Positions 1-52,277 of a DNA stretch of 52,277 bases are shown piece after piece. The translations under genes were made by a program, and so were the position numbers. The number at the start of each line of letters is the position of its first letter. The first letter of the stretch is position 1. Source of the DNA: Bryobacter sp. CoA8 C33 (GTDB lineage: Bacteria; Acidobacteriota; Terriglobia; Bryobacterales; Bryobacteraceae); NCBI GenBank assembly GCA_019931185.1, contig JAINDK010000034.1, forward strand, positions 1-52,277, read 5' to 3'. The notes beneath the pieces were generated by a model. It had not been told where the DNA came from and ran no database searches. It worked only from the letters and a program-made list of their open reading frames with translations.

Positions 1-2
1 AG

Positions 3-233
3 CGCGACCGCTCCGTCGCCGCCGAAGTCCAAAACGAAATGTTCACCATGGACGAACAGTGCTCCATCCCCGTCTCGCTCCCTCTCCACGAGATGCGCCG
101 CCCCCACTCCCGCTTCCTCCTCGCCGTCCAGTGGCTCAGCGCCCAACCCGACATCCAGCGGGAATTCGCCGAACTCCGCGACCGCTGCGCCCAACGCCCC
201 CCGTCACCAACGCAACCCGCGGCCACCAACTAA
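3..233 (+). CDS. 3' end of an unrecognised gene (left copy), cut by the window edge
   Basis: The frame is open from the first bases of the window and ends with TAA at 231-233, leaving a C-terminal fragment of 76 residues. A methionine at 39 gives an apparent 64-residue protein, but in-frame coding runs upstream of it and the second copy at the right end also continues upstream, so this is a truncated gene rather than a small one. The fragment has no Cys pair, membrane segment or signal; a run of charged and Leu residues (LAVQWLSAQPDIQ) suggests a helical tail. The right copy differs at four residues over the last 64. I do not recognise the family. Being present twice in one 52 kb window points to a multi-copy or mobile gene. 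Confidence 0.6.
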   Translation, partial: RDRSVAAEVQNEMFTMDEQCSIPVSLPLHEMRRPHSRFLLAVQWLSAQPDIQREFAELRDRCAQRPPSPTQPAATN

Positions 234-334
234 CAACCACAAACCACCCCAAAAACACTTGGCCAAACAAACGAAGCCAACCGCTCCTTGACATCCGCAT
301 AGCCCCAAACCGCTCGGACGCCCGTAGTGTCTCC

Positions 335-377
335 GCGCGAAGCCGCCCCACCCACCCCGCAGTCCGCGGCTTCGCGC
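335..377. other. Hairpin at the inner end of the left repeat arm
   Basis: Arms 335-346 (GCGCGAAGCCGC) and 366-377 (GCGGCTTCGCGC) are perfectly complementary over 12 bases, with a 19-base loop. The hairpin lies 100 bases after the stop of the truncated gene and exactly at the point where similarity between the two repeat copies ends. It has no T-tract, so it is either a weak terminator or the end structure of a repeated element. Confidence 0.7.
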
Positions 378-392
378 CTTCACCCCGCCAGC

Positions 393-1034
393 CTACCGCT
401 CCCGCGCCAGGATCCGCCGAAACTCCACCGGCCCATGATCCCCCTGTATCATCAGCGGCCCCCGCAACCCTTCCTCCCGCGCCATCGCCGACCGCGTCGG
501 CCCTTCACACTCCACCCTCTCCTGCACCAGGACCCCGTTAAATTCCACCCGCTCAAATCGCGCATTCTCCGTCTTCTTCCCCCCGCGAAACCGCGGCGCC
601 CGAAACACAATCCGGTATCGCTGCCACTCCCCCGCCGCCTTCGCCGCATTCACTCGCGCCACACTCCCCCCCACCGGCTTGCCCTCAATCCAACGGTGAT
701 AAATCGATCCCCCGTCCTGCGTCGTGATCTTCTCTTTCCCAAAGCTGTCGAAGATCTGCACCTCATATAGCCCCATCAGGTACACCCCGCTGTTGCTCCC
801 CTTCGGGATCCGAAACTCCACCTCCACCTCCACATCCCCAAACTCCCGCTCACTCACCAGATTATTTACCTTCCCCGCCGGCCCGTTCTTCAGCAGCCCC
901 CCCTCCACCACCCACTGCTGTGGCTTGCCCCCTTCACTCACCCATCCCCCCAACGTCTTGCCGTCAAACACCTCCACGCGCTTGCCCGCCACCAGCGGCA
1001 TCGCCGCCAACCAAATCAGTTCTCTTCGTTGCAT
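393..1034 (-). CDS. Secreted DUF1080 (3-keto-disaccharide hydrolase-like) protein
   Basis: A 213-residue protein with a short N-terminal leader (MQRRELIWLAAMPLVAG), so probably exported. The body shows the DUF1080 pattern: FDGKTLGGWV near residues 23-32, a WVVEGG strand, FGDVEVEVEFRIPKGSNSGVY in the middle, then EVQIFDS and a late GPLMIQGDHGPVEFR. This fold is a concanavalin-like beta sandwich that in several families binds or cleaves glycans, and it is highly expanded in Acidobacteriota and Planctomycetota. The substrate cannot be read from the sequence. It is divergent from the cupin gene, with only 14 bases between the start codons, so promoters must overlap the coding regions. Length is normal for a single-domain member. 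Confidence 0.85.
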   Translation of the reverse strand: MQRRELIWLAAMPLVAGKRVEVFDGKTLGGWVSEGGKPQQWVVEGGLLKNGPAGKVNNLVSEREFGDVEVEVEFRIPKGSNSGVYLMGLYEVQIFDSFGKEKITTQDGGSIYHRWIEGKPVGGSVARVNAAKAAGEWQRYRIVFRAPRFRGGKKTENARFERVEFNGVLVQERVECEGPTRSAMAREEGLRGPLMIQGDHGPVEFRRILARER

Positions 1035-1048
1035 ACTCTCTATAGCCT

Positions 1049-1396
1049 ATGATTGTTCACGACTGGAATCAGATCCCCCTCGAACAGGTAACCCCACACT
1101 TCCACCGCCGCGTCGTCCATACCGCCGGCATGACCATCGCCCGCCTCGAACTCAAACAGGGCGGCCACGTCTCCCACCACCACCACATCAACGAACAGGT
1201 CTCCCTTGTCCACTCCGGCCGCATCGTCTTTCACATCGAAGGCCAACAAATCACCCTCGGCCCCGGCGAATGCCTCGAGATTCCCCCCAACGTCCCCCAT
1301 TCCGTCGACGTCCTCGAAGACTCCATCGTCACCGACCTCTTCACCCCCCGCCGCGAAGATTGGATCACCGGCAACGACGCCTACCTCCGGAAGTAA
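1049..1396 (+). CDS. Small single-domain cupin protein
   Basis: A 115-residue protein with one cupin beta barrel. The first cupin motif appears as GGHVSHHHHINEQVSLVHSG (residues 38-57), giving the usual His and Glu metal ligands. The second appears as LGPGECLEIPPNVPHSV, which supplies the last His. No signal peptide and no extra domain, so it is cytosolic and could be a small metal-dependent isomerase or dioxygenase, or a sugar or acid-binding protein; the substrate is not predictable. It is a single gene, divergent from the DUF1080 gene and convergent with the S41 peptidase gene, with a hairpin between the two converging stops. Confidence 0.85.
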   Translation: MIVHDWNQIPLEQVTPHFHRRVVHTAGMTIARLELKQGGHVSHHHHINEQVSLVHSGRIVFHIEGQQITLGPGECLEIPPNVPHSVDVLEDSIVTDLFTPRREDWITGNDAYLRK

Positions 1397-1404
1397 AGTC
1401 GTTT

Positions 1405-1435
1405 CGGGGATGCGTCCCTCTCCGGTGCATCCCCG
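1405..1435. terminator. Bidirectional terminator-like hairpin between converging genes
   Basis: CGGGGATGC (1405-1413) pairs perfectly with GCATCCCCG (1427-1435) around a 13-base loop. It lies 8 bases after the cupin stop and 9 bases before the S41 peptidase stop on the other strand, and is followed by CTTTCT on the plus strand. Confidence 0.65.
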
Positions 1436-1444
1436 CTTTCTCCC

Positions 1445-3193
1445 CTAGCGAATCCGGTCGATCTGCTCGGCCAGAATCCGGGAAAACGCCTGCACAAATG
1501 GCGTTCCCCCTCGCAAGAGATTCTCCCGCGTCATATAGTCCAACTCGCGGTCCGGCCTCACCCCAATGTTCTCGATGTACGGCGCCGTAGGAAACTCCGT
1601 CGTGACCATGTCCTGCCGCCGCACCACCATCGAAATAGTCACGCTGGCCTTACCCTCTCCGTAGAACCCGGCATCACTCGAAATCACCGCCCCTCCCAAT
1701 CCGGCCGTTCGTGTCCCCACTATCAACCCGCGCCGGTTGTCCTGCATCATCCCCGGAAAAACGTCTCCAAAGGAGGCACTAAACTCGTCAACCAGAAAGA
1801 TCACCGGCTTGTCGTAGGCCAGCAACGTTCCATCCGCCGCCCTCGCTGGATCATGCTCAAATGTGGGCGCCGCGGGCTGCGCGCTTTGGGTTGGCTGGCA
1901 GGCGGGAATCGATCCGGTCATCGCCCGGTTGCCTTTCAAGGCATTCCGAATCTCGTCGGCGTAGAAGGCGATCGTCTCTATCACCCAGGGCTCCGCGTCG
2001 TTGGCTATCGCCGCTTGCAGGGCGCTCTCCGCCTCATAAAGCCAGTACCGGTTGGCCAGCACCTGAGCCCCGAAAAACCAGAATCGCTCCGGGATCAGTA
2101 ACTTCGCGTAATCCAACCCAATACAATCTCCCCCGGCGTTGCCCATCAGGTCCACCACAAGCCCATCCGTGTTCGCCTTGAAGAACGCGATCTCCGCTTC
2201 CATCTGGCGTACCGCATCCACCCTGCTCGGCGGATCAAAATCCGCTATGCGGATTAAGCCCATTCGCTTTCCCTCATATGTGTAAGTACCCGAGACAAAA
2301 ACATCATTTGGACCGGCGCCCAACCTCAGCCTCCATCCCGGCGGCGCGTTGAACACCGGCAACCGGCCTTGCTGTTGAAGATACTGCGTCCCACCCCATT
2401 GCTGCCTTTCCGGCAAAGTTGGCTTCTTGATCGACGCTGGCTTATCCGGCTCCCAACGCCAATTTTGCAGCTTCCGAATTACCTCCAACGGATCCCGCTC
2501 ACTATTCAGCGTGAACGGCGATGGCAATGGACTCATATTCTCAATCGGTGTTCCTTGTTTGATCCATTTGAGTGTGTAAGTCTTCAAGTCCCCTGCCTGA
2601 TTCCGGAAGACAGCCTCCGATGTCTCCGGCGTATCCGGAGCGTTCGGCATCACTGCCTGCACCCGAATCACCAGTCGCTGTGCCGCCAGCCGTCGCGCAG
2701 CCTTCTGGTTGCCAAATCCTATGTCCTTGCCAAATTCCCGGATCAACTCCTCCACCGGTTTCCCATCCAATCTCACCAATTCATCCCCCACGCGCCAGTC
2801 ATACTCTCTAGCCGGGTACTCAGCCCGGTCCCATGCCTCAAGCAGTACCTTGTCGTCATAAATATCCACGGCAATTTGTGCCGCCGCGACAAATGTCGAA
2901 CGGGTCTCAAACCTGCTATGCCCATCCTGAAAGCTAGCCACGTACTCGGTAACCACCTTGAAGTACTCCCGGTCCGTTCGCGCCGCCCGCACTCGCGGCA
3001 TCCATTTCGTCAGGTCAAACAGGTTCACACCCAGTGCCTGTTGCTTCCAGTTCGCTGGCGCATACATCCGCGCATAGCGCGACACAATCGCCTTGAAATC
3101 TTCTTCTCGCTGCTGTGGCGTCAACTGCGCGTCTGCAATCAAGCTGGCCGACAGCACCAACACGGTCATTTTGATGACTCTCGGAAAACTCAT
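1445..3193 (-). CDS. Secreted S41-family (C-terminal-processing-like) peptidase
   Basis: I place the start at the ATG at 3193, seven codons inside the longest frame, because AAGGAG stands at normal distance before it and the protein then begins with a clear signal peptide (MSFPRVIKMTVLVLSASLIADA). This gives 582 residues. A PDZ-like segment (WRVGDELVRLDGKPVEELI) lies near residues 133-151. The S41 catalytic region contains GLVVDLMGNAGGDCIG and then VDEFSASFGDVF near residue 470, where the nucleophilic Ser of the family sits, followed by GTRTAGLGG. Family members cleave proteins near the C-terminus in the periplasm or outside the cell. An insertion of about 100 residues separates the two catalytic blocks. 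A TACAAT box lies 30 bases upstream of the start. Confidence 0.85.
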   Translation of the reverse strand: MSFPRVIKMTVLVLSASLIADAQLTPQQREEDFKAIVSRYARMYAPANWKQQALGVNLFDLTKWMPRVRAARTDREYFKVVTEYVASFQDGHSRFETRSTFVAAAQIAVDIYDDKVLLEAWDRAEYPAREYDWRVGDELVRLDGKPVEELIREFGKDIGFGNQKAARRLAAQRLVIRVQAVMPNAPDTPETSEAVFRNQAGDLKTYTLKWIKQGTPIENMSPLPSPFTLNSERDPLEVIRKLQNWRWEPDKPASIKKPTLPERQQWGGTQYLQQQGRLPVFNAPPGWRLRLGAGPNDVFVSGTYTYEGKRMGLIRIADFDPPSRVDAVRQMEAEIAFFKANTDGLVVDLMGNAGGDCIGLDYAKLLIPERFWFFGAQVLANRYWLYEAESALQAAIANDAEPWVIETIAFYADEIRNALKGNRAMTGSIPACQPTQSAQPAAPTFEHDPARAADGTLLAYDKPVIFLVDEFSASFGDVFPGMMQDNRRGLIVGTRTAGLGGAVISSDAGFYGEGKASVTISMVVRRQDMVTTEFPTAPYIENIGVRPDRELDYMTRENLLRGGTPFVQAFSRILAEQIDRIR

Positions 3194-3314
3194 AAAATCT
3201 CTCCTTCTTCGCAAGCAGAATATATTGTACTTCGTGCCCAGGAAGTGGTGGACGATTCAGCAAAACAAAAGTTTCAGCAATGAAAGATTTGCCACGCTAA
3301 TAGCTGCTGCCACC

Positions 3315-4010
3315 TCATCGGCAACGCCATCTATCGCCCGCGCGGATCTCCACCCTCCCCCCGCGCATCCGCAACTGCGGACAATCCAGTTGCCCGCTCT
3401 TCTCATGCGGCTCGGCGATCCACAACTGCCTCACATCCTCCGGCGGCCGGAACCATACCACTCGCCCCCGCGGCCGCCGGCTCTCTACCCACAACAGCCG
3501 CTGCCCGTCCCAATGCAGTTGTGCCGTCGCGCTCACTGGATGCTCATGATACGCATTGATCGCAAACAGCCGCCAAGGCAACTCAAAACTCTCCGGACTC
3601 CGGATCCAATAATTCCCCACAAACAAGTCCGGCCTCCCATCCCCATCCACATCCGCCTGCACCAGCCCTCCCTGCCAGCTCGCCGTATAAAACGAATAAA
3701 GATCCTGATATATCCACTCCGCGCCCCACTCCCGCCCCGGTTCATAGAAGCGCACCGCCATCCCCCAAGGCAGAATCACCAACCCCCGCCGGCCGAAAAT
3801 CTCCAACTCATAACACTCCCGCGTCACTACATGCCGGTCGATCACCCAGGGCTTCCGCCCCGGCCCCACCGCCACCAGCCGCCCTTCTTCCCGCCCCCCC
3901 TGCACCATCACCCTTTCCTTCACCCCATCTCCGTCGACATCCATACGCAGGTCGCAGCGGTCCATCCCCGCTAGCACGCCCGCCCCGATCATCCATGGCA
4001 GCCACCACAT
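3315..4010 (-). CDS. Exported FG-GAP/VCBS-like protein with calcium-type repeats
   Basis: The longest frame starts at 4046, but the methionine at 4010 begins a hydrophobic leader (MWWLPWMIGAGVLAGM), so I use that start, giving 231 residues; no convincing ribosome binding site decides the matter. Two DxDGDG loops are visible: DVDGDGVKERVMV just after the leader and DVDGDGRPDLFVGNYW in the middle. These are calcium-binding loops typical of FG-GAP/VCBS beta-propeller blades. Only two blades carry the motif, fewer than in full propellers. The role is unknown, probably a surface or periplasmic protein. The start overlaps the region of the divergent SirB1-like gene. Confidence 0.6.
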   Translation of the reverse strand: MWWLPWMIGAGVLAGMDRCDLRMDVDGDGVKERVMVQGGREEGRLVAVGPGRKPWVIDRHVVTRECYELEIFGRRGLVILPWGMAVRFYEPGREWGAEWIYQDLYSFYTASWQGGLVQADVDGDGRPDLFVGNYWIRSPESFELPWRLFAINAYHEHPVSATAQLHWDGQRLLWVESRRPRGRVVWFRPPEDVRQLWIAEPHEKSGQLDCPQLRMRGGRVEIRAGDRWRCR

Positions 4011-4036
4011 CAAACGGTATTCTACTGAACAGGACC

Positions 4037-4804
4037 ATGGACGCACTCCGGCGCATCCTTCAGCATGAAGACGAATCCCTTCCCCTAGACGAAGCCGCGC
4101 TCCTGCTCGCCCGCATCGAGTATCCCGATCTCCCCCTTGCCCCTTGGCTCGCCGAACTCGATTTCCACGCCCGCCAAATCCGCCGCCTTTCCCTCTATGG
4201 CTTCCGCAACGCCGCCCACAACTACCTCTTCGGCGAGCTCGCCTTCTCCGGCAACGGCGACGACTATTACAACCCCCGCAACTCCTGTCTCAACTCCGTG
4301 CTCGAGTCCCGCCGCGGCATCCCCATCACCCTCTCAATCCTCTACATAGAACTCGCCCGCCGCCTCGGCATCACCGTCGATGGCATCCCCGCCCCCGGCC
4401 ACTTCCTCGTCCGTATCGAGGACGACGGCGACACCTACTACATCGACGTCTTCAACAACGGCAAGATTCGCGATGACATCGAAGGCGAAGTCGACCCCCG
4501 CTTCCTTGTCCCCGCCACCAAACGCATGATCCTCATCCGCATGCTCAACAACCTCCGCCTCATCTACCTCCAACGCCAGGCCTGGCACAAAGCCGCCGCC
4601 GTCCTCGACCTCCTGCTGCTCGCCGACCCCGTCGACGCCGATGCCCTTCGCCAGCGCGCCGCCGCCCGCGCCGCCCTCCACCGCTATCAGGCCGCCTGCT
4701 CCGACCTCTCGCGCTACCTCACCCTACGCCCCCTCGACCCTGGCAAGGACGAACTCAAAGCCCAAATCTCGAATCTCCGCCGCATGCACGCCCATAAAAA
4801 TTAG
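4037..4804 (+). CDS. SirB1-like transglutaminase-core protein with C-terminal TPR
   Basis: The start at 4037 (MDALRRILQ) fits family N-termini better than the upstream ATG at 3995, and gives 255 residues. The central block has the SirB1/Transglut_core2 signature: YYNPRNSCLNSVLESRRGIPITLSILYIELARRLG, then GIPAPGHFLVRIED and YYIDVFNNGK (about residues 75-145). The C-terminal third (AAAVLDLLLLADPVDADALRQRAAARAAL) is a tetratricopeptide-like pair of helices. Members are widespread cytosolic proteins, often of unproven function, sometimes next to chemotaxis or release-factor genes; neither neighbour helps here. Convergent with the VOC gene, 2 bases between stops. Confidence 0.82.
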   Translation: MDALRRILQHEDESLPLDEAALLLARIEYPDLPLAPWLAELDFHARQIRRLSLYGFRNAAHNYLFGELAFSGNGDDYYNPRNSCLNSVLESRRGIPITLSILYIELARRLGITVDGIPAPGHFLVRIEDDGDTYYIDVFNNGKIRDDIEGEVDPRFLVPATKRMILIRMLNNLRLIYLQRQAWHKAAAVLDLLLLADPVDADALRQRAAARAALHRYQAACSDLSRYLTLRPLDPGKDELKAQISNLRRMHAHKN

Positions 4805-4806
4805 TC

Positions 4807-5229
4807 TCACTTCGCGAACAACTGCCCGATATCCTGAAACGCCTTGAACTCCAGAGCATTCCCCGACGGGTCCAGAAAGAACATCGTCGCCTGCTCTCCC
4901 ACCTGCCCCTGAAACCGCACATACGGCTCGATGACAAACTTCTGCCCCGCCGCCTTCAGCCGCTCAGCCAGCGCCTGCCAGTCCCCCATCTCAAGCACTA
5001 CCCCAAAGTGCGGTACCGGCACCGCATGGCTGTCCACCGCATTGTGATGCAAGTCCGGTTCATGCCCCGCCTTTAGGTGGGCCACGATCTGATGCCCATA
5101 GAGGTCAAAGTCGATCCACTCCTCCGAGCTCCGTCCCTCCGGACATCCCAGCAAACCTCCATAAAACTCCCGCGCCAACTTCAAGTCGTGCACCGGAAAC
5201 GCAATGTGAAACGGCATGATCTTCGCCAT
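4807..5229 (-). CDS. VOC-superfamily (glyoxalase/dioxygenase-like) protein
   Basis: A 140-residue protein with the paired beta-alpha-beta-beta-beta units of the vicinal oxygen chelate fold. Module one begins [21 protein letters not shown], with a metal-ligand His at the start. Module two begins [24 protein letters not shown] and ends [15 protein letters not shown], which provides the closing Glu ligand. It is very close in layout to the small VOC proteins annotated as glyoxalase-like; the substrate is unknown. It could start at MPFHIAF four codons downstream. It sits head to head with the Gfo/Idh/MocA gene, 16 bases apart. Confidence 0.85.
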
Positions 5230-5245
5230 ACACTAAAGTGTAACC

Positions 5246-6409
5246 GTGCTCACCCGTCGCAGCCTCCTCGCCTCCCCCGCCGCCCTCTTCGCCGCCGATA
5301 CCTCTCCCCGCAAAGTCCGCATCGGCATCGTCGGCGGCCGCTTCGGCCTCACCTTCCAGTTTCACGACCACCCCGACTGCATCGTCGAAGCCGTCGCCGA
5401 ACTCCGCCCCGACCGCCTCGCCGCCCTTGCCCGCACCTACCGCTGCGCCAAGACTTATAACTCCCTCGCCGCCCTCCTCCGCGACCCCAAAGTCGAAGCC
5501 GTCTGCCTCTTCACCGATGGCCCCCTCCACGTCGAACACGCCATCCTCGCCCTCCGCCACGGCAAACACGTCCTGTCCGCCGTCCCCGCCGCCTGGGGCA
5601 CCCTCGAGCAGTGCTACGCCCTCCAGGATGCCGTCCGCAACTCCGGCCTCCGCTACATGATGGCCGAGACCTCCTGGTACCGCCAATCCACCATCTCCGC
5701 CCGCAAGCTCTTCGAGCAGGGTAAGTTCGGCGAAATCTTCTACAGCGAAAGCGAATACCACCACGACGGCCTCGAATCCCTCTACGTCGAGAACGGCCAG
5801 CGCACCTGGCGCTACGGCGTCGCCCCGATGCATTACCCCACGCATTGCACCGCCTTCCTCACCGGCGTCACCGGCGAACGCTTCACCGAAGTCTCCTGCC
5901 AAGGCTGGGGCGACGGCGACCCCATCCTCAAGGACAACCCCTACAACAACCCCTTCTGGAATGAAACCGCCCTGCTACGCACCAGCAAAGGCCATTCCCA
6001 TCGCCTTTCCGTCTGGTGGAAAGGCGCTCACAAGGAAGCCGAACGCGCCCAGTGGTTCGGCACCCGCATGAGCCTCGCCACCGCCGGCTGGAACCCCGCC
6101 ACCAGCGTCGAACACCGCAACACCCTCGGCCAGGATGACGCCGGTTTCGCCCACCGCTCCCACCGCGTCGCCCCCTTCCCGGAAACCCAATGGTGGAAGA
6201 CCGACCTCCTGCCCGAACCCCTGCGTAAACCCTCCGGCCACGACGGCTCGCACACCTTCCTTACTCACGAGTTCATCGACGCCCTCTCCCACGGCCGCGC
6301 CCCGGCCATCGACCTCAAGATCTCCCTGGCCCTCACCGCCCCCGGCATCGTCGCCCACCAGTCCGCCCTGCGCGGTGGCGAAAAACTCCCGGTCCCCTCC
6401 TTCGATTAA
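5246..6409 (+). CDS. Exported Gfo/Idh/MocA-family oxidoreductase
   Basis: A 387-residue protein starting at GTG. The N-terminus (LTRRSLLASPAALFAADT) carries twin arginines and a short hydrophobic stretch, so export by the Tat route is plausible and common for this family in Acidobacteriota. The Rossmann domain follows: KVRIGIVGGRFG near residues 23-34, then VEAVAELRPDRLAALARTY and FTDGPLHVEHAILALRHGKHVLSAVPAA. Note that the usual cofactor-loop GxGxxG reads GIVGGRFG, and the EKP tripeptide that follows the fourth strand reads SAVPA, so the catalytic Lys is replaced. The C-terminal alpha/beta domain is present (EIFYSESEYHHDGL onward). Probably acts on sugars or related polyols; substrate unknown. 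Confidence 0.82.
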   Translation: MLTRRSLLASPAALFAADTSPRKVRIGIVGGRFGLTFQFHDHPDCIVEAVAELRPDRLAALARTYRCAKTYNSLAALLRDPKVEAVCLFTDGPLHVEHAILALRHGKHVLSAVPAAWGTLEQCYALQDAVRNSGLRYMMAETSWYRQSTISARKLFEQGKFGEIFYSESEYHHDGLESLYVENGQRTWRYGVAPMHYPTHCTAFLTGVTGERFTEVSCQGWGDGDPILKDNPYNNPFWNETALLRTSKGHSHRLSVWWKGAHKEAERAQWFGTRMSLATAGWNPATSVEHRNTLGQDDAGFAHRSHRVAPFPETQWWKTDLLPEPLRKPSGHDGSHTFLTHEFIDALSHGRAPAIDLKISLALTAPGIVAHQSALRGGEKLPVPSFD

Positions 6410-6411
6410 CC

Positions 6412-7679
6412 ATGCGGCCGCCCCGTCACCCCGACCACTTCCTTCGCGGCAGCCTCAGCGAAATCCAGCGCGACCCCATCGGCTTTCTCACCTTCCTCCA
6501 CCGCACCTATGGCGACGTCAGCGTCCACCGTGTCGGGCCTCTCGACTATCACCTCGTCGCCCATCCCGACGGCGTCAAACGCATCCTCCAGGACAACCAC
6601 CCTAACTATTCCAAACGCATACCCGATCCGCAGGCCATCGGCTATCTCACCGGCCCCGGCGTCCTGGTCACCGTCGCCGTCGCAGGCAGCCCGCCTTCCG
6701 CCGCGCCCGCATCCACCAGATGTTGCTCACCATGGTCAGCCTCACCAGGGACTGACTCACCGAACTCCCCACCGGCCCCCCTCAACGCCTCCACCACCAT
6801 CACCAGCCTCACCGTCCGCATCGCCACCATGATCCTGTTCTCGCTCGACCTCGACGCCCGCGCCCGTGAGGTCATGGAATGTTTCACTCAACTCAACGCA
6901 CTGCTCATCCGCCGCTTCCGCTCCGGCCGCCTCTTCCGCCCCCTGCCCCTTTTCCGGGACGACCGCACCTTCCTCCGTCTCCTCCGCCGCTTCGACTCCA
7001 TCATCGACTCGATCATCGCTGGCCGCCGCGCCCGCCCCGCCGATTCCCCCGACCTGCTCGCCATGCTCATGTCGGCCCGCGATGAAGATGATGGCGGATT
7101 CCTCTCCGACCGCGACCTTCGCTCGGAAATCAAAACCCTCCGGCTCGCCGGCTTTGAAATCACCTCGAACGCCCTCTCCTGGAGCCTGTTCGAATTCAGC
7201 CGCCGTTCCGCCCTCGCCGCCCCATTCTTCTCCCGCGAAACCCTGGCACGCCTGCCCCAACTCCGCTCCTTCCTTGATGAGATCCTTCGCCTCTAACGGC
7301 CGCACTGGTACACGGCCCGCCGCGCTGAAAAAGCTGATCAGATCTGCGGCTATGACATCCCCGCCGGCGCCCGCATCCTGGTCTCACCCTACCTGCCGCA
7401 CCGCCACCCCGGCTTCTGGACTTCCCCCAACGACTTCGACCCCCAACGCTTTCCCCCGGGGCGTCGCGACGGCGTCCACCGCTTCTCTTACTTCCCCTTC
7501 GGCGGCGGCCCGCGTCAATGCATCGGCAACCAATTCGGCGTGGCCGAGGCCCTCATCATCCTCGCTCACTTGCTTAAAGACTTCCAGCTCTCCCTGCCGG
7601 CCCCACGTCTCCCGCCCCGCCGGCTCTCATCACGCTCCGCATGAAGACCAGCCTCACCGTCCTTCCGCAACGCTCTTGA
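6412..7679 (+). pseudogene. Cytochrome P450 pseudogene with several disabling lesions
   Basis: The gene starts two bases after the preceding stop and encodes a typical P450 N-terminus up to about 6665. Between about 6665 and 6790 the P450 sequence continues in another frame (RRQPAFRRARIHQMLLTMV, with a TGA after it), then returns to the first frame for the I-helix (AGFEITSNALSWSL) and the K-helix EILR. An in-frame TAA at 7294-7296 interrupts what should read LRLYPPHW. After it, in the same frame, the haem-ligand loop FGGGPRQCIGN is intact (Cys codon 7519-7521). Near 7600 the reading moves again to another frame for the C-terminal strand ALITLRMK, ending at 7679. Neighbouring genes are intact, so true decay is more likely than poor sequence. 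Confidence 0.85.
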
Positions 7680-8424
7680 GGTGGGCCAAGCCACGACGGA
7701 TCCCGCTCAGTCCGTCAAAGACCGCATTCGCGAAATTGATAAACCGGTAGCCCTGCCGCCACGCCTTCTCGGCCGACTCGACCGAGCCCAGCGCGATGCC
7801 CGCCACTTTGCCCTGGCTGCTGACGCGCGCCGGGAACTCCGCCAGAAACTGCTGCACACGCTCGTGCTGCAGTTGGCCGATCAGCCCCATCGACGCCGAA
7901 AGATCCATCGGCCCGGCCAGCACAACATCAATGCCCTCGACGGCGGCGATTGCTTCCACGTTCTCCATGCCGGCCAGGGATTCCACCTGCGCCACGATGA
8001 GCGACTCCTCATTGGCCTCCGGCAGATACTCACCCCAAGGCACATCGTTATAAAACGTCCACATCGGCGAGACGCCGCGCGTGCCCACCGGCGGGTACTT
8101 CGCATACTGAACAATACGCCGGGCCTCGGCCGCATCGTCCACCTGCGGCACCATGATGCCCTGCGCCCCGACATCGAGCGCTTTCTTGATCAGCGACGAG
8201 TCGATGCCGGCCACGCGCACGAGCGGCATGGCGCCGCTCTGGCGTATCAGGGGCGGCAGCAGCTCAATCGACTCGGCGCCAAAGCTCGAGTGCTCGGTAT
8301 CGATCCAGACAAAGTCGACGCCGGTCGTCGCCGTCAGCTTGGCAATCAGCGGCGTGGGCCCCAAAGTCGAGGCGCCCCAGGCCGTGCCACCCGCGGCCAG
8401 CAGTTTCTTGACAGGATTCATCAT
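7654..8424 (-). CDS. HpcH/HpaI-family class II aldolase
   Basis: A 256-residue TIM-barrel protein of the family that cleaves 4-hydroxy-2-oxo acids to pyruvate and an aldehyde. Visible landmarks: catalytic His45 in VWIDTEHSSFG, the phosphate or carboxylate-binding Arg in MPLVRVAG, GAQGIMVPQVDDAAEA, the metal-ligand Glu in VAQVESLAGMENV and the Asp in VLAGPMDLSASMG. All key residues are present, so it should be active; whether its substrate is a heptenedioate, a deoxyglucarate or another compound cannot be told. Its ATG overlaps the stop of the preceding gene as ATGA, so the two are translationally coupled. Its 3' end overlaps the relic 3' end of the P450 pseudogene by 26 bases. Confidence 0.88.
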   Translation of the reverse strand: MMNPVKKLLAAGGTAWGASTLGPTPLIAKLTATTGVDFVWIDTEHSSFGAESIELLPPLIRQSGAMPLVRVAGIDSSLIKKALDVGAQGIMVPQVDDAAEARRIVQYAKYPPVGTRGVSPMWTFYNDVPWGEYLPEANEESLIVAQVESLAGMENVEAIAAVEGIDVVLAGPMDLSASMGLIGQLQHERVQQFLAEFPARVSSQGKVAGIALGSVESAEKAWRQGYRFINFANAVFDGLSGIRRGLAHLKSVAEGR

Positions 8425-9410
8425 TGTGGCGGCACCTGTGCCATGTAGCTGAGCAGAGCGAGAAACTCGCTCGTCACATCAATCGTCACGCTGTCGGCCT
8501 CGGCGCCCGCTCCGCCATAGACGCCCGTTGCCAGCCAGGAGCCGTCGTCGTTCTGCAGCGCGGTCAGCCCCGCCGTCACGGCATCGACGAGTTTCCGGTC
8601 TTCACTGTTCCGTGAGAGGCGGTAAGTCCAGGCAGCGCCCCAACCCACCTTGCCGCTCTGCGGCGTCTGATAACGGTCCGCAGCGAGATATTGCGTAGCC
8701 TCAAGAAAGTCCCGGCCCAGGCGCAGCCAGTGCTGATCGCCCGTGACGCCGGCCACGGCGCTCAACAACGCGGCGGCAATGCCGTACTGAAAGTAGTATT
8801 GACGCTTCTTGGCCGCGTCGACGAAATACGACGCCGCCTCCGCCTCGGGATAGCGCCGCACCAGCCCATCCCGCCAGGCCGTGTACAGCCCCAGCCGGAT
8901 GTTCGGCTGGGCCGTCCAGAGGTGGTCCAGCCAGTGCGCGGCAGCCAGAGCCAGATCCTGATTTCCGCTGTAGAGACTGGCAAGGCCGGCCATCGCCGTC
9001 GTCATAATCTCTTCTCCGCTTCGGGCCTCGTCGGCATAAAAGCCTCCGGATTGGCCGTTGTGGTAGGTCGATACAAAGGTAGCCAGTTGACGGGCCAGCG
9101 CAAAACGGCCTGCCGTTACCGCCGCGCAGCAGAGCCAGCTATGCGGGTAAGTGCGATACATCGTGAACCATGGCACGCCCTCACCGTTGAGGTCGCCTCC
9201 GGCTAGCAGCAGGCGGCTCTCGACATAGTCGAGCACCCGGTGCGCTTCGTTCACATGGCCATGGGCCAGCAGGGCCGCCGGCGTCTTGTAGTAGGCCCGC
9301 AGATCGGCGCCGCCACGAAAGGATCCATCCTCTTCGAGCAAATTCAGCAGCCAGCCTGCCGCCTTGTCCGCCGCTTTCCACTGTTTTGTATGGGAGTAAG
9401 TTTCTGCCAT
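8421..9410 (-). CDS. Alpha/alpha-toroid-like protein of unknown function, coupled to the aldolase
   Basis: A 329-residue protein without signal peptide or membrane segment. It consists of repeated helical hairpins with aromatic and Gly-rich turns (WLLNLLEEDGSFRGGAD at the start, LGLYTAWRDGLVRRYP in the middle, GLTALQNDDGSWLATGVYGG near the end). The QNDDGSW-type turn recalls the QW repeat of terpenoid cyclase and prenyltransferase toroids, and the whole resembles six-hairpin glycosidase-like folds. No DxDD or zinc-site motif is visible, so a cyclase activity is not supported. It is the first gene of a two-gene unit with the aldolase (ATGA overlap), which suggests a shared pathway for a sugar-acid or related substrate. 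Confidence 0.6.
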   Translation of the reverse strand: MAETYSHTKQWKAADKAAGWLLNLLEEDGSFRGGADLRAYYKTPAALLAHGHVNEAHRVLDYVESRLLLAGGDLNGEGVPWFTMYRTYPHSWLCCAAVTAGRFALARQLATFVSTYHNGQSGGFYADEARSGEEIMTTAMAGLASLYSGNQDLALAAAHWLDHLWTAQPNIRLGLYTAWRDGLVRRYPEAEAASYFVDAAKKRQYYFQYGIAAALLSAVAGVTGDQHWLRLGRDFLEATQYLAADRYQTPQSGKVGWGAAWTYRLSRNSEDRKLVDAVTAGLTALQNDDGSWLATGVYGGAGAEADSVTIDVTSEFLALLSYMAQVPPQ

Positions 9411-9455
9411 TTCCGCGAAGTGTTATTGTACGTGTTTCCTGGATCTCCCCTACGC

Positions 9456-9824
9456 ATGCAATTCATCGACAGCGATCTCAACTTTCCCATCAGCTCGGCC
9501 GTAGTACACTCGGGCCGCGTGTTTGAAGCCGTCGTCACCTGTATTCCCGATGGCGAGACACAGCCGGTGGCGGGAGGCGCCGGCGCGGAGATGCGAGAGA
9601 TCTTCCGCCAGCTCGATCTCTATCTGGCGGCGGCGGGCGCCGACCGGTTTGCCGTCTGCACGGCCCGACTCTATCTGGCCGATGTGCTCAACGATATCGC
9701 CGCCGTCAATGCCGTCTGGAAGGAGTATTTCGGCCAGCACCCGGTGGTGCGGCGCGCCTACGGCGTCGTGCTGCAATCGGGCATGAAAGTCGAGGCGGCG
9801 TTCACGGCCGAGCTGCCCGCGTGA
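9456..9824 (+). CDS. RidA (YjgF/UK114)-family protein
   Basis: A 122-residue protein starting at ATG 9456; the open frame extends far upstream but only antisense to the divergent gene. Family features are GGAGAEMREIFRQLDLYLAAAGA in the first helix, ARLYLADVLNDIAAVNAVWKEYFG, and the C-terminal VEAAFTAELPA with the conserved Glu. The Arg that binds the substrate carboxylate in RidA (PARS) corresponds to HPVVRRAYG, so an Arg is still close but the motif differs; imine deaminase activity is likely but not certain. It shares its stop codon with the start of the MFS gene, so the pair is an operon. Confidence 0.82.
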   Translation: MQFIDSDLNFPISSAVVHSGRVFEAVVTCIPDGETQPVAGGAGAEMREIFRQLDLYLAAAGADRFAVCTARLYLADVLNDIAAVNAVWKEYFGQHPVVRRAYGVVLQSGMKVEAAFTAELPA

Positions 9825-11002
9825 TGCCGCCGCACTGGCGCGTGGTAGCGCTGCTGGCCTGCGCCGGGGCACTCAATTATGCTGATCGCACCAGCCTCTC
9901 GGTCGTCTTCCCCTTGCTGCGTGCCGAGCTCTCTCTGAGCGACATGGAGTTGGCGGCCATTGGCAGTTTCTTTCTCTGGAGCTATGCCGCCGCTTCTCCG
10001 CTGGCCGGCTGGGTAGTGGACCGCTATCCGCGCCAGCGCGTGATCACGCTGAGCTTGCTGGCCTGGAGCCTGGTAACACTGCTGACGGCGCTGGTGCAAA
10101 GCTCCGGGGCGCTGCTGGCCACGCGGGTTCTGCTGGGGCTGAGCGAATGCTTCTACCTGCCGGCGGCGATTGCGCTGATAGCCGGACATCATGGTCCGGA
10201 GACACGCGGTCGCGCACTGGCATTGCATGCCTTTGGCCTCAACCTGGGTCTGGTGGGCGGCGGGGCTTTAGCCGGTTATCTGGGGCAGCAGTATGGCTGG
10301 CGCAGCAGCCTGGTGGTACTCGGCGTGCTTGGCATCGGGCTTTCGCTGCTTTGCCACTTTCTGCTCTGCGAGGCGGGCGGGCGGCCGGTCACGCAGCAGC
10401 CGAGCTGGACCCGGCTGCTGCGGAATCGCGCCTGGGTGCTGCTAGCGGTGGAGGCGGGCCTCGTTTCCCTCGGCACCTGGATGTTCTTCAACTGGATGCC
10501 GCTGTACTTTCAAGAGCGCTTCTCGCTCAGCCTTGCCTTTGCCGGCTTTTCCGGCACGGCCGTGCTGCAGCTATCAGCCGTCTTCGGCCTGCTGATCGGC
10601 GGTGTGATGACCGATGCAATCGCCCGGCGCGCCGGGCTCAGGGGGCGGCTGCTGGCCATGGCGTTGTTGTATGTGCTGTGCGTCCCACCACTCGTCGTTT
10701 TTCTGGCGAGGGCCGGCTTTCCCGCCGTGGCCTCCGGTGTCGTCGCCTTCTCGTTTCTGAAGGCGCTGGCGATGGCGAATGAGCCGCCGGCGCTGTGTGA
10801 AATCGTCGAGGAGCAGGACCGCGGCTCGGCGCAAAGCCTGATGAACATGTTGAACACGCTCGCGGGAGGAATCGGCGTCTATGTGGCGGGCGCGCTGAAG
10901 GCGGACTGGGGGCTGAGCGGGGTCTTCGCTTCGACGGGTGTGCTGATTCTGCTCTCGGCCCTGCTGACGCTCGGCGTGCGCCGGGCCAGTGTCAGGCCTT
11001 GA
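9824..11002 (+). CDS. MFS transporter, anion:cation symporter-like
   Basis: A 392-residue inner-membrane protein with twelve predicted helices. The start is ATG 9824 (the GTG just before it at 9821 is an alternative); it overlaps the TGA of ridA by one base. The N-terminal helix with [22 protein letters not shown] and the loop DRYPRQRVI between helices 2 and 3 are typical of the ACS family, which imports organic anions such as sugar acids. Helix 4 has [23 protein letters not shown]. It may carry the substrate of the neighbouring aldolase, but that is only suggested by position. The 3' end overlaps the convergent DUF1552 gene by 11 bases. Confidence 0.85.
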
Positions 11003-12263
11003 GCGCGAGCCCGCGCATCGTACCCGTGGCGCAGGCGAAGGTTTTCGCCTCAATCCCCATCCGCTCGATGATGCTGAGAAAGAGATTGGGCAGAGGATAG
11101 TTTCGCTCGCCGGGAAAGGCGAGATGCTGGCCGTGGCGGAAGCCACCACCGGCGAAGACAACGGGCATGTCGGTGGTGGTGTGGCGGTTGGCGTCGCCGA
11201 AGTTGGACCCGTAGAGCACCATCGAGCTGTCGAGCAGCGAGGCAGCCCGCAACTGACCCAGCAGATCGGCCAGATGTTTCATGTGCATATGATCGATGGC
11301 TTCGAGCTGCTTGAGCTTGCTGTCGTTCTTGCCGTGGTGCGAAAGGTTGTGATAGCCGTCGGTGATGGCAATGCCGTCGACGTCGATAGCCGGGGAGTTG
11401 ACACTGTCTAAAAAGAGCGTGATCAGGCGCGTGGAGTCGGTTTCAAAGGCAAGCCGCGAGACCTCATACATGAGCTTGACCTTGGCGAGATAGGCGCGGG
11501 GATCGGCCGGGTCGATGGGCTCCCTGGCGGCGGTAACCGGCTTCGGTTTGCGCTCCCAGGCCTGGGCAAGCACGAGGCGGCGTTCGAGTTCGCGCACACC
11601 GGTCAAGTACTGCTCAAGCCGGGCGCGGTCTTCGCCGTCCAACTCGGCGCTGAGCTTTCCGGCTTGTCCGGCGACGGCGTCCATAATGCTCTGGCCGAGG
11701 CGCAGGCGTTCGATCTGCCGTTCGATCTCGGCGGCGCTGCCCTGCAGGAAGAGCTTGCGATAGACGGCTGCCGCGGAGTCTTCGCACGGGATCATGACGC
11801 CGCCCCCGGTCCAGGAAAGGCTGCGCTGTGCCTTGGCCACGTTGACGCCGAGAGTGAGAGAAGAAAAGCGGGTCTTGACGCCGATGTGCTCGGCGAGAAA
11901 CTGATCGAGCGAGATCGTATTGCGAAAACCGCCATTGGCCGGGTGCGGGGCGGCGGTGAGAAAGCAGACCTCGGAGTTATGGCTGCCATCGACATCGGGA
12001 TGGGATACGCCGGAGAAGACTGTGAAGTCATCGCGGAAGGCGGCGAGGTGTTGCAGGTAAGGGCTGAGGGTGTAGCCGCGGCCGGCCGCGGCGGGGAAGA
12101 AGCCGGCGGCCAACAGACCGAGGTTATTGCAGATGGCGAGCAGGCGGCGGGGGGGCTCAGCCGTGGCGGCGAAGGCGGGCCGCATGGCCTCGAGCAGGGG
12201 CAGGGCAAGGCGTACTCCTGCCGCCCGCAGTACGCTTCTTCGGCTGATACGCATTTGTTTCAC
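10992..12263 (-). CDS. Exported DUF1552 protein
   Basis: A 423-residue protein with a Tat-type leader ([23 protein letters not shown]). The core carries the DUF1552 layout: [41 protein letters not shown], a central helical hairpin ([16 protein letters not shown]) and the late block [11 protein letters not shown] and [24 protein letters not shown]. The family resembles the alkaline-phosphatase-fold DUF1501 proteins in several motifs, including His-rich HNLSHH, but no reaction is established. It lies 3 bases downstream of the DUF1592 gene on the same strand and is almost always paired with such a protein in Acidobacteriota and Planctomycetota. Confidence 0.88.
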
Positions 12264-12266
12264 TCC

Positions 12267-14696
12267 TTATTTATGCCTGAAAAGATCGCTGGCCAAAAGC
12301 GCGAGAATCAGTGACCGCACGCGGTAGCCATCGCGGGCGGCCTGATCGAGCAGGGCTTCGCGCGCGGGACGGTCGCTGAGGCGAACGGGGGCGCCAGTGG
12401 CGTAGACAAGGAACTGGTTGAGCAGATTGCGGGCGAGTTGGCGGTCATCGGCGGCGAGGATTTGTTGGAAGGCGGCGATGCCGGCAAAGGGCTTGCCGAA
12501 GAAGTCACCACTGGTGTCGACGGGCTTACCACGGCGGAAGGTGAAGGCATGGCCGTTCTTGCCGAGGCCGGGGACGGGTGGGCCCTCTTCGGTTGAGCGG
12601 TAGTGGGTGCGCTGGCCGCCGAGGACATCGAAGGCCTCCAGGGCGAAGCCCGGGGGATCGATCTTGCGGTGGCAGGCAGCACAGGACGGGTCGGCGCGAT
12701 GCTTGTCGAGTTGTTCGCGGATGGTGGTGGCGCCGCGCGTATCGGGCTCGACGGCGCTGACGCCGGCGGGCGGAGGCGGAGGCGGCATGCCGAGCAAGCG
12801 CTCCATGATCCAGGCGCCGCGCAGCACCGGCGAGGTGGTGGTGCCATTGGCGGTGATCTTGAGCACGCTGGCCTGGGTGAGCAGGCCGCCGCGCGGGCTT
12901 GCCACGGGCAAATCGACTTTGCGCATCGCGCTGCCGGGGACGGCGGGCAAGCCGTAGTGGCGGGCCAGATGTTCGTTCAGAAACGTATAGGGCGAGCGGG
13001 CCAGATGCGAGACGGGTTGATTGGCTTCGATGAGATGGGCAAAGAAGCGGCGCGTCTGCGCCTCGGCCGATTCCGTGAGCAGGTCGTCGAGGTAATACTC
13101 GGGATAGAGCACCTGGTCGGGGGTGTTGTCATTGAGCTTGCGCAGATCGAGCCAGTAATCGAGGAAAGCATCGGTGAAGCGGTGCAGCAGCGGACCGGCG
13201 AGGAGACGTTCGGCCTGAGCGAGCAGAACGGCGGGACGCTCGAGTTGGCCCTGGGAGGCAAGGCGGCGGAGTTCGGCATCGGGCGCGGAGTTGGTCAGCA
13301 GGTAAGACAGACGCGAGGCGAGGGCCCAACTGTCCAGGGGACCGGGCCGGGCCTCGAGGTAGAGAAAAGCAGGGGAACAAAGAATCGCCTGGTAGCTTTC
13401 GATCATGGCCTCGGGCAGAGGGCTCTTCGAGGCAGTCAGGATGCGGCTGGCGGTGGTGAACTCGCTTTCGCGGACAGGGCGGCGCAGGGCGCGCTCGAGA
13501 AAGCGGCGCAGATAGGCCGGCGCCTCTTCGCGGGTGGACGGGATGAGCTCGGGGGTGGCGGCAGGGAGAGGCCCTTCGACTTCCATCCAACGGTAGACCA
13601 GCCCGGGCATGCCGTGCTGGGAGGCGTGGGGGCTGCCGACAAAGCCGGGCCGGGAGCGGAAGAGCCGGGCCGCGTCCGGGGAGATCGAATCACCGGGCAG
13701 GAGATCGACGCTTACCTCGTGTACACGCGGTTCCGGGCCGATGTCGATTGTGGTGAGGTAGCGTTTTTCGCCGCCCGGACGCAGCGCATAGAGACTGAGA
13801 GGCTCGACCGTGCGGCCGCGCTCCGTTTTCTCGCGGTTGGGCCGCCAGTAGGGGGGGCGGTTCTTGTTGTTGAGCGGCTCCCAGACGGTATGAATCCAGA
13901 GGCTGTAGGAGTGGAGGCGTAGCTTGTAGCGGCCGCCGGCGGGGGCCTGGAACTGATCCCAGGAATAATCGTTGCCGTTGTAGGTGCCGGCGGGGGTGGC
14001 AAAGCCCTCGAGTTCGCGGTTGGCGGGCACGGTCATTGGCGCCTTTTCGGTGAGCACATCCGGCTGGGCGTCAAAGCCGAGCACGGGGATCATGGCCCGC
14101 TCGGGGTGGTTATTGAAGGGCCCATAGAACATGCGGCGGATCATGCGCTGTTGCTGGCGGGCGTAGAAGCGGCGGACGGTGGGGGGTGTGGCGCGGGCGG
14201 CGAGCACGTCACGCAGGGCCTGCTCGGCGGTCTCGAGGTAGCGGGCCATCTGGATGTGGGAGACATCGAGGGCTTCGCCAGACTTATTGAAGCGATGAGC
14301 GATGCCGTCCTCCGGCAAGCTGTCGCGCAAGCGCAGCCAGGGGGCGCCGAGGAGATCGCGCAGCGTGTTTTCGTACTCATAGCGATTGAGCCGGCGCAGC
14401 ACGCCACGGCCCCGCCGGGTAGCCTGTTGCTGCTCGAAGCGGCGGAACTCCGCGGCCAGCACCGTCAGAAAGGGCTTGGCGTCAACCCGGGCGCCGGGCG
14501 GCATGGAGCCGTTGGCGACGGCGTCGTGGACGCGCACCCAGCGGGCCGATTTTTCCCGGTCGGTGAGATCGAGATCGAGTTGGGTGAAGTCGAGACCAAA
14601 GGGCGCGCGCGGCCCCTGGTGGCAGCCGGTGCAGTGGCTGGCAACGAAGTCCGTCACCGGGCTTTGGGCCAGCAGAGCGAACAGCAGGAAAGTCAT
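12267..14696 (-). CDS. Multi-domain DUF1587/1592/1588/1585 protein with two c-type haem motifs
   Basis: An 809-residue exported protein. After a short leader it has CTGCH at residues 22-26, a c-type haem site in a small cytochrome domain. Then come the modules known from planctomycete-type proteins: LRRLNRYEYENTLRDLLG (DUF1587), a beta-rich insert with YSWDQFQAPAGGRYKLRLHSY, LRRFLERALRRPVRESEF and a helical region LASRLSYLLTNSAPDAEL (DUF1595/1592), then PRGGLLTQASVLKITANGTTTSPVLRGAWIMERLLG and a second CAACH haem-type motif in SCAACHRKIDPPGFALEAFD (DUF1588), ending in DUF1585. It most likely transfers electrons in the periplasm in the breakdown of a polymer, with the DUF1552 partner. The start is only 23 bases from the divergent cupin gene. 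Confidence 0.88.
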   Translation of the reverse strand: MTFLLFALLAQSPVTDFVASHCTGCHQGPRAPFGLDFTQLDLDLTDREKSARWVRVHDAVANGSMPPGARVDAKPFLTVLAAEFRRFEQQQATRRGRGVLRRLNRYEYENTLRDLLGAPWLRLRDSLPEDGIAHRFNKSGEALDVSHIQMARYLETAEQALRDVLAARATPPTVRRFYARQQQRMIRRMFYGPFNNHPERAMIPVLGFDAQPDVLTEKAPMTVPANRELEGFATPAGTYNGNDYSWDQFQAPAGGRYKLRLHSYSLWIHTVWEPLNNKNRPPYWRPNREKTERGRTVEPLSLYALRPGGEKRYLTTIDIGPEPRVHEVSVDLLPGDSISPDAARLFRSRPGFVGSPHASQHGMPGLVYRWMEVEGPLPAATPELIPSTREEAPAYLRRFLERALRRPVRESEFTTASRILTASKSPLPEAMIESYQAILCSPAFLYLEARPGPLDSWALASRLSYLLTNSAPDAELRRLASQGQLERPAVLLAQAERLLAGPLLHRFTDAFLDYWLDLRKLNDNTPDQVLYPEYYLDDLLTESAEAQTRRFFAHLIEANQPVSHLARSPYTFLNEHLARHYGLPAVPGSAMRKVDLPVASPRGGLLTQASVLKITANGTTTSPVLRGAWIMERLLGMPPPPPPAGVSAVEPDTRGATTIREQLDKHRADPSCAACHRKIDPPGFALEAFDVLGGQRTHYRSTEEGPPVPGLGKNGHAFTFRRGKPVDTSGDFFGKPFAGIAAFQQILAADDRQLARNLLNQFLVYATGAPVRLSDRPAREALLDQAARDGYRVRSLILALLASDLFRHK

Positions 14697-14719
14697 GGCG
14701 TCTCGGGTATCTTAACAAC

Positions 14720-15250
14720 ATGAAGCGACGTATCGTGACGAACACGCTCGCCGCGCTCGGGCTCGGCTCGCTGAGCTTCGCCGCCGAACCGGAGGCGCAT
14801 CTGTTGGGGGGCAATGGCTGGGTGCCGAACCACGAGCGGCTGCCCTTGCTGCTGTTTCGGCAGGCGTTTCGCGGCGGGGTGGATGCCTGCGAGCGGTTTA
14901 TCCGCTCCTCGGGCTGGCAGCCGGAGTGGCGCAACGGCGTGTATCCCTTTCATCACTATCATTCGACGGCGCATGAGCTGCTGGGCGTGGCGGGCGGCGA
15001 GGCTAGGCTGCTGCTCGGCGGGGAAGCCCCGCGCGGACTGGACGTGACAGTGCGGGCGGGCGATCTCATCATTCTGCCTTGCGGCACCGGGCATTGCCGT
15101 GTGTCGGCCAGCGGAGACTTTCTGGTGGTGGGAGCTTATGCCCTCGAGCAGCGCTGGGACCTGATGCGGGAGGCGCCAACGGCGGCCCAGCGCCAGGCGA
15201 TGCGGGCCCTGCCTTATCCGAAAGGCGGACTAACGAGTCTTTGGCGCTGA
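14720..15250 (+). CDS. YjlB-like exported cupin
   Basis: A 176-residue protein with an N-terminal leader (MKRRIVTNTLAALGLGSLSFAA), which is unusual for this mostly cytosolic family. The cupin core has YPFHHYHSTAHELLGVAGGEARLLLGG, giving the His and Glu ligands, and AGDLIILPCGTGHCRV with the last His. After it comes the family tail QRWDLMREAPTAAQRQAM and LPYPKGG. The pattern is that of Bacillus YjlB-type cupins, whose role is unknown. It is convergent with the CBM9-like gene and overlaps it by 21 bases. Confidence 0.8.
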   Translation: MKRRIVTNTLAALGLGSLSFAAEPEAHLLGGNGWVPNHERLPLLLFRQAFRGGVDACERFIRSSGWQPEWRNGVYPFHHYHSTAHELLGVAGGEARLLLGGEAPRGLDVTVRAGDLIILPCGTGHCRVSASGDFLVVGAYALEQRWDLMREAPTAAQRQAMRALPYPKGGLTSLWR

Positions 15251-16069
15251 GGCGCGCAGGACGAATTTGGCGAAGTTGTTCAACTGAGTGCGGGTCTTTG
15301 GCCCGCCGCTCAACCAGTCTTCGTGATGGAAGTTGCCGAAGTTGCCCGCGCCTTTTTCGGGCTCGTCGAGATCGCCGAGGGCGATGTTGATGCCCACCTC
15401 GCGGTCTCCGAGGGCGGGGCTCCAGAAGCGGCCGGGCTCGACCTCGACGCAAGGGTCAAAGGCGATAGACCATTCGATGTAGTAGCCCTTGCCGCCTTTC
15501 TTGACGGCAGTGGCGGCTACCATGGCGCCGGTATCGATCCAGCGGGAATAGGTCTGGAAAGCTTTTTCATCGCGGCGCGGCTCGCCTTCGAGCAATCCGC
15601 CTTTGCCGAGGCCGCCGAGGCGGCTCTTGGTCAGGTTCACGACCATCTGCCAACTGCGGCCGTTGCCCTCGACGGACTCATCGCCGCGAAAGGTATTGGT
15701 GGCGTTGAGCAGAATCTCCATCTCATCGCCGAACCAGGGGAAGGCATCGCGGGAGGGTTTGCCGTTGAGGAACTCATGCGCTTTCGGGTTCTCCGGCGGC
15801 AACCAGCGCGGCGTATCAATGCCGTAGAGCACATCGTCATCGATATCGAAGGCGAAGTAGAGACGCTTGCCGTCGTGCTTGACCCAGCCTTTGAGGTTGA
15901 GGTCCTTGGGATCGGTGGTGGGGGAGAAGGTATGGGTCCAGTGGATCGTGCCGCGGAGGGAGGTGGCATCGGCCCATTCTCCGGGGCTGAGCTGGCCGTC
16001 GATGCGCGGCGTCTTGCCGGGGTAGGCATCGAGGGCGAGCAGGGCGGCGAGCAGGAGAGCGGGGCTCAG
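15230..16069 (-). CDS. CBM9-like secreted carbohydrate-binding protein; probable CTG start
   Basis: The open frame has no ATG, GTG or TTG near its true 5' end. The first such codon, GTG at 15832, lies inside the domain. Translating upstream gives a signal peptide (SPALLLAALLALDA) followed by the domain start KTPRIDGQLSPGEWADA. The best start is CTG at 16067-16069, which overlaps the stop of cpoB as CTGA, just like the ATGA coupling seen elsewhere here; this gives 279 residues. The body is a DOMON/CBM9-type beta sandwich: LNLKGWVKHDGKRLYFAFDIDDD, then GDEMEILLNAT and YYIEWSIAF. It should bind sugars outside the cytoplasm. It is the last gene of the Tol-Pal unit. Confidence 0.7.
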   Translation of the reverse strand: MSPALLLAALLALDAYPGKTPRIDGQLSPGEWADATSLRGTIHWTHTFSPTTDPKDLNLKGWVKHDGKRLYFAFDIDDDVLYGIDTPRWLPPENPKAHEFLNGKPSRDAFPWFGDEMEILLNATNTFRGDESVEGNGRSWQMVVNLTKSRLGGLGKGGLLEGEPRRDEKAFQTYSRWIDTGAMVAATAVKKGGKGYYIEWSIAFDPCVEVEPGRFWSPALGDREVGINIALGDLDEPEKGAGNFGNFHHEDWLSGGPKTRTQLNNFAKFVLRASAPKTR

Positions 16070-16953
16070 CGTTTTCTCCGGGCGGGCGGGGTGGCGGCGG
16101 GGGCGGAGTAGGGCATGCCGAGGGCCTTGAGTTCGTCCTTCGCCAGGGCGGACTGAGGCGAGTTCGGGCTCTTCTTGATCAGGGTGCGGAACTCATTGAC
16201 GGCGGCGGTACGCTGGCCGCCTTTGGCGAGGGCGCGGCCTTTTTCGAGCTGCGCGTCGGGAGCCTTGGGAAAATCGGGGAAGTTCTCGAGAACGGCGTCG
16301 AGTTGGCGGACGGCGTCGTCATAGCGATTGAGGCTCATATAGACCATGCCGAGGTTGAAATAGGCGTTGGGCGCGTAGGGCTCGGTGGGGAAGAACTTCA
16401 GGTAATCTTCAAACTGGCGGGCGGCAAAATCAAGTTGGCCCCCGTTGCGGGCGGCCAGGGCGGCGGTGTAGAGACTTTCGCTGGTGACCCCGGGGGGCGG
16501 GCCCGTCTGAGCGGCCGGTGCGGGTGGCGGCGGCGGAGCCGACAGAGTGCGAATGGCGTTGTTCATATCGCTCAACTGCCCTTGCAGCTTTTTGACCAGC
16601 TCACTCAACTCGGCGACGGATTCCTTCATCAGCGCGAACTCGGTCGTCATCTGATCGACCTTGGTATTGACGCCGGCGACGGGGGCATTGAGCGCGCTTT
16701 GCTGTTCGCGCAACTTGTCCGTCATCGTCTTGTCGAGAATGGCCAGAGCAGTGTTCGACTTGTTGGCCGTCTCAAGCGATTGCTGCACTAGCACATTGAG
16801 GGCGGCGAACTTCTCGTCCATCGAGCTCTTCATGCTGCGCACTTCATTCTGGAGAAGGGCCACATCGCGCTGTATCTCAAGAATCTTGTCCTTTTGGGCC
16901 AAGACCGGCAAAGCGGCGAGAGCGGCAAGCAGGAAGAGCTGGATGGAACGCAT
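16066..16953 (-). CDS. cpoB: CpoB (YbgF), Tol-Pal-associated TPR protein
   Basis: A 295-residue periplasmic protein with signal peptide MRSIQLFLLAALAALPVLA. Residues 25-140 form a coiled coil (ILEIQRDVALLQNEVRSMKSSMDEKF and later repeats), then a Pro/Ala linker and three TPR repeats from about residue 160: LYTAALAARNGGQLDFAARQFEDYLKFFP, PNAYFNLGMVYMSLNRYDDAVRQLDAVLENFP and LEKGRALAKGGQRTAAVNEFRTLIKK. This matches CpoB, which links cell-wall synthesis to outer-membrane constriction through Tol. The coiled coil is longer than in enterobacteria. It lies 18 bases after pal and overlaps the next gene by 4 bases. Confidence 0.88.
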   Translation of the reverse strand: MRSIQLFLLAALAALPVLAQKDKILEIQRDVALLQNEVRSMKSSMDEKFAALNVLVQQSLETANKSNTALAILDKTMTDKLREQQSALNAPVAGVNTKVDQMTTEFALMKESVAELSELVKKLQGQLSDMNNAIRTLSAPPPPPAPAAQTGPPPGVTSESLYTAALAARNGGQLDFAARQFEDYLKFFPTEPYAPNAYFNLGMVYMSLNRYDDAVRQLDAVLENFPDFPKAPDAQLEKGRALAKGGQRTAAVNEFRTLIKKSPNSPQSALAKDELKALGMPYSAPAATPPARRKR

Positions 16954-16971
16954 AAGTTACCGTCGGTTTAA

Positions 16972-17760
16972 TTAGTTTGCACTGAAATGAGCCCGGCGGT
17001 TTTTCTGCCAGCAGGACTCATTGGATTCACTGCAGGTCGGCTTCTCGTTGCCATAGCTGATCACTTTGAGCTGACCGGCGGGAATGCCGAGGTTGACGAG
17101 ATAGTCCTTGGTGGCCGTTGAGCGGCGGTCGCCCAAGCCCAGGTTGTATTCCGCTGAGCCGCGCTCGTCGCAGTGGCCTTCGATGGTGACGACACCACTC
17201 GGGTGGGCAGCGAAAATCTGCTTCAATGCTTCGGCGTTGCGATTGAGAATGGAGCGGCCATCCTCGCGGACATCCGACTTGTCGTAGTCGAAGTAGACGT
17301 CAGCGAGCAGGGAACCGACCATTTCCGAAAGGCTCTTGACGGCGGGCCGCGGAGCTTCCTGCCGCGGGGGCGGCGGGGGGGCGGAGACGCTGAGCGTGAC
17401 GCTGCGCTCGGTGGTGCCGCCGGGGCCGGTGGCCGTGAGACGGTAGGTGGTCGTCGAGGACGGGCTCACCGAGCGATTGCCGGTGGACTGCACGGCGCCG
17501 ATGCCGGAGATGTTAACGGAGTCGGCATTCTCGACAGCCCAGGACAGCGTGGCGCTTTGACCCGCGGTGATCGAACCGGGTTCGACCGTGAAAGAACGAA
17601 TCGCCGGAGCGGGCTTGGGCGCGGGCGCGGGCGCGGCCGGAGCCGGCGCCGGGGGTGGGGGCGGCGCCGGGGCTTTCTTCTTGCAGCCAACAGCGAAGAG
17701 TGACAGGGAGAGAGCGAGCAGAGCGATGCTCAGTTGTTTATGGGACTTTACCAGCAGCAT
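16972..17760 (-). CDS. pal: Pal, peptidoglycan-associated lipoprotein with an extra Ig-like domain
   Basis: A 262-residue outer-membrane lipoprotein. The signal peptide ends in LFAVGC, a lipobox, followed by Lys and a Pro/Ala-rich linker. A beta-sandwich segment follows (about residues 57-128, IRSFTVEPGSITAGQSATLSWAV onward, ending in SVTLSVS), which is not part of classical Pal. The C-terminal OmpA domain has VYFDYDKSDVREDG, TIEGHCDERGSAEYNLGLGDRR and VISYGNEKP, with the Asp and Arg that hold diaminopimelate. It anchors the outer membrane to peptidoglycan and is bound by TolB. It follows tolB after 54 bases and precedes cpoB. Confidence 0.9.
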   Translation of the reverse strand: MLLVKSHKQLSIALLALSLSLFAVGCKKKAPAPPPPPAPAPAAPAPAPKPAPAIRSFTVEPGSITAGQSATLSWAVENADSVNISGIGAVQSTGNRSVSPSSTTTYRLTATGPGGTTERSVTLSVSAPPPPPRQEAPRPAVKSLSEMVGSLLADVYFDYDKSDVREDGRSILNRNAEALKQIFAAHPSGVVTIEGHCDERGSAEYNLGLGDRRSTATKDYLVNLGIPAGQLKVISYGNEKPTCSESNESCWQKNRRAHFSAN

Positions 17761-17814
17761 GGTGCGATGTGACCTCCAAGATAATTCAACCGAATGCGAT
17801 AGACAATACGAGAA

Positions 17815-19152
17815 CTAGTGTGTCCATACCGGCATCTCATTGCGACCGGCGGTAGTCAGTTGCCGCAGACGCGTTCCGTCCGCGAGCATGGTCCAGATCT
17901 GAAGGCTGCCGCCGCGGTTCGAACAAAAGACCAGATGCAAGCCGTCCGGCCCCCAAACGGGGTTCAGGTTGCGGCCCGCGCCATGAGTCAATTGCGTGAT
18001 TTCACGCTTGGCAACATCCATCATGAAGATATTGAAGTCACCCGGTTCCAGTCCCCGAGTCCATGAAAAAGAAATAATCTGACCATTGGGGTGCCAGGAC
18101 GGATTCGCCGCGGTCCCCGTACCGTCGGTGAGCCTTTCGACATCGGACCCACTACTATTCATTCTATAGATTTGTACAGGTCCGGATCTACCTGAAACGA
18201 AAACAACTTCAGAAGAATTTTTCGGATTAATCTTTGGTTCGGTCTCAACGGCCCGGGCCGAGGTGACGCGGTTGAGGTTGGAGCCGTCCGAGTTGGCGCT
18301 AAAGATATTAGGAAATCCGCCGCCGATTTTGGTGGAAAAGAGCATGGATTTGCCGTCCGGGGCGAAGTTTGGACTGGCGACGATGCTCGAGACGGGGTTG
18401 ACGAAGGTGAGCCGCCGGGCCGATTCGGCATTGAGAACGGTGATGCCGGGGTTGCCCTGGAGAAAACTGGTGAAAGCAAGTTTGGAATTGTCGGGACTGA
18501 GGACGGGGGTAGTGCAGATGCTGTTGAAGCGGGTGATCTGGCGCTGGTTCGATCCGTCATAATCCATCGACCAGATCTCTTTGGAACCGGTGCGGTTGGA
18601 GACGAAGTAGATCTTCGAGCCGAGCAGGGATTTGGCGCCGAATTTGGCCAGGATATCAGCGGCAAATTCGCGGGCGATTTTTTTCGCGCCGTCTTCGCTG
18701 ATGGGTCCGAAGTAGACCTTGCCGAACATTTGGGCGTTGGTGAGGTCGGGCTGAGTGACGTCGTAGAGCCAGCCGAAGAGGACGAGTTGGTTGTTTTGTA
18801 TGGCGCAATACCCCATGGCGAGGTAATTGGCCTTGACGGTGGGATTGGACCAATCGGTGAGCCAGGGGCCTTGAGAACGGCCGCCGATGGGGGCCTTCCA
18901 ATCCTGGGGCGCCTGGGGAACCTGCAGGGGGTAGAAGCTCTTGGGGGCCATGCGGAAGAGGCCGGCGGAGGCGACTTCATCGAAGAGAGTGAGATTGAAG
19001 AGTTGCATCCAGGGCTGGGCCTCGCCCGCGCCGCGAAAGTCGGGAATGGCAATGGTGGGCTGCTGGCCGCCAGTGATGCGGCTGATGATGTCGGCGGATT
19101 GCCCGTGGAGGGCGGGAGCAAGGAAAGTGAGCAGAGCGGTGCGGCGATTCAT
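17815..19152 (-). CDS. tolB: TolB, periplasmic beta-propeller of the Tol-Pal system
   Basis: A 445-residue protein with leader MNRRTALLTFLAPALHGQS. The N-terminal alpha/beta domain (PTIAIPDFRG, LFDEVASAGLFRM, YLAMGYCAI) covers about residues 30-165. The C-terminal six-bladed propeller shows repeated WD40-like PD motifs: IYFVSNRTGSKEIWSMDYDGSNQRQIT, LSPDNSKLAFTS, FAPDGKSMLFST, WHPNGQIISFSW and WGPDGLHLVFCSNRGG. In the family, TolB binds Pal and the TolA C-terminus. It lies 10 bases after tolA and is in normal order within the locus. Confidence 0.92.
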   Translation of the reverse strand: MNRRTALLTFLAPALHGQSADIISRITGGQQPTIAIPDFRGAGEAQPWMQLFNLTLFDEVASAGLFRMAPKSFYPLQVPQAPQDWKAPIGGRSQGPWLTDWSNPTVKANYLAMGYCAIQNNQLVLFGWLYDVTQPDLTNAQMFGKVYFGPISEDGAKKIAREFAADILAKFGAKSLLGSKIYFVSNRTGSKEIWSMDYDGSNQRQITRFNSICTTPVLSPDNSKLAFTSFLQGNPGITVLNAESARRLTFVNPVSSIVASPNFAPDGKSMLFSTKIGGGFPNIFSANSDGSNLNRVTSARAVETEPKINPKNSSEVVFVSGRSGPVQIYRMNSSGSDVERLTDGTGTAANPSWHPNGQIISFSWTRGLEPGDFNIFMMDVAKREITQLTHGAGRNLNPVWGPDGLHLVFCSNRGGSLQIWTMLADGTRLRQLTTAGRNEMPVWTH

Positions 19153-19162
19153 CGGATGGGGA

Positions 19163-19930
19163 TTACCTCTTCAGTTCAAACCAGAATTCTATGTTCGCAG
19201 AGTTCTTTTCGAAACCCTGGGGCAGGGGCGGCATGGGGTTGGCCTCATGGACGGCTCTTTCGGTGGACTTGTCGAGCGCGTAATTGCCCGAGGATTGGAC
19301 TATGCGGATGTTGGAAATGTTGCCGTCGCGGGAAATATTAAAGGTCAGAATACAGGGGGGCGCATTGCGGAGGCGGGCATCGACATCATTGGTGCGCCAG
19401 CGCTGGGCAACGCGCTCGCGGATGAGTTTTTCATACCAGCCGAAACGGTTGCCGAAGGGCGAGCTGGTGCTGGTGCCGACGCCGCCGGAACCCTGGACGC
19501 CGATCATGGGGGAGACGGCGGCCTGGCCAAGCGTGGAGGTGAGCTGATTGGGGACGATGGGGTCTTCGCGGTAGCGCTGGTTGGTGGCGATGACTTCCTG
19601 CTTTGTCTTCTTCAATTTTTTGCCGATGGCGATGGCATCGGGGTCGTCGGGTTTAGGCTGGGATTTTTTTGCACTCTTCTCGGGCGGGCGCACGAGAGAC
19701 TCGGTGTCGTTGGCGAGCCGGTTGAGGGGGCCATCGCGGCGGGGGATGGGGATCTGGGCGACGGCGGAAACCCCGGCCGAGGCGCCGAGGGAATTGGGGT
19801 CGCCGAAGCGGTCGCGGGCGCGCTGATTCCAGTACTCATAGGCAAAGAGCGCGCCGAGGATGCCGGCATGCAGCAGCAGGGAGTTGCGGAAGCCGTGGGG
19901 CCTAGCGGCGGCGGGGTGAATAGCTGTCAT
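19163..19930 (-). CDS. tolA: TolA-like energy transducer (TonB-type C-terminus)
   Basis: A 255-residue protein. One membrane helix lies near residues 16-33 (NSLLLHAGILGALFAYEYW), so the protein is anchored in the inner membrane with the rest in the periplasm. A Lys/Pro-rich linker follows (PPEKSAKKSQPKPDD, GKKLKKTKQEV), much shorter than the long helical domain of E. coli TolA. The C-terminal domain has the TonB/TolA pattern: YEKLIRERVAQRWRTN, ILTFNISRDGNISNIRIVQSSG and AVHEANPMPPLPQGF. It reads 29 bases into the end of tolR, which supports a single transcript. The name is from position and fold; as a sequence it would be called energy transducer TonB. Confidence 0.82.
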   Translation of the reverse strand: MTAIHPAAARPHGFRNSLLLHAGILGALFAYEYWNQRARDRFGDPNSLGASAGVSAVAQIPIPRRDGPLNRLANDTESLVRPPEKSAKKSQPKPDDPDAIAIGKKLKKTKQEVIATNQRYREDPIVPNQLTSTLGQAAVSPMIGVQGSGGVGTSTSSPFGNRFGWYEKLIRERVAQRWRTNDVDARLRNAPPCILTFNISRDGNISNIRIVQSSGNYALDKSTERAVHEANPMPPLPQGFEKNSANIEFWFELKR

Positions 19931-20354
19931 CGGTTTCGGTAACGAGGCGGACGCCGATCTTGGCGGCGGTCAATTCCGAGACGACCTTGGCGATGGGGTC
20001 GTAGACGGTGGACTTGTCGGCGCGGAGATAGACCAGGTCTTCCTTGGCCTTTCGGTTGGCCTTCACCTTTTCGACGAGTTGGTTGATGTTGACGGGCTGG
20101 TCGTTGAAGTAAAGCTCGCCGGATTTGGTGATGTTGACGACGTTGAGGTCCTGGGCGGAGGCGCGCTCGGTCTTTACCTTGGGCACCTCGATCTCGAGGC
20201 CGAACTGCATGGCCTGGGCGGTGAGCATGAAAATAATGAGCAGCACGAGAACGACGTCGACGAGCGGGACGACATTGATCTCCGACATCGTGGTGCCGCC
20301 GTAGCGGCGGCCGCGGCGGCCGCCTGGGGAAGACTGATCGATCGAGAAGCCCAT
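19902..20354 (-). CDS. tolR: TolR/ExbD-family proton-channel subunit
   Basis: A 150-residue protein with one membrane helix (residues 28-48) carrying the conserved Asp of the family in INVVPLVDVVLVLLIIFML, which takes part in proton flow. The periplasmic part (EIEVPKVK, LYFNDQPVNINQLVEKVKANR, VYLRADKSTVYDPIAKVVSELTAAKI) is standard for ExbD/TolR. A Gly/Arg-rich N-terminal tail precedes the helix. It lies 6 bases after tolQ and overlaps tolA. Confidence 0.92.
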   Translation of the reverse strand: MGFSIDQSSPGGRRGRRYGGTTMSEINVVPLVDVVLVLLIIFMLTAQAMQFGLEIEVPKVKTERASAQDLNVVNITKSGELYFNDQPVNINQLVEKVKANRKAKEDLVYLRADKSTVYDPIAKVVSELTAAKIGVRLVTETDDSYSPRRR

Positions 20355-20360
20355 GGCGGA

Positions 20361-21032
20361 TTAACCCTCGAAGGTCCTTTCGACGAAGTTCATGAACTCG
20401 AGCGAGAAGTCCTCGAGGCGATTGCCGATTTCCTTGATCTGGGCCCCGAGATAGTTATAAGCGACGGCGGCGGGGATGGCCGCGGCCAGACCGGCGCCGG
20501 TGGCGATGAGGGCATCGGCGATACCGGGGCCGACCGTGCGGAGGCTGACGCTGGCCGACAGGGACAGGGCCTGGAAGGCGTCGATGATGCCCCAGACGGT
20601 GCCGAACAGGCCGATGAAGGGGGTGACGGAGGCGATCGTGGCGAGCCAGTTCATATTACGCTCGAGCTTCTGAATCTCTTCACTGATGCCTAACTGCAGA
20701 TTGCGTTCGATCATCGGCTTATTACGGATTTGATTCCGGCCGCGGGCTTGGCGTTCCACCTCGGCATAACCAAAGTCGAAGACGGCGACCATGGGGGCGG
20801 CGGCGAATTGCTCGGCGGCCGCCGTGAGGGCATCAAAAGTATTGGCCTTGCGGAAGACGCGGAGAAAGCCGCGGTTGGCCGCCAGCGCGCGCTGGATCAC
20901 GTTCCACTTGGTGAAGATGATCGACCAGCTCAACAGCGAAGCGAGGATGAGCAGCAGGAGAACGCTGAAGGACACCGGCTTGGTGGGATCGAAGAGTTCG
21001 CTCAATTTGAGCTGCAACAGAAAGGCAATCAT
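20361..21032 (-). CDS. tolQ: TolQ/ExbB-family proton-channel subunit
   Basis: A 223-residue inner-membrane protein of the MotA/TolQ/ExbB family and first gene of the Tol-Pal unit. Three helices are visible: PVSFSVLLLLILASLLSWSI near residue 20, then WLATIASVTPFIGLFGTVWGI (with the conserved Thr, Pro and Gly residues) and IADALIATGAGLAAAIPAAVAYNYL. With TolR it uses proton flow to drive TolA. The start is 55 bases from the divergent recN start, so the promoter lies in that gap or inside recN's 5' region. Confidence 0.92.
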   Translation of the reverse strand: MIAFLLQLKLSELFDPTKPVSFSVLLLLILASLLSWSIIFTKWNVIQRALAANRGFLRVFRKANTFDALTAAAEQFAAAPMVAVFDFGYAEVERQARGRNQIRNKPMIERNLQLGISEEIQKLERNMNWLATIASVTPFIGLFGTVWGIIDAFQALSLSASVSLRTVGPGIADALIATGAGLAAAIPAAVAYNYLGAQIKEIGNRLEDFSLEFMNFVERTFEG

Positions 21033-21087
21033 GAGCAGTCTTTATTATCGCCGCCAAGGATCGCCGCCTGCCAGTAAAATCAAGACG

Positions 21088-22740
21088 ATGCTGGTGGAAT
21101 TACTGGTCGAGAACTTTGCGGTGGCCGACCGCGTGCGCGTCCGGTTTCACGCCGGGCTGAACGTGCTGTCGGGGGAGACGGGCAGCGGCAAGAGTTTGAT
21201 TGTCGACTCGCTCGGATTGTTGTTCGGGGGGCGGGCTTCGGCCGAGGCGGTGCGCAGCGGGGCGGAGCGGGCGCGGATAGCCGGGATTTTCGAGGCGCCG
21301 CGGACGGCCGGGTTCCTCGAGTTGCTTGAGCAAGCGGGGCTCGAAATCGAAGAAGGTGAGTTGCTGATCGAGCGCGAGGTGCTGGCCAGTGGCAAGAGCC
21401 GGGCGTTTGTGGGGTCGCGGCCGGTGGCGGCGGGATTTCTGAAGGAACTGCAGCCGTATCTCGGCGACATACACGGGCAGCACGATCAGCAGCGGCTCTT
21501 CAGCGGCGCCGAGCAGCGGGCTATGCTCGATGAGTACTCAGGCCATGGGGCACTGCTGGCGCGGGTGGCGGAATTGTGGGAGCGGCTGCGGGCGGCCGAA
21601 AGCGAGTTGCGCCAACTGGAGGCGCGCGAGCAGGCGCTGCTGCGGCAGCGGGATTTGTGGATCTATCAGAAGCGGGAGATCGAGGCGGGCGGGCTGAAGC
21701 CAGGCGAGGATGCCCAACTCGAGCAGGAACTGAAGGTGCTCGCCAACGTGGTGAAGCTGCGGGAACTGGCCGAGGGTGCGCTTGGGGCGCTCGAGGAGCG
21801 CACGGTGGGGCAAGCGCTCAAGCGGGTGCAGGAATTGCGGCGGATCGATGAGAGCCTCGATGGTGTGGTCGAAAGCCTGCGCGGGGCCGAGGCGCTGCTC
21901 GATGATGCCACCCGCGACTTGAGCCGCTATGTAGACCGGCTCGAGGCGGACCCGGGGCGGCTGGCCGCGGTCGAAAACCGCCTGGCCGAAATTGATAAGT
22001 TACGGCGCAAATACGGACATAGCGTCGCCGAGATTCTCGCCTTCTACGATCAGGTGTGCGCGGACCTGGATCTGGCCGAGGGCGCCGGGGAGCGGCGTGA
22101 GGAATTGGTGCGTACCGTGGCGGCGCTGCGGGAGGAATACCGCGCGGCGGCCGGGGAGTTGACGGTGAGCCGGAGGGCGGCCGCGGTGCGGCTCGATGGG
22201 CAGGTGGAAAGCGAATTGAAGGATCTCAACATGGCGCGCAGCCGATTTGTGATTGCGGTGGCGGAGGACGAGTGGGGGCCGGAGGGCGCCGACGCGGTGC
22301 GTTTTCTGATTTCGACCAACCTGGGAGAGGAGCCGAAGCCGCTCGAAAAGGTGGCCAGCGGCGGGGAGCTGTCGCGGTTGGCGCTGGCCTTGAAGGTCAC
22401 GCTGGCGGCCAGCGGCGGGCGGACCATGGTCTTCGATGAAGTGGACGCTGGCATTGGCGGAAGCGCCGCCGAGCAGGTGGGCAAGAAGCTGAAGCGCCTG
22501 GCGCGCAACAATCAGCTGTTGTGCGTCACGCACCTGGCACAGATCGCTGCCTTCGGCGACCATCACTATTCAGTAGCGAAGAAGGAGAGCAAGGGCCGGA
22601 CTCACAGCGTGGTGACGGAGTTGAGCGGTGCCGAGCGAGTCGAAGAAGTGGCGCGGATGATCGGCGGCCAGCGTCTGACCGAGGAGGCGATGAAGTATGC
22701 CGGACAACTCATCGAAATGGGAGCGGAAACTTCGCTATAA
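21088..22740 (+). CDS. recN: RecN, DNA repair SMC-like ATPase
   Basis: The frame is open from 20791, but everything before 21088 is antisense to tolQ; starting at ATG 21088 (MLVELLVENFAVADRVRV) gives 550 residues, the usual RecN length. Walker A is GETGSGKS at residues 29-36. The middle is a long coiled coil (residues ~155-360, Glu/Arg/Leu-rich). The C-terminus has the ABC signature ASGGELSRLALALKV and Walker B with D-loop MVFDEVDAGIGGSAAEQVG, followed by CVTHLAQIAAFGDHHYSV. RecN acts at DNA double-strand breaks with RecA. There is no LexA-type box that I can support upstream. Confidence 0.93.
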   Translation: MLVELLVENFAVADRVRVRFHAGLNVLSGETGSGKSLIVDSLGLLFGGRASAEAVRSGAERARIAGIFEAPRTAGFLELLEQAGLEIEEGELLIEREVLASGKSRAFVGSRPVAAGFLKELQPYLGDIHGQHDQQRLFSGAEQRAMLDEYSGHGALLARVAELWERLRAAESELRQLEAREQALLRQRDLWIYQKREIEAGGLKPGEDAQLEQELKVLANVVKLRELAEGALGALEERTVGQALKRVQELRRIDESLDGVVESLRGAEALLDDATRDLSRYVDRLEADPGRLAAVENRLAEIDKLRRKYGHSVAEILAFYDQVCADLDLAEGAGERREELVRTVAALREEYRAAAGELTVSRRAAAVRLDGQVESELKDLNMARSRFVIAVAEDEWGPEGADAVRFLISTNLGEEPKPLEKVASGGELSRLALALKVTLAASGGRTMVFDEVDAGIGGSAAEQVGKKLKRLARNNQLLCVTHLAQIAAFGDHHYSVAKKESKGRTHSVVTELSGAERVEEVARMIGGQRLTEEAMKYAGQLIEMGAETSL

Positions 22741-22748
22741 TCGAAAAC

Positions 22749-22838
22749 GGTGAGGTGCGAGAGTGGTTGAATCGGGCGGTCTCGAAAACCGTTGATGCGG
22801 AAACGTATCCGTGGGTTCGAATCCCACCCTCACCGCCA
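22749..22838 (+). tRNA. tRNA-Ser (anticodon CGA)
   Basis: Acceptor arms GGTGAGG (22749-22755) and CCTCACC (22828-22834) pair perfectly, followed by G and an encoded CCA at 22836-22838. The anticodon loop CTCGAAA (22781-22787) gives CGA at 22783-22785, which reads UCG serine codons. A long variable arm lies between the anticodon stem and the T loop GGTTCGAATCC, as expected for class II tRNA-Ser. It begins 8 bases after the recN stop. Confidence 0.97.
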
Positions 22839-22844
22839 GAATCC

Positions 22845-22865
22845 TTCCTCGAGGAAAGATTTTTG
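22845..22865 (+). terminator. Rho-independent terminator after tRNA-Ser
   Basis: TTCCTC (22845-22850) and GAGGAA (22851-22856) form a short palindrome, followed within three bases by TTTTT. It begins 6 bases after the CCA end of the tRNA. The stem is short, so the strength is uncertain. Confidence 0.5.
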
Positions 22866-23093
22866 GATCTTGACTGGTTTCGTGCCTACGCCTGAGCACG
22901 GAAATTGTCTTTCAACTGCCTACCTGTTGATTCCCCGATTTGCGTGATTCGGTTTAGTGGTGCGAATGTTTGGGGCCGATGGCCCGTACGACTTGGGGGC
23001 GGGTGCGGAGCGGAATCCTACTTCTGATTTGTTTGTTAGGCTCTGAAGCGCAAAGCGCGGAAAAAAACTGACATTTTTGTTGTTGTCGATTTG

Positions 23094-23099
23094 TATACT
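23094..23099 (+). promoter_or_regulatory. Possible -10 box (TATACT) close to the ECF sigma start
   Basis: TATACT stands 8 bases before the ATG of the sigma gene, in an AT-rich stretch after CTGACATTTTTG. The spacing from CTGACA is 20 bases, too long for a normal sigma-70 promoter, so no good -35 box is assigned. If used, the transcript would start at or very near the ATG and be leaderless. TATACT also occurs 10 bases before the kinase start on the other strand (28886-28891). Confidence 0.35.
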
Positions 23100-23107
23100 A
23101 AAGGCTT

Positions 23108-23686
23108 ATGTTTGCTCCCCCTGAGACGCTGAAAGCACTGCTGGCACAGTCACAGGATGGCAAGGGTGAGGCGGACGTGAAGCTATTCACGCTGCTCTAT
23201 GACGATTTGCGGCAATTGGCGCGCCAGATGCTGCGTCAGGAACGCGACGGGCATAGTGTTCAGGCTACGGCTCTTGTGCACGAAGCCTTTTTGCGGCTGG
23301 CCGCCAGCGGCGGTGCCTGGACGACGAACGACCGCAAGCATTTTCTTGCGCTTGCCGGACGGGTGATGCGCCGGCTGCTGATCGACCGCATCCGGCGTAA
23401 GCAAGCCCTGAAGCGTCCGCAAGCTCAGAGCATGGAAGAGGAAATCGATTTCGAAATCGCCACGCCGGCAAACCAGGAAGCGATTCTGGAGATCGACCAC
23501 GCGCTCGAAAAACTGGAGGCTCTTTCGCCTCGCACGGCTCGCATCGTCGAATGGCATTATCTGATTGGGTTCACGATTGAGGAAATCGCGGCGACGCTCG
23601 AGGTGTCTCCGCGCACGATACATCGCGACCTGAACATGGCGAAGTGCTTTCTGAGCGAAGCATTGCAGGGAATCCAGGTAAAGTGA
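23108..23686 (+). CDS. ECF-type RNA polymerase sigma factor (PF07638-like)
   Basis: A 192-residue protein with the two sigma regions and nothing else. Region 2 runs about residues 20-100: YDDLRQLARQMLRQE, TALVHEAFLRLA, then HFLALAGRVMRRLLIDRIRRKQALKR. Region 4 runs about residues 130-185, ending in the helix-turn-helix IEEIAATLEVSPRTIHRDLNMAKCFL. This subgroup is expanded in Acidobacteriota and Planctomycetota and is typically found beside Ser/Thr kinases, which are thought to control it by phosphorylation instead of an anti-sigma factor. A kinase with the matching N-terminal pattern lies in the same cluster. It precedes the subtilisin gene by 42 bases on the same strand. Confidence 0.88.
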   Translation: MFAPPETLKALLAQSQDGKGEADVKLFTLLYDDLRQLARQMLRQERDGHSVQATALVHEAFLRLAASGGAWTTNDRKHFLALAGRVMRRLLIDRIRRKQALKRPQAQSMEEEIDFEIATPANQEAILEIDHALEKLEALSPRTARIVEWHYLIGFTIEEIAATLEVSPRTIHRDLNMAKCFLSEALQGIQVK

Positions 23687-23728
23687 ATCATCGCCCGGCG
23701 CGGTGATCGCCAAGCGAGGAACTTCGCC

Positions 23729-24841
23729 ATGGCCAAGGTATCTGGCAAGCAGCCCCCCGGTGCAACGGGCTATCCGACGAACCTGCTTTCGCCGGCGGCC
23801 TCTTCCGCCTGGGACGCCCTCGTGCGATTGGCGCTTGCACGCAATCCCGGCTTTGTTCCGCCCCGAAAACCGGAAATCCGCCCCGGGCCTGACGCGGCGC
23901 TGCCCGTCGAACGCTCGGATGGTCCGGGTGAAGAGCCGCCACTCGATGCCACGGCTCATCCGGGTGGTAGCGTGCCGCCTTATCTGGCGCAGATCGCCGT
24001 TGAGCAAGCCTGGTGCCGGGGAGCCGGGCGCGGCGTCAACGTCACCATCGTCGATAAGAGTTTCTTTACTGCTCATCCGGCTTTTCCTGGCTCGATTCAG
24101 CGAGCCTCACTCGCATTCGGCGATCACAACCCCCGTGCCATGGCGCATGGGACCAACGTGTTGGGAATCTTGGCGAGGCAGCATCCAGATTATGGAGTGG
24201 GGATTGTACCCTGTGCGAATTACCGGCTGGGTACTTATTATCAGCGGCCGAAGGGGGAAAAGATCAGCTTTCTGAGCCTGCTGGTGCTTGCCGGGCAAGG
24301 CAGCCCACCGCCCGATGTGCTGGTGCTGCCGGTGCAAGCCGAAGGCTTGCCGCTGGAGACGAATCCGGATTACAGCGAAGCCATCCGGTTGATCGTCGGG
24401 GCCGGAGTCCATGTGATCGCCTCGGCCGGAAACAGAGCCACCAGACTGACGAAGCGCCACTTTCCTCTGCCGCCTCCAGGGTCGATTCTTGTTGGGGCGG
24501 GGGACGCGCAGGGTAACCGGTGCGACATTTCAAACTACGGTGAACGCGTCGTGGCCTTCGCGCAAGGGTACAGCATATTTACTGCGTCCGTGGACGACAC
24601 CCGCCGCAAACCGCTGCCGTGCTCCACCAGTCACTTTGGCGGCACCTCCGCCGCGACGGCCATCGTGGCGGCCGTGGTTTGTGCGATCCAGGGGGTGAAA
24701 AGGCTGGCCCCGGAACAGTTAGCAACCGTTCTATTGAAAGGCGGTTTCCCTTGCCAGCCCAAGGCGAAAATCGGCATTCGCCCTAACCTCAAAGGTATCT
24801 TCGATCATCTTGAAGCTAGCGGGCCTTATACTGAATCGTAA
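23729..24841 (+). CDS. Subtilisin-like S8 serine protease, no signal peptide
   Basis: A 370-residue protein preceded by GAGGA at good distance. The first 85 residues are Pro/Ala-rich and look like a pro-region or linker. The complete triad is present: Asp109 in VNVTIVDKSFF, His140 in MAHGTNVLGILA and Ser307 in GGTSAATAIVAAVV, with the oxyanion Asn235 in ASAGN. The Asp motif reads VDKS instead of the usual D-T/S-G. No signal peptide or membrane helix is seen, so it probably works in the cytosol, as in several peptide-maturation systems. It lies between the sigma gene and the YcaO gene on the same strand; its 3' end overlaps the convergent small gene by 26 bases. Confidence 0.87.
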   Translation: MAKVSGKQPPGATGYPTNLLSPAASSAWDALVRLALARNPGFVPPRKPEIRPGPDAALPVERSDGPGEEPPLDATAHPGGSVPPYLAQIAVEQAWCRGAGRGVNVTIVDKSFFTAHPAFPGSIQRASLAFGDHNPRAMAHGTNVLGILARQHPDYGVGIVPCANYRLGTYYQRPKGEKISFLSLLVLAGQGSPPPDVLVLPVQAEGLPLETNPDYSEAIRLIVGAGVHVIASAGNRATRLTKRHFPLPPPGSILVGAGDAQGNRCDISNYGERVVAFAQGYSIFTASVDDTRRKPLPCSTSHFGGTSAATAIVAAVVCAIQGVKRLAPEQLATVLLKGGFPCQPKAKIGIRPNLKGIFDHLEASGPYTES

Positions 24842-25088
24842 TGGACTTGAAGGGCGCGGTTGTATTCAGGCTTTTCAATAAGATTTCCTTGACGCTCTTG
24901 TTGTTGAACAGAATATCGTTAATGTAAATGCTCTTGTTTTCACTTTCCACGGTGAATTTGGAGCCTGCGACGAATTTAGCTTCCGGGCCGGAACCTCCCT
25001 CGGCCAGGATCAATTTTCTGGTTTCTGTAAAGTTAGCGCTGCTGATCCGTGGAGCAGCCGGGGCGTTGTTGGTCTTTTTCTTTGCCAT
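24816..25088 (-). CDS. 90-residue protein of unknown family; possible precursor peptide
   Basis: A small basic protein (MAKKKTNNAPAAPRISS at the start), Ser/Thr/Asn/Lys-rich and free of Cys. The second half (FTVESENKSIYINDILFNN and KEILLKSLNTTAPFKSI) alternates hydrophobic and polar residues as in a small beta-alpha domain. AGGAG lies 15 bases before the ATG, a long but possible distance. Base use is clearly more AT-rich than that of its neighbours. It is divergent from the YcaO gene (141 bases) and ends inside the protease gene's 3' end. Its place between a YcaO and a protease makes it the best candidate here for a modified peptide, with Ser/Thr as possible targets, but it has no recognised leader motif and may instead be a small folded or regulatory protein. 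Confidence 0.55.
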   Translation of the reverse strand: MAKKKTNNAPAAPRISSANFTETRKLILAEGGSGPEAKFVAGSKFTVESENKSIYINDILFNNKSVKEILLKSLNTTAPFKSITIQYKAR

Positions 25089-25125
25089 TGTGGTAGTAAT
25101 ACTCTCCTACTTTTTGATTGACGGG

Positions 25126-25155
25126 TTGACAACTTGTGCCGCTCACGCGATTTTA
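25126..25155 (+). promoter_or_regulatory. Candidate sigma-70 promoter for the YcaO gene
   Basis: A perfect TTGACA at 25126-25131 is followed after 18 bases by ATTTTA (25150-25155), a weak -10 match. A direct repeat TTGAC-GGG-TTGAC (25118-25130) covers the -35 box and could be an operator. The leader to the YcaO ATG would be about 70 bases. Confidence 0.35.
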
Positions 25156-25229
25156 GTGCGGCTGCGGCAGTTCTCCCAACTTAATACCGTGAAGACCAAT
25201 CTGGCAAGAGCTCGCCTGAATTTGCACCC

Positions 25230-26417
25230 ATGTTAGAACAACGTTTTCGAGTTTTTTACCGTTTTCAATCTCCGGAGCGCACGATTGCTGAGGTAAGACT
25301 GCCGCAGAATCGTAATTTCCCTAAATCGCATCGCGCTCCGCTAACGACGGTTTGCTCGGGAAACGGCGGCTCAAGTGCTTCGTCGAAGCTGGCCGCTTTT
25401 GGGGAGGCGGTGGAGCGTTACAGTTATGTTTTTCAAGGCTCTGAAACAGTGATCATTGGCGCGGAGCGGGAGTTAGAACAGCAATGTGGCCTGCTCACGC
25501 CGCGGGTTTGTAATCAATTTACAGAGGAGCAATACGCGGGGCGCGAAGCGTGGAATGCCAGTCCGCTTGCCTTTCCCTACATTCCGCGGCCCGTGGATCG
25601 GGACGAGCCGATTGCCTGGACGGTGGTTTGGAGCCTGACGCGGCCGGAGACGTTCTTGGCTCCGGCGCAGCACTGTTACTTTTACAGCAACCCGCCGACG
25701 GAGCGGCTGGTGTGCGTTGCGGATTCCAATGGCTGCGCGGCCGGGGAAACGATGGAGCAAGCCGTGGAGCACGCGCTACTGGAGTTGATCGAGCGGGATG
25801 CCATCGCGCTATGGTGGACGGCACGGTTGCCGCGGCCAGGCCTCGTGCTGCCGGAGTGTGCGGAGGTGGAGGACATTGTGAGCGAATTCACAGCGCGGCA
25901 ACGGCGGGTCTGGCTGCTCGATCTGACCACCGATGTTGGTGTTCCCGTGGCGGCGGCGATTGCCGCCGCCACGGCTGGGTCCGCCCGGTTCAGTTTTGGT
26001 TTTGGCGCTGCCTTCGCGGCCCGGCGCGCTGTTTTGCGCGCTCTGTATGAGCTTCGCCAGAACGAGGCGATCCACGAAGAGACGCCGCAACCCGATGATC
26101 CGCATTCGATGCATAACGCGCATCTGCATTGGCTGAAGGATGCCCGGCTCGAGGCGAATCCGCATTTCGTGCCTCAAGGCTCCGGCCGCATCTTGAGCGC
26201 GGCGGCGCGCACCAATCTCGAATCCCTTCTGCGGGACTTGGCCGATCGCGGCTGGAATATCTACGCGCTTGATCTCTCGCGCCCGGAAACGAAAACACCC
26301 GCCGTGCGGTTGATCGCTCCCGATCTGGCTGTGCCTTATCACCGTTTTGCCTGTCAACGGATACAGCAAGCCCTCAAGAAAGGCTTTGGCCCTAACCCTG
26401 CGCCGTTTTGTCTTTGA
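25230..26417 (+). CDS. YcaO-family cyclodehydratase-like protein with PxPxP C-terminus
   Basis: A 395-residue YcaO-domain protein. Family ATP-binding motifs are present: GNGGSSASSKLAAFGEAVERYS (Glu59, Glu62, Arg63) and EQAVEHALLELIERDAIALWW (Glu185, Glu188, Arg189). The C-terminus reads PNPAPFCL, so a P-x-P-x-P motif (388-392) stands three residues from the end; in azoline-forming YcaO proteins a proline-rich C-terminus is needed for activity. YcaO enzymes use ATP to turn the peptide backbone at Cys, Ser or Thr into azolines, or to form amidines or thioamides. The usual E1-like or ocin-ThiF partner that binds the leader, and TfuA, are both absent from this window. It is divergent from the small gene and overlaps the convergent kinase gene by 26 bases. 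Confidence 0.86.
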   Translation: MLEQRFRVFYRFQSPERTIAEVRLPQNRNFPKSHRAPLTTVCSGNGGSSASSKLAAFGEAVERYSYVFQGSETVIIGAERELEQQCGLLTPRVCNQFTEEQYAGREAWNASPLAFPYIPRPVDRDEPIAWTVVWSLTRPETFLAPAQHCYFYSNPPTERLVCVADSNGCAAGETMEQAVEHALLELIERDAIALWWTARLPRPGLVLPECAEVEDIVSEFTARQRRVWLLDLTTDVGVPVAAAIAAATAGSARFSFGFGAAFAARRAVLRALYELRQNEAIHEETPQPDDPHSMHNAHLHWLKDARLEANPHFVPQGSGRILSAAARTNLESLLRDLADRGWNIYALDLSRPETKTPAVRLIAPDLAVPYHRFACQRIQQALKKGFGPNPAPFCL

Positions 26418-28875
26418 GGTCTGAGAAGTCCGGCTGCTTGCCGTCGGGATAACGGATTGCAGCAATGCTGAGAGCAGCACGGAAGCTGCTTATATCGTGG
26501 ATCTTGTCGAAGGATTGATGAACGAGCAGCATCGGCAAGCTGGTATCGCGTACGCGCGAGCATTCCGTCAGATAAATCTCAGTCTGCTGGAAATCGAGCA
26601 GTTCGGCGAAGACCCGGGCGAGATGAACGGGCTGAAAAAATTCCTTGGTCCGGAACTTCGCGGCAGCCTCTTCGGCGAGGGCCCGGCCCGTGCGTGCATC
26701 GCCGCTGAGCGTGTGAGCGATGGAGGCATAAACGCAGCTTTGCGCGCCGCGGTTGGAAAGCCGCAGCGCCTCCCCGGCATAGTGGCGCGCCTCGGCGGCA
26801 TGCCCCAGCCGGGCATAACATTCGGCAAGATACTCGGCCGTTACACGCTGGCCGGGGAGCAGCCGGTCGAGTTCGAGAAAGCCAGAGAGGGCGCGCGAAT
26901 AATCACGAAGGAAGTAGCGCATGGCCGACTGTGCCCGCAAGGTAGGATAGCCGAGGCGGTCGTTCTCATAAGCCAGGTCCACTTCGTGCAGGCATTGCTG
27001 CCACTGGCCGCTCTTCAAGTGAACCGCCGACAGCCACTGGTGCGCGGGGGCATAGCCGGCATCGAGGGCAATGGCCGCTTCCAATTCCCGGCGCGCACCC
27101 ACCAAATCGTATTCGAACAGAGAAAGAGCAATGCCCAGGCTGGCTCGCGTCACCGCCGAGCCCGGTTCGAGTTCCACACCGCGGCGGGCCCGGCCCATCG
27201 CCTCCTGCTGATTAGCAGCGGGGCTTAGCTCACCCTGATCGGCCAGCGCGCACAGGCAATCGGCCATGCCGCTCTCCGCCTGTCCAAAATAAGGCGCCAA
27301 GTCCAGACACTTCCGGAACTTCGCCAAAGCTTCACGCAAATCCTTCGGGGTCCTCTTGCCCCACAAGTGCCGCCCTTCGAGATAAGCTCCATAAGCTTCT
27401 TCGTTCACCAGCACGCCGCGGGAATCGGTAACCAATCGGTTGGCCATCCCCAGGATACCGAGCACCACACCGGCGACGCGGCTTGGCACTTCGGCCATCT
27501 TGCCCGCGGCGAGCGCCACGGTATTGGCTCCCAAAACCTTGCCCTTGCGCAGGTCCAATACCCGCACGCTGACCTGCCAGCCGTCCGGCTTTCGCGTCAA
27601 GGTCGGCTGCGCCAGAACGTCGGCGGCCAGGCGCTGGCCCAACTCCTCAGCCTTCAGATTATTCGCGGCGATGCTGAAGACGCTACCCGATCCGGCTACG
27701 GCCAGCCGCGGCACGGCGAGCAGATGCTGCGTCGATTGAGCCGTAAGTTCTTTCACCTGTTCGGGGGCGATTTCGAGTGAACCCGGGCTCACCTCGAAGG
27801 GCATCAGGGCGAGGCTCAATCGCCTTTCGCCCCGTTGCGTAAACCTCCACGTCCCCAAGCCGCCCAGCACCACCGCGGCCGCGCCGGCGGCCCGCATCAA
27901 TCGCCGTCGCGACACCTCGCCGTTCCACTCCCGGAAGAATTGTCCCGCCGAGGCTTGGCGCAATTCCGGCGCCGCCTGGGTGGCGCGTTGCACGGCTTCC
28001 TTGCGCGGCCCGCGGGCCGCTGGATCCAAGGCTTCCGCCAGAAATCCGAGGGCGTAAACATCGGCTGCCGCCGACACCTCGCCGCCGAGAAACTGCTCCG
28101 GCGCCATGAAACCCGGCGTGCCCCCCTCGGCGACACCCTCCCGCAGCGTAGCCAGCCCGAAGTCGAGAATCACCACGCGCAGATCGCCCGCCCGGTTCCG
28201 GGCCAACAATACATTGCCCGGCTTGAGGTCCAAATGAACAATGCCGCGGCGATGGATCTCATCGAGCCCGGCCGCCAGTTGCCGCAGGATCTCCACGGCC
28301 TCGGTGCGCGCGCGCTCGTCGCCAAGCTTCAGCCAATCCTTCAGGCTCTCGCCCTCAACCCACTCCATGATCAGGAAGGGGATTTTTGCCCCATCCACTT
28401 CCCCTTCGAACCATTCATAAACGCGGCAGACATTCGGATGCGAAACTTCGCGGCTGCGCGCCACCTCACGGAGAAAGCGGTCTCGCGCTGCCTCCGAGGA
28501 CAGCAGGCGCGAGCGCAGGATCTTCAGCGCCACACGCTGATCGAGCACCAGATCCTTAGCCAGATACACGCTCGACATGCCACCCTTGCCCAACAAGGAC
28601 TCCACGACAAACCGCCCCAGCAAGCGCGTACCCGGCGCGAGAAGCACGTCGTCGCACTCCGGCATCATTTTCCCCAACATCGGCAACAAGCCGGAGTCGG
28701 CGCTTTCGTAGCGCCGCAGCAACACCTTCAGCAATTCCTTTAACTCCACCTTGCCACTGCAGAGTTGCTCCATCAATTCGGCGCGCTCGGCCGCGTCGCG
28801 GTCCATCAACTTACCGAAAATGGACCGTGCCTCACGCCAAATGTCTCCTTCTTCGAGCGATGTTACTGGTTCCAT
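26392..28875 (-). CDS. Membrane Ser/Thr protein kinase with C-terminal TPR sensor
   Basis: An 827-residue protein. Residues 1-70 form the helical N-terminal segment seen in kinases linked to ECF sigma factors (AAERAELMEQLCSGKVELKELL). The kinase domain has the glycine loop GKGGMSSVYLA (96-106), Lys118, the catalytic loop HLDLKPGN (214-221), DFG at 238-240 and GTPGFMAPE at 252-260. The usual HRD is HLD, so it is a non-RD kinase, but the Asp, Lys and Asn are intact. One membrane helix follows near residue 325-345 (LMRAAGAAAVVLGGLGTW), then an alpha/beta segment (SLALMPFEVS) and several TPR repeats to the end. It probably senses a signal outside the cytoplasm and controls the sigma factor of this cluster. 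Confidence 0.88.
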   Translation of the reverse strand: MEPVTSLEEGDIWREARSIFGKLMDRDAAERAELMEQLCSGKVELKELLKVLLRRYESADSGLLPMLGKMMPECDDVLLAPGTRLLGRFVVESLLGKGGMSSVYLAKDLVLDQRVALKILRSRLLSSEAARDRFLREVARSREVSHPNVCRVYEWFEGEVDGAKIPFLIMEWVEGESLKDWLKLGDERARTEAVEILRQLAAGLDEIHRRGIVHLDLKPGNVLLARNRAGDLRVVILDFGLATLREGVAEGGTPGFMAPEQFLGGEVSAAADVYALGFLAEALDPAARGPRKEAVQRATQAAPELRQASAGQFFREWNGEVSRRRLMRAAGAAAVVLGGLGTWRFTQRGERRLSLALMPFEVSPGSLEIAPEQVKELTAQSTQHLLAVPRLAVAGSGSVFSIAANNLKAEELGQRLAADVLAQPTLTRKPDGWQVSVRVLDLRKGKVLGANTVALAAGKMAEVPSRVAGVVLGILGMANRLVTDSRGVLVNEEAYGAYLEGRHLWGKRTPKDLREALAKFRKCLDLAPYFGQAESGMADCLCALADQGELSPAANQQEAMGRARRGVELEPGSAVTRASLGIALSLFEYDLVGARRELEAAIALDAGYAPAHQWLSAVHLKSGQWQQCLHEVDLAYENDRLGYPTLRAQSAMRYFLRDYSRALSGFLELDRLLPGQRVTAEYLAECYARLGHAAEARHYAGEALRLSNRGAQSCVYASIAHTLSGDARTGRALAEEAAAKFRTKEFFQPVHLARVFAELLDFQQTEIYLTECSRVRDTSLPMLLVHQSFDKIHDISSFRAALSIAAIRYPDGKQPDFSDLKDKTAQG

Positions 28876-29087
28876 CCTGATTGAGAGTATATCTTTCGCG
28901 CGAGCAACATACTAGGCAGTCCCAATCTGGCGCCGGCCTTGTTGAGCTCATGAGTTCGCCGTTGAGCGTCATCGTGGAGATGGAAAGCATGTTGGCTCCT
29001 TGAAGCCGGGGCTGGCCGCGATTTTACTGCTACTGAGCGGCGAGGTTCTGCTAGCTCAGCGCTCACCAGCCGCCCCGCCAGCCTTCC

Positions 29088-29990
29088 TCAGCGCGTTGCC
29101 AGATACTCTCCGAGAAACTGCTTCATGCGCAGAAGAAAACGCAAATAAGTCTGTGGCCGCAGGTAATAAGCGAGGATCGTCTGGCCCGAGGTCACCAGCG
29201 GACGGGGCGTATCGAGTACCGGCGCCGGGCCTGCTTGTTGGCGCAGGATGATCTGCAGGTCGCGGCCAAAGTTCGCCTCCGAGGAAGCCTGGATCGCGTA
29301 ACCCGCGCGCTGTGCCGCAAGCGCCAGGCTTGCCGGCGTGAAGCCCAGCACATGGGCAAAGTGGAATCGCTTGGCCGGGTGCTGGTTGAGGGAATCGAGA
29401 TTCGGCACCTCCACCACCAGCACCCCGCCGGGGGCTAGCCATTGGCCGAGACGCTCGAGCACGGCGATGGGGTCCGGCTGGTGCTCGAGCACATGGAAGA
29501 GCGTGATCGCGCCAAATGCACCGGCGGGGAATTCCGCCTCGAGCAGCCCGGCATCCATCACCGGAACCTGATACTGGCGCCGGGCATAATCCGCATACAC
29601 CGCATCGGCTTCCAGACCCTGCGGGCTGAGCCCCGCCCCCTTCAAAGCGGCAAGAAACTCACCCGAGCCCGAGCCGGCATCGAGCACCGCCCCCGCGGCC
29701 GGTAACCAGCGCCGCAACGCGGCCAGCCGTTGCCCGGCGAGCCGGCGCGAACGGTACACGTTCTTGGCCTTCGGTTCGCGCCGACCCTTATAGGACTTGC
29801 GGTACTCCACCTCGTGATAGGCCTTCAGTTGCGCCACCGTCGGCAGCGGATCGTTGCGGTACAAACCACATTGCGCGCAGGCCAGCGTACGAAGACTGTC
29901 GCCATAGCGGTCCTCCGTCGAGACCAGCACCGCACCGTTGTGCCCACAAACCGGACAAGCCGAGTCCACCTTGGCTGGAGTTGAATTCAT
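29088..29990 (-). CDS. SAM-dependent methyltransferase with N-terminal zinc-ribbon
   Basis: A 300-residue cytosolic enzyme. The N-terminus has two Cys pairs, CPVCG near residue 12 and CAQCG near residue 38, which probably bind zinc. The class I methyltransferase core follows: VLDAGSGSGEFLAALK (motif I, SAM binding), GLEADAVYADYA, AFGAITLFHVLEHQPDP and GGVLVVEVPNLDS. This layout is common in methyltransferases acting on sugars or lipids in surface-glycan clusters, but no such genes are near. It is on the same strand as the kinase gene, 212 bases upstream of it, in a separate unit, since that gap holds a kinase promoter candidate. Confidence 0.85.
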   Translation of the reverse strand: MNSTPAKVDSACPVCGHNGAVLVSTEDRYGDSLRTLACAQCGLYRNDPLPTVAQLKAYHEVEYRKSYKGRREPKAKNVYRSRRLAGQRLAALRRWLPAAGAVLDAGSGSGEFLAALKGAGLSPQGLEADAVYADYARRQYQVPVMDAGLLEAEFPAGAFGAITLFHVLEHQPDPIAVLERLGQWLAPGGVLVVEVPNLDSLNQHPAKRFHFAHVLGFTPASLALAAQRAGYAIQASSEANFGRDLQIILRQQAGPAPVLDTPRPLVTSGQTILAYYLRPQTYLRFLLRMKQFLGEYLATR

Positions 29991-30026
29991 CTCCTGTCAG
30001 GCTAACGGTTTTTTCCGGGCCCGGCG

Positions 30027-33000
30027 CTAAAACAGAAAACGCAGGCTCAACTGCAGCCGCCGGACATTGGTGCCATCGGGGAATCCCGCGCTTGCCGTGC
30101 CCTCGCCATAGTTGGCCACCGGCACCAGAATGTTGCCGCCGGTCACGTTATAAAGCTGCGTGCGGCGGGAAGTATCGGATACCCGATTGAAGAGGTTGAA
30201 GGCTTCGAAATGGAAGCTCGCCGTCCAGCGCTCACGAACGCGGAAGAGCTTCGACAAGCGGGTATCGAAGCGGTAAACCGGATCGATGTCGAGCAGATTC
30301 CGCGGCAGAAACGGCACCCGGCTATCCCCGCCCAGACCATTCAGACTGGCCGTGAAGGCGGCCGGCGCCCCCTGCACGACGATGCCCGCCCCGTTGATTG
30401 TCGGCGTCGCCCCGAACGAACTGGCGAAGGTGCCGAGCACCGACATCTGCCAGCCGTTCAACAGTGCTCCCGCCGCGGAGCCGACCTGAAAGGGCTTGTA
30501 GCCGAGGGTTTGCGCCACGACCAGGCGGTGGCGCTGGTCGAGCGTCGAGCTGCCCTTCTCGCCGCGAAAATCTCCATTGCGGAACGATGTCGGCCCACCG
30601 GAGAAAAACGTGTTCGACCCCGCCCCGCCCAGGTTTTCGTCGATCGTGTGCGCCCAGGTATAGCTGATGTTGCCGGCGCTGGTCAGCCGGCCAAAGTTGA
30701 GCGAACGGTTCACAAACTGCACGAGCATTGCGTTGTACCAGATGTTGGCCACCGACTCGATCACATTGACGCGCTGCAGCGCCGGGTCGATGCGGCTGGC
30801 CAGCCGGTGCACCGGCGTCGAAAAGGTGCCCACCTGCGCACCCGTGGCGTCGTTAACCCGGTAGGTCATCTCGCCCGATGGCTCGCCGATGTTGGCGTCG
30901 CGGATGGCGATCATGCGCACGCCGCGGTTAAAGGCCCAGCTGACCGTCAGCGAGGTTTTGCGTGTCAGTGCCTGCTCGATGCCGATGTCGCCCTGCATCG
31001 TGTAGGGCGTGCGGAAGCGCTCGCCGGCAAAGCTGATCGAGCGTGTGCCGGTGGCCAGGTTCGGAGCCGCCGTCAGGACGTTCGGAAACACCGGGCCGGC
31101 GGCGACGGCCGCCGCATTGGTCCCCTGCAGGTTATAAGTCACCTGCTGAATGTTGGCGATGTTCAGATTCGTGATCAGCGCTCCGGGAAAGCGCGCGTAA
31201 AACATCCCCCAGGACGCTCGCAGCACCGTTTTGTCGGGAACCAGGTTGTAGGCCAGACCAAGGCGGGGAGCGAAGTTCAGCTTCGGCTCGGGGATGTTGC
31301 CCGTGCGCGGGTAGTTCGGCACGGCCGCCTTCGGTTGGGTAAAGCGGGCAAACTCATAACGCAGGCCATAGTTGACCGTGAGCCGCGGCTGCACGCGAAA
31401 CTGATCCTGCGCAAAGAAATTGAAGTCGCGAATCCAGACCGTCGACAGGGGATCGCCGAAGGTTTGCTGGTAGCTCTGCCAGCGCTTGGCCCCGCTCGGG
31501 TTGTCGGTCAGATCGAGGGCGAAGTTCGTCACACTCGCATACGTGTAGCTGCCGCGGGCATTAAGCAACTGATCCTGCACCATGCGGGTTTGCGCGATGT
31601 CGGCGCCGAACTTCAACAGGTGGCGGCCCCAGGTTTTCGACAGGTTGTTGGCGAACTGAAAGCGGTCCTCGGTGGGCTGCACGCGCGGCAGATAATTCGC
31701 CGAGCCGAGGTTGGAGACACCGTTGACCGTCAGCGTGCCGGTAAAGCCGGTGAAGGGCAGAAAGCTCGTCATCAGGTCGTCGGCCTGACGGTCCTTGAAC
31801 CAGCCGAAGCGGAACTCATTTACCGTCGTCGGGGAAACCAGCGAAGTCCAGGCGAGCCGCCCGTTGCGCGCCCGCACGGTCGAAAGCCCGTTGTTGCCGA
31901 TGGCGGCCCCGTTATTCAATACCGCCCCCGTCTGGATGCCGTTCGGCGAAAGCCAGCGCAGATAGTTGAAGCTCGCGCTGATTGTGTTCTTGCTATTTGC
32001 CTGCCAGTCGATCTTGCCGAACAGCAGTTCCTGGTTCGCTGTGCGCTCGACGGTGCGGTTAAAGCGGTCGATGAAGCGGCGGGCCGCCTCGCACTGTGCC
32101 GCCGAGGCCGCGCAAGCCGCTACATAGCGCCCATTGGAGTCAAACAGCGGCTGGCCCGTGTGGCTTGAGATCAGCGGAAAATTGCGCCGCGTGATCTCGG
32201 TATTAAAGAAGTAAAAGAGCTTGTCTTTTTTGATCGGTCCTGATAGATTGCCGCCCAGTTGGTCGCGCCGCTCCTCGGGCCGGAAACTGGCATACCGGTC
32301 CCGGGCATTGAAATTCTGATTGCGGAAAAACCAAAACGCCGTGCCGTGCATCGAGTTCCCGCCCGACTTGGTGACCGTGTTGATCACCCCGCCCGAGGCC
32401 CGTCCGAATTCCGCCGACCCGCCCGTGATCACTTGAAATTCCTGCACCGTGTCCTGCGAAATATTCGCCGAGATCCGCGTCCGCCCGGCGTTCTCGTTGT
32501 AATACTGCTGCGTCGAGTCGTTGCCGTCCTGCAGAAACGCATTGCCCCCGGGAATGCCGCGGAACGTGATTGCCCCGAACGTACCGTCGTTGGTCACCCC
32601 GGGCGTCAGCAGCACAAAGGAATCCACCCGCCGGCCGTTGATCGGGAGATTCAGAATCTGCTGCTCGTCGACCACCTGGCTGACGCCCGTCTTCGCCGAA
32701 TCCACCGCCGGCGCCTCCGCCGTCACACTCACCACCGACGTGCTCGAGGCGATGCTCAAGCTGAACTGCAAGTCCACCTGCTGGCCCACCTGCACGGTCA
32801 ACTCCCGCGCCTCGGCCACATTGAAGCCTGCTTTCCTTACCGTGACGGTATAGCCGCCGGCCGGTGTCAGCGAACCGGCAACGAACAACCCCGCGCTGTT
32901 GGTCGACAGCGTGCGCCGAATGCCCTTCTCGGCGTTCACAACCGTGACTTCCGCCTCCGGCACCCGCGATCCGCTCGCATCCATAACCACCCCCGAAATC

Positions 33001-33080
33001 GCCCCCAGGCCCGCCACCGATTGCCCCCCGAGCGAAAGCGGCAAAAGAAGAATCAAGGAACCGATCAGGTATCGCATCAT
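30027..33080 (-). CDS. TonB-dependent-receptor-like outer-membrane protein with N-terminal regulatory domain
   Basis: I use the ATG at 33080 because it starts a proper signal peptide (MMRYLIGSLILLLPLSLGGQS); this gives 1017 residues. Residues ~25-110 form a carboxypeptidase-regulatory-like beta sandwich (GAISGVVMDASGSRVPEAEVTV, GYTVTVRKAGF). A plug domain follows (VVDEQQILNLPINGRR, FRGIPGGNAFLQDGND, SAEFGRASGGVINTVTKSGGN), then a long beta barrel ending in FLF, the aromatic end of outer-membrane barrels. These Oar-like proteins are highly expanded in Acidobacteriota and probably import or bind large substrates such as glycan fragments. No dedicated TonB partner is in this window. It is downstream of the CBM9/DUF5916 gene on the same strand. 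Confidence 0.88.
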   Translation of the reverse strand: MMRYLIGSLILLLPLSLGGQSVAGLGAISGVVMDASGSRVPEAEVTVVNAEKGIRRTLSTNSAGLFVAGSLTPAGGYTVTVRKAGFNVAEARELTVQVGQQVDLQFSLSIASSTSVVSVTAEAPAVDSAKTGVSQVVDEQQILNLPINGRRVDSFVLLTPGVTNDGTFGAITFRGIPGGNAFLQDGNDSTQQYYNENAGRTRISANISQDTVQEFQVITGGSAEFGRASGGVINTVTKSGGNSMHGTAFWFFRNQNFNARDRYASFRPEERRDQLGGNLSGPIKKDKLFYFFNTEITRRNFPLISSHTGQPLFDSNGRYVAACAASAAQCEAARRFIDRFNRTVERTANQELLFGKIDWQANSKNTISASFNYLRWLSPNGIQTGAVLNNGAAIGNNGLSTVRARNGRLAWTSLVSPTTVNEFRFGWFKDRQADDLMTSFLPFTGFTGTLTVNGVSNLGSANYLPRVQPTEDRFQFANNLSKTWGRHLLKFGADIAQTRMVQDQLLNARGSYTYASVTNFALDLTDNPSGAKRWQSYQQTFGDPLSTVWIRDFNFFAQDQFRVQPRLTVNYGLRYEFARFTQPKAAVPNYPRTGNIPEPKLNFAPRLGLAYNLVPDKTVLRASWGMFYARFPGALITNLNIANIQQVTYNLQGTNAAAVAAGPVFPNVLTAAPNLATGTRSISFAGERFRTPYTMQGDIGIEQALTRKTSLTVSWAFNRGVRMIAIRDANIGEPSGEMTYRVNDATGAQVGTFSTPVHRLASRIDPALQRVNVIESVANIWYNAMLVQFVNRSLNFGRLTSAGNISYTWAHTIDENLGGAGSNTFFSGGPTSFRNGDFRGEKGSSTLDQRHRLVVAQTLGYKPFQVGSAAGALLNGWQMSVLGTFASSFGATPTINGAGIVVQGAPAAFTASLNGLGGDSRVPFLPRNLLDIDPVYRFDTRLSKLFRVRERWTASFHFEAFNLFNRVSDTSRRTQLYNVTGGNILVPVANYGEGTASAGFPDGTNVRRLQLSLRFLF

Positions 33081-33140
33081 GTTCTTTAGGATGCCAGTAC
33101 TGTGCCGAAATCGCATTACGATTCAGTGTCAGTTTTTCAG

Positions 33141-35264
33141 TTAATAGCGAAAAGTCCAGCGCATTTTCAGGATCAGGGCCTCCGACTCAGGCAGCAGCGT
33201 GAGATCCTCGCGGCTCCGACGAAGCTGCCGCCAGCCGCGGTTCCAGACGAAGATCAGTTCGCGGCCCGGGCGTATCATCCACTGCAGGCGGGTATTGCCG
33301 CCGACGTTCGAGCCGGCTGAATCGTACTGAATCAGACTGGTGAGGGAAAAGTAGGGTGTGGGGGAGAGCACGAGGCGGCTGAGCCAAAGCCGCTGAAGAA
33401 AGTTTCCCTCGGCCAGGCGGCCAAAGTTCTGGTTTTGCGAAAACTGGATTTGCCAGCGGCCATCGGGGGCGTTGAAATCGAGGGCGGCGGTGGTTTCGAG
33501 CAGCTGGCCGCTATAAAATCCGCCGTTGACGAACTCTCCGGAGGCGCGCCAGCGGCGGAAGCGGGAACTGAGGGCGCTCGCCTTCCAGCGCCGAAACGGG
33601 TAGCGGCCCGTCGGGATAGTGAGCCCTGGGGCTATCTCGAAGGGCACTGGGAGAAACTCCTGTTGGGGGTGGATGCTGAACTCAATCATGTCGCCGGTCT
33701 GAAACTCCCAACTGAGAGGGGATAGCTCGACGCCCCAGGTTTCCGTCTGCCCCCTGGCATTGACGACGGCGCGGGCCTGATAGCCATAAAAGGCTTGACG
33801 CACGAAGCGCCAGCGCGATTGGGCGCCGGGTCGGGGTTGAAACCAGTTTTCGCTGCGGTAGGAAGTGACGCCGGGGCGCGGGAGAAAGCCGATAGCGGCG
33901 TCGAGGCCTGGCCCGAAATGGTGAATTTGGGTGCGTGACCAGAAGCGGTCGTTCGGATAATCCACGGTCACCCCATAGCCGTTGCCGCCGCTGCGCAGAG
34001 CCCAGCCGCCGATGGCGAGGTTGCGGTTCTGGCGGAACTGGGAGGTGCGCCAGACGGCGTCTACCCCCCCGAGAGGATTGTTGGCGGACCCATCAGGGCT
34101 GCCGTTGGTGAAGATGGCGCCGAGCCGGACCTCGGGCTTCAAATCGTAGCTGAGGCGTCCCGCCGAGAGTTGGGTGCGATCGCGCCCAGGGATCGGCCGC
34201 GTTTCCACATGCATGGCGCCGACATTCACCCTCCCGCTGCGGCCCAGCAGGCGGACTCCATAATCGATGGGCGCCGGGCGTCCGTCCACCAGGCCGACGC
34301 GGCGTGTGAAAAATGGCTGGAACAGAGTCGCCAGCCCCAAACCGAATTCGAACTGGTTGGAGCCCTCCAGGAAAAAAGCCCGCCGTTCCGGAAAGAAAAG
34401 GGGAAAACGCGTGGTGTTGTTCTGCCGGAGGTCCACCTCGGTCTCAGCAAAGTCGGTGTTGGCCGTGACCGAAAGGTTGAGGTCCGGACTCAGACGGTAG
34501 TTCGCGTCCAGCCCCACGGTGGATTGCTGTGCCGCCGGGCCCTTGCCGAAGTTTTCCAGGCGCCGCCCCAGCGCATAGGGTATGAGTTCCAGCCCGCGGC
34601 CTGCCTTCACAAAATCAAGTCCGGTCAGGCGCCCGGCCCGGCTGAGATCGACAAAGAACGCGTCGCGCCGCGTGTTGGCCCAATTCAGAAAGAGCCGTTC
34701 GCGGGCGATGTGACGCTCGAAGTTCAGACCCCAGTGCGGGAGGCCACGCGTGAAGTTAAGTGTCCGGCTGGGGATGACGATTTCGGCCATCCAGCCCCCG
34801 GGAAAACGGCCCGTGCGGGCGTCCCAGAGCCCGGTCCAATCGAGAGATGGCTCATCGACGAGGTTGGCGATCAGCCCGTCCTGCCGCGCCCCGGCGGCGT
34901 TGATGCGAAACAGGTAGCCCGTGCGGGCATCGCCGAAGGTATCCAGCACGAGGGCGACGGAGTCGTCCCCGGAGAAGTCGTCGTCGGCGCGCATTGTGTG
35001 CATGGCGATGCGTTTAGGGTCGGGGTCGTGACAGATAAAGCCGAAGTAGAGATGCCCCGCGTCGGCCATGACCAGCACGGTCGTGCGAAAGGGGTGATCC
35101 GCCCCCGGATTCGGCAGTTGCTGCCGCAGGTTGGGGATGCGCGCCGCCGCCGCCCATTCCGTGGCATCGATTTGCCCGTCGATCTTGGGCGCAACTGGCG
35201 TCAGCGGGGCATGGATCGACGCAGACTCAGCCCAGAAAAGCGACAGCATAAACAGTACATCCAC
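33141..35264 (-). CDS. CBM9-like plus DUF5916-type outer-membrane protein
   Basis: A 707-residue protein starting at GTG 35264 or, five codons later, at ATG 35249; either gives a short exported leader (MLSLFWAESAS). Residues ~20-190 have the CBM9-like pattern: APKIDGQIDATEWAAAARI, HLYFGFICHDPD, DFSGDDSVALVLDTF and GWMAEIVIPSRTLNF. The rest is rich in paired aromatic beta strands (DLNLSVTANTDFAETEVDLRQNN, FPLFFPERRAFFLEGSNQFEFG) as in DUF5916, ending in MRWTFRY like a barrel strand. It probably binds and passes sugars at the outer membrane. It lies between two receptor-like proteins, 60 bases from one and divergent from the other, so the three may work together. Confidence 0.85.
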   Translation of the reverse strand: MDVLFMLSLFWAESASIHAPLTPVAPKIDGQIDATEWAAAARIPNLRQQLPNPGADHPFRTTVLVMADAGHLYFGFICHDPDPKRIAMHTMRADDDFSGDDSVALVLDTFGDARTGYLFRINAAGARQDGLIANLVDEPSLDWTGLWDARTGRFPGGWMAEIVIPSRTLNFTRGLPHWGLNFERHIARERLFLNWANTRRDAFFVDLSRAGRLTGLDFVKAGRGLELIPYALGRRLENFGKGPAAQQSTVGLDANYRLSPDLNLSVTANTDFAETEVDLRQNNTTRFPLFFPERRAFFLEGSNQFEFGLGLATLFQPFFTRRVGLVDGRPAPIDYGVRLLGRSGRVNVGAMHVETRPIPGRDRTQLSAGRLSYDLKPEVRLGAIFTNGSPDGSANNPLGGVDAVWRTSQFRQNRNLAIGGWALRSGGNGYGVTVDYPNDRFWSRTQIHHFGPGLDAAIGFLPRPGVTSYRSENWFQPRPGAQSRWRFVRQAFYGYQARAVVNARGQTETWGVELSPLSWEFQTGDMIEFSIHPQQEFLPVPFEIAPGLTIPTGRYPFRRWKASALSSRFRRWRASGEFVNGGFYSGQLLETTAALDFNAPDGRWQIQFSQNQNFGRLAEGNFLQRLWLSRLVLSPTPYFSLTSLIQYDSAGSNVGGNTRLQWMIRPGRELIFVWNRGWRQLRRSREDLTLLPESEALILKMRWTFRY

Positions 35265-35447
35265 ATCTTGATTGTGCCTTGCTCGGCGAAACCGCGGTCA
35301 AAGCACCCGTCAGAAATGCAAGTTGCGGCCCCCCGATCAGTCGAAACCGGACTTCCGGGCGAAATCCCGCAATGCGGGTTAGCCGAAGGTTCCTGACTAG
35401 CGAAATGTCATAGAATACGAGCACCTAAACTGATGGAGCACTTTCTT

Positions 35448-38400
35448 ATGAACCACTGGAAGCGACTTGCGATTGTCTCCCTGATGGCGGTGCCCATTTG
35501 GGGGCAGTCTGCCCGCAGTGTCATTCTCGGCAACGTGACCGATCCGAGCGGCGCCGCCATCGGCAGCGCCAAGGTCACAGTGGAAAACATGGCCACTGGT
35601 CTGGCCCTTTCCGCTCAGACCGGCGAAGGCGGCAGCTACACAATGCCGAATCTGCAGCCGGGTACCTACCGCGTTACAGTGGTGGCGCAAGGCTTTCGCT
35701 CAAGCGTGGTCAACGATATCGTCGTGAACCTCGACCAGACGGTGCGCATCGACGTGAAGCTCGAAATCGGCGATCTGGCAACGAAAGTAGAGGTGGCGGC
35801 CTCGGCGCCGGTCATACAAACGGACAGCTCGAGCGTCGGCCAGATTGTCGATGGCAAACAAATCTCGACCATGCCGCTCAACGGCAGACAGAATCTCTTC
35901 GGCCTGCTCGCGCTCGCTCCCGGCGTTCAGAACCCGGCGATGAACCCGTATGTCGCCGGTAACGGCGGATTCGGGGCAGTGAATCTGACCATCGACGGGG
36001 TATCCGGCAACGACGCAGGCAATGAACGCAATCTGGCCACGGTACCCTCCCTTGAATCGGTCGGGGAATTCAAGGTCATCGCCAACAATGCCTCGGCCGA
36101 ATTTGGCCGCGGCGGCGCGCAGATTGTTCTGTCCTCCAAGTCGGGCACAAACGAGTTGCACGGCAGCTTGTTCTATTTCAACCGCAACCGGGCCACCGCG
36201 GCAAACACCTTCTTCAACAACCGGGCTGGAATCCGCCGGCCGGTCTTCAACCGCAACGAGTATGGAGCCAGCCTGGGCGGCCCGATCCGCAAGAATAAGC
36301 TCTTCTATTTCGGCAGCTTCGAAGGCTTCCGGCTGGCGCGAGCCGGCAACATCACCACGCAGATGCCGACAGTGGCCCTGCGCCAAGGCGATTTCAGCGC
36401 CCTGCCGGCGATTCGCGACCCCTTCAACGGCGGCGTGCCTTTCCCCAACAACCGCATCCCGAACGATCGCATCGCCTCCGTGCCGAAAGGCCTCGATAAG
36501 TTCTTCTCCGATCCCAATCTGCCCGGCACCCCGCCGGCCGGGCTCGGCAACAACTATACGGCCAATGTTCCCGTCGTCGAACCGGTCGACCGCTACTCGA
36601 TTCGCATCGATTATTCCCTGACCGACCGGGACAAGATTTCCGGCCGTTTCTTTCGCTCCGCCAACGGGCCGTTCAATCAGTCGGGAGTCTTTTTTGCCAG
36701 CGGTCTCGGCGGCGCCGGAACGGAAAAATTCGGCAACTGGGACGGCTTCGGCAACTCGACAAATAACACCATGGTGCAGTACACCCGCACCTTGCGGGCC
36801 AACCTGCTCAACGAAGCCCGCTTCGGCTGGCAGCACAACCGTTTCTTCCGCACGCCGCAGAATTCGAGCTTCGACCCCACCACGCTCATCCCCGGCTTGA
36901 TCAAGCCCGTCGAGGGCCTCGGCGGCCTGCCCGGCATCTCGATCCTCGGCTTTCGCGGCTTCGCCGATTCCCCCGGTTCCGGCGACCGTCAGGCTACCTA
37001 TGAGATCTACGACTCGATGACCTGGATCCGCAACAAACACACCATCAAAATGGGCTTCGAATTCCAGCGGATTTCCAGCTTCAACCGGCAAAACACACCG
37101 CCACAACGCGGTCAATTCACCTTCGACGGCCGCTACTCCGGCCATCCCTTCGCCGACTACCTCCTCGGGGCGCTTTCGTTCTCCTCGCGCAACACCCGCA
37201 ACGCTCTCAATGAAAACCTCAACAGCCGCTACTTCGCCTTCGTGCAGGACGACTGGCAGATCTCCCGTTCACTGACCTTGAACATTGGCCTGCGCTATGA
37301 GTATGCCGCACCCTTCGACAACGCTCAGGGCGACATCGCCAACTGGGACGCAACGCTCAACAAAGTTGTCGTCGTCAAGGGTCTGGGCAATGCCGACCCG
37401 CGTTTGCTGCGTCTGCCGGTCGTCGATGGCAGTGGAATCGGAATTAACGTCGGAAACTATACCTTCCCCGACCGCAATAACTTCGCCCCTCGGCTCGGCT
37501 TCGCCTGGCGCCCCTTCGGCAATCGCTTCGTCATCCGTTCGAGCTATGGCATCTTCTTCAATGCCATCGCCGGCTACAATGGATTGCTGGGGATGGGCAT
37601 TACCAACCCACCGTTCCGCGCCCAGGAGACCTTTGAGCCCGCCCCGGGCACTGTGCCCTCGATCACCTGGGCCAATCCCTTCCCCGGCAGCGGCAATCTG
37701 CCCAGCAACCCCGCTCTGCTCGCCGTGGCGCGCAATCGCGTCAACCCTTACATGCAGCAGTGGAACTATACGATGGAATACGAAGTAGCCCGCAACACCG
37801 GCCTCCGTCTCACCTATCTCGGCAATAAGGGGACAAAGCTCGAACGCAACTCGAATCCCAACGAGCCGGTCATGGCCAGTGGCGTCGTACAGCCCCGCCG
37901 TCCCTTTCAGCCATGGGGGCCGATCACTTACTGGGAATCGGGCCGTAACTCGATCCTGCACCAACTGCAGGTCGGCATCGTTCGCCGCTACGCCTCGGAT
38001 TTCACAGTTCAGGCCGAATACCAGTTCAGCCGCGCCTTGAATGAGTTCACCTTCGGTGATGCCCCGGCCAACAACCAGAACTTCCGCTATGACCGGGGCA
38101 ACCAGGACGGCATCCGGCGGCATTGGTTTGTGACCAACTACGCCTATGACCTGCCCTTCGGCCGCGGCCGCCGCCTGCTGTCGAGCGCCAGCGGCGCGAT
38201 GAATCAAGTCGTCGGCGGCTGGCAGCTCTCCGGCATCATCAGCATGGGCGCCGGCCAGCCCCACTCGGTCAACTTCACGGCCACCCAGCTCGGCTGGCTC
38301 TCAAGCCGCGCCAATATCGTCAACAGCTATGACGCGGCCAAGCCCAGCACCCGCTCCGTCGACCGCTGGTTCGCTCCCGAAGCCTTCGCCATTCCCGCGC

Positions 38401-38657
38401 CGTTCACCTTCGGCAACAGCGCCCGCAATTCACTCTTCGGTCCGGGCCTGTTCGCCTGGGACGCCGCTGTCTTTAAGAACACTCAAATTACCGAAAGACT
38501 GCGCGCCAGCTTCCGGGCCGAGTTCTTCAACATGCTCAACCGCGCCAATTTCGGCAACCCCGGCACAAACATCAGCGTACCCGCCACCGTGGGAAGAATC
38601 ACCTCCACGGTGACCGATCCGCGTACTATTCAGTTTGGCCTCCGGCTCGAATACTAG
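35448..38657 (+). CDS. TonB-dependent-receptor-like outer-membrane protein (second)
   Basis: The start at ATG 35448 has GGAG ten bases before it and begins a signal peptide (MNHWKRLAIVSLMAVPIWGQS); 1069 residues. Residues ~20-105 are a carboxypeptidase-regulatory-like domain (VILGNVTDPSGAAIGSAKVTV, GTYRVTVVAQGF). The plug has IVDGKQISTMPLNGRQ, LTIDGVSGNDAG and SAEFGRGGAQIVLSSKSGTN. The barrel follows and ends in [10 protein letters not shown], with a terminal aromatic. It differs from the minus-strand paralogue through most of its length, so the two are not a recent duplication. A TAGAAT box lies 32 bases upstream of the start, without a clear -35. It overlaps the end of the modA gene by 4 bases. 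Confidence 0.88.
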   Translation: MNHWKRLAIVSLMAVPIWGQSARSVILGNVTDPSGAAIGSAKVTVENMATGLALSAQTGEGGSYTMPNLQPGTYRVTVVAQGFRSSVVNDIVVNLDQTVRIDVKLEIGDLATKVEVAASAPVIQTDSSSVGQIVDGKQISTMPLNGRQNLFGLLALAPGVQNPAMNPYVAGNGGFGAVNLTIDGVSGNDAGNERNLATVPSLESVGEFKVIANNASAEFGRGGAQIVLSSKSGTNELHGSLFYFNRNRATAANTFFNNRAGIRRPVFNRNEYGASLGGPIRKNKLFYFGSFEGFRLARAGNITTQMPTVALRQGDFSALPAIRDPFNGGVPFPNNRIPNDRIASVPKGLDKFFSDPNLPGTPPAGLGNNYTANVPVVEPVDRYSIRIDYSLTDRDKISGRFFRSANGPFNQSGVFFASGLGGAGTEKFGNWDGFGNSTNNTMVQYTRTLRANLLNEARFGWQHNRFFRTPQNSSFDPTTLIPGLIKPVEGLGGLPGISILGFRGFADSPGSGDRQATYEIYDSMTWIRNKHTIKMGFEFQRISSFNRQNTPPQRGQFTFDGRYSGHPFADYLLGALSFSSRNTRNALNENLNSRYFAFVQDDWQISRSLTLNIGLRYEYAAPFDNAQGDIANWDATLNKVVVVKGLGNADPRLLRLPVVDGSGIGINVGNYTFPDRNNFAPRLGFAWRPFGNRFVIRSSYGIFFNAIAGYNGLLGMGITNPPFRAQETFEPAPGTVPSITWANPFPGSGNLPSNPALLAVARNRVNPYMQQWNYTMEYEVARNTGLRLTYLGNKGTKLERNSNPNEPVMASGVVQPRRPFQPWGPITYWESGRNSILHQLQVGIVRRYASDFTVQAEYQFSRALNEFTFGDAPANNQNFRYDRGNQDGIRRHWFVTNYAYDLPFGRGRRLLSSASGAMNQVVGGWQLSGIISMGAGQPHSVNFTATQLGWLSSRANIVNSYDAAKPSTRSVDRWFAPEAFAIPAPFTFGNSARNSLFGPGLFAWDAAVFKNTQITERLRASFRAEFFNMLNRANFGNPGTNISVPATVGRITSTVTDPRTIQFGLRLEY

Positions 38658-39394
38658 CGCCGCGGTGCGGCGCGCCGCAAGGTCGGGGGCGCGGGCAACA
38701 GGTTGAAGCCACGCTGCGCGAAAATCGCCCGCCCCGCGTCCGATTGCAGAAACTGTATGAACGCCTCGGCCAACTTTGTGTTCTTGCCCTTCTGCCGTAT
38801 CGGCGCCGCCACCTGACGCAATGCCGGATGCAGATCGTCCGGGATCAGATAGCCCCCGCGGTCGAAAATCAGACTCCAGGCCAGAATCGCGCAATCCGCG
38901 TTGCCCGTCTCGGCAAACTGCTGCGCCTGCCGGATACTTTCCCCATACACCACCCGGTCTTTGATCTTGTCCCACAGCCCCACCCGGCGCAGGGCCGCCA
39001 CCGCCGCCTGCCCGTAGGGCGCCACCCGCGGGTTCGCAATCGCGATCACCCGCACCGCAGGCTGATCGAGGTCGCCCAGATTGCGGATCGCCCCCGATTG
39101 CGCCCACAACCCGATCCGGCCGATTGCATAAATCTGCATCTCCTCCTTGATCACCCGGCCCTTCTTCACCAACGGCGCCATGTGCTCCTCGCTCGCGCTC
39201 AGAAACAGATCAAACGGCGCCCCATTCTCAATCTGCCGCGCCAGCGCCCCCGACGAACCAAAACTGAAGGTCAAATCCGCCAATGGAAACGCCTGCTGGA
39301 AATAAGGCTCCAATCGCGACAAATCCGATGCCGCTGCAATTGTTAGCGAGGGACGCAGATTTTGCGCGCCTAGACTTGACAACAGAAGACTCAT
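38654..39394 (-). CDS. modA: ModA-like molybdate-binding periplasmic protein
   Basis: The open frame reaches 39568, but that part is antisense to dnaK. The ATG at 39394 gives a short leader ([11 protein letters not shown]) and 246 residues; a GTG at 39436 would give a longer, more normal signal peptide and cannot be excluded. The type II binding-protein core is clear: [47 protein letters not shown] (the Ser and Ala-rich loop that holds the oxyanion), [15 protein letters not shown] and [16 protein letters not shown]. The family captures molybdate or tungstate for an ABC importer. No modB or modC is in this window, so it is an orphan here. Its start lies within the dnaK promoter region. Confidence 0.82.
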
Positions 39395-39395
39395 A
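39375..39395 (+). promoter_or_regulatory. HAIR-like operator for HspR over the dnaK promoter
   Basis: CTTGACA (39375-39381), seven bases, then ACTCATA (39389-39395). The known HspR site HAIR is CTTGAGT-N7-ACTCAAG; the five outer-to-core bases CTTGA and ACTCA match in both arms, with the exact spacing, for 10 of 14 positions. It covers the -35 box of the dnaK promoter, a suitable place for repression by the HspR encoded at the end of the operon. Confidence 0.6.
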
Positions 39396-39404
39396 TTCAA
39401 TACT
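39376..39404 (+). promoter_or_regulatory. Sigma-70 promoter of dnaK-dnaJ-hspR
   Basis: TTGACA (39376-39381), a 17-base spacer, then AATACT (39399-39404). The -35 is perfect and the -10 matches four of six bases. Its position gives a leader of about 30 bases before the dnaK ATG at 39441, which has GGAGG a little upstream. Confidence 0.6.
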
Positions 39405-39440
39405 AAAGCTAGGCTAAATAAAGCCGGAGGATTCACACGT

Positions 39441-41357
<1,917 letters not shown>

Positions 41358-41376
41358 ACCCTCGAGGGCAACAAAC

Positions 41377-42567
41377 ATGGCGGGCAAGGTGGATTATTAC
41401 GAAACGCTCGGGATCGTTCGCGGAGCCTCGGAAGATGAGGTCCGCAAGGCTTACCGGCGCCTGGCCCGCAAGTATCATCCCGATCTGAACCCGGGCGACA
41501 AGGCCGCCGAGGAACGCTTCAAGCAGTTGCAGGAGGCCTATGAGATCCTTAGCGACGCGAAGAAGCGGGCCGTTTATGACCAGTTCGGCTTCTATTCCGA
41601 GCAGGCCGCGCAGGCCGGCCCCGGCCCGGGTGGATTCAACGGGGGCGCTGGTTTTGACTTCGGCGGATTCGATTTCGGCGATTTCTTCCAGCAGGCGCGC
41701 AACAAGGGCGCGGGACGGCAGCCCCCTCCCCCATCAGGCGCCGCGGGCGGAGGCAGCTTCAAGGATCTCTTCAGCCAAATGTTTGGCGGCGGCCGCGGCA
41801 CAAGCCCCGGCCCAGAAGACGGTAGCGACCTCGAATATGCCCTGAATGTCGGCTTTTGGCAGTCCATTCGCGGCACGCAGGTCCGCTTGACGATCCAACG
41901 CAACGAGATTTGCGAGGATTGCCATGGCGCCGGGTCGGCCGGCGGCGGCCAATCCTGTTTTGAATGCAGCGGATCGGGCCAGGTAACCCAGATGGCCGGG
42001 GCGATGAAATTCAATCTCACCTGTCCGCGCTGCGGCGGCTCCGGCAAATTGTCGAATGTCTGCCCCAAGTGCCGCGGGGCCGGCGTGATGTCGCGGCCCG
42101 ATCAGGTTGAAGTCAGAATTCCCGCCGGCGCGCAAACCGGCAGCCGGTTGCGCGTGGCCGCCAAAGGCAATGCCGGCGTCAAGGGCGGCCAGTCCGGCGA
42201 TCTTTACATCACCGTCCGCGTCGAGCCCCATCCGTTTTTCCGCCGCGAGGGCGACAACATCGAAATTCGCGTCCCGATTACGGTCAGCGAAGCCGGCCTG
42301 GGAGCTAAAATTGAGGTGCCGACGATCGAGGGAAGGGCGCTGCTCAAGGTTCCCCAGGGTACGCATAACGGGCAAAGATTCCGGCTCCGCGACAAGGGGG
42401 TCGAGAATCCGCGAAAGGGCACTCGCGGCGACCAGATCGTCGAAGTGTTCATCCAGGCTCCGGACGTGCAAAATGAAAGAACACGCGAGTTGCTGCGCGA
42501 GCTGGCGCAACTGGAATCGGCCAAGGACCCGCGCGAGGCGCTCTGGCAGCAAACGGGTGACCGCTAG
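41377..42567 (+). CDS. dnaJ: DnaJ, Hsp40 co-chaperone
   Basis: The start at ATG 41377 ([14 protein letters not shown]) gives 396 residues. The J domain has the HPD motif at residues 34-36. A Gly/Phe-rich segment follows (about 75-130, [13 protein letters not shown]). The zinc-binding region from residue ~179 holds all four CxxCxGxG repeats: [24 protein letters not shown] and CPKCRGAG. The C-terminal domain has [22 protein letters not shown] and [21 protein letters not shown]. It is a type I DnaJ that stimulates DnaK's ATPase and brings it substrates. It begins 19 bases after dnaK. Confidence 0.95.
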
Positions 42568-42569
42568 AC

Positions 42570-42977
<408 letters not shown>

Positions 42978-42988
42978 CCGCGCCCGGC

Positions 42989-44518
42989 CTAGTTGACCGG
43001 AGCGAGGAACCGTGTCTCGGAACCGGTGAATAACTCCACGGCGGGAAATTCAGCCGGTACGGCCCCGATCCCGCGCGGGCGTATGACGAGCAGGGTCTGG
43101 CCGATGCGACGGTCCTGGCCACTACGGCTCAACGCAGCTCCGAGCACCGGGATGCGGCTCAGGCCGGCAAGGCCGGCGCGATTGAGCGAAACGTTCTGCG
43201 TGATCAGTCCGCTGGCGACGGCCCACTGGCCTTGCTTGAGGCGTACCGTGCCGGTGTACTTGCGCGTGGCAATCACCGGGATATCGTTGTTTGATTCCCC
43301 GGTCAGCACCTTGAATTCCGACTCGACCTCGAGGCTGATCTCCCCGCCCGGATGCAGATGGGGCGTGATCTTGAGCGTGAGGCCGAGGTCTTCGAATTGA
43401 ATCTGAGGCGTCAGGCCGAGCGCACTGCCGCCGCCGTCGAGGCCAGCGAAGCTGTTGGTTTGGGTGATGATGGGAAAACGGTCGCCAATGTGCACCGAGG
43501 CCGCCAAGCCATCAAGGGAGCGCACCAGCGTCGAATACAGACTGCTTGTGCGGGTATGCGTCATGCTGGCAAACAAGCTGGCTCCGGTGACGCCGAGGCC
43601 GAAAGTAGTCGCGCCGCGAAAGGCGAGCGTCGGGTTGCGCACCAGGGGAATCAACTGCGTGGACGTTGGCAGGGCGAATCCGTAACTGAGGTTCGACTGA
43701 TCGTTGACCTCATGGAGCTCGACATCGAGCATGACCTGGCCGCGCAAGTGAAGCAACTGGCTGAGCATCAATTCGGCGTATTTGACCTTCGACCAGCGGT
43801 CGCGCACCAAGAGCATGCCGCGGACCGTGTCGATTGAGACTTTTTGCAATTCGAAGATCTGCTGGATGGCGCGCCCGAGATCCTGGGCCTCGGGCGAGGA
43901 AATGGCCGTCGGGATGGGGAGCGTGATGGCGACATTCCGCTCCTGCTCCCGGCGCTTCTGGTCCGTGTCGCGAGCCACCAGGGCGAGCCAGGGCGAGAGC
44001 GGATTCACAAAGGAATTCGTCACTAGCCCGGCGGTGTAGACGGCTTCGGCAAAACTGGCGGCCGTGAGCACGATGTGCCGGTCGCGCGGGATCTCGTAGT
44101 CGCCGTCGAAGACAACATCGATGCCGAAGTGGGCGAAAACTCGCGTGTAGATGTCCTTGCCGTCCCCCTTGAGATCGAGGGTAAGCGGGGGCCCCGCGCG
44201 GGGAGTTAGCGCGGGCGGCGGCGTAAGACGTTCGATCATGGCCAGATCCTCGGCGCTAATCTGCTCGATGGGACCGGTCGGCGCCGAGGCCCCGCCCGGG
44301 AGCGAAAAAGATGCTTTCTCGAGAGCCTTGGCGCGCAATTGAGACGCCTTGCCGAGGGCAAGCCGGTTGCGCGGCTCAAGCAGGGCGGCCTGGCTGTAGA
44401 GAAGCCAAGCTTCGGTAATTCTGCCTGCGTTTTCAAGCGATTGGGCGCGCCAAAGCAGGCTCAGGGCGTCTTCCTGGGCGAGACAGACAACGGCTTGGGC
44501 AAGCCAGAGCAGGCGCAT
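42989..44518 (-). CDS. Secretin-family outer-membrane protein
   Basis: The start at 44518 (MRLLWLAQAVVCLAQ) gives a signal peptide and 509 residues; the longest frame adds ten residues. The N-terminus has a TPR-like helical segment (LLWRAQSLENAGRITEAWLLYSQAALLEP). A short N-domain follows (GKDIYTRVFAHFGIDVVFDG), then an N1-type domain (LGRAIQQIFELQKVSIDTVRGMLLVRD) and the secretin barrel, with VMLDVELHEVNDQSNLSYGF, VHIGDRFPIITQ and the late GLTLKITPHLHPGGEISLEVESEF and LSRIPVLGALS-like strand. Secretins form the outer-membrane gate of type II secretion or type IV pili. No other pilus or Gsp gene is in the window. It is divergent from the AAA ATPase gene. Confidence 0.85.
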   Translation of the reverse strand: MRLLWLAQAVVCLAQEDALSLLWRAQSLENAGRITEAWLLYSQAALLEPRNRLALGKASQLRAKALEKASFSLPGGASAPTGPIEQISAEDLAMIERLTPPPALTPRAGPPLTLDLKGDGKDIYTRVFAHFGIDVVFDGDYEIPRDRHIVLTAASFAEAVYTAGLVTNSFVNPLSPWLALVARDTDQKRREQERNVAITLPIPTAISSPEAQDLGRAIQQIFELQKVSIDTVRGMLLVRDRWSKVKYAELMLSQLLHLRGQVMLDVELHEVNDQSNLSYGFALPTSTQLIPLVRNPTLAFRGATTFGLGVTGASLFASMTHTRTSSLYSTLVRSLDGLAASVHIGDRFPIITQTNSFAGLDGGGSALGLTPQIQFEDLGLTLKITPHLHPGGEISLEVESEFKVLTGESNNDIPVIATRKYTGTVRLKQGQWAVASGLITQNVSLNRAGLAGLSRIPVLGAALSRSGQDRRIGQTLLVIRPRGIGAVPAEFPAVELFTGSETRFLAPVN

Positions 44519-44610
44519 CCACAAGCTGAGACGATCCCGCCCCGGCAAGCGTGCATAAACTTCTTGACGAAAAGGTCCGATCTCTTCTTGTGGAAAGCTT
44601 TACCAGCGGC

Positions 44611-45903
44611 ATGAGGATCAGCCTTAACCGGGGCCTGAGCGAGAACACTGAGCCGCCTCCGAGCCCGTTATGCCGCTTCGCCCCGCCCGTGCCAAACACA
44701 TTCGAAGACTTGGGCTTGAACCAGAGTTTTGTCGTGGATCTGGTTCTGAGAAGGCTGCTGCTTGAGGGTTTCAGTTCGTTGCGTTCGCTGAGCCAGGCCC
44801 TGAAGCTGGCAATCTCAATCATCGATATCGTCTTCAAGCACTTGCGCGCGCAGCAACTCATTGAAGTGAAAGGAATGGTCGGAAATGACTACTCTTTCGT
44901 CCTGACGGCGGCGGGGCGGCAGATGGCCAGTGACCGGTTTGCGCTTCTGCAGTATGCCAGCGCGGCGCCTGTTTCCTTGACGGAATATGTCGCGGCGACA
45001 AAGATGCAATCGGCGCAGGTGCAGGTGGACCGCGTGGCGATGCGAGGGGCCTTTAACGATCTGGTTGTATCCGACCGGCTGCTTGACCAATTGGGGCCGG
45101 CTCTGATCAGTCAAAACTCAATTTTCTTGTATGGACCTTCGGGAAATGGCAAGACCTCGGTGGCGGAGCGGATGCTGCGGATCTATCAGGACACGATTCT
45201 GATGCCTTATGCCGTCGAGGTGGACAATCAGGTGATTCAGCTTTATGACCCTGTGGTGCACCACCGGGTCGAGATGGGAAGCCAGGACATTGATCCGCGC
45301 TGGGTGCGCTGTAAGCGGCCTTGCATTGTGGTAGGCGGCGAACTGGTTCCGAACATGCTCGAATTACGCCTCGATGATGCCTCCGGCATTTATGCCGCCC
45401 CCTTGCAGATGAAAGCGAATAATGGAATTTTCATCATCGACGACTTTGGCCGGCAGATGATCAGTCCGCGGGATTTGTTGAACCGGTGGATTGTGCCGCT
45501 CGACCGCCGCGTGGATTATTTGAGCCTGCGCTACGGGGTAAAGTTCCAGATCCCATTCGAGACGATGGTCGTATTCTCGACGAATCTCGATCCCTCCGAG
45601 TTGGCTGACGAAGCTTTCTTGCGGCGAATCCGAAACAAGATACTCATCGAACCCGTCGAGGCGGAAGTCTTCGACCAGATCTTTCACAGAGTGTTTACGG
45701 ACCGGCAAGTAAAATTCGAAGATGACGCCCCGCAATATCTGCGAAGCTTATGCCTGCAAGAGGGCCGGGAAGAGTTGAGGGCCTGTTACCCGCATGATAT
45801 CTGCAATCTGTTGCTGTCGATCAGCCGCTATGAGCAAAGGGCAGCGTTTGCGTCGAAGGAGGACCTGTCGCGGGCGGTGAACCTTTATTTTGCGAAAGAT
45901 TAG
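44611..45903 (+). CDS. AAA-type ATPase with N-terminal winged helix
   Basis: I use ATG 44611 (MRISLNRG), giving 430 residues; an upstream GTG at 44551 would almost touch the divergent secretin start. A winged-helix segment lies near residues 45-105 (FVVDLVLRRLLLEGF, IVFKHLRAQQLIEVKG). The ATPase core has Walker A YGPSGNGKTSV (about 174-184), Walker B GIFIIDDFGRQ (about 272-282), sensor FSTNLDP and an Arg-rich LRRIRNK. The C-terminal helical lid includes YPHDICNLLLSISRYE. It resembles no named pilus motor (no Walker/Asp/His boxes of GspE/PilB), so its partner is unknown. Similar orphan AAA proteins are frequent in Acidobacteriota. Confidence 0.7.
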   Translation: MRISLNRGLSENTEPPPSPLCRFAPPVPNTFEDLGLNQSFVVDLVLRRLLLEGFSSLRSLSQALKLAISIIDIVFKHLRAQQLIEVKGMVGNDYSFVLTAAGRQMASDRFALLQYASAAPVSLTEYVAATKMQSAQVQVDRVAMRGAFNDLVVSDRLLDQLGPALISQNSIFLYGPSGNGKTSVAERMLRIYQDTILMPYAVEVDNQVIQLYDPVVHHRVEMGSQDIDPRWVRCKRPCIVVGGELVPNMLELRLDDASGIYAAPLQMKANNGIFIIDDFGRQMISPRDLLNRWIVPLDRRVDYLSLRYGVKFQIPFETMVVFSTNLDPSELADEAFLRRIRNKILIEPVEAEVFDQIFHRVFTDRQVKFEDDAPQYLRSLCLQEGREELRACYPHDICNLLLSISRYEQRAAFASKEDLSRAVNLYFAKD

Positions 45904-46190
45904 CCTTCGGCCGGGGTGACAAAGTCAGGTGGGGAGGCGGAGCCTTCGCCGAAAAAGTATTTATCCATCTGGTCGAGTAGAAACTGCTGGGCCTCGGCGG
46001 TGCCGAGGTTGAGGCGATATTCGTTCATAAGCATTTTCCCGTGCTCGACCCACTGCTTCCAGGCGTCCTGGGAGACGTTATCAAACACACGTTGACCGAG
46101 GGGGTGGCCCTCGAAGGGGATTTCTTTCAGTCCAGGTAATTCTTTTTGCAGTTTGACGCAGAACACAGTGCGGACAACATCTTGGCTCAT
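45900..46190 (-). CDS. YggX-like Fe(II)-trafficking protein
   Basis: A 96-residue protein with the YggX pattern: TVFCVKLQKELPGLKEIPFEGHPLGQRVFDNVSQDAWKQWVEHGKMLMNEYRLNL, then AQQFLLDQMDKYFFGEG. The conserved Cys near the N-terminus (VFCVKL) is present. YggX protects iron-sulfur proteins from oxidation and moves iron. It overlaps the convergent AAA gene by 4 bases and lies 17 bases after the small unknown gene on the same strand. Confidence 0.92.
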   Translation of the reverse strand: MSQDVVRTVFCVKLQKELPGLKEIPFEGHPLGQRVFDNVSQDAWKQWVEHGKMLMNEYRLNLGTAEAQQFLLDQMDKYFFGEGSASPPDFVTPAEG

Positions 46191-46207
46191 GCAGCCATTT
46201 TAGCGTG

Positions 46208-46537
46208 TCAACTGGCGATGGGGCGGGAAGAAAGAGATTCTTTCGAATTGGGGGGCAAGCGACGGGAACGGAGATTTGCGAGGTACTCTGAGAGCTTCAT
46301 GGGCATCTTTGCGCCCTTGTCGTAGGCACGCTGGACAGCCTTCTGATAGCGCTTGAGCAGTTCTTTTTGCGTGGAGTCACCGAAGTCGCAAGCCTGAATA
46401 TCGAGGATCAACTCAATTTCCCAGGCCTGGAAGCTATTGCGGTTGAAGGCGCCCTTGAGGAGTTCACCGAGAAGACGGTTGAACTGAGCGTGGATCACCT
46501 CAGCATCCGGGGCATCAACAATACTGGCAAGAGCCAT
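46208..46537 (-). CDS. Small conserved-looking protein of unknown function
   Basis: The longest frame begins at 46687, inside the divergent psd gene, but AAGGAG stands ten bases before the ATG at 46537 and decides the start. This gives 109 residues, all helical in appearance: VIHAQFNRLLGELLKGAFNRNSFQAWEIELILDIQAC, then ELLKRYQKAVQRAYDKGAKMPMKLSEYLANLRSRR. No signal, Cys pair or membrane helix. I do not recognise the family. It precedes yggX by 17 bases, so the two may be one transcript. Confidence 0.7.
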   Translation of the reverse strand: MALASIVDAPDAEVIHAQFNRLLGELLKGAFNRNSFQAWEIELILDIQACDFGDSTQKELLKRYQKAVQRAYDKGAKMPMKLSEYLANLRSRRLPPNSKESLSSRPIAS

Positions 46538-46670
46538 TTTCGCAATTCTCCTTAATGGACAGAATCGTCCGGACTTGGGCGGAACTTGAGGGAAAAAATG
46601 TAGGCGAAAACAGCCATGGTAGGAAGGGCTAAGCGCGAGATGGGGGTGGATCGTTGGATAATGGGGGTTC

Positions 46671-47276
46671 ATGGTAATAACCGGCATTTGGTATGCGCTT
46701 GGGCTCTCGGTGGTGGGGGCGGGGGTGGGTTACGCGGCGAAGAACTGGTGGTTGGGGGCGCCGTTTTTTGTATTGGCGGTTTTCTGTCTGTGGTTTTTCC
46801 GGGATCCAGAGCGGGAAATTGCGACCGGGCCGGTGGCGGTCTCGCCGGCGGACGGCAAGGTCGTGTCGATCACGAAGGATCGGGACGGGCGGACACGACT
46901 GGGCATTTTCTTGAATGTATTTGATGTGCATGTGAACCGGTCGCCGATCGCGGGGCGGATCGAGCGGCGGACCTACCGGCCGGGGAAGTTTCTGGTGGCG
47001 AGCAAGGACGAGGCGGGGAGGGAGAACGAGCAGAACACGTTTGTGGTGGCCGGGGAGGGGACGACGATCGAATTCAGCCAGATTGCCGGGCTGATTGCGC
47101 GGCGGATCATCTGGTATAAGGATCAGGGCGACACGGTGGCACGGGGCGAGCGGGTGGGCTTGATTCAGTTTGGCTCGCGGGTGGATGTGTTGTTGAATGA
47201 GGACTGGAAGCTGGAGGTGAGCCTGGGGCAGCGGGTATCAGGCGGCAGCAGTGTGATCGCGCGGAGAGTAAACTAG
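46671..47276 (+). CDS. psd: Phosphatidylserine decarboxylase (short PSD-A type)
   Basis: A 201-residue inner-membrane-bound enzyme with an N-terminal hydrophobic region (WYALGLSVVGAGVGYAA, PFFVLAVFCLWFF). Key residues: Asp61 in SPADGKVVSI, His87 in NVFDVHVNRSPIAG and the GS at 168-169 in IQFGSRVDVLL. The proenzyme cuts itself before this Ser to form the pyruvoyl group. It makes phosphatidylethanolamine from phosphatidylserine. It lies 4 bases before pssA, the enzyme that supplies its substrate, so both form one unit. Confidence 0.93.
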   Translation: MVITGIWYALGLSVVGAGVGYAAKNWWLGAPFFVLAVFCLWFFRDPEREIATGPVAVSPADGKVVSITKDRDGRTRLGIFLNVFDVHVNRSPIAGRIERRTYRPGKFLVASKDEAGRENEQNTFVVAGEGTTIEFSQIAGLIARRIIWYKDQGDTVARGERVGLIQFGSRVDVLLNEDWKLEVSLGQRVSGGSSVIARRVN

Positions 47277-47280
47277 GCGC

Positions 47281-48177
47281 ATGCAACTGCGGCTGAGCGA
47301 AAAGCTGATCGACCCGAAGAGCCCGGAGCGGCGGCCGCGGCGGGCGGCATATGCGCTGCCGACGCTGTTTACGGCGGCGAACGTGTTTTTCGGATTTCTG
47401 GCGCTGACCAAGACAGTGCAGGGGACGCTGCGGGCGGCGGCGGAGGGAGCGGGCTCGATCCCCGAGTACGCGCTGGCGGCACAGCTGATCGGGGTGGCGG
47501 TGGCTTGCGACGGGCTGGACGGGCGGATTGCGCGGATGACCAATACGGTGAGTGATTTCGGCCGGGAGTTGGATTCGCTGGCGGATGTGATCACGTTTGG
47601 GATCGCGCCGGCGGTGTTGGCGTTCTGCTGGGGCTTTTACTTTGTGAACCCGCATCTGGAGCCGGCGCTGCGCGAGCAGGTGCAGCAGGGAGGGTATTTT
47701 CTGGCGTTTGTGTATTTGTTGTGCGGGGCGGCGCGGCTGGCGCGGTTTAACGTGGTGACGAACCCGGTGCCGAAGAACCCGGGGCGGCCGGACCGGAAGT
47801 ATTTCGTGGGGTTGCCGATACCGGCGGCGGCGGCGTTTGTGGCAAGCGTGGTGTATGCGGCCAACAGCGCGCCGATCGAGAACTGGCTGCTGGCGATCGG
47901 GTGGCTGGCGATCCTGGGGCTATTGAGTTTTCTGATGGTAAGCACATGGCGGTACCGGAGCTTCAAGGATCTGAACCTGCTTGAGCCGCGCTCGCCGCTG
48001 AGCATCGTGCTGGTGGGGAGTTTGATCTTTCTGGTCTGGAACTACTCGCAGCCGGTATTATTTGCGATGTGCCTGACCTATGTCGCCAGCGGGATCCTGG
48101 TGCGGTTGGGGGGGCTGTTGCGGCGTAAGCAAGGCGGGAGTGCGGTGGCGGGGACGGAGAGCCCGGGCCTTGGCTAA
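47281..48177 (+). CDS. pssA: CDP-diacylglycerol-serine O-phosphatidyltransferase
   Basis: A 298-residue membrane protein with about eight helices. The full CDP-alcohol phosphotransferase motif is visible at residues 77-102: D-G-L-D-G-R-I-A-R, eight residues, then G-R-E-L-D-S-L-A-D, with all three Asp in place (77, 80, 98 and 102). It joins CDP-diacylglycerol and serine to phosphatidylserine. The gene is coupled to psd upstream and overlaps the next gene by 8 bases. Confidence 0.93.
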   Translation: MQLRLSEKLIDPKSPERRPRRAAYALPTLFTAANVFFGFLALTKTVQGTLRAAAEGAGSIPEYALAAQLIGVAVACDGLDGRIARMTNTVSDFGRELDSLADVITFGIAPAVLAFCWGFYFVNPHLEPALREQVQQGGYFLAFVYLLCGAARLARFNVVTNPVPKNPGRPDRKYFVGLPIPAAAAFVASVVYAANSAPIENWLLAIGWLAILGLLSFLMVSTWRYRSFKDLNLLEPRSPLSIVLVGSLIFLVWNYSQPVLFAMCLTYVASGILVRLGGLLRRKQGGSAVAGTESPGLG

Positions 48178-49144
48178 GCCGAAGCTGGCGCTGGTGGGAG
48201 CGCAAACGCTAATGGGGCGGGAGATCCGCGATCAGGCCAAGGACTTTGAAGTGCTGGCGATGGATTCGACCGACGCGGAAGGGCGGACGCTGGTGCGGGA
48301 CGAGGATGAGCTGGCGTTGCTTTCGCCGATGGATGAGGCGGCGATCGGGAGCGCGGCCGTGGTGGTGCTGGCGGGGGATCTGGAGTCGACGGCGAAGGTG
48401 CGCAAGATACGGGCTGAGGGGCTGATTGACGTAACGGGGCTATTGGAGATCGACCCGGGGGCGCGGTTACGCTCGCCGCTGAGCGAGACGGCGCAGCGGG
48501 GCACGGGGCGGGCGCCGGTGGAGGTGATCGCGCATCCGGGGGCGACGATGCTGGCGTTGTTTCTCGCGACGCTTGAGGCGAGCGCGCCGTATGCGCGGGC
48601 GGTGGCGCAGGTGTGGCTGCCGGGGAGCGAGCATGGCCTCGAGGCGCTCGGCGAGTTGCAACAGCAGACGGTGGCATTGTTGCGCTTTGAGAAGCTCAAG
48701 CAGGGGGAGTTTGATACGCAGGCGGCGTTTGCTTTGCTGGCGGAGACGGGGGAGCAATCGCGGCACAAGGTAGGCAAGGTAGCGGGGCGGCTGCGGCGGA
48801 ATCTGGCGGCGCTACTGCGGGGGATGGCGCCGATGCCATCGATCCAGGTAGGGCAGGCGCCGGTGTTTCATGGGCTGACGGTGAGTGTCTGGGTGGAGTT
48901 CCGGCAGGCGCCGGACCTGGAGCGGATCGCGGCGCTGCTGGCCAAGGCGGGGATGGATGTGCGGAGCGGCGACATGGAGGCGCCGAACAACGTGTCGGTG
49001 GCGAACCAGGACGGGGTGGCGGTGGGAGGGATTGAGGCGGATGGGGCGAACGGGCAGGCGGCGTGGTTCTGGGTGGTGGCGGACAATCACCGGTTGACGG
49101 GACAAAATGCGATGCTGGTGGCGAGAGAGAGGATCGAGGCGTGA
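48170..49144 (+). CDS. Aspartate-semialdehyde-dehydrogenase-like protein without catalytic Cys (Usg-like)
   Basis: Start at TTG 48170, 8 bases inside the end of pssA, gives 324 residues beginning LAKPKLALVGAQTLMGREI, a Rossmann start; the upstream methionine codes for pssA antisense to frame. The dimerisation domain follows (VWLPGSEHGLEALGELQQQTVALL, then PMPSIQVGQAPVFHGLTVSVWVEF, VSVANQDGVAVGGIE and ARERIEA). In the enzyme, the catalytic Cys lies in the block after the strand ending in IAHPGATMLALF; here Gly-Ala stand there and no Cys is present in the protein. It therefore resembles E. coli Usg and is unlikely to be a dehydrogenase. It lies between pssA and the LptE-like gene (GTGA overlap). 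Confidence 0.78.
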   Translation: MAKPKLALVGAQTLMGREIRDQAKDFEVLAMDSTDAEGRTLVRDEDELALLSPMDEAAIGSAAVVVLAGDLESTAKVRKIRAEGLIDVTGLLEIDPGARLRSPLSETAQRGTGRAPVEVIAHPGATMLALFLATLEASAPYARAVAQVWLPGSEHGLEALGELQQQTVALLRFEKLKQGEFDTQAAFALLAETGEQSRHKVGKVAGRLRRNLAALLRGMAPMPSIQVGQAPVFHGLTVSVWVEFRQAPDLERIAALLAKAGMDVRSGDMEAPNNVSVANQDGVAVGGIEADGANGQAAWFWVVADNHRLTGQNAMLVARERIEA

Positions 49145-49662
49145 GACGACGCATGTTTCTGGGCACGGCAGCGGGGGCGCTGGTAAACGGCTCGTGCGGC
49201 TACCATGTGGCGGGCAAGGCAGACCTGATGCCGAAGGAAATCCGGACGATCGGGATACCGCCGTTCACGAATCCGACGACGCGCTACAAGCTGACCGAGA
49301 AGCTGCCGATGGCGATCACGCGGGAGTTTTTGGCGCGGACGCGGTATCAGATTCTGCCGGATGCGAATGGGGCGGATGCGGTGTTGCAGGGTTCGGTGCA
49401 GATGGTGCTGGCGGTGCCGGTGATCTTCGACCCGGTGACGGGGCGCGCGGCGGGGATTCTGGTGCAGACGTTATTGGGGGTGACGCTGACGCAGGTGGCG
49501 GGGAACAAGGTGTTGTACACAAACCCGGTGATGGACTTCCGGCAGCGGTATGAGATCTCGACGGATCCGCAGGCGTACTTTGATGAATCGACGCCGGCGT
49601 TTGACCGGCTGAGCCGGGACGTGGCGGCGGCGGTGGTATCGGGTGTGCTTGAGAACTTCTGA
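49141..49662 (+). CDS. lptE: LptE-like LPS-assembly lipoprotein
   Basis: Start at GTG 49141, overlapping the previous stop as GTGA; 173 residues. After a hydrophobic leader comes Cys in NGSC, an imperfect lipobox since Leu, Val or Ile is missing at -3. The mature protein fits LptE: CGYHVAG, IRTIGIPPFTNPTTRYKLTEKLPMAITREFLAR, then strands VLQGSVQMV and the late RDVAAAVVSGVLENF. LptE sits in the LptD barrel and helps place lipopolysaccharide in the outer membrane. The next gene is holA, as in many Gram-negatives, which supports the name. An alternative start is ATG 49153. Confidence 0.78.
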   Translation: MRRRMFLGTAAGALVNGSCGYHVAGKADLMPKEIRTIGIPPFTNPTTRYKLTEKLPMAITREFLARTRYQILPDANGADAVLQGSVQMVLAVPVIFDPVTGRAAGILVQTLLGVTLTQVAGNKVLYTNPVMDFRQRYEISTDPQAYFDESTPAFDRLSRDVAAAVVSGVLENF

Positions 49663-49665
49663 GTC

Positions 49666-50727
49666 ATGACGGCGGATCAGTTCATACAGGGTTTGGCTAA
49701 GGGAAAGGCGCCGGCGGTATGCCTGTTTGTGGGGCCGGACGGCTATCTGCGGGGATTGTGTAAGGAGGCGTTGCTGGCGGTGGTGTTGCCGGGGGCCGAG
49801 GAGCGGGAGAATGGCTGGAGCCGTTGGGACTTGAGCGAGGTGAGCCTGGCCGAGGTACTGGATGATGCGGCGAGTTTGTCTTTGTTTGCGACGAGGCGGC
49901 TGATTTGGGTGGCGGGGGCCGAGGGGGTGTTGCCGCGGGGGCGGGCCAAGCAGGACGGGGATGTAGCGGGGGCGAAGGAGCTGGCGGCGTATCTGGAGCG
50001 GCCGGCGGCGGATACGACGATCGTGTTCGACTGCCAGCGCTACGACTTTGACGGGGAGGACAAGACGAAGGTGGAGAACCTGCGGAAGTTCTTTGCCGGG
50101 GTGAAGGCGCAGGTGGAGTTTCCGCGGTTTACGCCGGAGTCGGCGCGGCGGCTGGCGCAGGATTTAGTGAAAGAGAAGGGTCTGAAGATGGGGGCGGCGG
50201 AGATGGAAGTGCTGGTGGAGGCGACGGGGGCGGATGCTTCGCGGCTGGTGGGGGAAGTGGAGAAGCTATCGTTGTACGCCAAACCGGGGGAGGCGATTAC
50301 GCTCGAGACATTGACGGCGCTGGTGCCGAATGCGCGGGCGTCGAACATTTTCGCGCTGGTGGCGGCGATTGGGCGGGGGGACCGGGCGGGGAGCCTGGAC
50401 ATACTGGATGCGTTGATCCGGGAGGGGGAGTATTTACCGCTGGCGTTATCGTTTTTGGCGGGGCAGTTCCGGTTTGCGCTGGCGGGACATGAGGCGCGGG
50501 TGAAGGGGGCGCAGGCGATACAGAACCATTTTCAGAAGTTGGGTTCGCCGATGTGGCGGGCGCGGGCTGAGCAGGTGGAGCAGACGATGGCGGCCTTCGG
50601 GCCGGGTCGACTGAAGAAGGCGATCCGGCTGGTGTATGCGGCGGACCAGGCATTAAGAGACACGCGTCCTGATGACAAGACGGTGATGGAGGATTTCGTC
50701 TGGAAGGTAACCGCGAAGGAAGGCTAA
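49666..50727 (+). CDS. holA: DNA polymerase III delta subunit
   Basis: A 353-residue protein of the clamp loader. The N-terminal domain has CLFVGPDGYLRGLCKEALL (family P-loop position without a full Walker A, as expected for HolA), LDDAASLSLFATRRLIWVAG and IVFDCQRYDFDGEDKT. The middle has FTPESARRLAQDLVKEKGLKM and GADASRLVGEVEKLSLYA, and the C-terminal collar domain ASNIFALVAAIGRGDRAGSLDILDALIREGEYLPLALSFLAGQFR. It opens the beta clamp on DNA. It starts 3 bases after lptE and faces rpsT. Confidence 0.93.
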   Translation: MTADQFIQGLAKGKAPAVCLFVGPDGYLRGLCKEALLAVVLPGAEERENGWSRWDLSEVSLAEVLDDAASLSLFATRRLIWVAGAEGVLPRGRAKQDGDVAGAKELAAYLERPAADTTIVFDCQRYDFDGEDKTKVENLRKFFAGVKAQVEFPRFTPESARRLAQDLVKEKGLKMGAAEMEVLVEATGADASRLVGEVEKLSLYAKPGEAITLETLTALVPNARASNIFALVAAIGRGDRAGSLDILDALIREGEYLPLALSFLAGQFRFALAGHEARVKGAQAIQNHFQKLGSPMWRARAEQVEQTMAAFGPGRLKKAIRLVYAADQALRDTRPDDKTVMEDFVWKVTAKEG

Positions 50728-50742
50728 AGGGGCGGGAAGGAC

Positions 50743-51009
50743 TTAGGCGGCGATCGCTTTGAGGCGGCGCGCGAGGCGGCTCTTGTAGCGGGCGGCGGTG
50801 TTCTTCTTGATGATGCCGGTCTTCGCGGAGCGGTCGACGATGGAGAAGAGCGTGGGGAGTTGCTTGGTGGCTTCGGCCACGTTCTTTTCGGCGAGGACCT
50901 TGCGCATGACCTTGATTGCGCCTTTGAGGCGGCTGGTGCGGGCGCGGTTGATCGCGGTACGGCGTTCGGTGATGCGGACGCGCTTAATAGAGGTAACTGT
51001 ATTTGCCAT
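50743..51009 (-). CDS. rpsT: 30S ribosomal protein S20
   Basis: An 88-residue basic protein with the S20 layout: MANTVTSIKRVRITERRTAINRARTSRLK, then helix VMRKVLAEKNVAEA and the end GIIKKNTAARYKSRLARRLKAI. It is a primary binder of 16S rRNA. No ribosome binding site is clear before ATG 51009; the AT-rich leader TAATTTGGTAAATGG is unlike the rest of the window. It is convergent with holA, with 15 bases between the stops. Confidence 0.96.
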   Translation of the reverse strand: MANTVTSIKRVRITERRTAINRARTSRLKGAIKVMRKVLAEKNVAEATKQLPTLFSIVDRSAKTGIIKKNTAARYKSRLARRLKAIAA

Positions 51010-51081
51010 ACTAAACCATTTACCAAATTAACATAATGCGGGGCGAAGTGGCGAGGGGGGCGGGATGGGTATGATGGGGGA

Positions 51082-51855
51082 ATGTCGGACACATTGGTGA
51101 TAGGGGGGCGGGAATTCCGCTCGCGTCTGCTGATCGGTACGGGGAAGTACCGGAGTTTTGGTGAGATGCGGGATTGCCACGAGGCGAGCGGGGCGGAGGT
51201 GGTGACGGTGGCGGTGCGGCGGGTGGAGCTGGACCGGCGGCAGGAGAGTCTGCTGAATTACATCGACCCGGCGAAGTTTTTTCTGCTGCCGAACACGGCG
51301 GCCTGTTATACGGCGGAGGAAGCGATCCGGACGGCGCGGCTGGGGCGGGAGGTGGGTTTATCGGATTGGGTGAAGCTGGAAGTGATTGGGGATGCCAAGA
51401 CGCTGTACCCGGATGTAATCGGGCTGATCGAGGCGACGCGGGTGCTGGTGAAGGAAGGGTTTACGGTGTTGCCGTATACGAACGATGATTTGATCGTGGC
51501 GCGGAAGCTGATCGACGCGGGGGCGGCGGCGGTGATGCCGATGGGGGCGCCGATCGGGTCGGGGCTGGGAATCCAGAATGTGGCGAATCTGCGGATTCTG
51601 CGGGAGATGATCACGGAGGTGCCGCTGATCGTGGATGCGGGGGTGGGGACGGCGAGTGATGCGGCGATCGCGATGGAGTTGGGCTATGACGGAGTGCTGT
51701 TGAATACGGCGGTGGCCGAGGCGGCCGACAGCGTGAAGATGGCTGAGGCGATGAAGTACGCGGTGATGGCGGGGAGGCTGGCGTATCTGGGGGGAAGGAT
51801 GCCGAAGCGACTGTATGCGTCGGCGAGCAGCCCGATGACGGGGGTGGTGGGGTAA
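51082..51855 (+). CDS. thiG: Thiazole synthase ThiG
   Basis: A 257-residue TIM-barrel enzyme of thiamine synthesis. It starts [23 protein letters not shown], with GGGGG just before the ATG. Landmarks: the Schiff-base Lys in [29 protein letters not shown] and [35 protein letters not shown]. It makes the thiazole ring from DXP, dehydroglycine and ThiS thiocarboxylate; thiS, thiF and thiO or thiH are not in the window. Downstream, 35 bases after its stop, begins the right inverted-repeat arm with its hairpin. Confidence 0.96.
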
Positions 51856-51889
51856 GTCTGGCTTCGTTTGTATTTTTTGCCGGGCCGGG

Positions 51890-51932
51890 GCGCGAAGCCG
51901 CGGGCTGCGGGGTGGGTGGGGTGGCTTCGCGC
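51890..51932. other. Hairpin at the inner end of the right repeat arm
   Basis: GCGCGAAGCCGC (51890-51901) and GTGGCTTCGCGC (51921-51932) pair over 12 positions with one G-U type pair, while the left copy is perfect. The loop is 19 bases in both copies. The structure is thus kept despite a base change. It lies between the converging thiG and truncated gene and could end both transcripts. Confidence 0.65.
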
Positions 51933-52033
51933 GGAGACACTGAGGGCGTCCGAGCGGTTTGGGGCTATGCGGATGTCAAAGAGCGGTTGGCTTCGTTTGT
52001 TCGGCCAAGTGTTTTTGGGGTGGTTTGTGGTTG

Positions 52034-52277
52034 TTAGTTGGCGGCCGCGGGTTGCGTTGGTGACGGGGGGCGTTGGGCGCAGCGGTCGCGGAGTTCGGCG
52101 AACTGGAGTTGGATGTCGGGTTGGGCGCTAAGCCATTGGACGGCGAGGAGGAAGCGGGAGTGGGTGCGGCGCATCTCGTGGAGAGGGAGCGAGACGGGGA
52201 TGGAGCACTGTTCGTCCATGGTGAACATTTCGTTTTGGACTTCGGCGGCGACGGAGCGGTCGCGCTGGAGTTTGCGG
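52034..52277 (-). CDS. 3' end of an unrecognised gene (right copy), cut by the window edge
   Basis: The minus-strand frame is open from the edge (RKLQRDRSVAAEVQNEMF) and ends with a stop at 52034-52036; about 80 residues are visible. It matches the left copy except for Pro/Thr, Arg-Glu/Leu-Gln and Thr/Ala changes in the last 64 residues. Both copies remain open, so both may be intact genes outside the window. The family is not recognised. Confidence 0.6.
   Translation of the reverse strand, partial: RKLQRDRSVAAEVQNEMFTMDEQCSIPVSLPLHEMRRTHSRFLLAVQWLSAQPDIQLQFAELRDRCAQRPPSPTQPAAAN

Follow-up and report, generated by a model that had tools for sequence, protein, structure and literature searches.

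The question raised by this locus is what an ECF sigma factor and a Ser/Thr kinase do at the borders of a small gene cluster that contains a YcaO gene. It lies at positions 23108..28875 of the window, a stretch of 52,277 nucleotides from a Bryobacter genome, and the original prediction had placed five genes there. Profile matches, and a homologue of the smallest gene in another family genome (G254), show that all five are real and that their coordinates are right. An ECF43-like sigma factor gene (192 aa, 23108..23686, + strand; TIGR02999, PF07638) is followed by the gene of an S8 subtilisin-like protease (370 aa, 23729..24841, +). The gene of a 90-aa protein (24816..25088, -) is arranged tail-to-tail with the protease gene, with an overlap of 26 nt, and a divergent intergenic region of 141 bp (25089..25229) separates it from the gene of a 395-aa YcaO protein (25230..26417, +). 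The gene of a Hanks-type Ser/Thr kinase (827 aa, 26392..28875, -) converges on the YcaO gene, again with a 26-nt overlap. The small gene is divergent from YcaO as predicted, but the AT-richness ascribed to it turns into a modest compositional difference of the cassette, since GC3 of the five genes is 0.64-0.74, and of the 47 other ORFs that a crude gene call gives in the window, 32 reach 0.78 or more and 15 stay lower. The intergenic region is a possible shared promoter region of the small gene and YcaO; no bipartite promoter motif common to the upstream regions of sigma, kinase and small gene/YcaO in the window and G254 rose above shuffled controls. Our answer, which we hold tentatively and at somewhat below even confidence, is that the sigma factor and its partner kinase control YcaO together with a variable small protein, in a locus type of the Bryobacteraceae that works as set out below.

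The YcaO protein matches PF02624 with an E-value of 3.7e-72, and its nucleotide-binding motifs are intact as had been claimed, with residues E59, E62, R63, G168, C169, E185, E188 and R189 invariant among nine aligned YcaOs. The PxPxP string described at its end is present but not terminal (the protein ends in GPNPAPFCL), and it is not conserved in relatives. The PDB matches are the D domains of TruD, MusD and LynD (residues 38-381, E 5e-46 to 2e-45), while the score against TIGR03604 is 191.7 bits, under the cut-off of 219.25. The protein consists of the D domain only. A fused E1-like C domain is absent, likewise from the YcaOs of G254 and G039, and in the YcaO tree the window protein groups with G039 and the G254 fragment (support 0.99). 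The only close relative found (53-55% identity) is accompanied by both an S8 protease and the small gene; a scan of genome contigs with the YcaO protein as sole query gave no match. No leader-binding or E1-like partner (TIGR03882) exceeds the cut-off in the genomes of the window, G254 and G039, the best score in the window genome being 19.1 bits against a cut-off of 36.9 and G254 having no match, and therefore the capture of a precursor is unexplained. None of the five cassette genes matches a model of TfuA, the neighbor expected of a YcaO in YcaO-TfuA thioamidation.

The candidate substrate is the 90-aa protein. We regard its ORF as a real gene because a 93-aa homologue occupies the same slot in G254 (BLASTP E 3e-8, 29% identity). 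A profile of the small gene matches at full length in only two of 237 family genomes, those of the window and G254; weak small-protein matches elsewhere (E 0.07-1) were dropped, being absent from the profile search at E 0.05 or better. Pfam, NCBIfam, PADLOC and the NHLP/Nif11 models gave no match, viral contigs gave none either, and the best PHROGs match has an E-value of 0.21. The protein has no cysteine, nine serines and seven threonines, and a division into leader and core is not evident. Its AlphaFold model (pLDDT 41) is unusable. Between the window and G254, a middle and a C-terminal stretch are conserved and the N-terminus is variable. Such a pattern, together with the tail-to-tail position relative to the S8 gene, would also suit a protein that docks to YcaO in place of the missing leader-binding domain, or that inhibits the protease, so that the regulatory pair would be read correctly and the true YcaO substrate would lie elsewhere. 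We consider this possible, though on balance somewhat unlikely. In its favor, a C domain is fused to the YcaOs of loci L069 and L070 but missing from those of the window, G254 and G039. However, the kinase-linked YcaOs that do have a C domain (L069 and L070, C-D fusions by model, and L074, by alignment) also have a divergent gene of unknown type, so that this gene is not simply a replacement of the C domain, and in G039 the YcaO gene has no small gene of this sort next to it, nor is there a C domain over the cut-off.

A candidate for cutting the small protein is the protease. It matches PF00082 (E 1.1e-13), and the description as a subtilisin without signal peptide and with complete triad was borne out: D109, H140 and S307 are in place by position and no signal peptide is seen on reading. 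The triad and N235, probably the oxyanion residue, are conserved in the G254 counterpart (44% identity), as is an N-terminal stretch, AWDAL ... PPxKP. The AlphaFold model is unusable here as well (pLDDT 31). The S8 profile has full-length matches in two of 237 family genomes, again those of the window and G254, and partial ones in two more; thus, within the family, a full-length S8 protease of this kind accompanies only the C-domain-free YcaO of the window and G254. This pairing would fit a bottromycin-type YcaO without partner, with the protease cutting the small protein first and an amidine or azoline then being formed at or near the new N-terminus. According to the accessible text of PMC8442711, the YcaOs of bottromycin act without any partner protein, and a free N-terminal amine is required for the amidine to form. 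Nevertheless, the window YcaO finds its best PDB matches among cyanobactin D domains and no cleavage site can be recognised in the small protein, and we judge this route unlikely.

The co-occurrence of the five genes in the same order, a check that the original prediction had proposed, was found in G254, where all five genes have the same order and strands and are spread over two contigs. The set is thus kept in two genera, at 29-68% identity. The G254 YcaO is broken where two contigs end, the ends being insertion-sequence-like, and the kinase sequence is divided between two reading frames, so this other complete set may be in decay or an assembly error. One could take this apparent interruption, along with the missing C domain, as signs of a one-time TOMM locus, now without precursor and C domain and persisting only through drift. 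A relic of this kind seems improbable to us: in the window all five reading frames are intact and the signature residues are retained, and the five genes have been retained across the two genera.

A wider core of sigma factor, kinase and YcaO recurs in relatives. Of the family's YcaO loci, 25 score 200 bits or more, and 15 of these have the kinase gene tail-to-tail with YcaO at a gap of at most 103 bp, a layout found in none of the 28 lower-scoring family loci, none of 14 loci outside the family and none of the 67 named loci L105-L171. Ten high-scoring loci are without it, and all of them but L091 and L092 fall into the same large clade. Thirteen of the 15 kinase-linked loci also have a sigma gene no more than 3 kb away; in G254, L074, L076 and L085 sigma and kinase flank the cassette on opposite sides, as in the window. 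Kinase and YcaO are inherited together: the YcaO-linked kinase is the top match to the window kinase in five of nine other genomes and the second in four, although each of these holds 17-78 kinase matches. The linked sigma ranks best against the window sigma in five of ten genomes, tied in one and second in four. Seven TIGR02999 matches over the cut-off in the 5.05 Mb of the window genome put the chance of a sigma gene this near at about 1 in 100 per locus, our own estimate for this genome, which will be higher in sigma-richer ones. Chance neighborhood of an abundant sigma-kinase pair with unrelated genes is very improbable, because one exact tail-to-tail layout is common to 15 of 25 loci and the linked kinase is first or second in all nine other genomes, even though kinase paralogues (8 to 78 matches at E 1e-20 or better per genome in ten genomes) and sigma paralogues (4 to 46 per genome in 11 genomes) are numerous and a kinase gene in another orientation lies about 0.6 kb from YcaO at the lower-scoring loci L188 and L189.

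The idea that the sigma-kinase pair belongs to a peptide-modifying cassette thus stands for YcaO but not for the whole set. The original prediction was to fall if YcaO homologues regularly occurred without protease and small gene, and 13 of the 15 loci with a linked kinase do lack them; both genes are therefore accessory. A divergent gene is nonetheless present 5' of YcaO in 12 of 13 linked loci with a readable 5' side. It differs among most loci, and none of those scanned gave a family match over the cut-off. From one locus to another the small genes are for the most part unrelated, so that they reveal no substrate feature in common. Among related YcaO loci in the family, some contain SagB dehydrogenases (L065, L066, L072 and L087) and one has an NHLP-type precursor 5 kb away (L089).

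Concerning the surroundings, a tRNA-Ser sits between recN and the cassette. It has a full-length match in five of six recN-side stretches from the genus (G007 excluded), the sixth being 926 bases long. The genes right of the kinase show no synteny in the stretches compared. A mobile island was considered and rejected, as neither an exact repeat of the tRNA-Ser 3' end nor an empty site was found. A role in anti-phage defence was likewise dropped: in PADLOC the kinase and the subtilase drew generic hits and the sigma factor two weak ones, and YcaO and the small protein drew no hit.

Of the two border genes announced as an ECF sigma factor and a TPR kinase, both protein types hold, but the TPRs do not in the window, where all matches stay under the Pfam cut-offs; the kinases of L063, L074 and L076 have TPRs over them. 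The window kinase (PF00069, E 8.7e-35) shows the motifs VALK, HLDLKPGN and DFGL, with HLD in place of the usual HRD. The sigma factor reaches 175.8 bits against TIGR02999 (cut-off 126.15) and has QATA, including Thr54, in region 2.2, where an acidic DAED-type motif is replaced. The alignment of the 13 YcaO-linked sigmas within 3 kb gives Q[AP][TS][AD] in all of them, with threonine at the phospho-acceptor position in 12 and serine in one. Hanks kinases activate the ECF43 factors, in which a QTTA-like motif with a phospho-acceptor threonine stands where region 2.2 otherwise has an acidic DxxD (PMC13147305, PMC8999054, in their accessible parts). Co-occurrence of the sigma gene with a Hanks-type kinase gene is given as a defining feature of ECF43 in the available text of PMC13147305, and the window and 12 other loci have a sigma gene beside such a kinase gene. 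The window sigma therefore appears ECF43-like by motif, with the kinase-responsive signature.

Taking these features together, the working that we favor would run as follows. On some cue, the kinase would phosphorylate Thr54 in the QATA motif, and the phosphate would supply the negative charge that the sigma factor needs for RNA polymerase. The activated sigma would drive the divergent pair of small gene and YcaO, possibly also S8. YcaO would carry out an ATP-dependent modification of the small protein's backbone, and the protease would cut the same protein before or after modification; phosphorylation, regulon, substrate, chemistry and protease target are all inferred here. A broader version, a real but doubtful possibility, is that kinase-controlled YcaO acts on lineage-specific small folded proteins and not on leader-core peptides, with a constant sigma-kinase-YcaO core and exchangeable cargo, the clade of the window having a YcaO with no leader-binding domain and with an S8 partner. 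If our reading holds, the family would offer a naturally occurring set of YcaOs, some of which have the leader-binding domain and some of which lack it, most of them beside a differing candidate substrate, in which partner dependence is directly testable.

Several known systems share parts of this set. The window YcaO aligns to the D domains of the TOMM cyclodehydratases of the fused C-D type (TIGR03604/TIGR03882; TruD, LynD, MusD), but has no C domain, and none exceeds the cut-off in the genome. TOMM kinase/cyclase clusters (TIGR03903) have a kinase gene near the cyclodehydratase; to our knowledge an ECF sigma is not part of them, and the window kinase scores 89.7 bits against a cut-off of 705.75. 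Cyanobactin cassettes (PatA/PatG) likewise combine an S8 protease with a YcaO whose D domain is similar. However, the window S8 is far under the PatA/PatG cut-off (TIGR03895, 41.8 bits against 421.05), a cyanobactin-type precursor was not recognised, and sigma and kinase are extra. In the RiPPs with standalone YcaO (bottromycin, streptamidine) the enzyme is also not fused to a C domain. In the streptamidine cluster a hydrolase serves to remove the leader, where the window has the S8 protease, and a protein of its own, modelled as an RRE combined with an E1-like part, is encoded there but not seen in the window (PMC8442711, accessible text). The streptamidine family occurs in Actinobacteria and Firmicutes, the window locus in Bryobacteraceae. 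A description of the sigma-kinase-YcaO arrangement was not found in the open literature searched, subscription papers and preprints being outside its scope; in the available main text of the TOMM landscape study (PMC4603692) the words kinase, sigma, acidobacteri and solibacter are absent. The nearest regulatory counterparts are the ECF43/Hanks pairs EcfP/PknT of Vibrio and EcfK/PknS of Xanthomonas, which share the Q-x-T-type motif of region 2.2 and the Hanks-type kinase. In the accessible parts of PMC13147305 and PMC8999054 they are described as controlling resistance to polymyxin and a type VI secretion system, whereas the neighbor in the window is a YcaO locus. If our reading is true, this locus is a defined candidate output for ECF43-type sigmas and joins two fields, phosphorylation-activated ECF sigma factors and the chemistry of YcaO on protein backbones.

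All five genes of the original prediction, that is an ECF sigma factor (23108..23686, +), an S8 protease (23729..24841, +), a 90-residue small gene (24816..25088, −), YcaO (25230..26417, +) and a Ser/Thr kinase (26392..28875, −), were found at their places in the window. The S8 and small genes are tail-to-tail with an overlap of 26 nt (24816-24841), as are YcaO and kinase (26 nt, 26392-26417), and 141 bp separate the divergent small gene and YcaO. The cassette directly adjoins a tRNA-Ser (CGA, 22749-22838), placed between recN and the cassette. A full-length match to this tRNA lies near recN in five of six fetched stretches from the same genus, and a search for an att-like repeat at the tRNA beside the cassette found none. 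The window is a complete contig (G000:C89) of a 5.05-Mb genome in 138 contigs, and its YcaO matches only itself in this genome at E 1e-5. Near-identical 64-residue frames in opposite orientation, reading MFTMDEQCSIPVSLPLHEMRR..., stand at the two window ends (39-233, +; 52034-52228, −) and are probably a dispersed repeat where the assembly broke.

Our YcaO search across the family Bryobacteraceae returned 54 places in 41 of 237 genomes. Flanks were fetched for all 54, and sigma and kinase genes were mapped there by profiles. In 15 of the 25 loci scoring at least 200 bits, counting the two parts in genome G254 (L090/L101) as one, a kinase gene converges on YcaO and lies no more than 103 bp from it: the window, G254, L063, L069, L070, L071, L073, L074, L075, L076, L083, L084, L085, L086 and L088. 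In 13 of these 15 a sigma gene lies within 3 kb; of the other two, L088 reaches contig ends and L075 has none in 9.9 kb of readable flank. This tail-to-tail layout occurs in none of the 28 lower-scoring loci (L094 and L181 being readable for less than 170 bp past the YcaO 3' end), where the kinase of L188 and that of L189 are about 0.6 kb off in a different orientation and L188 also has a sigma gene at 3.1 kb. It is likewise absent from 14 loci outside the family (flanks of about 1.5 kb) and from the 67 named loci L105-L171, at least one of which (L115) is a family member; in many of the 67 a kinase-profile match lies 0.45 kb or more from YcaO. Among 69 named loci, sigma matches occur in L103 and L104 only. 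Sigma and kinase flank the cassette on opposite sides in the window, G254, L074, L076 and L085, and are adjacent to each other in L063, L069, L070, L071, L073, L083, L084 and L086.

The window kinase finds the YcaO-linked kinase as its top match in five of nine other genomes (G254, G039, G004, G040, G012) and as its second in four (G008, G106, G101, G237), each genome holding 17-78 kinase matches. For sigma, in ten other genomes, the linked protein is the best match in five, tied in one and second in four. A quick FastTree phylogeny of 52 YcaO sequences, with two short pieces dropped, assigns every kinase-linked YcaO to a single large clade that also holds SagB-type TOMM YcaOs, and groups the sequences of the window, the G254 fragment and G039 (support 0.99), with certain inner nodes weak (0.09-0.50). 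We regard the sigma-kinase-YcaO unit as a well-supported, real and inherited arrangement, and found no description of it in the literature searched.

The original prediction had proposed looking for the same five genes in the same order elsewhere, and G254, an Acidobacteria metagenome-assembled genome, has them in consistent order and strands over two contigs. The sigma-side contig (JANXMS010000384.1) carries sigma (66-68% identity to the window), S8 (41-44%), a 93-residue small protein (29%, E 3e-8 by BLASTP) and the initial stretch of YcaO (53%); the second carries the remaining YcaO part (55%) and the kinase (56-63%). Full-length profile matches to both S8 and small protein are confined to the window genome and G254 (two of 237), with partial S8 matches in two further genomes (1e-23, 3e-15). 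Both contigs end within YcaO in a TGGACCCC...CTAGACA terminus (L090 3210-3352, L101 10260-10396), and after one of these a transposase-like frame begins, which we take to be of the IS3 family; thus, this YcaO is probably interrupted by an insertion sequence. The G254 kinase, too, has to be read in two frames, and on both grounds the second copy may be decaying or misassembled.

What the core accompanies varies. A gene divergent from YcaO, here termed cargo, is present in 12 of 13 kinase-linked loci with a readable 5' side (in L071 and L075 the contig stops on that side). Its product has 90/93 residues in the window and G254, 102 in L069, 128 counted from an internal ATG in L070, 175-178 in L073 (two copies), L083 and L084, 204 in L074 with a duplicated version in L085, 180 in L086, 243 in L076, and 225 in L088, where the end reads as PEP-CTERM-like. 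All-against-all BLASTP clusters these proteins only within these groups, besides marginal matches (E 0.01-0.09), and a family scan of the cargo proteins other than those of L076, L083, L084 and L088 gave no match over cut-off. The exception is L063, with a co-directional gene, P-type ATPase-like by reading, in the divergent gene's place. This gene (9962-11806) overlaps with its stop the start of a YcaO free of the E1-like leader-binding domain (C domain), next to a sigma-kinase pair of the same kind; the two are possibly translationally coupled. In L069 (5601-7049, PF13844) and, by similarity, L070 (5259-6725) the cargo gene is followed immediately by a GT41-type, O-GlcNAc-transferase-like gene, which suggests that the cargo is glycosylated there; L089 also has one, by similarity. 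In L085 a tandem-duplicated Cys-rich cargo and an adjoining GDSG-containing protease-like frame, by reading (6116-7015 and 7039-8211), may be a second instance of cargo accompanied by a protease; a REP-type transposase-like frame (8154-8729) separates the cargo from YcaO. Components typical of TOMM clusters are found in other loci of this YcaO clade: a SagB dehydrogenase (L065, L066, L072, L087), a possible NHLP-type precursor 5 kb from YcaO (L089 3103-3375; 39.5 bits, under the 50.9 cut-off) and a weak, possible Nif11-like precursor (L087 7914-8135; 16.4 bits, under the 32.3 cut-off).

Region 2.2 of the YcaO-linked sigma factors reads Q[AP][TS][AD] in all 13, with Thr in 12 and Ser in one; the window has QATA with Thr54. 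PMC13147305 and PMC8999054 describe ECF43 as co-occurring with Hanks kinases, having lost the acidic motif and showing a QTTA consensus; the Vibrio member EcfP is activated when the motif Thr is phosphorylated, and EcfK of Xanthomonas by phosphorylation of the motif Thr or a linker Thr. The window kinase retains VALK, DFG and the catalytic Asp (HLDLKPGN). Past the kinase domain, a hydrophobic segment exceeds a simple threshold in eight of the 15 linked kinases; the window kinase is not among them, and therefore its membrane anchoring is uncertain.

The window YcaO aligns to the D domains, the YcaO part of cyclodehydratases, of TruD, MusD and LynD (E 5e-46 to 2e-45) and keeps the Glu-rich motifs invariant across nine relatives. 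The leader-binding domain (TIGR03882) is fused in front of YcaO in L069 and L070; in the window, G254 and G039 it is not fused, and nothing in these three genomes scores over cut-off. Hence the window YcaO is cyclodehydratase-like and lacks the usual partner. Two usual RiPP features, a leader-binding partner and a recognisable core, were sought for the window cassette and neither was found. The most economical reading of the gene layout is that the small protein would be modified by YcaO and processed by the S8 protease. According to PMC8442711, bottromycin YcaOs need no partner and amidine formation requires a free N-terminus. This requirement would give the S8 protease a place, its cleavage possibly supplying the free N-terminus for amidine formation by the YcaO.
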